From Chloroflexota bacterium (GTDB taxonomy: Bacteria > Chloroflexota > Limnocylindria > Limnocylindrales > CSP1-4): a DNA stretch of 37,764 bases. The stretch covers positions 199-37,962 of the forward strand of contig PMLK01000098.1 of NCBI GenBank assembly GCA_003158875.1, read 5' to 3'. The position numbers were made by a program, and so were the translations under genes. The notes under the pieces were generated by a model. The model was given only the letters and a program-made list of their open reading frames with translations. It was not told the origin of the DNA and did not search any database. Shown here in pieces: positions 1-37,764 of the stretch; position 1 is the stretch's first letter, and each line of letters begins with the position of its first letter.

Positions 1-1
1 C

Positions 2-649
2 GGCAACGAGTTCATCCGCGTCTTTGAGGAGGAAGCGGCCAAGCTGGGCGAGATCGCCTTCCTGACCCAGGGCACTCTCTACCCCGACGTGATCGAGTCG
101 GCGACCTCCGACAAGGAGAAGTCGGCCAGCAAGATCAAGACTCATCACAACGTCGGCGGCCTGCCCGAAGACATGAAGTTCCAGCTGATCGAACCGCTGC
201 GGTATCTGTTCAAGGACGAGGTGCGCGCCGTGGGGACGGAACTCGGGCTGCCCGACTCGATGGTCCAGCGCCAACCCTTCCCGGGCCCCGGCCTGGCGAT
301 CCGCATCATCGGCGAGGTCACGCAAGAACGACTCGACACTCTGCGCGAAGCCGACTGGATCGTCATCGACGAGATCAAGGCCGCCGGCCTGTACCGCGAG
401 ATCTGGCAGTCCTTCGCGATCCTCACTCCACTCCGGTCAGTTGGGGTCATGGGAGACGGCCGAACGTACGCCAATGTCGTAGCCATCCGAGCCGTTACGT
501 CCGAGGACGCGATGACGGCCGATTGGGCCAAACTGCCGTATGACATCCTGGGCAAGATCAGTTCGCGCATCGTCAACGAGGTGCCCGGCGTAAACCGGGT
601 CGTCTACGACATCAGCTCCAAGCCACCGTCCACCATCGAGTGGGAGTAA
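2..649 (+). CDS. guaA: GMP synthase (glutamine-hydrolysing), C-terminal part
   Basis: This is the 3' part of guaA, cut by the left edge; the reading frame is open from base 2. GMP synthase converts XMP to GMP with ATP and glutamine in the last step of guanine nucleotide synthesis. The visible 215 residues cover the end of the ATP-pyrophosphatase domain ([12 protein letters not shown], then TLYPDVIES) and the whole C-terminal dimerisation domain, which carries the family signatures [14 protein letters not shown] and, at the end, [12 protein letters not shown]. The stop is TAA at 647-649. An internal ATG at 89 is not the true start because homology continues upstream of it. The glutaminase domain lies outside the window. 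Identification is very secure. Confidence 0.97.
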
Positions 650-717
650 AGGCGTCGGGCGCCGCCGGGCAGGCAGACTACAGTCCCGCTCGAAACCGAC
701 CCCAAGGAGATCGAGGC

Positions 718-1839
718 TTGCACAGGCTCTTCGGTGCCATCGCGGTCTTTGCCGGCTGGCTTTCGATTGGGATCGGCGCGGCGTCGGGGCTGCTGACTTC
801 GCAATTCCTCGGCCTTTCCCATACCGAAGGCGTGCTTCCGCCCCAAAGCGTCTACGGCATAGCCGGCGTCGTCGTCCTCTGGATTCTGGTCGCCGCGGCG
901 CTGGCGCTGGCGGTGCCGATGTCCGCCGCCATGCTTTCGACCGAGCCGAGCCGCCGTCTCTCGTGGATCGCGGTAGGGATGGGCATCGCCTTCTTCGCGC
1001 TCATGCCAGACGACCTTGGCCGCTCGTTTGCCCTTCCTCTGTTGCCGGGCGCCTTCTGCGTTTGGGTCGGCGGGCAGTTGATCTCGCAAGACTCCACCGG
1101 CGACGAGCGCGCCGTCCTGATGTCTGCGGCCTCGTCCACCACCGAGCAGAGCACGTCGACACGGGCCCTCGAGCCCGCTTCGCTTACACAAGCCGCCGCG
1201 ATGCCGACCCCCGCGGGCGAGCCCGTGCCCGAAGCGGAGTCCGAGCCCGTGCCCGTGTCCGTGCCGACCGGTGCTACGTTGCCAGCGCACCAACCCCTTG
1301 CCGTGCGGGCACCCATTTCAGGTGACATCGCCGATCGCGACCCCGGCGAGAGACCCGGCACGGCGTCACGGACATGCCCGTGGTGTTCCGCGGAAGTGCC
1401 GGAGTCGGCGTCCTCTTGCCCAAACTGTTCGGCGGTCCTGACCGATCTGGAAGCCGAAAGCATCGCCATACCCGGCGTGACAGACGTGGCGCCTGAGCTG
1501 CGGCAGTATCAGGAGAAGGCTCTCCGCGGCAAATCCAAGCCGAATCTGTTGCGCATGATCTTCAGCGAAACCCCGATTCCGGTGGTCATAAATCCGCCGG
1601 AGCCGAGTGATACCGAAGCGCTGCTGCCGCCGAGTACAGCCGTCCGCGAGGAAATGGCCAGACTGGATGCCGAGATCGCGGCCGGCCAGATTCCTGCTAA
1701 GGAGGCGGAACCGGACCTCGCCACGGTCCCCGCCACGGCACCCGCCACGGCCTCGACGCCAGGCCCCGCCACTGCCCCCGCCACGGCACCCGCCACGGCC
1801 CCGACACCCAAGCCCCGACGGCGCGCCCCGCGCACCTGA
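718..1839 (+). CDS. Membrane protein with one zinc ribbon and an Ala/Pro/Thr tail
   Basis: An unnamed protein of about 373 residues. I place the start at TTG 718 because AAGGAG (704-709) lies 8 bases upstream; the frame is open back to GTG 640, which would overlap guaA. The first ~130 residues contain four hydrophobic segments, so it is probably a four-pass membrane protein. A low-complexity acidic, Pro-rich stretch follows, then a single CPWC-x10-CPNC zinc ribbon near residues 221-236. The tail is an ATAPATAP-type repeat ending in a basic PKPRRRAPRT. Zinc ribbons of this type are common in Chloroflexota and Actinobacteria membrane proteins, but their role is usually unknown. Two more zinc-ribbon membrane proteins lie at 6911 and 8214. 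No function is assigned. Confidence 0.75.
   Translation: MHRLFGAIAVFAGWLSIGIGAASGLLTSQFLGLSHTEGVLPPQSVYGIAGVVVLWILVAAALALAVPMSAAMLSTEPSRRLSWIAVGMGIAFFALMPDDLGRSFALPLLPGAFCVWVGGQLISQDSTGDERAVLMSAASSTTEQSTSTRALEPASLTQAAAMPTPAGEPVPEAESEPVPVSVPTGATLPAHQPLAVRAPISGDIADRDPGERPGTASRTCPWCSAEVPESASSCPNCSAVLTDLEAESIAIPGVTDVAPELRQYQEKALRGKSKPNLLRMIFSETPIPVVINPPEPSDTEALLPPSTAVREEMARLDAEIAAGQIPAKEAEPDLATVPATAPATASTPGPATAPATAPATAPTPKPRRRAPRT
1728..1812 (+). repeat. Short degenerate tandem repeat coding Pro-Ala-Thr-Ala
   Basis: About 85 bases built from imperfect copies of a 12-base unit (CCCGCCACGGCA and variants), coding the Ala/Pro/Thr tail of the zinc-ribbon protein. It is within the coding frame and probably varies in copy number by slippage. 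Confidence 0.6.
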
Positions 1840-1873
1840 CCCCGCCACCAATCGGGCGGCGCCGCAGCCGGGC

Positions 1874-1886
1874 TATCCTGCCGGAC
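1874..1886 (+). promoter_or_regulatory. Probable -10 box for a leaderless mRNA
   Basis: TATCCT at 1874-1879 is followed by 7 bases and then the ATG at 1887, and there is no Shine-Dalgarno sequence. A TANNNT box this close to the start codon is the pattern of leaderless transcripts in several high-GC phyla. No convincing -35 element is visible. Confidence 0.45.
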
Positions 1887-2345
1887 ATGATCGACCCTCA
1901 GCCCAGACTTCCCTCACCCGGTCCGTCCTTCCTGAAGGAAATCGAGATCCGGCCCGGAGACGAGCGACGTGTCGGGATGTCGCAGCCCCAGACGGTCGAG
2001 GGCTGGTGGATGGGCCTTCTGTGGTGCGAGCACAACGGTCAACTCGTTACGTTCAACGACCTGGCCCCCGACTACGGCACGCCTCCCGGCTCACCGCTGC
2101 TTCGTCTTGGGCCTGGGCTCTCCGGGTCCATGTCAGGGCTGATTCTCGAGGAAGGCGGCCGTCAGCAACTCAGATTGCGCCTTGGCCAGGCCCCAGCGGA
2201 CGAGCAAGCTCCGTGGGACTCGCCGCTGATCGTGGTGGCAGGTTTCCGCTTCGAGCCGGCGCGCGTTCTCACAATGCGCGATTCGGAATTGGCCCTGACC
2301 ATTCTCCAGGCCTTTCGCGACGCTGTGCTGCGGCTCGCCTACTGA
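1887..2345 (+). CDS. Conserved-looking hypothetical protein, 152 aa
   Basis: I do not recognise this 152-residue protein. It has no signal peptide, membrane segment or cysteine motif. The composition is that of a small globular soluble protein: a central beta-rich stretch (LRLGPGLSGSMSG, then QQLRLRLGQ) followed by DSPLIVVAGFRFEPARVL and a C-terminal helix ending AFRDAVLRLAY. The start is ATG 1887, chosen because a TATCCT box lies 7 bases upstream and the first residues are not low-complexity. It stands alone between a zinc-ribbon protein and the UPF0182 gene, with about 110 bases to the next gene. Codon use matches its neighbours, so I think it is real. Confidence 0.7.
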   Translation: MIDPQPRLPSPGPSFLKEIEIRPGDERRVGMSQPQTVEGWWMGLLWCEHNGQLVTFNDLAPDYGTPPGSPLLRLGPGLSGSMSGLILEEGGRQQLRLRLGQAPADEQAPWDSPLIVVAGFRFEPARVLTMRDSELALTILQAFRDAVLRLAY

Positions 2346-2444
2346 ACCTGAACCCGGGCTGCCGAGTCAACCGATTGGGAGGCGCCGGCAGCGACCGTCG
2401 CGCACCACTGCGAACCTCAGGTATCTCGATCGGCCCATCGTCGC

Positions 2445-2456
2445 TAGACTCGTGGC
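2445..2456 (+). promoter_or_regulatory. Probable -10 box for a leaderless mRNA
   Basis: TAGACT at 2445-2450, then 6 bases, then GTG 2457. No Shine-Dalgarno sequence precedes this GTG, so the box supports both the start choice and leaderless expression. Confidence 0.45.
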
Positions 2457-5400
2457 GTGAAAGATGTCTTCGATGAATTCATGGAGGAACTGCGCCGTCG
2501 CCAGGCCCAGCGGGATGCGGGCGTGGACCAGACCAGCGGCGAGTCGTCGGCGGCCGGCGACCAGGAACCGGACAGCGGATCAGGGAAGGATGAGACGATG
2601 AGGTCTGTCGGACCAGATTCTGACGACAACGAGCGCGACGACCAGGAGCCGGAGCGCCCGAGCTTCGGCGGTGGGTTCCGAGGCGGCGTCGGCGGAGGCT
2701 CTCGGCGACGAGGGAAATCGTCGGGAGACATTCCGGAAATCAAGATCGGACGTGGCTGGATCGTCCTGGGCATCGTCTTTCTCGTCCTGCTCGTCCTTTC
2801 GAGCATCTTCGCCCTGACGGTCAACCTTTCGACCGACGCTATCTGGTTCCAGAGTGTCGGCTTCGGAAACGTCTTCTGGACTCGGCTGGGCACCGAGGTC
2901 TTGTACTTCGTCGTCGGATTCGCGGCGGCGTTCCTGTTCGTGTGGATCAACCTCTATCTCGCGGGCAGATTCATCCCCAACGTCCCCAGGCGGCAGTTCT
3001 CGCTGGACGACTTCCTCGACCGCTTCAGCGTCGACCGCTACCTCAATGGCGACGACGTAGGTGGAGGGCTGTTCGGACGGCCCGCCGCGCGAGTGGTCAA
3101 GCGCGACACAACTGAAATCGCCGACGTCAGCCGGCCGGTCTTCTGGGTGCTCATCGGCGTCGGCGCCTTGATCGCCCTGGGCCTGGGCGGGGCAGCGCTG
3201 GGGGGCTGGGACACCATCCAGCTCTTCCTCCATCGCGTCCCGTTCGGCCAGACGGACCCGACTTTCGGCAAGGACATCAGTTTCTTCATGTTCGAGCTGC
3301 CGTTCTACCGGCTGCTCCAGCAATACGCGAACACACTGCTGCTGGTGACGCTCGCCCTGACGGGCGTTAGATACCTGGTCGCCGTCGTGACCGGCGCACC
3401 TATGCCGACGGCCGCCAGGACGCACCTGGGAGTGCTGGCCGCGCTCTACCTGTGGTCGGCCGCCGTTGGTTATCAGCTCGACCGCTACGAGCTCGTTTAC
3501 AGCAACACGAGTGGCATTTTCCAGGGCATCAGCTACACGGACGACACCGCGCGGATGGTCGTCATGAACGTCATGACCGTCCTGACCGCGTTCGTAGGCT
3601 GCTTCGTCGCGGGCTTTGCCATTACTCGCTGGCGGACACCGCTGGTCCTGACACTCGTCTTCTGGGCCGGCGCCTTCGTGGTCCTGGAGGGCGGCTATCC
3701 GCAGCTTGTCCAGCGGCTCACCGTCGACCCCAACCAGCAGGTCAAGGAATCGAGCTACATCAGCGACAACATCGCCATGACCAGGCTCGCCTTCAATCTG
3801 ACAGGCTGGACGGGTACCGCCTCAACGCTCGACCAGACCGTCACGCAGCAGGCGGTGCAGTCTGAGGCGTCCACGATCCAGAACGTTCGACTGTGGGATT
3901 ACCAGCCGCTCGAGCAGACCCTCGACCAGCTCCAGGTGATCCGCACCTACTACAACTTCAGCGACGTGGACACCGACCGCTACGTCTTCAACACAGCCTC
4001 CGCCTGCGCGCCCGCGGCTCCGCCCTGCGTCCGCCAGGTGATGCTTGCCGGTCGAGAATTCGATCCGTCCAAGTACGCCAAGCAGAACAGCAGCGACGTC
4101 AGCTGGGTGAACCTGCACATCAGCTACACCCACGGCGTCGGACTAGCCATGGTCCCGGTCAACGAAGTCGGCCAGGGCGGCCAGCCTAACCTGATGATCT
4201 CGGACCTGCCGCCGACCTCCAGCAACGGAGCTCCGACGATCACCCAGCCACGCATCTATTTCGGCACGGACCAGAACGACTACGTCATCGTCGACGCGGC
4301 CAGTCAGGAGTTCGACTATCCGTCGTCGACGGGCGTGGGCGGCGATGCCTACACGAGTTGGACCGGCACAACCGGCATCAAGATCGATACGCCGCTATCG
4401 AAACTGCTCTTCGCGGCCCGCTTTGGCGACCTGAACCTGCTCATCAGCGATCAGGTGACCGGCTCCAGCCAGCTGCTGTTCCACCGTTCCATCCAGGACC
4501 GCGTCAATCTCATCGCTCCGTTCTTGCGCCTGGACAAGGACCCCTACCTCGTCGTGACTTCGGACGGCAAGCTCGACTACGTCCAGGACGCATTCACGAC
4601 CAGCGCCGCCTTCCCGGACGCCAACACGTTCGATCCCGGCACGGACTCGAGCGTCAGCGGCTTAGCCGGCAATCCGTTCAATTACGTCCGCAATAGCGTC
4701 AAGATCGTCATGGATGCCTACGACGGCACGATGACGTTCTACGTCACCGATCCCACGGATCCGATTATTCAGGCCTGGGAGGGCGTCTTCCCCGACCTGT
4801 TCAAGCCGCTCAGTGACATGCCGATGGACATTCGCGGCGACCCATCCAACCCAACCGTGAACCCCGGCCATCTCCGCTATCCGGAAGACATGTTCAACGC
4901 TCAGACCAGCATGTTCGAGAAGTACCACGTCACCGATCCGGTGGTTTTCTTCAAGAACGGCGACGTCTGGAGCGTTCCTCAGAACTCCTCCAGCGATGCC
5001 ACCGCCGGGTCGAACCCGCCCACGCAACTGCCCCTTGAGGCTTACTACGTGCAGATGCGGATCCCGGGCAGCGCCAACCCCGAATTCCTGCTGATGCAGC
5101 CGATGGCCCCGTCCGGTCGAAAGAACATGATCGCCTGGGTGGCCGCGCACAACGACCCCGGCTCATACGGCCAGGTCAGTGTTGTCGACTTCCCCTCCGG
5201 AGCGAACGTATTCGGTCCGGAGCAGATGGAAGCCAAAATCGCTTCCAACACGGACATCAGCCAACAGATAACCCTCTGGGCACAGGGCGGAAGTCAGGTG
5301 ATCCTCGGCAACATGCTCGTGCTCCCGATCCAGAATTCGCTCCTTTACGTGGAGCCTGTCTACCTAGTCTCCACGAGCAACCAGATACCGGCCTTCGTAA

Positions 5401-5777
5401 AGGTGGTGGTAGGCACGCCGAGCCAGGTCGTCTGGGGCGACACGTTGCAAGACGCCTTGAACCAGATCTACGCCGGGCAGGGAGCCATAGCGCCCGGAAG
5501 CTCGGGGTCGCCCGGTACGCCTACAGCCAGCCCCACCACGTCACTCAGCTCGCCGACAGTCGGCCCGTCCGGTGTGGCTCCCACCGCCGGAACGAGTATC
5601 TCGACAAGCGGCAGCGTTCAGGAACTCACGGCCGAGGCGAGCGCACACTTCAACGCCGCGCAAGCCGCCGCTCAACGCGGCGACTGGGCGACTTACGGGA
5701 GTGAGATGAAACTCGTTGAACAGCTCCTGACGGAGATCCAGAACGCCGTCGGCACGGTCCCTCCTTCCGGGAATTGA
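2457..5777 (+). CDS. UPF0182 family large membrane protein
   Basis: A 1106-residue protein of the UPF0182 family, found in Actinobacteria, Cyanobacteria and Chloroflexota; its biochemical role is not established. The first ~95 residues are charged, Gly-rich and cytosolic. About seven membrane segments follow (roughly residues 98-120, 145-170, 225-250, 280-310, 320-340, 360-395 and 395-415). The large remaining domain is predicted to be outside the cell and carries family-typical stretches such as NIAMTRLAFNLTGW, LWDYQPLEQTLDQLQ and ISYTHGVG. The last ~100 residues are a Ser/Thr/Pro/Gly linker plus a short helical domain rich in Ala and Gln. The start is GTG 2457. The length is on the long side for the family because of the head and tail. 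Family membership is secure. Confidence 0.92.
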   Translation: MKDVFDEFMEELRRRQAQRDAGVDQTSGESSAAGDQEPDSGSGKDETMRSVGPDSDDNERDDQEPERPSFGGGFRGGVGGGSRRRGKSSGDIPEIKIGRGWIVLGIVFLVLLVLSSIFALTVNLSTDAIWFQSVGFGNVFWTRLGTEVLYFVVGFAAAFLFVWINLYLAGRFIPNVPRRQFSLDDFLDRFSVDRYLNGDDVGGGLFGRPAARVVKRDTTEIADVSRPVFWVLIGVGALIALGLGGAALGGWDTIQLFLHRVPFGQTDPTFGKDISFFMFELPFYRLLQQYANTLLLVTLALTGVRYLVAVVTGAPMPTAARTHLGVLAALYLWSAAVGYQLDRYELVYSNTSGIFQGISYTDDTARMVVMNVMTVLTAFVGCFVAGFAITRWRTPLVLTLVFWAGAFVVLEGGYPQLVQRLTVDPNQQVKESSYISDNIAMTRLAFNLTGWTGTASTLDQTVTQQAVQSEASTIQNVRLWDYQPLEQTLDQLQVIRTYYNFSDVDTDRYVFNTASACAPAAPPCVRQVMLAGREFDPSKYAKQNSSDVSWVNLHISYTHGVGLAMVPVNEVGQGGQPNLMISDLPPTSSNGAPTITQPRIYFGTDQNDYVIVDAASQEFDYPSSTGVGGDAYTSWTGTTGIKIDTPLSKLLFAARFGDLNLLISDQVTGSSQLLFHRSIQDRVNLIAPFLRLDKDPYLVVTSDGKLDYVQDAFTTSAAFPDANTFDPGTDSSVSGLAGNPFNYVRNSVKIVMDAYDGTMTFYVTDPTDPIIQAWEGVFPDLFKPLSDMPMDIRGDPSNPTVNPGHLRYPEDMFNAQTSMFEKYHVTDPVVFFKNGDVWSVPQNSSSDATAGSNPPTQLPLEAYYVQMRIPGSANPEFLLMQPMAPSGRKNMIAWVAAHNDPGSYGQVSVVDFPSGANVFGPEQMEAKIASNTDISQQITLWAQGGSQVILGNMLVLPIQNSLLYVEPVYLVSTSNQIPAFVKVVVGTPSQVVWGDTLQDALNQIYAGQGAIAPGSSGSPGTPTASPTTSLSSPTVGPSGVAPTAGTSISTSGSVQELTAEASAHFNAAQAAAQRGDWATYGSEMKLVEQLLTEIQNAVGTVPPSGN

Positions 5778-5786
5778 GGTAGCGAG

Positions 5787-6791
5787 ATGGTCGCGCAAGC
5801 GGGGCATCCGGCCGCCGAGTTGGGTGCCCCCGTGCGGCAGGGCTGGCTTGACCGAGCTGGGCGAGCCGTGCGCTTTGGGATCGCCGATCGCGACACCGTC
5901 ATGGTGGCGCTGTCGGGCTTCCTGATCCGCGGCGGGATCTTGATCCTGCTCGTTCCAAGCCTCGTTCTGCCGACGGTGATCGGCCTCGCGGCGTTTACGG
6001 GCGTCGACGCATTCGGCATCGACGGCCGCGCCTCCGTGTGGCTCGTGGAGATGGCAATGGCCGCGGCTCTGGCTGCGGCTGTGTGGCTGGTGGCCGCGTT
6101 CGTGGTGGGCTCCATCGTCGACGTCTGGCTCATCGAAGCGGAGTTGGACCCAAACGGCCACTCCCCACGGCAGCGACGGCCGCTGCCCGACCGCAGGATG
6201 ATCTTGGACCTCGCGGCGATCCGAGCGTTCCTCGCGCTGCCACTGATCGCCGCGATCCTGTGGGCCTCGTCCCGCGTCTACACGTCGACGTACAACGAGC
6301 TGACCGCACCGGGCGACCTGTCCAGTCCGTTCGTCTGGCGAGTCTTCCAAGGTGCGGCCGACGGATTCCTGGTCATCGGCGTGGCGTGGCTGGTCACCGA
6401 AACCCTGGGCGCCATAGCGATCAGGCGTGCCGTTCTGCTCGATCGCGGCGTCTACCGGTCCATCGCCGAAGCTGCGCTGCAGCTGCTGCGCCGGCCCGTC
6501 AGTTCGGCCGCCACTATCGTTGGCACTCTCGCGACGTTTGCCGTGGCGGCGCTGTTCGCGATCGCCGCCACTTCCACCGCGTTCGACTGGGTCCGAATCG
6601 CGGTTCGTACCGCCGGCCCCACGAACCTGCTAACCGGCTTGACTGAATTCGCCGTCCTCGTGGGCGCTGCCCTCGTTCTCGGATTTGCCTGGGTCGCGGC
6701 GCTGGCGGTGTCCGGCGTGGCGTCTGCATGGCGGAGCGCCGCGTTCACGGAGGAGACGGCAGATGCCGCGGCCGGCCACTCGCCCAACTGA
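5787..6791 (+). CDS. Multi-pass membrane protein of unknown function
   Basis: A 334-residue protein starting at ATG 5787, with GAGG 7-8 bases upstream. It starts 9 bases after the UPF0182 stop, so the two are probably co-transcribed. I count about six hydrophobic segments: near residues 40-65, 83-112, 145-165, 187-210, 240-265 and 285-312. A charged loop with DPNGHSPRQRRPLPDRR lies between the second and third. The overall form resembles the uncharacterised, often glycerophosphoryl-diester-like or DUF7544-type integral membrane proteins of Chloroflexota and Archaea, but no signature allows a name. Function is unknown; an envelope role with its neighbours is only inference. Confidence 0.75.
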   Translation: MVAQAGHPAAELGAPVRQGWLDRAGRAVRFGIADRDTVMVALSGFLIRGGILILLVPSLVLPTVIGLAAFTGVDAFGIDGRASVWLVEMAMAAALAAAVWLVAAFVVGSIVDVWLIEAELDPNGHSPRQRRPLPDRRMILDLAAIRAFLALPLIAAILWASSRVYTSTYNELTAPGDLSSPFVWRVFQGAADGFLVIGVAWLVTETLGAIAIRRAVLLDRGVYRSIAEAALQLLRRPVSSAATIVGTLATFAVAALFAIAATSTAFDWVRIAVRTAGPTNLLTGLTEFAVLVGAALVLGFAWVAALAVSGVASAWRSAAFTEETADAAAGHSPN

Positions 6792-6910
6792 CCCGGTTGG
6801 GACTATCGGACCGCGTTTCGGTGAGATCGGGGGATTGACCCCAGACCCCATCGAAGGAACCCTCCAGGAGTGCGGCCGGATCCATCGGCCATGTCAGCGG
6901 AGGATTCCGC

Positions 6911-8047
6911 GTGGTTGAAACCTCGCTCTGCCCGAGATGCTCGACGGCGGTCCCGTCCGACCAGGCGTTCTGCGGTCGGTGCGGTGCGCCGCTGGCCGCC
7001 GATCCGTCCCTGGCGTCAACCGATGACCGGCACTTCCAGGACGACTCCGCTGCGGACGGCGGCTCGACGACGGCCCGACCTCGCGGCAAGGCGTCGTCAA
7101 GTGCGGAGGCACAGTCCGTCGCGGCTGACAGGCTGGCCGCGGCGCTGGGTTTCGCCATGCCCACCCAGCCCGAAAGCTCGGCTGTGCGACCGATCGCCCA
7201 CGCAACGCCCGGCGGCCTCCAGCCGTCCGGCGGCTCGGCGACGCGCGCGGCCGGTCCTCGAGCGAGCGCGACGCTCTTCGCGGAGGCGGCGGGGCCGATT
7301 TCCGGCGCGGCACCGACCGCCGAACCGCTGCCAGCGGCTACTCCGGCGGCCGCACCCGACGAGGCGTTCCCGGCTGATCCCGATCCGGCCCCGCCACTCG
7401 ACTCGGCCATCGAGCCCGAGCCGGCTGCGGTCCCGTCCGGCTACCAGGTGATCCCGACGCCGCCGTCCTACTCGCCGTTCTCCCCCTCGCCGTTCTCTGC
7501 CGCGCCTGCGCAGCCGGCACCCGCACAGCCGGCGCCGCTACCCGAGCCGACCGAGTCGGCTATCGGACCGGAAGCGGGCGCAAAAGCCGAGCACAAAGAA
7601 TCGATCCAGGAGCTCGTGGCCTTCGGCCTCGTCGCCGCTGGCGCCGTGGTGGGCATCGCCAGCCTGTTTCTGCCCTGGGGAAACGCCACGGACGGGGCTG
7701 GCATCGCTATCGACGCATTGCGCTCGCGAGCTAACGAGTGGGGCTGGTCGATGTCGGCAGCGATCCCGTTGTTTCTGCTCAGCGCTTTGATGCTGGGCGC
7801 GGCATACGGCAGCGATCGCGCCAAGGAACGAATCCCGAACCTTGCCGTCGTCGTCGGCCAGGTCACGGACTTGATTCTGCCCATGATCCTGGGCGGACTC
7901 TACCTGGGCGTCGTCGTCATGGCGGCGACCTATCCCTGGGGATTCGGAATGGGCGTGGCGGTCATGTTCGTGGCCGCGGGACTGCTCATCGGGGGAGCTA
8001 TCGTGAACCTCTTGTTCCCGCCCAAGACCGAGTCCGACGCCCACTAA
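6911..8047 (+). CDS. Zinc-ribbon protein with long disordered linker and C-terminal membrane domain
   Basis: A 378-residue protein starting at GTG 6911, with GCGGAGGA ending 6 bases upstream. Residues 7-25 form a classic zinc ribbon (CPRC-x11-CGRC). About 200 residues of Ala/Pro/Ser-rich, probably disordered sequence follow, including two copies of AQPAPAQPAP-like sequence. The C-terminal ~150 residues hold four hydrophobic segments (near 236-255, 276-298, 318-340 and 342-370), starting LVAFGLVAAGAVVGIASLFLPWG. So the zinc ribbon should be cytosolic and tethered by a flexible linker to a membrane domain. It shares this plan with the proteins at 718 and 8214. The specific function is unknown. 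Confidence 0.78.
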   Translation: MVETSLCPRCSTAVPSDQAFCGRCGAPLAADPSLASTDDRHFQDDSAADGGSTTARPRGKASSSAEAQSVAADRLAAALGFAMPTQPESSAVRPIAHATPGGLQPSGGSATRAAGPRASATLFAEAAGPISGAAPTAEPLPAATPAAAPDEAFPADPDPAPPLDSAIEPEPAAVPSGYQVIPTPPSYSPFSPSPFSAAPAQPAPAQPAPLPEPTESAIGPEAGAKAEHKESIQELVAFGLVAAGAVVGIASLFLPWGNATDGAGIAIDALRSRANEWGWSMSAAIPLFLLSALMLGAAYGSDRAKERIPNLAVVVGQVTDLILPMILGGLYLGVVVMAATYPWGFGMGVAVMFVAAGLLIGGAIVNLLFPPKTESDAH

Positions 8048-8142
8048 CAGCGCCGGCGGCCCTTCTCGTTCGGTCGTCACCCGAGGGACCGTGCCTTCGT
8101 CATAGGCCCGCGACACCCTGTAGAGGGCCGGGGCCGGCCTGA

Positions 8143-8148
8143 TAAACT
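8143..8148 (+). promoter_or_regulatory. Possible -10 box
   Basis: TAAACT about 65 bases before the ATG of the double zinc-ribbon gene. No good -35 element is visible. It is listed because this gene has neither a close TANNNT box nor a clear Shine-Dalgarno sequence. Confidence 0.25.
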
Positions 8149-8213
8149 CGCAAGCAGCTACCGGTCCGCCCCGATCGTCTCGGATCCGCCTGTTACAGAG
8201 AAATCCAGAGCCC

Positions 8214-8822
8214 ATGCCTGACATCGCCGGCCAGCTCCAAAGCGCCATCGACGCGTTCATATCCAGCTCGGTAGTCCACTTTGTCATTTCCAGCACGGTG
8301 GGCTATCTCTTCATCGCCTGGCTGGCGGCCGCCTACTGGGCATTCAGGGACATGCACGATCGGACCGAGAATCGAGTTCTGCCTTACGTCGCGGCCGCCC
8401 TGATCCTCGTCCCTTCGCCGTTCCTGTTCGTGCTCGGCGTGATCATCTACCGCGTCATCCGACCGCCCGAGAGACTCGGTGAGGTCTACGAGCGGAACCT
8501 GGCGGAAGAGGCGCTGCTTGCCGAAGTCGAGGCCGTGAAGACGTGCCGCAACTGCGACAAGCGTGTCGACGCGGAATGGCTCATGTGTCCGTGGTGCCGG
8601 ACCCGGCTCAATCGTGTCTGCCCCAACTGCGAGCGGCTCGTGGGCCTGGATTGGACACTGTGCGCCTGGTGCGGCAAGGACTTCGAACGTCCAGCGACAA
8701 CCGAAAGGACGGTGCCTGAGGTTGCAGTCGGCGCTCCGTTCAGGCATGTGGGCGAAGTTACGCACACGACCGCTCCTTCGGGCGATACGATCAGCAACCG
8801 CAAGCCAGCCGTCGGGGGCTGA
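8214..8822 (+). CDS. Membrane-anchored double zinc-ribbon protein
   Basis: A 202-residue protein starting at ATG 8214. Two hydrophobic segments (about residues 23-45 and 58-83) anchor the N-terminus. A short helical linker (RNLAEEALLAEVEAVK) leads to two tandem zinc ribbons: CRNCDKRV with CPWCRTRL, then CPNCERLV with CAWCGKDF. This is the double zinc ribbon (DZR) arrangement seen in many small membrane proteins whose partners are unknown. The tail has no clear structure. It is preceded by 166 bases of intergenic sequence and followed closely by the CPBP protease gene. The eight ordered cysteines make the zinc-binding call strong; the role is unknown. Confidence 0.82.
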   Translation: MPDIAGQLQSAIDAFISSSVVHFVISSTVGYLFIAWLAAAYWAFRDMHDRTENRVLPYVAAALILVPSPFLFVLGVIIYRVIRPPERLGEVYERNLAEEALLAEVEAVKTCRNCDKRVDAEWLMCPWCRTRLNRVCPNCERLVGLDWTLCAWCGKDFERPATTERTVPEVAVGAPFRHVGEVTHTTAPSGDTISNRKPAVGG

Positions 8823-8855
8823 GACCAGCGGATTTCGGAGGGCCCAGCCCGCCTC

Positions 8856-10502
8856 ATGCTCGAAGACCGGCACAACGCGCAAGGCTCGAGCGCGGGTTCG
8901 GACGGCGATCAGAACCTAACGCCAGCAAACGGCGAGAGTCGGCCAACGGATGTGGCTTCGGCCACTCCGGCGACGCAGCCGACCTCCACGCTTGACGGAC
9001 CGGTGGGGCGGCCGCCCGCGCCCGCGCCCGCGCCAGACGGGTCCACGCGACCGGGTTCGCAGCCACAGCAATCCGGGCCCACGGGGCTGAGATCGCCGAG
9101 CTACCCGGGCTCGCAACCTCAACCTCAGTCACAACCGCCATCGTGGCCCGCTCAGTCGGGATGGCAGCAACCCGGCTACGCCCCGATCCCAAGCGGCCCG
9201 CCGCCGCAATCCGCGTGGCCCGCATATCCCGCCAGGTCCTCTCAGCCGGCGTGGCCCAACTACTCGGGCTGGCCGCTGCAACCCGCATGGCCCAACTACT
9301 CCGGCTGGCCGCCGCAATCCGCGTACCCGTGGCAGCCCGCCGCCCTACCGTGGCCCGTCGGGCAGGTGGCCTGGGGCTACTCGCAGCCGCCCGAACTCCC
9401 GCCGGTACTCGAGCCGCCCGGCAGTTTTCACCCGCCCATCTCTCGCCGGCCGATTTTCTCGCTGCGAGGTCGCATATCGCCGCGGCTCTATGCCATCGGC
9501 ATCGCCATCGGACTGCCGGGGATCGTCGCCTTACTGCTGATCATGATCGGCGCCACGGCCGGAATACAGTTCGCCCCGGCGCCGCTGCCGGTTTGGATTC
9601 AGATCGAGGTGGTCAGCGTGGTGGCCGCCGCGGGGCTCATAAGCTGGGCAGTGGCTCAGTCACGCCAGAGGCGCGTGGACGGATGGCGAGACTACAACGG
9701 TCCTTCTCCGTTCCTGACCGCCGGCGCGTTCCTGGCGACCGCAACGGCCGGCAGTCTACCGATCGAGGTGATCCTCAAGCTGGCCAATGTCGATGTCCAG
9801 TCTCCTCCGGCGACGCTTGCCATGCTCCTGGCGTACGTGGCCTCCTACTTCGGGCTGGTCCACTTCCTGGCGGTCCGCTGCGGAGCACTGACGTGGCACG
9901 ACATCGCCCAGCCCCGAAACCTCGCCCCCAGCCCGGACGACTGGGGCGACGCGGAGCCGTCGCCGGGCTGGACGAGATCGTGGGGATTCGACATTGGGGC
10001 CGTCAGGGCGCGCATCTCAAATCGTCGAGCCGCCGACGTACTCGTCGCGCTGGCCATGGTTCTGCCGGTGATGATCGTGTCCAACCTGATATCGTCGGGG
10101 CTGCTCTTCGCCCTCGGCCTGAAGGTCACCGACGTAACGCCCGATCAAACGGTCGCCCGGGACGGGCTGTCGATCTTGACAACCCTCATCACGGTAGCGG
10201 TGATAGTCCCGATCGGAGAGGAGGTCTTCTTCCGGGGCTTCATCACCAACGCCTGGGCACGGTCGATGAGTCACAACTCCGCGATTCTCCGCTCGGCGCT
10301 CTTCTTCGCCTTCGTCCACGTGATGAACACGGCCAGCACGGACGCCGCCATCTCGTGGCGAGTGGCCATCTTCAACTTCGGGGCCCGCGTGCCGGTGGCA
10401 CTGGCGCTGACGTGGCTGTATGTGCGCCGCCGTTCGATCCTGGCTTCCGGGACCCTGCACGCCGGATACAACGGCCTGATCACGCTGATCTCGTATCTGT
10501 AG
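8856..10502 (+). CDS. CPBP (Abi/CaaX-like) intramembrane metalloprotease with Pro/Trp-rich head
   Basis: A 548-residue protein of the CPBP family of membrane glutamic or metallo-type proteases, related to Rce1 (CaaX prenyl endopeptidase). The signature residues are present: EEVFFR at E455/E456/R460, FAFVH with H488, and HAGYN with H535 and N539. About eight hydrophobic segments span residues ~205-548. The first ~190 residues are a low-complexity Pro/Gln/Ser head, including near-identical copies of AWPNYSGWP, probably disordered and cytosolic. Start ATG 8856 follows GGAGGG by about 13 bases, so a somewhat later start is possible. Bacterial members act in membrane protein processing, bacteriocin self-immunity or scaffolding; the substrate here is unknown. 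Confidence 0.88.
   Translation: MLEDRHNAQGSSAGSDGDQNLTPANGESRPTDVASATPATQPTSTLDGPVGRPPAPAPAPDGSTRPGSQPQQSGPTGLRSPSYPGSQPQPQSQPPSWPAQSGWQQPGYAPIPSGPPPQSAWPAYPARSSQPAWPNYSGWPLQPAWPNYSGWPPQSAYPWQPAALPWPVGQVAWGYSQPPELPPVLEPPGSFHPPISRRPIFSLRGRISPRLYAIGIAIGLPGIVALLLIMIGATAGIQFAPAPLPVWIQIEVVSVVAAAGLISWAVAQSRQRRVDGWRDYNGPSPFLTAGAFLATATAGSLPIEVILKLANVDVQSPPATLAMLLAYVASYFGLVHFLAVRCGALTWHDIAQPRNLAPSPDDWGDAEPSPGWTRSWGFDIGAVRARISNRRAADVLVALAMVLPVMIVSNLISSGLLFALGLKVTDVTPDQTVARDGLSILTTLITVAVIVPIGEEVFFRGFITNAWARSMSHNSAILRSALFFAFVHVMNTASTDAAISWRVAIFNFGARVPVALALTWLYVRRRSILASGTLHAGYNGLITLISYL
9247..9318 (+). repeat. In-frame tandem repeat coding WPNYSGWP
   Basis: Two near-identical copies of a 42-base unit (about 9247-9318) coding AWPNYSGWP plus flanking Gln/Pro. 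The unit sits in the disordered head of the CPBP protein and looks like a recent in-frame duplication. Confidence 0.6.
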
Positions 10503-10521
10503 CCTGATCGAGGCCGCCAAC

Positions 10522-10584
10522 GGCCACGCTTCGGGCCACGCTTTGGGCCGCGCATAAGCGGCGGTTAGGTGGCGCATAAGCGGC
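10522..10584. repeat. Short direct repeats between the CPBP gene and radC
   Basis: GGCCACGCTT occurs twice (10522-10531 and 10534-10543) and GCGCATAAGCGGC occurs twice (10550-10562 and 10572-10584). They fill the intergenic gap. They could be slippage products or a regulatory repeat; nothing decides between these. Confidence 0.5.
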
Positions 10585-10699
10585 ATTCGCTAGTCTCCCG
10601 TCGTTCCCGGACGCCGGATGGCGAGAGGAATCGGCGGGCTTTCGTCGTTCGGCTCCGGGAGCGACTCTCCACCATCGGCGTTTCGGGAGGTTGGGAATC

Positions 10700-11428
10700 G
10701 TGGTCCGGCGGGACGGTCCAGCGGCAGCCGCCGAACGGCTTGGGGACGGTATCGCACCCGCCTTCGAGAGGCCTCGGGAGAGACTGGCGCTGCACGGCGC
10801 CGCGGCCTTGAGCGCTGCGGAGCTAATCGGCGTCTTGTGGGGAACGGGTGTCCGCGGTCACACCGCCGTCGAGGCCGCCGCCGACGTGCTACGCCGCCAC
10901 GAAGGCCTGGTGGGGCTGGCTCGCGCCGCCGACGCGGAATTGGAGGCAGTTCCGGGCGTAGGTCCGGTACGGGCCGCGCAGCTCAGCGCCGCCTTCGAAC
11001 TGGGGCGGCGAATGATCACGGATTGGCCGCAGAACCGCTGGACCGTGCGCAGCCCCCGCGACGTCGGTGAGCGCTTGGTTCCGCAGATGGGTTACCTGGA
11101 GCGGGAGGAACTGCGGGTCGTCTTGCTGAACACCCGCAACGCCGTCCTGAAGCAGGTGACCGTATACCAGGGAAACGTCTCGTCGAGCCTCGTCCGCGTG
11201 GGGGAGTTGTATAGAGACGCGGTGCGGCTGAACGCGAGCGGCGTGATCCTGGTCCACAACCACCCTTCCGGCGACCCCACCCCGAGTCCGGACGACCTCG
11301 CTCTGACTGCCGAGGCCCTGGCCGCCGGACGGCTTCTGGACATCCAGCTGCTGGACCATCTGATCGTGGCCGGCGACGGGTTCGTGTCTCTGCGCGACCG
11401 GGGCGTCGCCTTCGATCGCCACTCCTGA
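10700..11428 (+). CDS. radC: RadC-family JAB/MPN-domain protein
   Basis: A RadC (YicR) family protein of 242 residues. Despite the name, the family's role in DNA repair is doubtful. A helix-hairpin-helix-like segment (AVPGVGPVRAAQLSAAFELG, about residues 78-97) precedes the JAB/MPN metalloprotease-like domain, whose metal site HNHPSGD is complete (H186, H188, D192). The length matches the family. I chose GTG 10700 because GGGAGG (10685-10690) ends 9 bases before it; TTG 10691 would directly abut that sequence. It is monocistronic, with a repeat-filled gap upstream and a 307-base leader before mreB downstream. In many bacteria radC sits next to mreB, which supports the call. Confidence 0.93.
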   Translation: MVRRDGPAAAAERLGDGIAPAFERPRERLALHGAAALSAAELIGVLWGTGVRGHTAVEAAADVLRRHEGLVGLARAADAELEAVPGVGPVRAAQLSAAFELGRRMITDWPQNRWTVRSPRDVGERLVPQMGYLEREELRVVLLNTRNAVLKQVTVYQGNVSSSLVRVGELYRDAVRLNASGVILVHNHPSGDPTPSPDDLALTAEALAAGRLLDIQLLDHLIVAGDGFVSLRDRGVAFDRHS

Positions 11429-11735
11429 CCGGCGGGCGAGGCGCGACGCCTTCATCGCACCGGCCAAACTCGCCGAACCGCCGGGCGGTTGTACACTGCG
11501 CCAGTTCGTGCCAGTACGCCGGGCCGCGAAACAGCTCGGATCGGGACGGACGCTATACTGCTTAGGCTTTCCAGGATCGAGGCGGGTAGTCCCGTCCTTC
11601 CGCGAAGTGGATTGGGGCCTACCGTCACAATCCGAGGGCCTCTGAACCCCTCGATCATCTGAGTCCTCAGGCTGGCGATCCCGTACCCATCCTCGGGGGA
11701 GCCAACGCCACGACAAGAAGGATCAGCCTCGAATC
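11429..11735 (+). promoter_or_regulatory. mreB leader region, no gene
   Basis: About 307 bases without a credible gene. TATACT at 11554-11559 is the best -10 candidate and would give a 5' UTR of roughly 170 bases; TACACT at 11492-11497 is a second candidate. Neither has a good -35. An AAGGA at about 11719 lies 11-14 bases before the ATG, slightly far for a Shine-Dalgarno sequence. I see no riboswitch-like fold or terminator. Confidence 0.4.
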
Positions 11736-12794
11736 ATGTTCGGACTGCACTCCCTGCTCGGCCTGTTCTCGCGAGACGTCGGGATCGACCTAGGCACCGC
11801 CAATACCCTCGTTTGGGTCCGCGACCGCGGCATCGTCATCAGCGAACCGAGCGTCGTCGCCCTGGAGGCCAAGACCAGAAAAGTCCTGGCCGTCGGCGCC
11901 GAGGCCAAGAGAATGGTCGGCCGAACGCCCGCCAGCATCATCGCCGTTAGACCTCTGCGCGACGGAGTCATCAGCGACTTCGACGTCACCCAGCAGATGA
12001 TCGCCTACTTCGTACGCAAGGTTCACGACCGCATCGGCATGGTGCCGCGACCCCGGATGCTCCTCGGCATTCCGTCGGGCGTGACCGAAGTCGAGAAGCG
12101 CGCCGTCCGAGACGCAGCCATGAACGCCGGCGCCCGCTGGGCGGGCCTGATCGAGGAGCCGATGGCCGCCGCGATCGGGGCCGGATTGCCGATCAACGAG
12201 CCCACCGGCAGCATGATCATCGACATCGGTGGCGGCACCACTGAGGTGGCCGTCATCAGCCTCGGCGGCATCGTCGTGGCGCGCAGCATTCGCGTCGGTG
12301 GCGATGAGATGGACGCCGACATCGTGGCCTATGCCCGCCGCGAGTACAACCTCTTCCTTGGCGAGCGCACAGCCGAAGACATCAAGATCGCCATCGGATC
12401 CGCATCCTCGGGCGAATGGGACTCTCAGCGCGTCACGCTCCGGGGCCGTGATCTACTGACCGGCCTGCCTCGCGCCGTCGAGGTCGGTGGCGAGCAGATG
12501 CGCGAGGCGATCGAGCCGTCGCTGAACCTGATCGTCGACACGATCAAGGACACGATCGAGGAGACGCCGCCGGAGCTCGTGGCGGACATCATGGATCAGG
12601 GCATCGTTCTCGCAGGCGGCGGCGCGCTGCTGTCCGGTCTGGACCGCCGCATCGCCGAGGCAACTCAGATGCCGGTCCACATCGCCAACGATCCACTGAC
12701 CTGCGTCGTCCGTGGAACGGGCGTCGTGCTCGAAGAGCTCGACTTGATGGAAGAAGTTCTTGTGGCGGACACTTACGCCCGCCCGGCCCGCTGA
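11736..12794 (+). CDS. mreB: Rod shape-determining protein MreB (bacterial actin)
   Basis: MreB polymerises with ATP under the inner membrane and guides cell-wall synthesis in rod-shaped cells. The 352-residue product has normal length and all actin-fold ATP motifs: phosphate-1 GIDLGTANTLVW near residue 12, phosphate-2 IIDIGGGTTEVAVI near residue 160, and the adenosine motif GIVLAGGGALLSGLD near residue 289. The ATG start fixes a short amphipathic head (MFGLHSLLGLFSRDVG), consistent with membrane binding. mreC follows after 25 bases, probably in the same transcript. mreD, the PBP2 gene and rodA, which usually come next, are not in the window. Confidence 0.97.
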   Translation: MFGLHSLLGLFSRDVGIDLGTANTLVWVRDRGIVISEPSVVALEAKTRKVLAVGAEAKRMVGRTPASIIAVRPLRDGVISDFDVTQQMIAYFVRKVHDRIGMVPRPRMLLGIPSGVTEVEKRAVRDAAMNAGARWAGLIEEPMAAAIGAGLPINEPTGSMIIDIGGGTTEVAVISLGGIVVARSIRVGGDEMDADIVAYARREYNLFLGERTAEDIKIAIGSASSGEWDSQRVTLRGRDLLTGLPRAVEVGGEQMREAIEPSLNLIVDTIKDTIEETPPELVADIMDQGIVLAGGGALLSGLDRRIAEATQMPVHIANDPLTCVVRGTGVVLEELDLMEEVLVADTYARPAR

Positions 12795-12819
12795 CACATA
12801 GCCGGGCCAGGATGGCCGA

Positions 12820-13872
12820 ATGAACGCAGTCTCAGCCACTCGCCGTACGCTCCGAAGGGCATGGACCACCTTTGGGGTCCTGCTGATCGTCAGCGTTGGA
12901 CTGATGGGCGTTTCCGGGACGCACACCGCTCACGAACTCACGTCCGCGGTGAATACGGTCGCGAGTCCGGTCGAGGGCTTCCTGGCGGGAGCGAACGACA
13001 CAGTTAACTCCTACTTCACCGCGCTAACGCAGATCGATCATCTTCGGACCGAGAACCAGCGGCTTTCGGATGAGAACCTGACGCTCCAGGAAGAACTGGA
13101 CCGCATGGGCGCCATCTCCAAGTTGAACGACGACTGGACGAAGGTGACGTCTGCGGCCGCCGGAGTGCCCTATCTCACCACTCCAGTCCGAGTGATCGTC
13201 AGATCTACTTCGTCGGTCACGGAGCGCACGATCGTCATCAACAAAGGCAAGAACGACGGCCTCGCCGTGGGTCAGGTCGTTATCGACGCCGGCGGCGCTC
13301 TCGTCGGACGGCTCAGCACGGTCGACGCCACCGTCTCGAAGGTCCTCCTGATCAGCGACCCTTCGGCCGTCGTTATCGCCAAGGAATCCAAGACCGGGGC
13401 CACAGGCACTGTGACGGGAACAGTCACCGGCGATTTGCAGATGAAGTACGTGGACGTCGCCCAGACGCTGACTGTGGGCGATCCGGTGGTGACGGCCGGC
13501 GAAGCTCTGGCGGGCACCAACGACACCTCGCCCTACCCGCCCGGTCTGCTGATAGGCACGATTGCCGACGTGAGCGCGCCGCGCAACGAGGTCGTCCAGA
13601 GCGCCACCATCAGTCCGACGGCCCAGCTCGAGAACGCCACGTTCTTGCTCGTGATCCTGGACTACACGGGCGGCTTCGGGGCGCCGATAGTCACATGCGG
13701 AACCGAACCAAGCACCCCGCCGTCCTCCCCCACACCCAAGTCCAAGGCCACTCCGCACGCTTCCAGCGCAGGCACGACTCCCGCTCCGGCTCCAACCTGC
13801 GTGCCCCAGGCGACGCTCGCGCCGCTGCCCGTGACCACGGTCCAGCCGAACGCGACGCCAAAGCGCAAGTAA
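12820..13872 (+). CDS. mreC: Rod shape-determining protein MreC
   Basis: MreC links the MreB filament to periplasmic or extracytoplasmic wall synthases. The 350-residue product has one N-terminal membrane segment (about 17-35), a coiled-coil stretch (IDHLRTENQRLSDENLTLQ, about 67-85) and the two-lobed beta domain, with ERTIVINKGKNDGL and GLLIGTIADV as family marks. The last ~60 residues are a Pro/Thr/Ala/Ser-rich extension ending in KRK that most MreC proteins lack. The ATG at 12820 has AGGA about 8 bases upstream. It lies 25 bases after mreB. No mreD follows; the next gene starts a sugar-nucleotide block. Confidence 0.93.
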   Translation: MNAVSATRRTLRRAWTTFGVLLIVSVGLMGVSGTHTAHELTSAVNTVASPVEGFLAGANDTVNSYFTALTQIDHLRTENQRLSDENLTLQEELDRMGAISKLNDDWTKVTSAAAGVPYLTTPVRVIVRSTSSVTERTIVINKGKNDGLAVGQVVIDAGGALVGRLSTVDATVSKVLLISDPSAVVIAKESKTGATGTVTGTVTGDLQMKYVDVAQTLTVGDPVVTAGEALAGTNDTSPYPPGLLIGTIADVSAPRNEVVQSATISPTAQLENATFLLVILDYTGGFGAPIVTCGTEPSTPPSSPTPKSKATPHASSAGTTPAPAPTCVPQATLAPLPVTTVQPNATPKRK

Positions 13873-13939
13873 GGATGAGCGGGGGAGGCGGCGGCTTCAA
13901 ACCTGCTACTCTCCGGGCCTCTATACCAACGGAGTGGGT

Positions 13940-14698
13940 GTGAAAGGACTCGTCTTGGCGGGAGGCACGGCCACTCGCCTCTTCCCGCTCACAATCGTCA
14001 CCAACAAACACCTGCTGCCGATCTACGACCGGCCGATGATCTACTACCCGATCGCGACGCTCGCCGGGATGGGCATCCGGGAGGTCATGGTCATCGTCGG
14101 CGGCAAGAGCGTCGGCGAAGTCGTGGAGCTGCTCGCTGACGGCGAACACTTTGGGCTCGACCTGACGTACCGATATCAGCGCGGCGCACTCGGCATCGCC
14201 CATGCCATCGGCCTGGCGAGGGACTTCGTCGGCGACGACTCCTTCTGCTGCGTACTCGGCGACAACGTGTTGCTCGGCGAGCCTCTCGCGGAAACGGCGC
14301 AGCAGTTCGCGGACGGACCGTGCGGCGCCGGGACGCTGCTGTATGAAGTTGCCGATCCGGAACGCTTCGGTGTCGCCGAACTGGACGCCCAGGGCAATGT
14401 CGTCGCCTTCGAAGAGAAGCCGGCCAAACCCAAGAGCAACCTGATTCCGATCGGCGTCTACTTCCTCCGGCCCGATGCGTTCGACTTCGTGGACCGGCTG
14501 GAGCCGTCGAGTCGGGGCGAACTCGAAATCACCGACCTGCTGAACCACTATCTCCCGGGGCATCTGTTCGCCCCGCGATTCGAAGGCCTATGGACGGACG
14601 CCGGAACGGTGACGTCGCTGATTCGGGCCGCCGAACTGGCCGAACAGGAATCGCGGGCCGGACGGCTCAGCGCTCCGCCGATTCGGCCCGACAGGTGA
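13940..14698 (+). CDS. rmlA: Glucose-1-phosphate thymidylyltransferase (short RmlA type)
   Basis: This enzyme joins glucose-1-phosphate and dTTP to give dTDP-glucose, the entry step to dTDP-rhamnose and related deoxysugars. At ~252 residues it is the short form of the nucleotidyltransferase family. Visible motifs are LAGGTATRLFPLT with NKHLLPIYDRPMIYYP at the N-terminus, GIAHAIGLA for the nucleotide, LGDN for the metal site, and FEEKPAKPKS. I chose GTG 13940 (giving VKGLVLAGG) because GGAG at 13931-13934 lies 5 bases upstream; GTG 13934 is also in frame. A TATACC box at 13922 may serve as promoter. Its TGA overlaps the GTG of rmlB. The closest relatives could also be named as generic sugar-phosphate nucleotidyltransferases. 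Confidence 0.88.
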   Translation: MKGLVLAGGTATRLFPLTIVTNKHLLPIYDRPMIYYPIATLAGMGIREVMVIVGGKSVGEVVELLADGEHFGLDLTYRYQRGALGIAHAIGLARDFVGDDSFCCVLGDNVLLGEPLAETAQQFADGPCGAGTLLYEVADPERFGVAELDAQGNVVAFEEKPAKPKSNLIPIGVYFLRPDAFDFVDRLEPSSRGELEITDLLNHYLPGHLFAPRFEGLWTDAGTVTSLIRAAELAEQESRAGRLSAPPIRPDR

Positions 14699-15789
14699 CC
14701 GCGCCTGCAAGCCCGAGATTTCGCCGCCTGCTCGTGACCGGCGGCGCCGGGTTCATCGGCTCGTGCTTCGTCCGCGACACTCTCGCCCGGCGCGACGGCA
14801 CCACGATCGTCGTTCTGGACAAGATGACCTACGCGGGCAATCGGGCCAATCTGGCCCCGGTCGTGGCCGATCCCGAGCAAGCGGCGCACCTGACATTCGT
14901 CGTCGGGGACATCGCCGACGCGAAAGCCGTTGCGCCGCTCGTCGCCGGCGTGGACGCGGTCGTCAATTTCGCCGCCGAGTCGCATGTCGACCGTTCGATC
15001 CTGGATCCCGAGGCGTTCCTGAGAACCGACGTCATGGGCGTCCACGTTCTGTTGGAAGCGTGCCGGCTGGAGCAGGAACGAGCCCGCAAGGGAGATCGCG
15101 CCGCCGCTCCACGGTTTCTGCAGGTCTCAACGGACGAGGTCTATGGCTCGGTGGAAACGGGCGCCAGCCGCGAGGGTGACCGCCTGGAGCCGCGCTCGCC
15201 GTATTCCGCTGCCAAGGCCGGCGGCGAGCTGCTGGTCAATTCCTACTTCGTTACTTACGGAATGGACGCCCTGGTGACTCGCGGCTCGAACACTTACGGC
15301 CCATACCACCACCCCGAGAAACTGATCCCGCTATTCATCACCAACGCCATCGACGACCAGCCCCTGCCGCTTTACGGCGACGGTCTGCAGCGCCGCGACT
15401 GGCTATACGTGGCGGATCACGCCGGGGCGATCGGGCACGTTCTGCAAAACGGCCGGTCGGGCGAGGTCTACAACGTTCCGGCGGAAAACGAGCGCACCAA
15501 CCGGGCGGTGGTAACGGACCTTCTCGCGCTCCTCGACAAGCCCTGGTCGCTGGTCCGGCAGGTCGAGGATCGGGCCGGCCACGACAGGCGCTACGCTATG
15601 GACGGCTCCAAGCTCGCGGCTCTCGGCTGGACCAACGGCATGAAGTTCGAAGACGGTCTGGCCGCCACGGTCGACTGGTATCTCGCCCACGAAGACTGGT
15701 GGCGGGCCATCAAGTCGGGCGACTGGAATGCCTACTACGAGCGCCAGTACGCGGCTCGACTCGCCTCGTCCAAAGAGGCCGGCCGGTGA
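14695..15789 (+). CDS. rmlB: dTDP-glucose 4,6-dehydratase
   Basis: RmlB turns dTDP-glucose into dTDP-4-keto-6-deoxyglucose with bound NAD. The 364-residue extended short-chain dehydrogenase shows the Rossmann motif TGGAGFIG, the catalytic STDEVYGS triad region, and YSAAK (Y170, K174). The stretch TRGSNTYGPYHHPEKLIPLF and the terminal AYYERQYAARL are typical of the family. The start GTG 14695 overlaps the rmlA stop (GTGA), and the true protein begins about 12 residues before the Rossmann strand; a longer open frame upstream is read-through of rmlA. It is translationally coupled to both neighbours. No rmlC epimerase gene is present in the block. Confidence 0.94.
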   Translation: MTAPASPRFRRLLVTGGAGFIGSCFVRDTLARRDGTTIVVLDKMTYAGNRANLAPVVADPEQAAHLTFVVGDIADAKAVAPLVAGVDAVVNFAAESHVDRSILDPEAFLRTDVMGVHVLLEACRLEQERARKGDRAAAPRFLQVSTDEVYGSVETGASREGDRLEPRSPYSAAKAGGELLVNSYFVTYGMDALVTRGSNTYGPYHHPEKLIPLFITNAIDDQPLPLYGDGLQRRDWLYVADHAGAIGHVLQNGRSGEVYNVPAENERTNRAVVTDLLALLDKPWSLVRQVEDRAGHDRRYAMDGSKLAALGWTNGMKFEDGLAATVDWYLAHEDWWRAIKSGDWNAYYERQYAARLASSKEAGR

Positions 15790-16739
15790 GGGTCGCAGTG
15801 ACGGGTGCCGGAGGGCGGCTCGGGACTGCACTCGTAAGCCAGCTGGGAGAGACCGACTTCGTGCGCCAGGTATTGGCCTGGGACCTGCCGGAGCACGACC
15901 TCGATGACCCAGCCTCCGCCCAGCGCCTGGTCTCTCGGTCGAGGCCCGACGTCGTCATTCACGCGGCAGCCTGGACCGACGTGAACGGCTGTGCCGAACA
16001 ACCGCTGCTGGCCATGCGCCGCAACGGCGCCGCGACCGGGGAGCTTGCCCAGGCCTGCGCGAGTTCCGGAGCGGCCCTGGTCGTGGTTTCCACGAACGAA
16101 GTCTTCGACGGGCGACGCACCGACAAGCTGCCCTATCTGCCCACCGACGCCACCCATCCAAACAACCCGTACGGCGAATCCAAGCTTGCCGGAGAAGCGT
16201 CCGCTCGAGCCGCGTTCGGGGCCGCCGATGCCGACTTTGCCGCGGCGGCGATGGGCACCGGCGGTGGGCGGGATTCGACCGTGCCCGCTTTGGCGATCGT
16301 GAGGACCGCCTGGCTGTTCGGTCTGCCAGGCACGGATTTCCCGCGCAAGATCCTGGCCGCCGCCGACGAGGCCCGTCGATCGGGTACGGGCATGAAGCTC
16401 GTGGCCGACGAGATCGGCTGCCCCACTTATGCGACGGATCTGGCGGCCGCGATCGTGAGACTGGTGAGGGAATGGGGCCGGGCCGGCGGGCGAGGATTCG
16501 GCGGAATTCATCACGTCGTCAACGGCGGAGTGGCTTCGAGGGCGGCCTGGGCCCGAGAAGTGCTGCGGCTCGCCGCCATAGACGTGCCCACGGACGACGT
16601 GCCGATGAATACGTGGACCCGGCCGTCAACGCCGCCGCTGTGGGGCGTGCTCGCTGCCACTCCCCTTCCCGGCGGTCCGCTGCGGTCGTGGCAGGAGGCC
16701 CTGGCGACGTACTTCGCTCTAATACCGAGGGACGCGTAG
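15786..16739 (+). CDS. rmlD: dTDP-4-dehydrorhamnose reductase-like protein
   Basis: RmlD reduces the 4-keto sugar to dTDP-L-rhamnose with NADPH. The 317-residue product has the Rossmann start VAVTGAGGRLG, the VIHAAAWTDVNGCAEQP stretch typical of RmlD, VVVSTNEVFDG, and YGESK (Y129, K133). A Pro/Thr-containing TWTRPSTPPLWGVLA segment near the end matches the family pattern around the substrate. The start is GTG 15786, overlapping the rmlB stop by four bases. There is an insertion of ~15 residues with AAAMGTGGGRDST before the fifth strand, longer than usual. Without rmlC nearby, the final sugar could be another dTDP-6-deoxyhexose; rhamnose is the likeliest. Confidence 0.88.
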   Translation: MRVAVTGAGGRLGTALVSQLGETDFVRQVLAWDLPEHDLDDPASAQRLVSRSRPDVVIHAAAWTDVNGCAEQPLLAMRRNGAATGELAQACASSGAALVVVSTNEVFDGRRTDKLPYLPTDATHPNNPYGESKLAGEASARAAFGAADADFAAAAMGTGGGRDSTVPALAIVRTAWLFGLPGTDFPRKILAAADEARRSGTGMKLVADEIGCPTYATDLAAAIVRLVREWGRAGGRGFGGIHHVVNGGVASRAAWAREVLRLAAIDVPTDDVPMNTWTRPSTPPLWGVLAATPLPGGPLRSWQEALATYFALIPRDA

Positions 16740-16795
16740 TAGGCTGGCCGTGATACACGCCGCCCTGGCGGGTTGAGGCGGTAGGAGCAACGGAG

Positions 16796-17572
16796 ATGGC
16801 CGGCATGGACGAGGAATCGGGCAACAGCGCGGACACCGAGGCAAAACCGTCGGGAACGAACCCTCGACCGGGAGGCGGACGCAAGACCACTGCCGATAAG
16901 ACATCGGCGGCTGCGGCTACGCCCGCGTCTCGGGCGCCCAGGGCCGCCGGTCCGGCAAAGGCGACCTCCCGCCCCACACGCGCGAAGCCTGCCACTCCCA
17001 CCACGCCCGCTCCCGCGGCCACTGCCAGCGCAATTTCCGCCACGGCCAGACCAGCGAGGCTGGAGGCCGGCCCAGTCAGCGACGACGTGGTCAGCGCCGG
17101 CGTCGTCAACATCAACCAGGGTGGCGCCGGGGAAGTCGAAGCCGAGTCGATCTCGATACACCAGGGCGGCATAGGCGCCGCCTCCGCCGAAGACATCACG
17201 ATTACCGCCGGCGGCATCGGCATGGCCAGCGCCGACGACATAGCCGTTCGTATCGGCGTCATCGGCATCGCTCGTGGCGAACGCGTTTCCACCGAGCTTG
17301 GCCCCATCGGCCTGGCCATCGGCCGGGAGGTGTCGGTTAAGCAAGGATTCGTCCGATTCGCACTGGGGCGGGACATCCGCTTCCGGCAGGGCGGAGCCGG
17401 CACGGTCGCGGCCGCCAAAGTCACCTTCGAAGGTCAAAGTGGAGCGCTGATCGTCGTCGCCCGCAAAGTCGAGGGCAGTGTTCGGCCGCTGCTCGACTGG
17501 CGCGGTGCGCTCGCCGCCGGAGCCGCGCTGGGCGTCGTCGTCGGCCTGCTGGCCCGCCGCAAGCGCGACTGA
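16796..17572 (+). CDS. Predicted beta-solenoid repeat protein with C-terminal membrane anchor
   Basis: I do not recognise the family. The 258-residue product has a ~95-residue Ala/Pro/Thr-rich disordered head, then about eight consecutive ~15-residue repeats (about residues 102-225) of the form hydrophobic-x-hydrophobic-x-x-GG-IG-x-A-x-x-ED. Examples are SIHQGGIGAASAEDI, TITAGGIGMASADDI and STELGPIGLAIGREV. Regular 15-residue, Gly- and Ile/Val-rich repeats suggest a right-handed beta-solenoid, loosely like bactofilins. The tail is a single hydrophobic helix followed by RRKRD, so the protein is probably tail-anchored with the solenoid in the cytosol. The ATG at 16796 has AGGAG 8 bases upstream; ATG 16805 is an alternative. 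It lies between rmlD and the DegT gene. Confidence 0.78.
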   Translation: MAGMDEESGNSADTEAKPSGTNPRPGGGRKTTADKTSAAAATPASRAPRAAGPAKATSRPTRAKPATPTTPAPAATASAISATARPARLEAGPVSDDVVSAGVVNINQGGAGEVEAESISIHQGGIGAASAEDITITAGGIGMASADDIAVRIGVIGIARGERVSTELGPIGLAIGREVSVKQGFVRFALGRDIRFRQGGAGTVAAAKVTFEGQSGALIVVARKVEGSVRPLLDWRGALAAGAALGVVVGLLARRKRD

Positions 17573-17645
17573 TCGGACCGGCATTCGAGGCCATCGGCCG
17601 GCCCAGAGTGAGGCTCGGAAAGCCCCGTCGAAATAGTGGTCCGGC

Positions 17646-17651
17646 TATACT
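17646..17651 (+). promoter_or_regulatory. Possible -10 box upstream of the DegT-glycosyltransferase pair
   Basis: TATACT in the 209-base gap after the solenoid gene, about 130 bases before GTG 17782. No clear -35 element is visible. The long leader would contain the short ORF at 17718. Confidence 0.35.
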
Positions 17652-17717
17652 TCGAGGCCGGCGAGCGGCGTCCGAGGATCCCTCAGTCAAACCTCGAGCC
17701 AATTACAGGAGTTCCTC

Positions 17718-17750
17718 GTGATCGACTCGCCGCGGCAATCAATCCTTTGA
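17718..17750 (+). CDS. Possible 10-codon leader ORF
   Basis: GTG 17718 follows ACAGGAG by 6 bases and reads VIDSPRQSIL before TGA 17748. It ends 31 bases before the DegT start. The strong ribosome binding site with nothing else to serve suggests a translated leader peptide or a dead start site. The peptide has no run of one amino acid that would indicate attenuation. Confidence 0.25.
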   Translation: MIDSPRQSIL

Positions 17751-17781
17751 TGCGACGCTCGTCTGTCGCCGGAGGTGAGGG

Positions 17782-18888
17782 GTGATTCCGCTATCTCGCC
17801 CGGACCTGGGCCCGGAGGAGGCCGAGGCCGTGGCCGCGGTCATGCGCACTGGCATGCTGGCTCAGAATCACAAGGTGGCTGAGTTCGAGGCTCGCTGGGC
17901 TGAGTACTGCGGGGTCGAGCATGCCGTAGCCGTTTCGAGCGGCACGATCGCGTTGATGTCGGTTTTCGCCGGCCTCGGCCTGGGGCCCGGCGACGAAGTG
18001 ATTACCGTCGCCCACACGTTCAACGCCACGGTCAGCTCGATCCTGTTCACCGGCGCCACGCCCGTATTCATCGATATCGAACCGGACACGTTCCTCATGA
18101 GCGCAGCCCGGATCCAAACCGCCATTACTTCACGGACGCGGGCCATCTGCCCGGTCAGTCTCTTCGGGCTGGTCGCCGACATGGACGCCATCCAGGCCCT
18201 GGCCGATCGCCACGGCCTCACGGTCGTCGAGGACGCGGGTCAGGCGCACGGAGCCGGCTATCGCGGCCGGCGGGCGGGAAGCTTTGGCTATGGCGCGTTC
18301 AGCTTCTACGGCACGGCCAACATGACCGCCGGCGAAGGTGGAATGGTCACGACCAACGACACGCGCCTTGCGGACTGGATTCGTCTGTTTCGCAACCACG
18401 GCATCCACGAGCGCCATCAGCACGAGATTCTCGGCTACAACTTCCGCATGACGGAGATCGCCGCGGCCATCGGCCTGGTTCAACTTGGCAAGCTCGAATC
18501 GAACACGGCCCGCCGCCAGGCGATAGCCGGACGGTATGAGGAAGCCCTGGCCGACCTGCCGATCCAGCTGCCGAGCTGGCCGGACGGGCGAACCCACGTA
18601 TTCAACCAGTACACGGTCGCGGTCGGCGCCCATCGCGACTCCATCGTCGCGGACATGGACGCGGCCGGCATAACGTGCGGCGTCTACTACCCAATTCCAC
18701 TCCATCGTCAGCCGTACGTGATGGAGTTGGGCCTCGAGGCGGAGTTGCCACGCACCGACGCCGCCGCCGCGACGAGCATGTCACTGCCTATCTATCCGAA
18801 CCTGACCGAGGCGGAGCAGGACACAGTCGTGGCGGCGCTGCGGGCGTCCGTTCTGCGCCACGCCACCGCCGCGGGAGACGGATCGTGA
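17782..18888 (+). CDS. DegT/DnrJ/EryC1/StrS-family PLP fold protein lacking the catalytic Lys
   Basis: The DegT family normally transfers an amino group to a keto-sugar nucleotide using PLP bound to a Lys. The 368-residue product has normal length and most family motifs: SSGTIALMSVFAGL, GDEVITVAHTFNAT, VEDAGQAHGAGY (D151 would hold the PLP ring nitrogen) and GYNFRMTEIAAAIG. But the segment that normally reads FSFYxTKNxTTGEGG here reads FSFYGTANMTAGEGG, with Ala179 (GCC, 18316-18318) at the Lys position. So it cannot form the usual internal aldimine. ColD-type sugar 3-dehydratases replace this Lys with His, so a PMP-dependent or non-catalytic role is possible. Start GTG 17782 has GGAGGTGAGG just upstream. 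It overlaps the next gene by 4 bases. Confidence 0.88.
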   Translation: MIPLSRPDLGPEEAEAVAAVMRTGMLAQNHKVAEFEARWAEYCGVEHAVAVSSGTIALMSVFAGLGLGPGDEVITVAHTFNATVSSILFTGATPVFIDIEPDTFLMSAARIQTAITSRTRAICPVSLFGLVADMDAIQALADRHGLTVVEDAGQAHGAGYRGRRAGSFGYGAFSFYGTANMTAGEGGMVTTNDTRLADWIRLFRNHGIHERHQHEILGYNFRMTEIAAAIGLVQLGKLESNTARRQAIAGRYEEALADLPIQLPSWPDGRTHVFNQYTVAVGAHRDSIVADMDAAGITCGVYYPIPLHRQPYVMELGLEAELPRTDAAAATSMSLPIYPNLTEAEQDTVVAALRASVLRHATAAGDGS

Positions 18889-20096
18889 ACAAGCGCCCGG
18901 TCTGCATGGTCGTCCATGCCTACTACGAAGAAGACCCGCGAGTCCGGCGTCAGGCAGAGGCGCTCGTCGGTGCGGGCTGGGAGGTCGACGTCTTCGGCCT
19001 GCGTTGCGAGGGCGAGGCGCCGACCGGAACGGTCGCCGGCGTCAACGTTCATCGCCTGCCGGTCGGCCGCCACCAGGGCGCCGGCCCGCTCATGTACGTG
19101 GCGGAGTACGGGGCCTTTCTGGTTCGAGCGATGTTCGCCACGACGCGAGCCCACGCCCGACGCCACTACGGCCTGATCCAGGTCCACTCCATGCCGGACT
19201 ACCTGGTCTTCGCGGCAACGCCGCTGAAGATGGCCGGCGTGCCGGTTCTGCTGGATCTGCACGAAGTCATGGTCGAGTTCTTCAAGACACGCTTCCCGGG
19301 CGCCGCCAACGGGCTGACCAACTCCCTGCTCCGCCTCCAGGAAAAGATGTCGATCGCCTTCGCCGACCACGTCTTGACCGTCTGCGATCCGTTCGCCGAT
19401 CGATTGCTGCGCAACGGCCTCAAGCCGGAGCGCCTGACCGTGGTCATGAACAGTCCGGACCTGCGCTTGTTCGATCCGAGCGTTCATCCGCGGCGCGAGT
19501 TCATGGCCGACGGCACTCTCCGGATCGTCTACACCGGCGCCCTGACGCCCACATACGAACTCGACGTGCTGCTCCGTGCCATCGCCGAGGTCCGCACGGA
19601 TCGGCCCAAGCTGCCGATGACGGTCGCGTTCTACGGGCGCGGCGATTCCAGGGATTCGCTAGAGGCACTCGCGACATCTCTCGGCATCGCCGATCTATTG
19701 ACCATGCCGGGCCGCATTCCGATCGAGCAGGTCTCGGCCGCAGTCGCGGTCGCGGACGTCGGGATCGCCCCCACTCGCCTGGACCCGTTCACCGAATTGA
19801 CCCTCTCGGGCAAGGTGATGGAGTACGCGGCCATGGGCAAGCCGGTCGTGGCCTCGAGACTGCCCTCAGTGGCCGGATACTTCGCCCCCGACACGCTCGC
19901 CTTCTACGATCCCGGCGATGCTCGCTCGATGGCAGACGCCATCCTGCGCCTCGTGGACGAGCCCACGGAGACAGCGGCTCGGGTCGCCTCGACCGCCGAG
20001 CGCATCGAAGAGTTGAGCTGGGCCCGCCAGTTCGCGGCCTACCGCGGAGTCGTGGAACAGCTCCAAGCCCGGAGGTCCGCGGGCCGCGATCGGTAG
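18885..20096 (+). CDS. Glycosyltransferase, GT4 type
   Basis: A GT-B fold glycosyltransferase of 403 residues, likely adding a sugar to a lipid-linked or surface glycan at the cytosolic side of the membrane. The N-terminal lobe starts VCMVVHAYYEEDPRVRRQAEAL with an ALVGAGWEVDVFGL strand. The C-terminal lobe has LRIVYTGALTPTYELDVLLRA, then LTMPGRIPIEQV and a GT4 E-x7-E type motif in ELTLSGKVMEYAAMGKPVVAS (about residues 302-322). The sugar donor cannot be read from sequence. GTG 18885 overlaps the DegT stop (GTGA), so the pair is coupled. The longer open frame upstream reads through the DegT gene and is not used. Confidence 0.9.
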   Translation: MNKRPVCMVVHAYYEEDPRVRRQAEALVGAGWEVDVFGLRCEGEAPTGTVAGVNVHRLPVGRHQGAGPLMYVAEYGAFLVRAMFATTRAHARRHYGLIQVHSMPDYLVFAATPLKMAGVPVLLDLHEVMVEFFKTRFPGAANGLTNSLLRLQEKMSIAFADHVLTVCDPFADRLLRNGLKPERLTVVMNSPDLRLFDPSVHPRREFMADGTLRIVYTGALTPTYELDVLLRAIAEVRTDRPKLPMTVAFYGRGDSRDSLEALATSLGIADLLTMPGRIPIEQVSAAVAVADVGIAPTRLDPFTELTLSGKVMEYAAMGKPVVASRLPSVAGYFAPDTLAFYDPGDARSMADAILRLVDEPTETAARVASTAERIEELSWARQFAAYRGVVEQLQARRSAGRDR

Positions 20097-20307
20097 GCTT
20101 CGAGGTTGCGGTTCGTCCATCCCTGAAGCGAATGTTCAGGCGGCGCTGAATCGACCTCTCAAGATTTCGCCGGAACGTGGCGTTTGGGTCGCGATTGGAG
20201 AAGCCCCAACGTGCGTGCGGCGCCGATCATCGGGCGGAATGCGGTAGCATACGGCTCCGTTAGCCGGCGTGTGCCGCCGAGACCACGTTCGCAACCAGGA
20301 CGTTCAG
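20097..20307 (+). other. Intergenic gap before the foldase gene
   Basis: About 210 bases without a gene. TAGCAT near 20246 is a possible -10 for the foldase gene. An AGGA lies about 8 bases before ATG 20308. No terminator hairpin is evident for the glycosyltransferase operon. Confidence 0.4.
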
Positions 20308-22131
20308 ATGACCTTCCGCGCTCAGACCACCCAGAGGCCTACCCGCCGCCGAACTCGCCGCAGCGATACGCGCCGAGCAGTCTGGCTCACGATCTCCTTC
20401 TCATTGGCGATTGCCTGCGCGCTGTCGCTGATGGGCGGCGTGTTCGCGGCCAGCTACTACCAGGACCACGGCGCTCCGATAGCGTCGGTCAACGGCGAGG
20501 CGATCAGTAAGGACGCGCTCAGCACGAGGGTCAAGGTCGACAGGGCGCGCTACGACCGACGTCTGACGGAAGACCAGACTATGCGCAACCAGGGCAAGAT
20601 CTCGACCGACGACTACGCAACGCTAGAGAGTGCGATCACCAACAGCGAGACCTCCCTCAGCACGGACGGGCTGACGGAGATCATCAACGAGGCGGAACTC
20701 CGGCAGTACGCCTCGAAGAACAACATCACCGTCACCGACCAGCAAGTCGACGACCAGATCAAGCTGGATAGCACCGTCCCGGAACTGCGCTACGTCAAGA
20801 TCATCAGCGTGCCAGTCGAGGCCACCGCGCCCGCGTCCGCCCCGACGCAGGCCGACTCTGACAAAGCGCTGGCCCAGGCCCAGGCGTATCTGGCCGAGGT
20901 CAAAGCAGGCAAGTCCTGGGATGACGTCGCGACCGAAGCCGAGGCCGGCCAGCAGATGAGCACGAACAGCGGCGGTGGAGACATCGGGCTCAAGCCCAAG
21001 GCGGACCTGACGATCGATCCCGATCTGGCCGACGCCATCTTCAACCTGGCCAAGACCGGCGACACCACCGCGATCATGCAGGGCGTCAACGGCGCCTATC
21101 GATTTGCGACCGTCACCACGATCGTTCCCTCCTGGGTGGACAGCGGCTGGGAAACGTCCATGAACTCAGCCGCCGGCTCCGACGCGTATCGGGACTATGC
21201 CCGCAACGAGGCGATCAACAAGGCCATTCAGAAGGTCATCGAAGCCAAGTACATCTCGGGTGAGACGGTTCAACGCGACGTTCGCGAGATTCAGGTCCGT
21301 TCCGGGTTCGGCCAGCTCGGCGACGGGGACGAAGTGAAGGTCAGCCTGATGGTCTTCTCCCCAAGCCACAACATGTCCACGGCCAACACGGATACGGATA
21401 CCACGGACGCCAACTGGACGGACGCCCTCGCTCGGGCGAAGGCAGCCGTAGCCAAGCTGCACGAGGACCCGACCAAGTTCTCGACGATGGCCAAAGACAG
21501 CAGTACGAACGACGACACCAACTTTGCCAGCATGGCCGGCAACATTCCCTGGATCCCGTCTGACTGGTTCAACGCCACGACCGAAGCCGACCCGACCACG
21601 GGTCAGACGAACACCGGCCTGGGCATGACCAACGTTGCCAACGCGGTGTTCCAGAGTGACCTGCCGGCCGGGACAATTCTGGATCCGGTTCTCGAGCCCA
21701 ACTACGGCTATGTGGTGGTCCTGTTCCAGGGCCGCCGCCCGGCGCCCGCCCAGCGCATCGCCAATGCCGCCTTCGATATCAACTCCGGCGTCGATTTCGA
21801 GACCGAAGCCAAGTCCGTCTCCGAAGCCGCGGACGCCATCAACGGCGGCGACCTCGGCTGGGTTTCGCCCTACATGCTGACCAGCGAGCAGCAGGCGGCC
21901 ATCTACGCCACTCCCGTCGGCCGTGCCACCAACATCATCGATGACGGAAGCGGCGGCTACTACATGTACAAGGTGGTCAGCGAGCAGACCCGAGCGCCCG
22001 ATGCCGCCCAGCAAGCCAAGCTGAAGAAGGTCGTGTACTCGAGCTGGCTCAACGAGCTAAACGCCGATTCGCTCGTCTGGCAGGATAGCGCGGCAGTCTC
22101 GGCACTGGCCTCGGCATCGCCCGCCCAGTAG
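20308..22131 (+). CDS. SurA/PrsA-like membrane-anchored foldase with parvulin repeats
   Basis: A 607-residue extracytoplasmic foldase. One membrane segment (residues ~25-48) follows a basic Arg-rich head. ASVNGEAISKDALSTRVK is the usual start of the SurA N-terminal domain. At least two, possibly three, parvulin-type (PpiC) units follow. The first is near 175-275 (KAGKSWDDVATEAEAG, then SGGGDIGLKPK). The second is near 335-480 (KFSTMAKDSSTND, then PNYGYVVVLFQGRRP). A third weaker one lies near 495-580 (INGGDLGWVSPYM). Parvulins speed proline cis-trans isomerisation and hold exported proteins. I use ATG 20308, not the in-frame GTG 20269, because the shorter version starts just before the basic head and has an AGGA upstream. 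Confidence 0.87.
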   Translation: MTFRAQTTQRPTRRRTRRSDTRRAVWLTISFSLAIACALSLMGGVFAASYYQDHGAPIASVNGEAISKDALSTRVKVDRARYDRRLTEDQTMRNQGKISTDDYATLESAITNSETSLSTDGLTEIINEAELRQYASKNNITVTDQQVDDQIKLDSTVPELRYVKIISVPVEATAPASAPTQADSDKALAQAQAYLAEVKAGKSWDDVATEAEAGQQMSTNSGGGDIGLKPKADLTIDPDLADAIFNLAKTGDTTAIMQGVNGAYRFATVTTIVPSWVDSGWETSMNSAAGSDAYRDYARNEAINKAIQKVIEAKYISGETVQRDVREIQVRSGFGQLGDGDEVKVSLMVFSPSHNMSTANTDTDTTDANWTDALARAKAAVAKLHEDPTKFSTMAKDSSTNDDTNFASMAGNIPWIPSDWFNATTEADPTTGQTNTGLGMTNVANAVFQSDLPAGTILDPVLEPNYGYVVVLFQGRRPAPAQRIANAAFDINSGVDFETEAKSVSEAADAINGGDLGWVSPYMLTSEQQAAIYATPVGRATNIIDDGSGGYYMYKVVSEQTRAPDAAQQAKLKKVVYSSWLNELNADSLVWQDSAAVSALASASPAQ

Positions 22132-22140
22132 CACAGGACT

Positions 22141-23421
22141 GTGCTCGACGCATTCTTAGCCGAGGCTCGGATCCGCTGGGGCTGGAACCCGGCGGCCGGG
22201 ATCCAGATCGCCGCGCCCGAGGGTCTGGCGGCCACACCCGTCGAGCCGTCGCGGCCGTTGATCCTCGTGCCACTGGCCTTGTGGCACGCTCGTAGCGACG
22301 CCGCGCTCACACTCGAGCCGCTGCCCGGCCGCCACTCGATGACCGAGGGCGGTGCGGCGGCCGTACTGAGGCGCCTCTACCCTGCCGATCACGTCGTCGG
22401 GCGGATCGGCGCCGCCGAGACGACCACCATCGGCGGCCTGGACGACGCCACTCTGGCCGGCCCGCTGTACGTGGCGCCGCTGTCGCCGGAACTAGCCTGG
22501 GCCGGGCCGTGGTCGCTGCCCTGGATTTCGGATCGGCTGCGCCGTCCCGACGGCTGCCCCTGGGACCGGGAACAGACCCACGCTTCGCTCAAGAAGAATC
22601 TGCTGGAAGAAGCGTACGAGGCTTACGACGCCCTGGACGGCGGCGCCACGCTGGATCTGGCCGGCGAGCTGGGCGACCTGTACCTCCAGATCGTTCTCCA
22701 CGCCCAGCTCGCCGCCGAGGCCGGGGTCTTTGACATGACCACGGTCCAGGAGATGATCAGCGCCAAGATCGTGCGACGGCACCCCCACGTCTTCGGCGAA
22801 GCCAGGGTCGAGACCGCGTCGGACGTCAATCGGCAGTGGGAGCAGATCAAACGAGGCGAGCGCGAGGCGGCGGCTCAGGCCGCATCCGCAGCCGCGGGCA
22901 CGAGCAGAACGGGGCTCGCGGCCGCACCCGAAGTTCGGAGCGCCCTTGACGGGATTTCGCGCTCCATGCCCGCCCTTGCCGCGACCCAGGAAATGCAGGA
23001 GCGGGCGGCGCACCTCGGCTACGACTGGCCCGAGATCGTCGGCGTTTTGGACAAGGTCCATGAGGAGCTGGCCGAACTCGCCGCCGCCGTCACCGACGAA
23101 GAGAAGCGCGAGGAAGTCGGCGACCTGCTGCTCGTCGTGACCAACCTGGCCCGCCATCACGGCGTCGAAGCTGAGGGGGCTCTGCGGGCCGCCGCCGACA
23201 AGTTCCGCAACCGCTTTAGACGTGTCGAGCGGATGGCTCGCGAGCGCGGCGTTCAACTGCGCGACCTGAGCTTCGCCGAACTCGACGATCTGTGGGATGC
23301 TGCCAAGGCCGAGATACGAGCCGAGGCCGCCAAAGCCACGGATTCGGCCGACCGTGAGTCGGCAACCGGTCCGACGCCGGCAGCCCAGGGCTCAGAGGCC
23401 AACACAGACACCCCGGCTTAG
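22141..23421 (+). CDS. mazG: MazG nucleoside triphosphate pyrophosphohydrolase with partial methylase-like head
   Basis: MazG hydrolyses NTPs and modified dNTPs to monophosphates. The 426-residue product has two MazG modules: the first near 130-240 (GCPWDREQTHASLKKN, EEAYEA and ELGDLYLQIV) and the second near 280-390 (LGYDWPEIVGVLDKVHEEL, EVGDLLLVV and KFRNRFRRVE). The ~120 residues before them (GIQIAAPEGLA, LRRLYPADHVVGRIGAAET, LYVAPL) look like only the C-terminal half of the tetrapyrrole methylase domain found in YabN-type fusions; the SAM-binding half is missing. Start GTG 22141 is 9 bases after the foldase stop. rph follows after 9 bases. The acidic, Ala-rich tail is probably disordered. 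Confidence 0.9.
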   Translation: MLDAFLAEARIRWGWNPAAGIQIAAPEGLAATPVEPSRPLILVPLALWHARSDAALTLEPLPGRHSMTEGGAAAVLRRLYPADHVVGRIGAAETTTIGGLDDATLAGPLYVAPLSPELAWAGPWSLPWISDRLRRPDGCPWDREQTHASLKKNLLEEAYEAYDALDGGATLDLAGELGDLYLQIVLHAQLAAEAGVFDMTTVQEMISAKIVRRHPHVFGEARVETASDVNRQWEQIKRGEREAAAQAASAAAGTSRTGLAAAPEVRSALDGISRSMPALAATQEMQERAAHLGYDWPEIVGVLDKVHEELAELAAAVTDEEKREEVGDLLLVVTNLARHHGVEAEGALRAAADKFRNRFRRVERMARERGVQLRDLSFAELDDLWDAAKAEIRAEAAKATDSADRESATGPTPAAQGSEANTDTPA

Positions 23422-23430
23422 GAGAACGTC

Positions 23431-24165
23431 ATGACCATCGAATCTCAATCGATCACGCGGTCAGACGGCCGTCTTCCGGGCGATCTGCGGCCCGTGACTC
23501 TGACTCTCGGCGTTCAGAAGTGGGCCGAGGGATCGTGCCTGATCAAAGTCGGCGGCACCGAGGTGCTGTGCGCGGCCACCATCGAGGACAAGATTCCGCC
23601 TCATCTCCGCGGCAAGGGCACCGGCTGGGTGACGGCCGAGTACAGCATGCTGCCGCGGGCGACCAGCGAGCGCAACGTCCGTGAAGCGGCCAAAGGCAAG
23701 CTCGGCGGACGAACGCACGAGATCCAGCGCCTGGTCGGCCGATCGCTGCGCGGCATCGTCGACATGGGCAAGCTGGGGGAACGGACCATCACGGTGGACT
23801 GCGACGTTCTCAACGCCGACGGCGGGACCCGGACCGCGTCCATCACGGGCGGCTGGGTGGCGATGGCCGCGGCGTTGCGCACGTACGGGATGGAACGCTG
23901 CCTGATCGGGCGCGTGGCTGCCGTCAGCGTGGGCATCGTGAACGGGACGAAGTACCTCGATCTGGACTATTCCGAGGACTCCAAGGCGGAAGTGGACTTC
24001 AACGTCGTCGCCACCGACGCGGGCCGCTACGTGGAATTGCAGGGCACGGCCGAGGGCAAGCCGTTCGAACGCACCGACATCGACCGCATGCTGGAGCTGG
24101 CCGGTATCGGGCTCGAGAAGCTATTCACGGCCCAGGCCGAGGCGCTCGCCTCGGTCAAGCGCTAG
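23431..24165 (+). CDS. rph: Ribonuclease PH
   Basis: RNase PH is a phosphate-dependent 3'-5' exoribonuclease that trims tRNA 3' ends. The 244-residue product has normal length. It begins with [15 protein letters not shown] and contains [32 protein letters not shown], the phosphate-site [20 protein letters not shown] and [18 protein letters not shown], all typical of the family. The ATG at 23431 has AGGAG 6 bases upstream. It sits between mazG and rdgB with 9-base gaps on both sides. The rph-rdgB pairing is common in bacteria and supports one transcript for the three genes. Confidence 0.97.
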
Positions 24166-24174
24166 GCCGCGGCG

Positions 24175-24813
24175 ATGGGCGGCCCGGACCGCGCCCGCTT
24201 GCTGGTCGCCACCCGCTCCTCCCACAAGCTGCGCGAGCTGCGAGAGCTGCTCGGCGTCCGTACCGAGTTGATCGACCTGGACGATATCGTCATTCCCGAC
24301 GAAGCGATCGAAGACGGCGAGACGTTCGACGCCAACGCCGCCAAGAAGGCCAGATTCTTCTGCGAACTATCCGGGCTGCCAACTCTGGCCGACGATTCGG
24401 GCATCGAAGTCGACGCGCTCGGTGGCGGCCCAGGGGTCCGGACACGGCGCTACGCGGGCGAGAACGCGACCGACGAAGAGAACAACGTCAAGCTGCTGGG
24501 CGCCCTGAACGGCCTGGCCCCGGAACGTCGCGGGGCTCGGTATCGATGCGCGCTGGCGCTGGCCCTGCCGGAGAACCGCGGCCCACACGGCGGATTGCCG
24601 ATGCGCTTCGCCCACGGCACGCTGGAAGGCCGCATAGCGGTCGCGCCGCGTGGCAACGGTGGTTTCGGCTACGACCCGATCTTCGAGCCCTCCGTGGAGC
24701 CGCCCGGCGGTCGGACGCTGGGTGAGTGGACGCCCGAAGCGAAGAACCGCATCTCTCACCGAGGCCTGGCCGCCCGTCGAATGAGCCGCATCCTCACCGA
24801 CCTGGGCTTCTAG
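24175..24813 (+). CDS. rdgB: XTP/dITP diphosphatase (RdgB/HAM1)
   Basis: RdgB removes deaminated purine nucleotides (dITP, XTP) from the pool by hydrolysing them to monophosphate and pyrophosphate. The 212-residue product shows the family start VATRSSHKLRELREL, then GETFDANAAKKARFF, the catalytic LADDSGIEVDALGG, GVRTRRYAGENATDEENN and the nucleotide-binding GNGGFGYDPIFEP, with SHRGLAARRM near the end. The length is normal. ATG 24175 begins 9 bases after rph. A run of Arg/Pro-rich open frame follows but the stop at 24811-24813 is clear. MazG in the same run has an overlapping sanitising role. Confidence 0.96.
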   Translation: MGGPDRARLLVATRSSHKLRELRELLGVRTELIDLDDIVIPDEAIEDGETFDANAAKKARFFCELSGLPTLADDSGIEVDALGGGPGVRTRRYAGENATDEENNVKLLGALNGLAPERRGARYRCALALALPENRGPHGGLPMRFAHGTLEGRIAVAPRGNGGFGYDPIFEPSVEPPGGRTLGEWTPEAKNRISHRGLAARRMSRILTDLGF

Positions 24814-24881
24814 CCGGCTCGACCCTGGCGTGGTCCGCCCCGCCATGCCTGCGACCCCGCGCCGCCCCGCGTGCCCGACCC

Positions 24882-24916
24882 TTGCGCATCTCTATACCGA
24901 TCGGTATACTACCCGC
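24882..24916 (+). promoter_or_regulatory. Promoter of the TetR-amylase operon
   Basis: TTGCGC at 24882-24887, a 17-base spacer, and TATACT at 24905-24910, followed by 6 bases and ATG 24917. This is the best sigma70-type promoter in the window. The predicted transcript start falls at or next to the A of the ATG, so the mRNA should be leaderless. Confidence 0.7.
24893..24908. promoter_or_regulatory. TetR operator, perfect 16-bp palindrome
   Basis: TATACCGATCGGTATA is a perfect inverted repeat that fills most of the promoter spacer and covers four bases of the -10 box. Binding here would block RNA polymerase. The position right before a TetR gene indicates autoregulation and control of the amylase gene behind it. 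Confidence 0.75.
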
Positions 24917-25483
24917 ATGGACAACCGAGCGACGATCCTGACAAGCGCCCTTGAACTGTGGGGCCAGCGCGGCTACGACGCGGTGGGCGTCCAGGAGGTC
25001 GTGGAGTCGGCCGGTGTTACCAAGCCGACTCTGTACCACTACTTCGGCAGTAAGCGCGGCCTGCTCGACGCGCTCATCGCCGAACGCTCCTGCGGCCTGC
25101 GCGAGGCGCTGACGTCCGCGGCCGACTATCACGGCGACCTAACCGGCACTCTGGAGAAGATCGTGCGCGTCTACATCGACTTTGCCCGGCGCGAGGCCGA
25201 GTTCTACAGGATGCAGCTCGGGTTCTGGTTTGCGCCGCCGCAGAGTGACGAATACGCGGCCGTAAAGGCCAGCAACATCGGCCAGCACGCGACCCTGGAG
25301 GCACTGTTCGAAGCCGCGGTCGCCGACCACGGCAACATGCTCGGCCGCCACAAGGCTTACGCCGCGACGTTCCTGGGGATGATCAACACTTACATTGGGC
25401 TGTGGCTCAACGGCTACGCAGAGCTGGACGACAGGCTGGTCTACGGTGCGGTCCATCAGTTCCAGCACGGTATCTACTCGTGA
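24917..25483 (+). CDS. TetR-family transcriptional regulator
   Basis: A 188-residue repressor. The N-terminal helix-turn-helix domain is canonical: ILTSALELWGQRGYDAVGVQ, then VVESAGVTKPTLYHYFGSKR near residues 32-52, then GLLDALI. The C-terminal ligand domain is helical and contains EKIVRVYIDFARREAEFYRMQL and FLGMINTYIGLWLNG; its ligand cannot be predicted. I chose ATG 24917 rather than the longer open frame from 24830, because the HTH then starts at the usual distance and a TATACT box lies 6 bases upstream. A perfect palindrome overlaps that promoter. The gene overlaps the amylase start by 4 bases, so the amylase is probably its main target. Confidence 0.94.
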   Translation: MDNRATILTSALELWGQRGYDAVGVQEVVESAGVTKPTLYHYFGSKRGLLDALIAERSCGLREALTSAADYHGDLTGTLEKIVRVYIDFARREAEFYRMQLGFWFAPPQSDEYAAVKASNIGQHATLEALFEAAVADHGNMLGRHKAYAATFLGMINTYIGLWLNGYAELDDRLVYGAVHQFQHGIYS

Positions 25484-26886
25484 CGGGGCCCGCGATGGAC
25501 GCGGCGCCGGAACGCGCCAACGCGCCCGAACGCGCCGGCTGGGCTCGCGACGCGATCTTCTACCACATCTATCCGCTGGGATTGTGCGGCGCCCCCGCGC
25601 GCAACGACTTAGGCGCGGCGCCGGTTGAGCGCTTGGACTCGCTGCTGCCGTGGCTGGACCACATCCGCGGCCTCGGTTGCAACGCCCTGTACATCGGGCC
25701 GCTGTTCGAGTCCACGGCCCACGGCTACGACACGGCCGACTACTGGCATCTGGACCGCCGCCTTGGCACGGACGAAACGCTCCGACGGTTCGTCGCCGCG
25801 GCCCACGCCACGGGCCTCCGGGTCGTGCTGGACGGTGTCTTCAACCACGTTGGGCGCGACTTCTGGGCGTTCCGCGACGTAAAGGCCAACGGCGCGGCTT
25901 CGGCCTTCCGAGACTGGTTCGCCGGCCTGCGCTTCGACGGTCGGAGCCCGTACGGCGACCCGTTCACCTACCAGGGGTGGCACGGCCACTTCGATCTCGT
26001 GACGCTCAACCTCTCGAATCCGGATGTGCGCGGCCACATCTTCGGCGCGGTGGAGAGCTGGATCAGGGAGTTCGAGATCGACGGCCTCCGGCTCGACGCC
26101 GCCGACGTCCTCGACCTGGGCTTCCAGCGCGACCTGGCCGCCTTCGTCCGTTCGATCGACCCCGAGTTCTGGCTGTTCGGTGAGGTCGTACACGGCGACT
26201 ACAGGCGCTGGGCCAACCCCGAAACACTCGACTCGGTCACCAACTACGAGGCCTACAAGGGCCTGTACTCGAGCCTGGTCGACCGCAACTATTTCGAGAT
26301 CGCCTACACGCTCAATCGCGAGTTCGGGCAGCGCGGCCTATACGCGGGCTTGCCCCTCTTCAACTTCGTCGACAACCACGACCAGGACCGCGTGGCCAGC
26401 AAGCTCGACGAAGCCCGGCTCCTCTACCCGCTCTACCTTCTGCTCTTCACGATGCCGGGCGTGCCGTCGATCTACTACGGCTCCGAGTGGGGAGTGACCG
26501 GCAAGCTCGCGCCCGGAGACGACAGCCCGGTTCGGCAGGCGATCGACCTTGCCGCGGGGCCCAGTCTCGGCTCGCAGCCGAAGCTCGCGGACGCGATCAA
26601 GCAATTCGCCGCGATCCGGACCGGGTCGGTTGCTCTGCGCCGGGGAACTTACCGGCAGCTCCACGTCGCCGCGGAGCAGTTCGCCTTCGTCCGCGAGACG
26701 GCCGAGGAAACGGTCGTGGTTCTGCTCAACGCCTCGGACAAAGCGGTTGAAGTTGCGTTGCCCGTGGCGGAGGAGGCGGAGTGGCGCGACGTTCTCAACG
26801 GCGACACGGCAACCTCGACCGGCGGGCATCTCCGCAGCGAAGTCCCCGCCGGCTGGGGCCGAATCCTCGCGCGTCGAACGCGCTAG
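25480..26886 (+). CDS. GH13-family alpha-amylase / cyclomaltodextrinase-like glycosidase
   Basis: A retaining alpha-glucan hydrolase or transferase of about 468 residues. The four GH13 regions are present: DGVFNHVGRDF (I), GLRLDAADVL with nucleophile D206 (II), FGEVVHGD with acid/base E235 (III), and FVDNHDQDR with D301 or D298 as the third acid (IV). A C-terminal beta domain (FAFVRETAEETVVVLLNASD) follows. There is no signal peptide, so it acts in the cytosol, probably on imported maltodextrins or storage glucan. GTG 25480 overlaps the TetR stop; ATG 25495 is an alternative start. The specificity within GH13 (neopullulanase, cyclomaltodextrinase or amylase) is unresolved. Confidence 0.92.
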   Translation: MTGPAMDAAPERANAPERAGWARDAIFYHIYPLGLCGAPARNDLGAAPVERLDSLLPWLDHIRGLGCNALYIGPLFESTAHGYDTADYWHLDRRLGTDETLRRFVAAAHATGLRVVLDGVFNHVGRDFWAFRDVKANGAASAFRDWFAGLRFDGRSPYGDPFTYQGWHGHFDLVTLNLSNPDVRGHIFGAVESWIREFEIDGLRLDAADVLDLGFQRDLAAFVRSIDPEFWLFGEVVHGDYRRWANPETLDSVTNYEAYKGLYSSLVDRNYFEIAYTLNREFGQRGLYAGLPLFNFVDNHDQDRVASKLDEARLLYPLYLLLFTMPGVPSIYYGSEWGVTGKLAPGDDSPVRQAIDLAAGPSLGSQPKLADAIKQFAAIRTGSVALRRGTYRQLHVAAEQFAFVRETAEETVVVLLNASDKAVEVALPVAEEAEWRDVLNGDTATSTGGHLRSEVPAGWGRILARRTR

Positions 26887-28502
26887 AGCGTCGCCAGCGC
26901 CGTTTCGCCCTGCGCGGCATGGCGGCGCGACCAGCGGTACAACGCGAAGGCCGATGCCATGAGGACCATCATCGTCACGTAGTCAGAGGCCATGTTCCGC
27001 CACGGGCGGTACATATCCCCGGCGAAGGCGATGCCGGCAACCTGCCACGCGACCATGATCGCCAGGAGACCGCAAGCCAGGAGCCGGGTCAACTGATCTG
27101 GCGGCGAGCGATAGACACGCCACGCGGCCATCAGGGCGGCGGCGTAGATCAAGAGGTCGAGGAGGAGTGCGGGGATGCCGAGTTCGGCCGCTACTTCAGG
27201 CAGCATGGAATGGGCCCAATCGAGGTCCAGCCTGGCCTGGGCGGGTTTGTAGTTGTCAACGTACTGGGTGCCGAACTGGTTGAGGCTGATGCCCAGCAGC
27301 GGATGATCGATGGCCATACGGATGCCGGCCTGGGTCGCGTACCAGCGCTCCATCACTGAACCTTTGCCGGACGGAGTCGATGGATTCCACGAGTCGAACC
27401 GACTCTGGCCCACGACGGCGACCATAACGTTCCGGTAGGCCTGGTTGAGCGGGGGAGCCGCCTGGAGCACCAGGGCCGGCCAGGGGATTACCACGGCCGA
27501 CAGGAGGGTCACCGCAACGAGGATGGTGGCGCGCCGCCGCCAGGTGTGGACGAACAGAAGGAGCAGAACGAGGCAGCCGCCGAACGAGGCAAGGTAGGCG
27601 GTCTTGGTGAATGTCAGGAACAGCGCCACGATGTCGACCGGGACGGCCGCAAGAAGCACGGCAATGATCGGCGTGGGTAGTCGCAGGTAGCGATTGCGAT
27701 GAGCCAGAAGCAGCACGAGTAGAAGCGGCAGCGTCATGGCGAGCATCTCGCCGAACAGGCCGATGTTGAAGTAGGTGATGCGAGAGATCAGCAGACGATT
27801 CGTCTGCATTACCGAGAGTGTCTTCATGGCGGGAACGGTCTGGGCAATGTTGAGCAAACTACCGATCGCCACCGAGATCACCAGGACGATCATCACCCGG
27901 ATCAGGTCGCGCCTCGTCGGCCGGAGAAGCAGCAACGCCCCGGCGATGAAGAACGGCTCCAGGATGCCGTGGAGGAGCACCGTCGTGCTCGACAAGAGAT
28001 TTGGCGAGGCGGCGGTGGACACCAGGGCGAAACACAGCATCGCGACCATGCTCACGAGCGCCACGCCGGGGATGGAGATGCTCCTGTTCGGCAAGATGGC
28101 GAGCGTGTGGCTGGGTCGCGGTTCTCGATCGCGCATGACGAGTCCGATGCCGATGGCCGCGACGAAGATCGTCTGGTCGATCACCTGGAGCGGACCGAAG
28201 TCCCACGAGATCTGCGCGACATCGATGATGGGCGTCAGAAGCAGCATCGCCAGCAACCCGATGCGCGGGCGCAGGACCGCCAGACCGGCGATGCCGGCGG
28301 CGACAAGCGGCACGACGCCGGCCACAAAGCGGGCTACTTCGCCGGCCTGGATGTCGTAGGGAGCGTGCTGGTTCTGGGCGGCGATGATGAAAGCTGCCAC
28401 GGCCGCGATGGGAGCGGCGGCGAATCTGACGACTTCGCGGAGTGTGAGCGCCCGCAGCTTGGGAGCGCTTGGAGCCATCGGCTTTGCTAAGGGAATATCC
28501 AT
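26883..28502 (-). CDS. O-antigen ligase / polymerase-like membrane protein
   Basis: A 539-residue integral membrane protein of the Wzy/WaaL (O-antigen ligase) superfamily, which polymerises or transfers undecaprenyl-linked glycan outside the membrane. About 12 hydrophobic segments are visible. The Wzy_C signature is LFLTFTKTAYLASFGG near residue 300 and, after a long extracytoplasmic loop (residues ~350-430 with NPSTPSGKGSVMERWYATQ), AHSMLPEVAAELGIPALLL with its conserved His and Glu near residue 433-445. The ATG is at 28500-28502 on the minus strand, with AGGAAGG about 16 bases away, so the ribosome binding site is weak. It converges with the amylase gene. It could act on the glycan made by the 13.9-20.1 kb genes. 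Confidence 0.85.
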   Translation of the reverse strand: MDIPLAKPMAPSAPKLRALTLREVVRFAAAPIAAVAAFIIAAQNQHAPYDIQAGEVARFVAGVVPLVAAGIAGLAVLRPRIGLLAMLLLTPIIDVAQISWDFGPLQVIDQTIFVAAIGIGLVMRDREPRPSHTLAILPNRSISIPGVALVSMVAMLCFALVSTAASPNLLSSTTVLLHGILEPFFIAGALLLLRPTRRDLIRVMIVLVISVAIGSLLNIAQTVPAMKTLSVMQTNRLLISRITYFNIGLFGEMLAMTLPLLLVLLLAHRNRYLRLPTPIIAVLLAAVPVDIVALFLTFTKTAYLASFGGCLVLLLLFVHTWRRRATILVAVTLLSAVVIPWPALVLQAAPPLNQAYRNVMVAVVGQSRFDSWNPSTPSGKGSVMERWYATQAGIRMAIDHPLLGISLNQFGTQYVDNYKPAQARLDLDWAHSMLPEVAAELGIPALLLDLLIYAAALMAAWRVYRSPPDQLTRLLACGLLAIMVAWQVAGIAFAGDMYRPWRNMASDYVTMMVLMASAFALYRWSRRHAAQGETALATL

Positions 28503-28709
28503 TGTTCGAGTCTGTCCAGCCTTCCTGAGATCAGCCTGAAGCCACAGCGGTGCTAGGGCTTCGTGCTAACTGGTGCAACCCCTGAGGGTCGACGGGCATT
28601 CTAGCCGCGGCGTGACGCCGTGAGATGAAGTGTCCCGAATGTAACCGATATCGCGTTTGGCGTTGCAAATCGGCCACTGCTGCGCCACTCCAATGAAGGG
28701 TGCGGCCTT
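28503..28709. other. Intergenic DNA between two minus-strand frames
   Basis: About 207 bases with no gene. It contains the promoter region of the O-antigen-ligase-like gene. I see no strong hairpin. The GC content is lower here than in the gene blocks. Confidence 0.35.
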
Positions 28710-28883
28710 CTACACGGCCAGACTGTGGCGTGACAGGAACTCCCAGATCGTCCGCGCAGCATCGAACGAGTGGCTCGTGGAGCCGTAGCTCGTGCCGGCG
28801 GGCGTAGCGCACCACGGCACCGGCCGCCACGACGTGGCCGCCACCGCGACCACTGCCAGAACGATGCCGATTGCTCGCTTCAC
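28710..28883 (-). pseudogene. 57-codon ORF: secretion-type head joined to a hydrolase-like tail
   Basis: GTG 28883 reads VKRAIGIVLAVVAVAATSW, a typical export head, then TSYGSTSHSFDAARTIWEF and LSRH before TAG 28710. The second part matches the C-terminal signature of secreted PHB-depolymerase / LpqC-type esterases (a ...TSxSFDAxxxIWDFFxRH tail), so the ~250-residue catalytic core appears to have been lost in frame. A TATGGT box lies 6 bases before GTG on the minus strand, the same leaderless layout as intact genes nearby. So the remnant may still be transcribed. It could instead be a small genuine secreted peptide; no catalytic Ser, Asp or His set remains. Confidence 0.45.
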
Positions 28884-29698
28884 GAAACGACCATATCCAG
28901 GCGAACGCAACGGCATTCGCGGCTCATGTAAGAGGCGGGCAAGACGCACCGGTCCTGGCGGCCCGGCGCCGCGGAGCGCCCTCCCAACTCCTAAGATGCG
29001 TCGAGCGCTGTCGAGGGGGCGCGCAATTCTTCGAACTGGCGGGGCGATGTCGCTTTCACGACCTATCGGTCGGCCCTCAGCCAGACGCGCCGAGCTTCCG
29101 AGTGGTCGGCACGGTTGTAGCGGCCACCGGCGATAGGTGGCAGATCCAGGATCTTGCCGATCCCGACGCAGATGGCGACACCGTTCTTCTCTCCGGCACT
29201 CGCCTTGGGATTGTCGGCGTAGTGTCCGGGGAATTACGGCCGCCACCATGGACGAGATCATCGTCGCCCCGGTCAACGGCCGCCAGGCGGGCAGACTTCT
29301 GTCTGTCGGCATCGTGGCCCATCGCCCGTGCATCACGGGCTGGCCGGTTCCCTTGTCGTGCCAACCGGCGATCCGTTGATCAGTGACGAGGCGCGCCGGA
29401 ACTAACTGCTGGATCTGATCGAACATGCACTCGACGACGCCGACGGCTCATCGACCGACAAGCCCGAGCCGACACGGGCCGAGCCGACACCGGCCGAGTT
29501 GATGAGCGGCTCCCGAGCGTCAAGGGCGAGCGGTGAAGGTGCCGATTATGGTGCGATTGGTCGCTGACTGACAATGGCTGGCTTGCGTTCGCGATCTGAT
29601 CGAAGTCGTCCGCGCGACTCCACTGCCAAGTTCGGCACGCTGCCGCAATGCTAGGCTCTCTCTCGTAGGTCTCAGGCACGCTGACCCGAGGGAGTTCG
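28884..29698. other. 815-base stretch with no intact gene, only broken frames
   Basis: No convincing gene. Protein-like fragments occur in three different plus frames in sequence order: FRVVGTVVAATGDRWQIQDL (near 29090-29160), TMDEIIVAPVNGRQAG (near 29249-29298) and AGSLVVPTGDPLISDEARRN (29340-29402), the last followed by TAA and then LLDLIEHALDDADGS in the same frame. This order and direction suggest one or two decayed plus-strand genes with frameshifts and a stop. I cannot name the family. ACCATA at 28890-28895 is a candidate -10 (TATGGT) for the minus-strand ORF. TAGGCT near 29652 may be a -10 for the WD40 gene. Confidence 0.4.
29463..29498. repeat. 15-base tandem repeat, about 2.4 copies
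   Basis: Units CCCGAGCCGACACGG (29463-29477) and GCCGAGCCGACACCG (29478-29492), then the start of a third. The repeat codes Pro-Glu-Pro-Thr-Arg-Ala-like residues in the frame of the LLDLIEHAL fragment. Confidence 0.6.
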
Positions 29699-31369
29699 AT
29701 GAAGTTCTTCCAGCGCCACGAAGAAGATGTTCCCGAGACAACCCGACTGGAGCGCGTCGTCAAGGAGCGTGATTACTACCACTCGGAGGTGGCAATCACT
29801 CCTGACGGCACGCGGATCGTTTCTGGCTCTAGTGGGAGGAAATCGGGTCGAACGACGATCCTCGTGCAGGATCTCCTGACGGGACGTATCGAGCACAGGC
29901 TGGAGGGCCACACCAACTGGGCACGTTACGTAGCTGTAACACCGGACGGCGCTCATGTCGTTTCGAGCAGCGCAGACGGAACCGTGAGGATCTGGGACCT
30001 GGCGAGCGGCCAATCGGAGCGTACGATCGCGGTCGCCGATCCAGCGAAAGAGGGCGGACAGTCGTTGACCGTGGCGATGACCCCGGATGGAACCCGGGTT
30101 GTGTGTTCCTATACCGGAACGCGGAGCGACGTACCCTCCCATTACCCACGAGGTATGAGCGTCTGGGATCTGGCGAGCGGCAGTCATGTGCGGGCCCTCG
30201 GAGTACCTGACGACGACGCCTACTATCTGGTGGTGACTCCGGATGGTACCCAGGTGATTTCGGACGACGGCGCGACAATCAACGTCTGGAACCTGGCCAG
30301 CGGCGAGCTGGTCCGAAAGCTCGAGGGTCACAAGGGATCAATATTCGCTCTTGCAGTGACTCCGGACGGCAGCCACCTGGTTTCGTCGGCCGAAGACCAG
30401 ACCGTTCGTGTCTGGCACCTCGCAAGCGGCAGCCTGGTGCGGACCCTGAAAGTACCCGGCGACGACCACGTCAATCACTTAGTGGTGACTCCGGATGGCA
30501 GGCGGGTCGTCTCAGGCGGCGGGAAGATGGTCCGCGTATGGCGCTTGGATAGCGGCCGCCTCGAGTGTGCCCTGCAGGGTTCGGTTTGGCCCAAAGGGCA
30601 GGAGTACTCCGAATCGATTCATGGCGTGGCAGTCACGCCGGACGGCAAACGATTCGTTACTTCCGACTTCCTTGCAATCCGCGTCTGGATTCTCAGCCCA
30701 ATTGAAACGACTGAGTCATTTGCCGACAAGGTGCGCCGCATCAGGGTTGGCATGACCGAAAAGGAACTGACGGCGCTCATCGGGCAGCCCAGGTACGTCG
30801 GCAGCGGGGCTGCGGCCTTCGCTCTCTTCCCACAAATGATCGGTAGTGTCCCAGACGATGTCCTGGAAAGTGAGCCATGGATCTTCGATTCCGACTTTGG
30901 TGAGTTCCAGGTCGTGCTGAGGCAGGGTCGCGTCGTAGATACAGAGGCCGGAGGCTTCGGCGTCAACGGGCTCCTTCGTCGCCTTGCAGCGGGCAACACC
31001 GCAGTGTCGAAGCCCGACGACCGTGGCAGCAAGCCAACCGCTAGCGCGAAAACGGCCGCCAAGAATTCCGAGATAGCTGGCCACTGGCTGGTCGTCGGGT
31101 CGTCAGTGGAGTTCGAGATCTCGTTTCCCAAAGGCAAACTCATCGTCTCAGGAAAGGACGCAGACGACGGCGAGGAGCTGGAGGTCCGAGAACCGAAGTG
31201 GGATGGCGAGACGCTCTCTCTCACGTTGGTTGTGCCCACGTCGCGCTGGACGAACACGTTCCACATGGCCCCGGCCAACGATCACACAATGCGCGGAACG
31301 TACGAGGGCAGCGGCGGCCGTGGAGCGGAGACATGGAAGAGGAAGGGGCAACTCTACACTCCTGACTAG
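29699..31369 (+). CDS. WD40-repeat protein with BamE-like and lipocalin-like C-terminal parts
   Basis: A 556-residue protein. Residues ~15-335 hold seven or so WD40 blades with the bacterial pattern VTPDGxxVVSxxxDxTVRVWxLASG, forming a beta-propeller for protein binding. Residues ~345-425 start RIRVGMTEKELTALIGQPRY, which looks like the SmpA/OmlA (BamE) motif. After a Ser/Lys-rich linker, residues ~460-556 (AGHWLVVGSSVEFEISFPKG) resemble a small lipocalin-like or beta-barrel domain. No signal peptide, kinase or NTPase domain is seen, although WD40 arrays of this kind are often attached to STAND NTPases or Ser/Thr kinases. Start ATG 29699 has GAGGGAG 4-5 bases upstream. The codon and base mix is less GC-rich than its neighbours, suggesting transfer. 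Confidence 0.82.
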   Translation: MKFFQRHEEDVPETTRLERVVKERDYYHSEVAITPDGTRIVSGSSGRKSGRTTILVQDLLTGRIEHRLEGHTNWARYVAVTPDGAHVVSSSADGTVRIWDLASGQSERTIAVADPAKEGGQSLTVAMTPDGTRVVCSYTGTRSDVPSHYPRGMSVWDLASGSHVRALGVPDDDAYYLVVTPDGTQVISDDGATINVWNLASGELVRKLEGHKGSIFALAVTPDGSHLVSSAEDQTVRVWHLASGSLVRTLKVPGDDHVNHLVVTPDGRRVVSGGGKMVRVWRLDSGRLECALQGSVWPKGQEYSESIHGVAVTPDGKRFVTSDFLAIRVWILSPIETTESFADKVRRIRVGMTEKELTALIGQPRYVGSGAAAFALFPQMIGSVPDDVLESEPWIFDSDFGEFQVVLRQGRVVDTEAGGFGVNGLLRRLAAGNTAVSKPDDRGSKPTASAKTAAKNSEIAGHWLVVGSSVEFEISFPKGKLIVSGKDADDGEELEVREPKWDGETLSLTLVVPTSRWTNTFHMAPANDHTMRGTYEGSGGRGAETWKRKGQLYTPD

Positions 31370-31545
31370 ACCGGCCAGTCCCCGTTTACCCGAGTCGATG
31401 ACCACTCCTCGCCAGGGCGCAACGGCCGTGATTCGGCGAACGTGCACTCGCTGATTCGGGAAGCATCGATGACATGGGCCTGGACGCCGAGCACGGCCCG
31501 TGAAGCAGCAGCCGAGTATTCTGCGATACTCACGCTCGACACAGT
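31370..31545 (+). other. tRNA upstream region
   Basis: No gene. TATTCT (31517-31522) and GATACT (31525-31530) are candidate -10 boxes. GAGTAT and ATACTC form a 6-bp inverted repeat (31514-31519 / 31526-31531) about 15 bases before the tRNA. Confidence 0.35.
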
Positions 31546-31621
31546 CGGGGTGTGGCCTAGTTGGTAAGGCGCGTGCTTTGGGAGCACGAGATCGTGGGTT
31601 CGAGTCCCGCCACCCCGACCA
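31546..31621 (+). tRNA. tRNA-Pro (anticodon TGG)
   Basis: A complete 76-base cloverleaf. The acceptor arms CGGGGTG and CACCCCG pair fully, with C1-G72 and A73 as in bacterial tRNA-Pro. The D arm is GCC/GGC around TAGTTGGTAA. The anticodon stem CGTGC/GCACG closes the loop TTTGGGA, placing TGG at 31579-31581 with G37. The T arm is GTGGG-TTCGAGT-CCCGC. The 3' CCA (31619-31621) is encoded. A longer plus-strand open frame that runs through this gene is not coding. Confidence 0.97.
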
Positions 31622-31701
31622 CTCCATCGGCGCCGCGAGCCTGCCGGATTTCGCTCAGTTCCGCGTTTCCGGAGCCCACCCCAGAACAACGCATCCGCTC
31701 G

Positions 31702-31920
31702 CTAGTCGCGGCGGGTCCAGAGGGTGGAGAGCCGCTCACGACGAGACGCCACTCCCACGATCTGCGCCACCCGACCGGCGCGGGTTTCGGGGCGCTTTGC
31801 CTGGTAGACCCACGCCAGGGCCGATCGGCGGACCGATGCGGATTGGCCGTCGAAGTGTTCGCGGGCACCCGGCGATGCCGCCAGCGCCGCGGCGAGGCTA
31901 CGTTGCCCCCTGAACGCACA
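31702..31920 (-). pseudogene. C-terminal remnant of a YdeI/OmdA-family protein
   Basis: On the minus strand the frame ending TAG at 31702 reads SLAAALAASPGAREHFDG, then YQAKRPETRAGRVAQIV and ends LSTLWTRRD. The F-D-x-x-S-x-x-x-R-R and AKRPETRAxR-IAxIV pattern is the C-terminal signature of the YdeI/OmpD-associated (bacteriocin protection) family. The first ~120 residues are missing: there is no ATG, GTG or TTG in this frame before an in-frame stop near 31972. The homology ends at a 12-bp hairpin at 31919. The last residues lie 80 bases from the tRNA-Pro 3' end. It is therefore a truncated gene. Confidence 0.65.
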
Positions 31921-31948
31921 AGACCGGCGCTGCCTGGCGCCGGTCTTG
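31919..31948. terminator. Perfect 12-bp stem-loop
   Basis: CAAGACCGGCGC (31919-31930), a 6-base loop TGCCTG, and GCGCCGGTCTTG (31937-31948) form a perfect stem. No T-run follows on either strand, so it could be an intrinsic terminator of GC-rich type or the end of a mobile or rearranged segment, since it marks the point where YdeI homology stops. Confidence 0.5.
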
Positions 31949-32337
31949 ACATGCTGAATGCGGCAGAGGCGCTATGCCCCTACCGCGAAGCTTTGCCGGC
32001 CCGGGTGTCACCGCTGATGTTTCCGGCGCGTGGTCTCCACTCGAGGTTGAGCGCGGCACGATCAGGGTCGGCCTGGAACGGGACAGTCCCGCCCTCCGTG
32101 CGAGTTAGTCGCAAGCTTGTGGCCGCCATCGATGCCTTCACCATGCCTCCAGAGAACACTGGCGCGGATGAGACGCCAACAACGTACGCCGCCGCCGGGT
32201 CGATATCAACACCCGAACGGATGGGAGCTGATAGGAATCCCGTTCGCCTCTCGGCTCGTCCCGCGGGCAGTCCGCGCCGACATCTCCAGTGCGGCGCCGC
32301 ACTTCGGATTCGCGCGCCGCAAGGAGCGGTCAGGAAC
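31949..32337. other. 389-base stretch with no recognised gene
   Basis: No gene I can support. A 141-codon minus-strand frame (31980-32405) runs under the start of the aminotransferase gene. Its end (ATSLRLTRTEGGTVPFQ) is not obviously random, but I recognise no family. An AAGGAG at 32321 belongs to the next gene. Confidence 0.35.
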
Positions 32338-33600
32338 GTGACCACCAACCCCGGACAGCTTGGAACCGCGGCGTCGGCTGCCGGCGAATGGGCCCTCGAC
32401 GACACCGTGACCTACCTCGACCACGGTTCCTTCGGCGCGTGTCTCAATTCGATTCTGGCCGTGCAACGAGGCTGGCGCGACAAGCTTGAGAGCGAACCAT
32501 CGCGATTTCTGGGCCGCGACCTCGCCGACCTGCTCGACTGGACTCGCTCCGAGATCGGGGCGTTCATTGGGGCGGAAGCCGACGACCTGGTCCTGGTTCC
32601 GAATGCCACGACGGGGCTGAACACGGTTCTTCGGTCGCTGCGCTTCAGCCACGGCGATGAGATCGTCGCCACCGACCACGCCTGCAACCCAACCCTGAAC
32701 GCGGTCCGATTCGCCGCCGCTCAGTCCTCGGCACGCGTCGTGCTGGCCCGCATTCCATTCCCGACCCAAACGCCCGACCAGGCCCTCGACGCGATAGTGG
32801 CGGCAATCACGCCCAACACCAAACTGGCGGTGATCGAGCACGTGACGAGTTCCACGGCCCTGGTCCTGCCGATTGAACGGATCGTGGCGGCACTGGCGGA
32901 GAGAGGCGTGGACGTGCTGGTGGATGGCGCCCACGGCCCGGGCATGGTTCCGGTGGCGCTTCGCGACTTCAAACCCGCCTACTACGTCGGCGACGGGCAC
33001 AAGTGGATCTGCTCGCCCAAGGGCTCGGCGTTCGTATATGTGCGACGCGATCGGCAGGCGCTGATCAAGCCCCTCGCCATCTCCGACGGCAGCAGCGACA
33101 ACCGCGTCGACCGCTCGAAGTTCCGGCTCGAATTCGACGCCTACGGAACCATCGACCCGAGCGCCTGGCTGACCACTCCGGCCGCGATCGACGGCATGGC
33201 CGAAACCGTGACCGGCGGCTGGCCCGTCCTGGCCACGAGAAATCGACGCCTCGCGACGGCGGCACGCAAGCTGGTCGCCGACACGCTGGGCACGGACTCG
33301 ACTGCCCCGGATCAGATGATCGGGGCGATGGCGAGCGTCGTACTGCCGGGCGGGCCATGGCCGCTGGATGAAGCGATGCGCCGGATCGAGACCATTCAGC
33401 GAACCCTGCGACTCCGCCGCTTCGCGGTGCCGCTCCTCGCCTGGCCGAGCCCGTGGCTCATGGACTCGGGCGACCTGGAGCCCGGCACGGAATTCGGGCT
33501 GCTGGTTCGAATGTCGGCCCAGGCCTACAACCACGTCGGTCAATACCAGAAGATGGCCGCGGTTGTCGCCGGTTTCACGGCCGAGTCGACGGTCCGATGA
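32338..33600 (+). CDS. Class V aminotransferase, isopenicillin-N-epimerase-like
   Basis: A PLP fold-type I enzyme of 420 residues, in the cysteine desulfurase / isopenicillin N epimerase group. It opens TYLDHGSFGACLNSILAVQR with FLGRDLADLL, then has LVPNATTGLNTVLRSLRF (PLP phosphate site), VDGAHGPGMVPV (Asp for the PLP ring) and GDGHKWICSPKGSAFVYV with PLP Lys222. The open frame extends upstream through the tRNA gene, so I used GTG 32338, which has AAGGAG 11 bases upstream and begins just before the homologous region. Family members are usually of unknown substrate (amino-acid epimerase, lyase or desulfurase-like). The gene converges with the kinase gene, with only 3 bases between stops. Confidence 0.9.
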   Translation: MTTNPGQLGTAASAAGEWALDDTVTYLDHGSFGACLNSILAVQRGWRDKLESEPSRFLGRDLADLLDWTRSEIGAFIGAEADDLVLVPNATTGLNTVLRSLRFSHGDEIVATDHACNPTLNAVRFAAAQSSARVVLARIPFPTQTPDQALDAIVAAITPNTKLAVIEHVTSSTALVLPIERIVAALAERGVDVLVDGAHGPGMVPVALRDFKPAYYVGDGHKWICSPKGSAFVYVRRDRQALIKPLAISDGSSDNRVDRSKFRLEFDAYGTIDPSAWLTTPAAIDGMAETVTGGWPVLATRNRRLATAARKLVADTLGTDSTAPDQMIGAMASVVLPGGPWPLDEAMRRIETIQRTLRLRRFAVPLLAWPSPWLMDSGDLEPGTEFGLLVRMSAQAYNHVGQYQKMAAVVAGFTAESTVR

Positions 33601-33603
33601 GAC

Positions 33604-34863
33604 TCAGGGCGGGCTGATCGAACCGGCGCCATCGACCAGATCGACCTGGAAGGCACGCCCCCGCAGGCCCGTTCTAGCCCCGTACTCTCTCGCCGCGGCG
33701 GTCTGCACGGCCGGCACCGCGTCGGCCAGGACGAGGTTCACGGTGTAGCCACCGGAACCCGTGGCCATCATTCGCGACCCGATCACTCCGGGGATCGCGG
33801 CCACGACATCGACCATCGCCTCCACTGCCGGGGAACTCGTCAGGTAGAGGTCGCGCAGGGCTGCGTGCGACTCGGCGAAGAGGCGGCCAAGCTCGTCGAG
33901 ATCGCCCGTTTCGAGGGCCGCGGCCGTAGCGACGACGCGAGCATTCTCCGACACCACGTACTCCGCGCGAGCCGCGACGCTCTCGGGCAGGACGTCTCGA
34001 TAACGGCGTAGCGACGCCGCGTCCAGGTCGCGCAACGAGCACAGCCCGGGCATCTTCTCGGCGAGCAACGCCACAGCTCTGGCGCACTCGGCCCGGTACT
34101 TCGCCGGCGTCCCGTGCCGCTCGCCCGTGTCGCACAGCACGACCTCAACCCCGAACGGCATGGCCACCGGCCGAACTTCGAGCGAGCGGTAGTCGAGCAG
34201 CAGCGCTCGATCCGCTCGTCCGGCGGCGCCCGCCAGCATATCGAGAATTCCGGCGTCCACACCCACATAGTCGCGTTCGGCGCGCTGCGCCAGCGAGGCG
34301 AGATGAGCTGGGGAGAGGACCCGGCCGCGGCCTATCAGGGCCAGTGTAGAGGCGAGTTCCAGCGCCGCGGACGAGCCCAGCCCGCCGCCGACCGGGAGTG
34401 TCGTGTCCACGACGCCGTCGAAACCGCCTATGCCGATGCCGGCTTCGCGCAATGACCAGGCCGCTCCTACGACATGCTCGGTCCAGGCGGCCGCGTGGGC
34501 GGGGGCGTGAGTCGCGTGGTCGGCCGCATCGATTCGGGCATGGCGTCGGCCGCGGCCGGCGGCGTCGCGCGGAATGCCGGTCGGTATCGAGTCGATGTCG
34601 AACGACCCCGTCTCGCTCGACTGCCGGGACACCACGCGCACCACGCCGTCGGACCGGCGCCGATAGGCCAGCCGCGTTTCCAGGCCGATGGCCGCGGGCA
34701 GGGCGAACGCCTCGTTGAACTCCATGAAATCGCCGATCAGGTTGACCCGTCCCGGCGCCCGAACTATCTCGAGCGGCGAGGGATCGTCCTGCCGCCCGAA
34801 AGCGGCGTCCAGATCGGCGGCCAGGGTCTCGATTCGAGTCTGGTCGGATTTCGTGACAGCCAT
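33604..34863 (-). CDS. Galactokinase-like GHMP sugar kinase with altered signature
   Basis: A 419-residue GHMP-superfamily kinase closest to galactokinase, which phosphorylates galactose at C1. ATP-site motif GGGLGSSAALELA and catalytic Asp in VGVDAGILDMLAG are kept, as are CDTGERHG and a C-terminal MMATGSGGYTVNLV. But the galactokinase signature, normally GRVNLIGEHTDYN, reads GRVNLIGDFMEFN: D45, F46 and E48 replace the Glu, His and Asp that contact the sugar. The third motif has ATGSGG where GGGFGG is usual. So the substrate may not be galactose. The ATG (34861-34863) has TAGCAT 6 bases upstream and no ribosome binding site. An arabinose, uronate or other sugar kinase is possible. Confidence 0.85.
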   Translation of the reverse strand: MAVTKSDQTRIETLAADLDAAFGRQDDPSPLEIVRAPGRVNLIGDFMEFNEAFALPAAIGLETRLAYRRRSDGVVRVVSRQSSETGSFDIDSIPTGIPRDAAGRGRRHARIDAADHATHAPAHAAAWTEHVVGAAWSLREAGIGIGGFDGVVDTTLPVGGGLGSSAALELASTLALIGRGRVLSPAHLASLAQRAERDYVGVDAGILDMLAGAAGRADRALLLDYRSLEVRPVAMPFGVEVVLCDTGERHGTPAKYRAECARAVALLAEKMPGLCSLRDLDAASLRRYRDVLPESVAARAEYVVSENARVVATAAALETGDLDELGRLFAESHAALRDLYLTSSPAVEAMVDVVAAIPGVIGSRMMATGSGGYTVNLVLADAVPAVQTAAAREYGARTGLRGRAFQVDLVDGAGSISPP

Positions 34864-34869
34864 CGTCAG

Positions 34870-34875
34870 ATGCTA
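34870..34875 (-). promoter_or_regulatory. -10 box, leaderless start of the GHMP kinase gene
   Basis: On the minus strand TAGCAT is followed by 6 bases and then ATG. It mirrors the box at 34918-34923 on the other strand. No -35 is clear. Confidence 0.5.
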
Positions 34876-34917
34876 GCGCGGCCCTCGGGCCGGCGCCCGC
34901 TCCGCTTCGGCATCGGC

Positions 34918-34923
34918 TAGCAT
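34918..34923 (+). promoter_or_regulatory. -10 box, leaderless start of the Cys/Met PLP enzyme gene
   Basis: TAGCAT, then 6 bases, then ATG 34930. The same hexamer and spacing as the divergent kinase gene, only 66 bases apart between the two start codons. Confidence 0.5.
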
Positions 34924-34929
34924 CCACGC

Positions 34930-36129
34930 ATGGCTCGCTTCTCGACACGCGCAATACTGGCGGCGACCCGGACGCCGGAAGTAACTCAGACGCCTTCGGC
35001 CGTCCCGATCTATCAGTCGGCCGCCTTTTCCGCCTCCGACGCCGACGAACTCGGTGCGGTCCTCACTGGCACGCAACCCGGCTACGCGTATAGCCGCATC
35101 GACAACCCCACGACTGCGGCACTCGGCGCAGCCATCGCCGACCTGGAAGGCGCCGAAGCCGGCCTCTCGTTCGCGACGGGCATGGCCGCCATTCACGCCG
35201 CGATACTGTCGACGGTCAAGGCCGGGCAGACGATCGTAGCCACGCAAGCGCTCTACGGAACCACGCGCGACCTGCTCGTCCGTGTCCTGGGCAATCTCGG
35301 CATCGCGACCGTGTTCGTCGATCCCACGGACCTCGCCGCCGTCGACGCCGCGCTGGCCGCGTCCGGTGCGCCGGTCCTGTACGTGGAGACGATCTCCAAC
35401 CCCACGATCGTGGTTTCGGATATCTCCGCTCTCGCGGCCGCGGCCCACCGGCATAGTGCCCTGCTGCTCGTCGACAACACCTTCGCGTCGCCATACGCGT
35501 GCCGACCCATCGAACACGGCGCCGATCTGGTGATGCACTCGGCCACGAAATATCTATCCGGCCACGCCGACGCTCTGGCGGGGGTTGTGGTGGGCCGGCG
35601 CGAGCTGGTCGACGCGTTGCGCCCGATTCTCGTGGACGCCGGCGGGGCACTCGCGCCGCTCGCCGCATACCTGGTCCTGCGCGGCCTGCCGACGCTGTCG
35701 CTGCGTATGGAGCGGCATAGCGAGACGGCCACGGATCTCGCCGCGTGGCTGCAGGGTCAGGACAACGTGGAACGGGTCTACTATCCCGGCCTGCCGTTCG
35801 ACGCGGGGCATGCCGTCGCGCGGCGGCAGCTGGACGTGTTCGGCGGGATGCTCGCCTTCGAACTGCGGGGCGGGCGAGATGCCGGGCGGGCCTTCCTCGA
35901 CGCGATGCGCATCGCCGAACGAACGGCCTCGCTGGGCGCTGTCCGGACGATCACCACACACCCGCCCTCCACCACTCATCGCCAGCTGGACTCCGCCGCG
36001 CTCGCGGCCGCAGGCATCGCGCCGGGTCTGCTCCGTTGTTCCGTGGGGCTCGAGGACGTGCAGGATCTGCGCGAGGACTTTGAACGTGGCCTCGACGCGG
36101 CGCGGGGCGCCGAGGGACGCCCGGCCTAG
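34930..36129 (+). CDS. Cys/Met metabolism PLP-dependent enzyme (trans-sulfuration family)
   Basis: A 399-residue fold-type I enzyme of the cystathionine gamma-synthase / gamma-lyase / O-acetylhomoserine sulfhydrylase / methionine gamma-lyase family. It shows the N-terminal QTPSAVPIYQSAAF, the YSRIDNPTTAALGAAIADLEG signature, LYVETISNPTIVV, LLVDNTFASPYACRPIEHGA and the PLP motif HSATKYLSGHAD with Lys207. The C-terminal part has SLGAVRTITTHPPSTTHRQL and LLRCSVGLEDVQDL. Length is normal. Which reaction it runs cannot be decided from sequence; the context (a divergent sugar kinase) gives no help. The start ATG 34930 is supported by a TAGCAT box 6 bases upstream. It converges with the glutamine synthetase gene. 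Confidence 0.92.
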   Translation: MARFSTRAILAATRTPEVTQTPSAVPIYQSAAFSASDADELGAVLTGTQPGYAYSRIDNPTTAALGAAIADLEGAEAGLSFATGMAAIHAAILSTVKAGQTIVATQALYGTTRDLLVRVLGNLGIATVFVDPTDLAAVDAALAASGAPVLYVETISNPTIVVSDISALAAAAHRHSALLLVDNTFASPYACRPIEHGADLVMHSATKYLSGHADALAGVVVGRRELVDALRPILVDAGGALAPLAAYLVLRGLPTLSLRMERHSETATDLAAWLQGQDNVERVYYPGLPFDAGHAVARRQLDVFGGMLAFELRGGRDAGRAFLDAMRIAERTASLGAVRTITTHPPSTTHRQLDSAALAAAGIAPGLLRCSVGLEDVQDLREDFERGLDAARGAEGRPA

Positions 36130-36167
36130 GTCGCCGGGGAGTGGCGCGGTCGCCGGGGAGTGGCGCG
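36130..36167. repeat. 19-base perfect tandem duplication
   Basis: GTCGCCGGGGAGTGGCGCG occurs twice in a row (36130-36148 and 36149-36167) right after the stop codon of the Cys/Met enzyme. It is a simple local duplication with no clear role. Confidence 0.75.
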
Positions 36168-36194
36168 GGGCGGTGGCACTCGACGCGGGGCGCC

Positions 36195-36236
36195 AATCCA
36201 GAAGCCGGAGCACTTTCGCACTCCGGCTTCTGGATT
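36195..36236. terminator. Bidirectional terminator hairpin, 16-bp perfect stem
   Basis: AATCCAGAAGCCGGAG (36195-36210), a 10-base loop and CTCCGGCTTCTGGATT (36221-36236) form a perfect stem. It sits between two converging genes and would stop transcripts from both sides, although no T-run follows. The stem ends in A/T pairs on both sides. Confidence 0.75.
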
Positions 36237-36281
36237 ACTCGCTTCAGGAGCGGCCGCGGCGCTGGCCGCCGCCGTTGGACC

Positions 36282-37763
36282 CTAGTACTGGAAGAGCAGC
36301 TCGCGGTACTTCGGCAGCGGCCAAAGCTCGTCGGCCACGATGGTCTCGAGTTCGTCGGCAGCGGCGCGAACCGCATTCTGAGCGGGGATCACCTCGTCGT
36401 GGAACGCCTTGGCCTCGGCCTGCACGGAAGCCGCTTCGTGGGCTGCGTGCTGGGAGTGCTCCAGAGCGTGGATCGCATCGACGAGCTTGTCGGCCAGTTC
36501 GGCGACCGTGGTCTTGACGTGAGTCACGGCCTTGGAGGCGCCGGCGCCTTCCAGAACGCCGAGGTAGTTCACAGCCGCGGGCAGGATCATGGTCTTGGCC
36601 ATGTCCAGGGCGCAGTTGGCCTCGATGTTGGAGACCTTGACGTAGCGCTCCCAGTTGATTTCGACGCGGGCCGCGAGCTCGCGCTCGGACAGGACGCCGA
36701 AATGGGAGAAGATCCGCTTGGCCTTCGCGGTGGTGAGGGCCGGGAGAGCGTCAACGGTGCTTCGGTTGTTCGGTAGACCGCGCTTTTCGGCCTCGGCGTG
36801 CCACTCCTCGGCGTAGTTGTTGCCCTCGAAGAGGACCTGCTTGTTGGACTTGATGATCGCAGACAGGATCTTGGTCAGGCCGGCGAAGTCGCAGGGCTCG
36901 AGCTTGTCCAGCTCGTCCGCCAGCTTCTCGAGAGAATCGGCGACGGCGGTGTTGAGAATGGTCTGCGGCCAGTAGATCGGGGCCGACGAGCCAACAGCGC
37001 GGAACTCGAACTTATTGCCGGTGAAGGCGAAAGGCGAGGTCCTGTTGCGGTCCGTTGCGTCGCGCGGGAGGACCGGCAGAGTCGTGACGCCCAGCGTCAT
37101 CGTGCCGCCGGTCTTGGAGGTCGATGCCGAACCCTTCTCGAGCTGCTCGACGACGTCCTCTAGCTGTGCGCCGAGGAAGATCGAGACGATCGCCGGCGGA
37201 GCTTCGTTCGCGCCCAGGCGATGGTCGTTGCCCGCATCGGCGACGCCGGCGCGGAGAAGATCGGCGTGCTCGTTGACGGCCCGGATGATCGCGGCCAGGA
37301 AGGCCAGGAACTGGGCGTTGTCGTGCGGGTTGTGGCCGGGCTCGAGGAGGTTCTCTCCATCGTCCGTGCCCATCGACCAGTTGTTGTGCTTGCCTGAGCC
37401 GTTGATGCCGACGAAAGGCTTCTCGTGGGCCAGGAACATGAGGTCGTGCTGAGCCGCGATCTTCTTCATCGTGCTCAGGACGATCATGTTGTGGTCGGAC
37501 CCGACCGAAGTGGCCTCGTAAACGGGCGCCATCTCGAACTGGGCCGGAGCCACTTCGTTGTGGCGGGTCTTGCTGGGGATGCCGAGGCGCCATAGCTCTC
37601 GGTCGAGATCCATCATGAAGGCCAGCATTCGCTCGCGGATCGAGCCGAAGTACTGATCCTCGAGCTCCTGGCCCTTGGGGGACGGAGCGCCGAAGAGGGT
37701 GCGGCCTGTGAGGATGAGGTCCGGGCGCTGCTCGGCCAGCCGGCGGTCGACCAGGAAGTACTC
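36282..37763 (-). CDS. glnN: Type III glutamine synthetase, C-terminal part
   Basis: The gene runs off the right edge; about 493 codons are visible. Glutamine synthetase makes glutamine from glutamate, ammonia and ATP. Type III enzymes are large (~700 residues) and form dodecamers. Family marks are [20 protein letters not shown] at the window edge, [62 protein letters not shown] and the metal and glutamate site in [18 protein letters not shown]. The C-terminal half contains the type-III-specific region with [11 protein letters not shown] and a terminal helix ending [11 protein letters not shown]. The in-frame ATG at 37628 is internal, since homology continues past it. Its 5' end and regulation cannot be seen. 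Confidence 0.95.
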
Positions 37764-37764
37764 C

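Follow-up and report, generated by a model that had tools for sequence, protein, structure and literature searches.

Pseudoenzymes are well known in other families. In the DegT family a described counterpart of the protein presented here is WbpE, a UDP-3-keto-GlcNAcA aminotransferase (3nu7, 3nys) with which it shares the DegT fold and the mapped pocket residues, and its Lys-bearing orthologues lie in a wbpD-E-B-A-I operon; it differs from WbpE in having no PLP-binding Lys and no close WbpA, WbpB, WbpD or WbpI partners that we could find in its genome. The same Lys-to-Ala change has been made in the laboratory in WbpE (K185A), ArnB (K188A) and GDP-perosamine synthase (K186A), which hold their ligands according to the structure titles; those changes are man-made, whereas the one reported here is natural and common to three species. 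Laboratory K-to-A mutants of sugar aminotransferases reportedly do not turn over. ColD and E1, PMP-dependent sugar 3-dehydratases, are likewise DegT-family members without the PLP Lys, but they are catalytic and have His at that column, whereas the present protein, with Ala in that place, falls among WbpE-like aminotransferases, ColD and E1 not being close kin. With EryCII and DesVIII, heme-less P450 homologues acting as glycosyltransferase activators, only a proposed logic is shared, that of an enzyme fold minus its cofactor ligand working with a glycosyltransferase: EryCII stabilises and activates the glycosyltransferase EryCIII (available text of PMC3391682), its fold is unrelated, and the partner activity shown for EryCII is a guess for our protein.

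Our searches of open-access literature yielded no report of a Lys-less DegT sugar aminotransferase under selection, subscription papers being mostly outside this coverage; the accessible part of PMC9309667 holds nothing on Lys-less sugar aminotransferases, and in that of PMC6522883 the word 'pseudoenzyme' occurs in a reference title. The clade described below offers natural before/after pairs, species with the full Lys-bearing pathway next to sister species with the Lys-less protein only, so that a second, non-catalytic role of sugar aminotransferases becomes testable.

A WbpE-like protein with Ala at the PLP-lysine column

The window, by which we mean the whole 37,764-nucleotide stretch of DNA analysed, lies on contig C44 of a 2.64 Mb genome (G000) that is 91% complete. 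Its wbpE reading frame (Table 1) opens with GTG, has no internal stops in translation and matches Pfam DegT_DnrJ_EryC1 over residues 9-354 (3.6e-119). The protein is 72-78% identical to WbpE-like proteins within the genus and 60-78% identical to its 14 nearest named records (L010-L022 and the truncated L025), all from Chloroflexi and ten of them 'fen' isolates; a plasmid search matched 450 records, all below 60% identity, and was set aside.

Translation bears out the first-pass annotation of this DNA, which had reported Ala179 (GCC) in place of the PLP Lys, here within FSFYGTANMTAGEGG, with the SGT, D151 and GYNFRM motifs all kept. Its contention that a single sequencing error is no explanation also holds, because two further species (G016 and G001) have Ala at the same column, one of them with GCG; with two codons in three genomes of one supported clade, a sequencing error or assembly artefact is ruled out. 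Only two lysines, K31 and K237, occur in the window protein, and because the Lys-bearing G011 orthologue has Lys in these two columns as well, neither takes over the aldimine position; a substitute Lys, which the annotation had named as counting against it, is thereby ruled out from the alignment.

Table 1. Features of the wbpE locus, in coordinates of the window.
Feature	Position	Strand	Basis
p258, conserved upstream neighbour; contains repeats and, at its C-terminus, a hydrophobic stretch; matches no Pfam family at E<=0.001	16796..17572	+	
TATACT, 5' of the place where wbpD used to start; possible operon -10 element	17646..17651	+	
ACAGGAG, ribosome-binding-site-like, of the former wbpD	17705..17711	+	
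Scar: first wbpD codons (VIDSPRQSIL, then stop), remainder of wbpD missing	17718..17750	+	
GGAGGTGA, Shine-Dalgarno-like, directly 5' of the GTG start of Lys-less wbpE	17771..17778	+	
WbpE/DegT-family protein of 368 aa without the PLP Lys (Ala179 in its column)	17782..18888	+	translation, Pfam, orthologue alignment, tree
GCC codon of Ala179; the three Lys-bearing orthologues printed have AAG	18316..18318	+	17782 + 3 x 178
GT4-type glycosyltransferase; GTG start overlaps the wbpE stop (GTGA)	18885..20096	+	

Lysine and alanine across the orthologues

To place the substitution we read column 179 in all 76 wbpE orthologues found among 107 genomes of the family (E<=1e-90): 72 have Lys, three have Ala (G000, G016 and G001) and one, in G090 of another genus, has lost the PLP Lys with a five-residue deletion. 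Within the window's own genus the gene is present in 19 of 21 genomes, 16 with Lys and three with Ala; G013 falls below the threshold, its gene being in two pieces of which neither spans the column. The Ala trio, three species with one genome each, forms a single clade in the tree (support 100/99) and uses the codons GCC, GCG and GCC. The alignment of the closest clade that the first-pass annotation had proposed thus turned up what it had named as counting against it, close homologues with Lys (16 of the 19 in the genus); taken literally this goes against it, yet what the pattern shows is that Ala at column 179 is a derived loss and not an error.

Because the lesions of the trio and of G090 differ both in kind and in genus, the Lys-less cases, as far as alignment and tree can tell, go back to at least two independent losses of the lysine, and to two events only. 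The G090 orthologue (L144, 7999-9123) has no lysine at all at the aligned columns. Keeping wbpE is not general in the family: 31 of its 107 genomes, four of them among the 34 best, lack the gene at E<=1e-90, and loss of the whole set with wbpE included may also occur, some of these absences possibly reflecting incompleteness. Among 126 genomes of the order, 82 of them with wbpE at E<=1e-85, no further orphan copy was apparent.

The ancestral operon and its missing genes

Lys-bearing genomes of the family usually carry the order p258, wbpD, wbpE, wbpB, wbpA, wbpI, with the glycosyltransferase next within the genus. The domains are those of a hexapeptide acetyltransferase (wbpD), a Gfo/Idh/MocA protein (wbpB), a nucleotide-sugar dehydrogenase (wbpA) and a UDP-GlcNAc 2-epimerase family member (wbpI), and wbpD-E-B-A-I is the gene set given for the UDP-ManNAc3NAcA pathway in the available part of PMC10622841. 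The wbp names used here follow from these domains, the gene order and that partial text, and the WbpE-like activity is putative; no NCBIfam model listed for wbpE attained its cut-off.

We tabulated the neighbourhoods of 58 loci, 54 of them Lys-bearing (51 of the family's 72 and three from outside it) and four Lys-less. Downstream of wbpE, wbpB follows in 54/54 Lys loci, and wbpD is present in 52 of them, the remaining two (G020 and G031) starting at a contig end; at the four Lys-less loci wbpD, wbpB, wbpA and wbpI are all absent. The window locus keeps the synteny of its genus: p258 lies upstream, and the glycosyltransferase, ppi and mazG lie downstream, wherever the genus loci extend far enough. 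The p258 gene, which is uncharacterised and conserved next to the wbp operon, lies upstream of wbpE in 49 of the 58 loci; of the nine others, G020, G031 and G114 end too soon.

Searches of the four Lys-less genomes (77-91% complete, so that absences are not absolute) did not support a move of the pathway genes to another place. At E<=1e-8 all four are without a wbpD match, and at E<=1e-10 G016 and G001 are without a wbpB relative; G000 has one weak wbpB match (29%), G090 six distant ones (25-40%), and the relatives of wbpI (43-45% identity) and wbpA (27-35%) in the Lys-less genomes are distant. Among the family's 76 wbpE carriers, wbpB (E<=1e-60) and wbpD (E<=1e-50) are jointly missing only from the four Lys-less ones, an association of Lys loss with partner loss (Fisher P 8e-7) whose test ignores shared ancestry and covers two events. 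Only two other carriers are without a wbpB match, and each is Lys-bearing: G097, which has wbpD, and G042, where the matches to wbpE fall at the ends of contigs.

From the nearby rmlABD genes the first-pass annotation had guessed at dTDP-4-keto-6-deoxyglucose as substrate; descent from WbpE of a UDP-sugar pathway speaks against that guess, and the rml context was rejected as evidence specific to the substrate, rmlA, rmlB and rmlD also preceding four Lys copies (G015, G012, G007 and G009).

The reading we consider the probable one is that of a WbpE-like protein orphaned from its pathway and kept under selection as a non-catalytic protein. Its ancestor would have been a PLP-dependent 3-aminotransferase encoded in a UDP-ManNAc3NAcA-type operon; wbpD, wbpB, wbpA and wbpI would have been lost, and the catalytic Lys would have become Ala after, or along with, that gene loss.

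Remnants of wbpD and the translation start of wbpE

Upstream of wbpE the window retains a scar of wbpD and its start signals (Table 1). The hexamer TATACT occurs at each of the four Lys-less loci and at five of the six Lys-bearing loci printed, with TATAAT in the sixth (G007); a consensus promoter scan found no promoter. The wbpD stub ends differently each time: in G000 it stops after ten codons and GGAGGTGA precedes wbpE, in G016 its TGA stands immediately 5' of the wbpE GTG start, in G001 its stop and the wbpE start overlap (GTGA), and in G090 it is fused in frame to wbpE. Because of these arrangements a plausible translation start for wbpE can be proposed in each Lys-less locus, in four different ways.

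Cofactor pocket and predicted fold

Cofactor contacts were carried over by motif spacing from the structure of Spr1654, as described in the accessible part of PMC5936713, to T55, F80, D151, Q154, S174, K179, E185 and G186. By this mapping the Ala trio retains the seven contacts besides K179, with the exception of Q154H in G001; in the same partial text Spr1654 itself has His at the matching position. The G090 protein has lost F80, Q154 and S174 together with the PLP Lys, a weak enrichment of changes at the mapped cofactor residues (4/8 against 17/104 elsewhere, P 0.039). Two further changes were dropped as signs of active-site loss: H275, since WbpE itself has Ala at that column, and N53, since Ser at 53 is found in the family.

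AlphaFold2 predicts an intact fold for the window protein (mean pLDDT 94.7) and a kept fold for that of G090 (94.1). A PDB search with the G090 model retrieved WbpE, ArnB and GDP-perosamine synthase, with TM-scores near 0.9. Among these matches are, by their entry titles, WbpE K185A bound to PLP (3nys), ArnB K188A bound to PLP plus sugar (4oca) and sugar-bound GDP-perosamine synthase K186A (3dr4), the Ala of 3dr4 aligning at column 179 of the window protein. By analogy with these ligand-bound mutants, the Ala proteins should be capable of binding both cofactor and sugar, with no turnover.

The first-pass annotation had left two alternatives, a PMP-dependent reaction with another base and a non-catalytic sugar-nucleotide sensor or binding partner, and the second of these fits best. 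On the first, the protein would be a PMP/PLP enzyme with new chemistry, holding PMP non-covalently, drawing its base from another residue or from the substrate and acting in a dehydratase- or racemase-like manner on a UDP- or dTDP-sugar. This would account for the strong constraint on the Ala-clade gene and for the mapped contacts kept in the trio, unlike in G090. Yet only S5, Y42, V61, G171, A179 and L256 are common to the three Ala proteins and absent from the 16 Lys proteins of the genus, and these offer no obvious replacement base, the trio sharing no newly acquired His or Lys; wbpB, which supplied the native keto-sugar, is gone; and the laboratory mutants, said not to turn over, were solved with their ligands held. 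We regard new chemistry as unlikely. On the non-catalytic reading, the Lys-less protein probably no longer transaminates and probably binds a nucleotide sugar without turning it over, to judge from its sequence. Such a survivor would be an apo protein, or one with non-covalent PLP or PMP, that still binds the nucleotide sugar, and its closest physical model would be the laboratory WbpE K185A crystallised with PLP.

Improbable, and the least likely of the rivals we weighed, is an inactive heterodimer subunit paired with a Lys-bearing DegT paralogue, in the way that LCB1 (inactive) pairs with LCB2 (active) in serine palmitoyltransferase. A second full-length DegT protein is indeed encoded in the genome (contig C7), but its identity is no more than about 40-42% and its gene lies on a different contig, and in the DegT fold PLP and its Lys belong to one subunit. 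What such a pairing has in its favour besides is the location of sugar-aminotransferase active sites at the dimer interface, according to the accessible part of PMC5936713.

Selection on the Lys-less gene

To ask how the orphaned gene has evolved we fitted codon models; synonymous sites are near saturation and the omega values are therefore rough. Across 17 genomes, giving the Ala clade its own omega (0.041, the other branches having 0.035) brought no gain over a single omega, and fixing the Ala-clade value at 1 cost 333 log units. In a fit with the stem as a class of its own (14 genomes) the post-loss omega was 0.036 against 0.032, the stem having 0.089, and a post-loss omega of 1 cost 326 log units; omega=1 was rejected on every Ala tip (2 delta lnL 95.7, 50.2 and 33.2). 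Control genes gave, for Ala clade and rest, 0.041 against 0.051 (glycosyltransferase) and 0.065 against 0.079 (mazG). An internal branch with omega 8.9 was set aside as uninformative, its synonymous length being 0.002. These models show that wbpE in the Ala clade is still under purifying selection and not freely decaying; on the preferred, non-catalytic reading, transamination would have been lost while the folded protein stayed under that selection.

Constraint on the gene is not what it was in the Lys form. The wbpE proteins are 78.6% identical within the Ala trio against 87.2% within 13 Lys species of the genus, compared with 79.1% against 76.7% for mazG (same 3 and 13 species), and the ratio of second-position to fourfold differences is 0.20 (Ala) against 0.14 (Lys) for wbpE and 0.23 and 0.26 for mazG. 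The rate of change of the Ala-form protein is about 1.4-1.9 times that of the Lys form, with the gene's constraint about equal to that of mazG, and this mild relaxation in the trio is real.

Such relaxation, with the partner genes gone, is also what one would see in a slowly decaying relic, a gene without function whose erosion is still to come. Near-invariant positions, 112 in all, are altered in every Lys-less copy (11 in G000, 10 in G016, 7 in G001 and 21 in G090), and on the G090 branch the omega of 0.077 against 0.042 (omega=1 worse by 27) is a whole-branch average that includes the time before the loss and could mask a short recent neutral phase; the G090 copy may be a recent relic. For the Ala clade decay is already disfavoured by the rejection of omega=1 on each tip. 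The three species differ at about 49% of fourfold sites and Ala179 has survived a synonymous GCC/GCG change, yet wbpE is open in all three, whereas in neutral simulations (500 runs each) a stop-free frame persisted in 9.6, 1.6 and 0.4% of runs at 10, 20 and 30% of sites changed. We give a relic a poor chance, slightly below that of new chemistry and above that of a heterodimer.

The overlapping glycosyltransferase

If the protein is kept for a non-catalytic role, the gene that follows it is a candidate for its partner. The wbpE stop overlaps the glycosyltransferase start (GTGA or ATGA) in G000, G016 and G001; the wbpE of G090 likewise overlaps (ATGA) the gene after it, a different one of GT4 type. 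Overlaps occur at junctions of the Lys operon too (wbpD/wbpE and wbpE/wbpB in L141), so the wbpE/glycosyltransferase overlap could come from a clean deletion without selection. The glycosyltransferase of the Ala trio has a mean identity of 66.6% to those of 13 Lys species and of 84.0% within the trio, and on the trio's stem branch it has a length of 0.26 against 0.06 for wbpE, which suggests that its specificity or substrate shifted when the pathway was lost. Together, gene overlap and glycosyltransferase shift suggest that the Lys-less protein may serve the adjoining glycosyltransferase.

That it would do so by activating or stabilising this enzyme, as EryCII does EryCIII, is a tentative analogy that we think more doubtful than probable. 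Equally speculative is the fullest form of the account, in which two lineages would independently have dismantled a UDP-ManNAc3NAcA-type pathway, lost the Lys in different ways and kept the protein as a non-catalytic glycosyltransferase partner, a natural counterpart of the laboratory K-to-A mutants and a new class of sugar-aminotransferase pseudoenzyme.

Other DegT proteins with Gln or His at the lysine column

The Lys-less protein is also a warning that calling DegT genes aminotransferases by their domain alone may mislead. A distant DegT protein of a Gastranaerophilales MAG (L079, 6001-6579) has Gln at the lysine column (GFGQNQQITTGEGG) and is possibly another Lys-less member. In Shewanella marisflavi a second DegT gene (L067, 9091-10266) has His there, as do enzymes of the ColD/E1 type.
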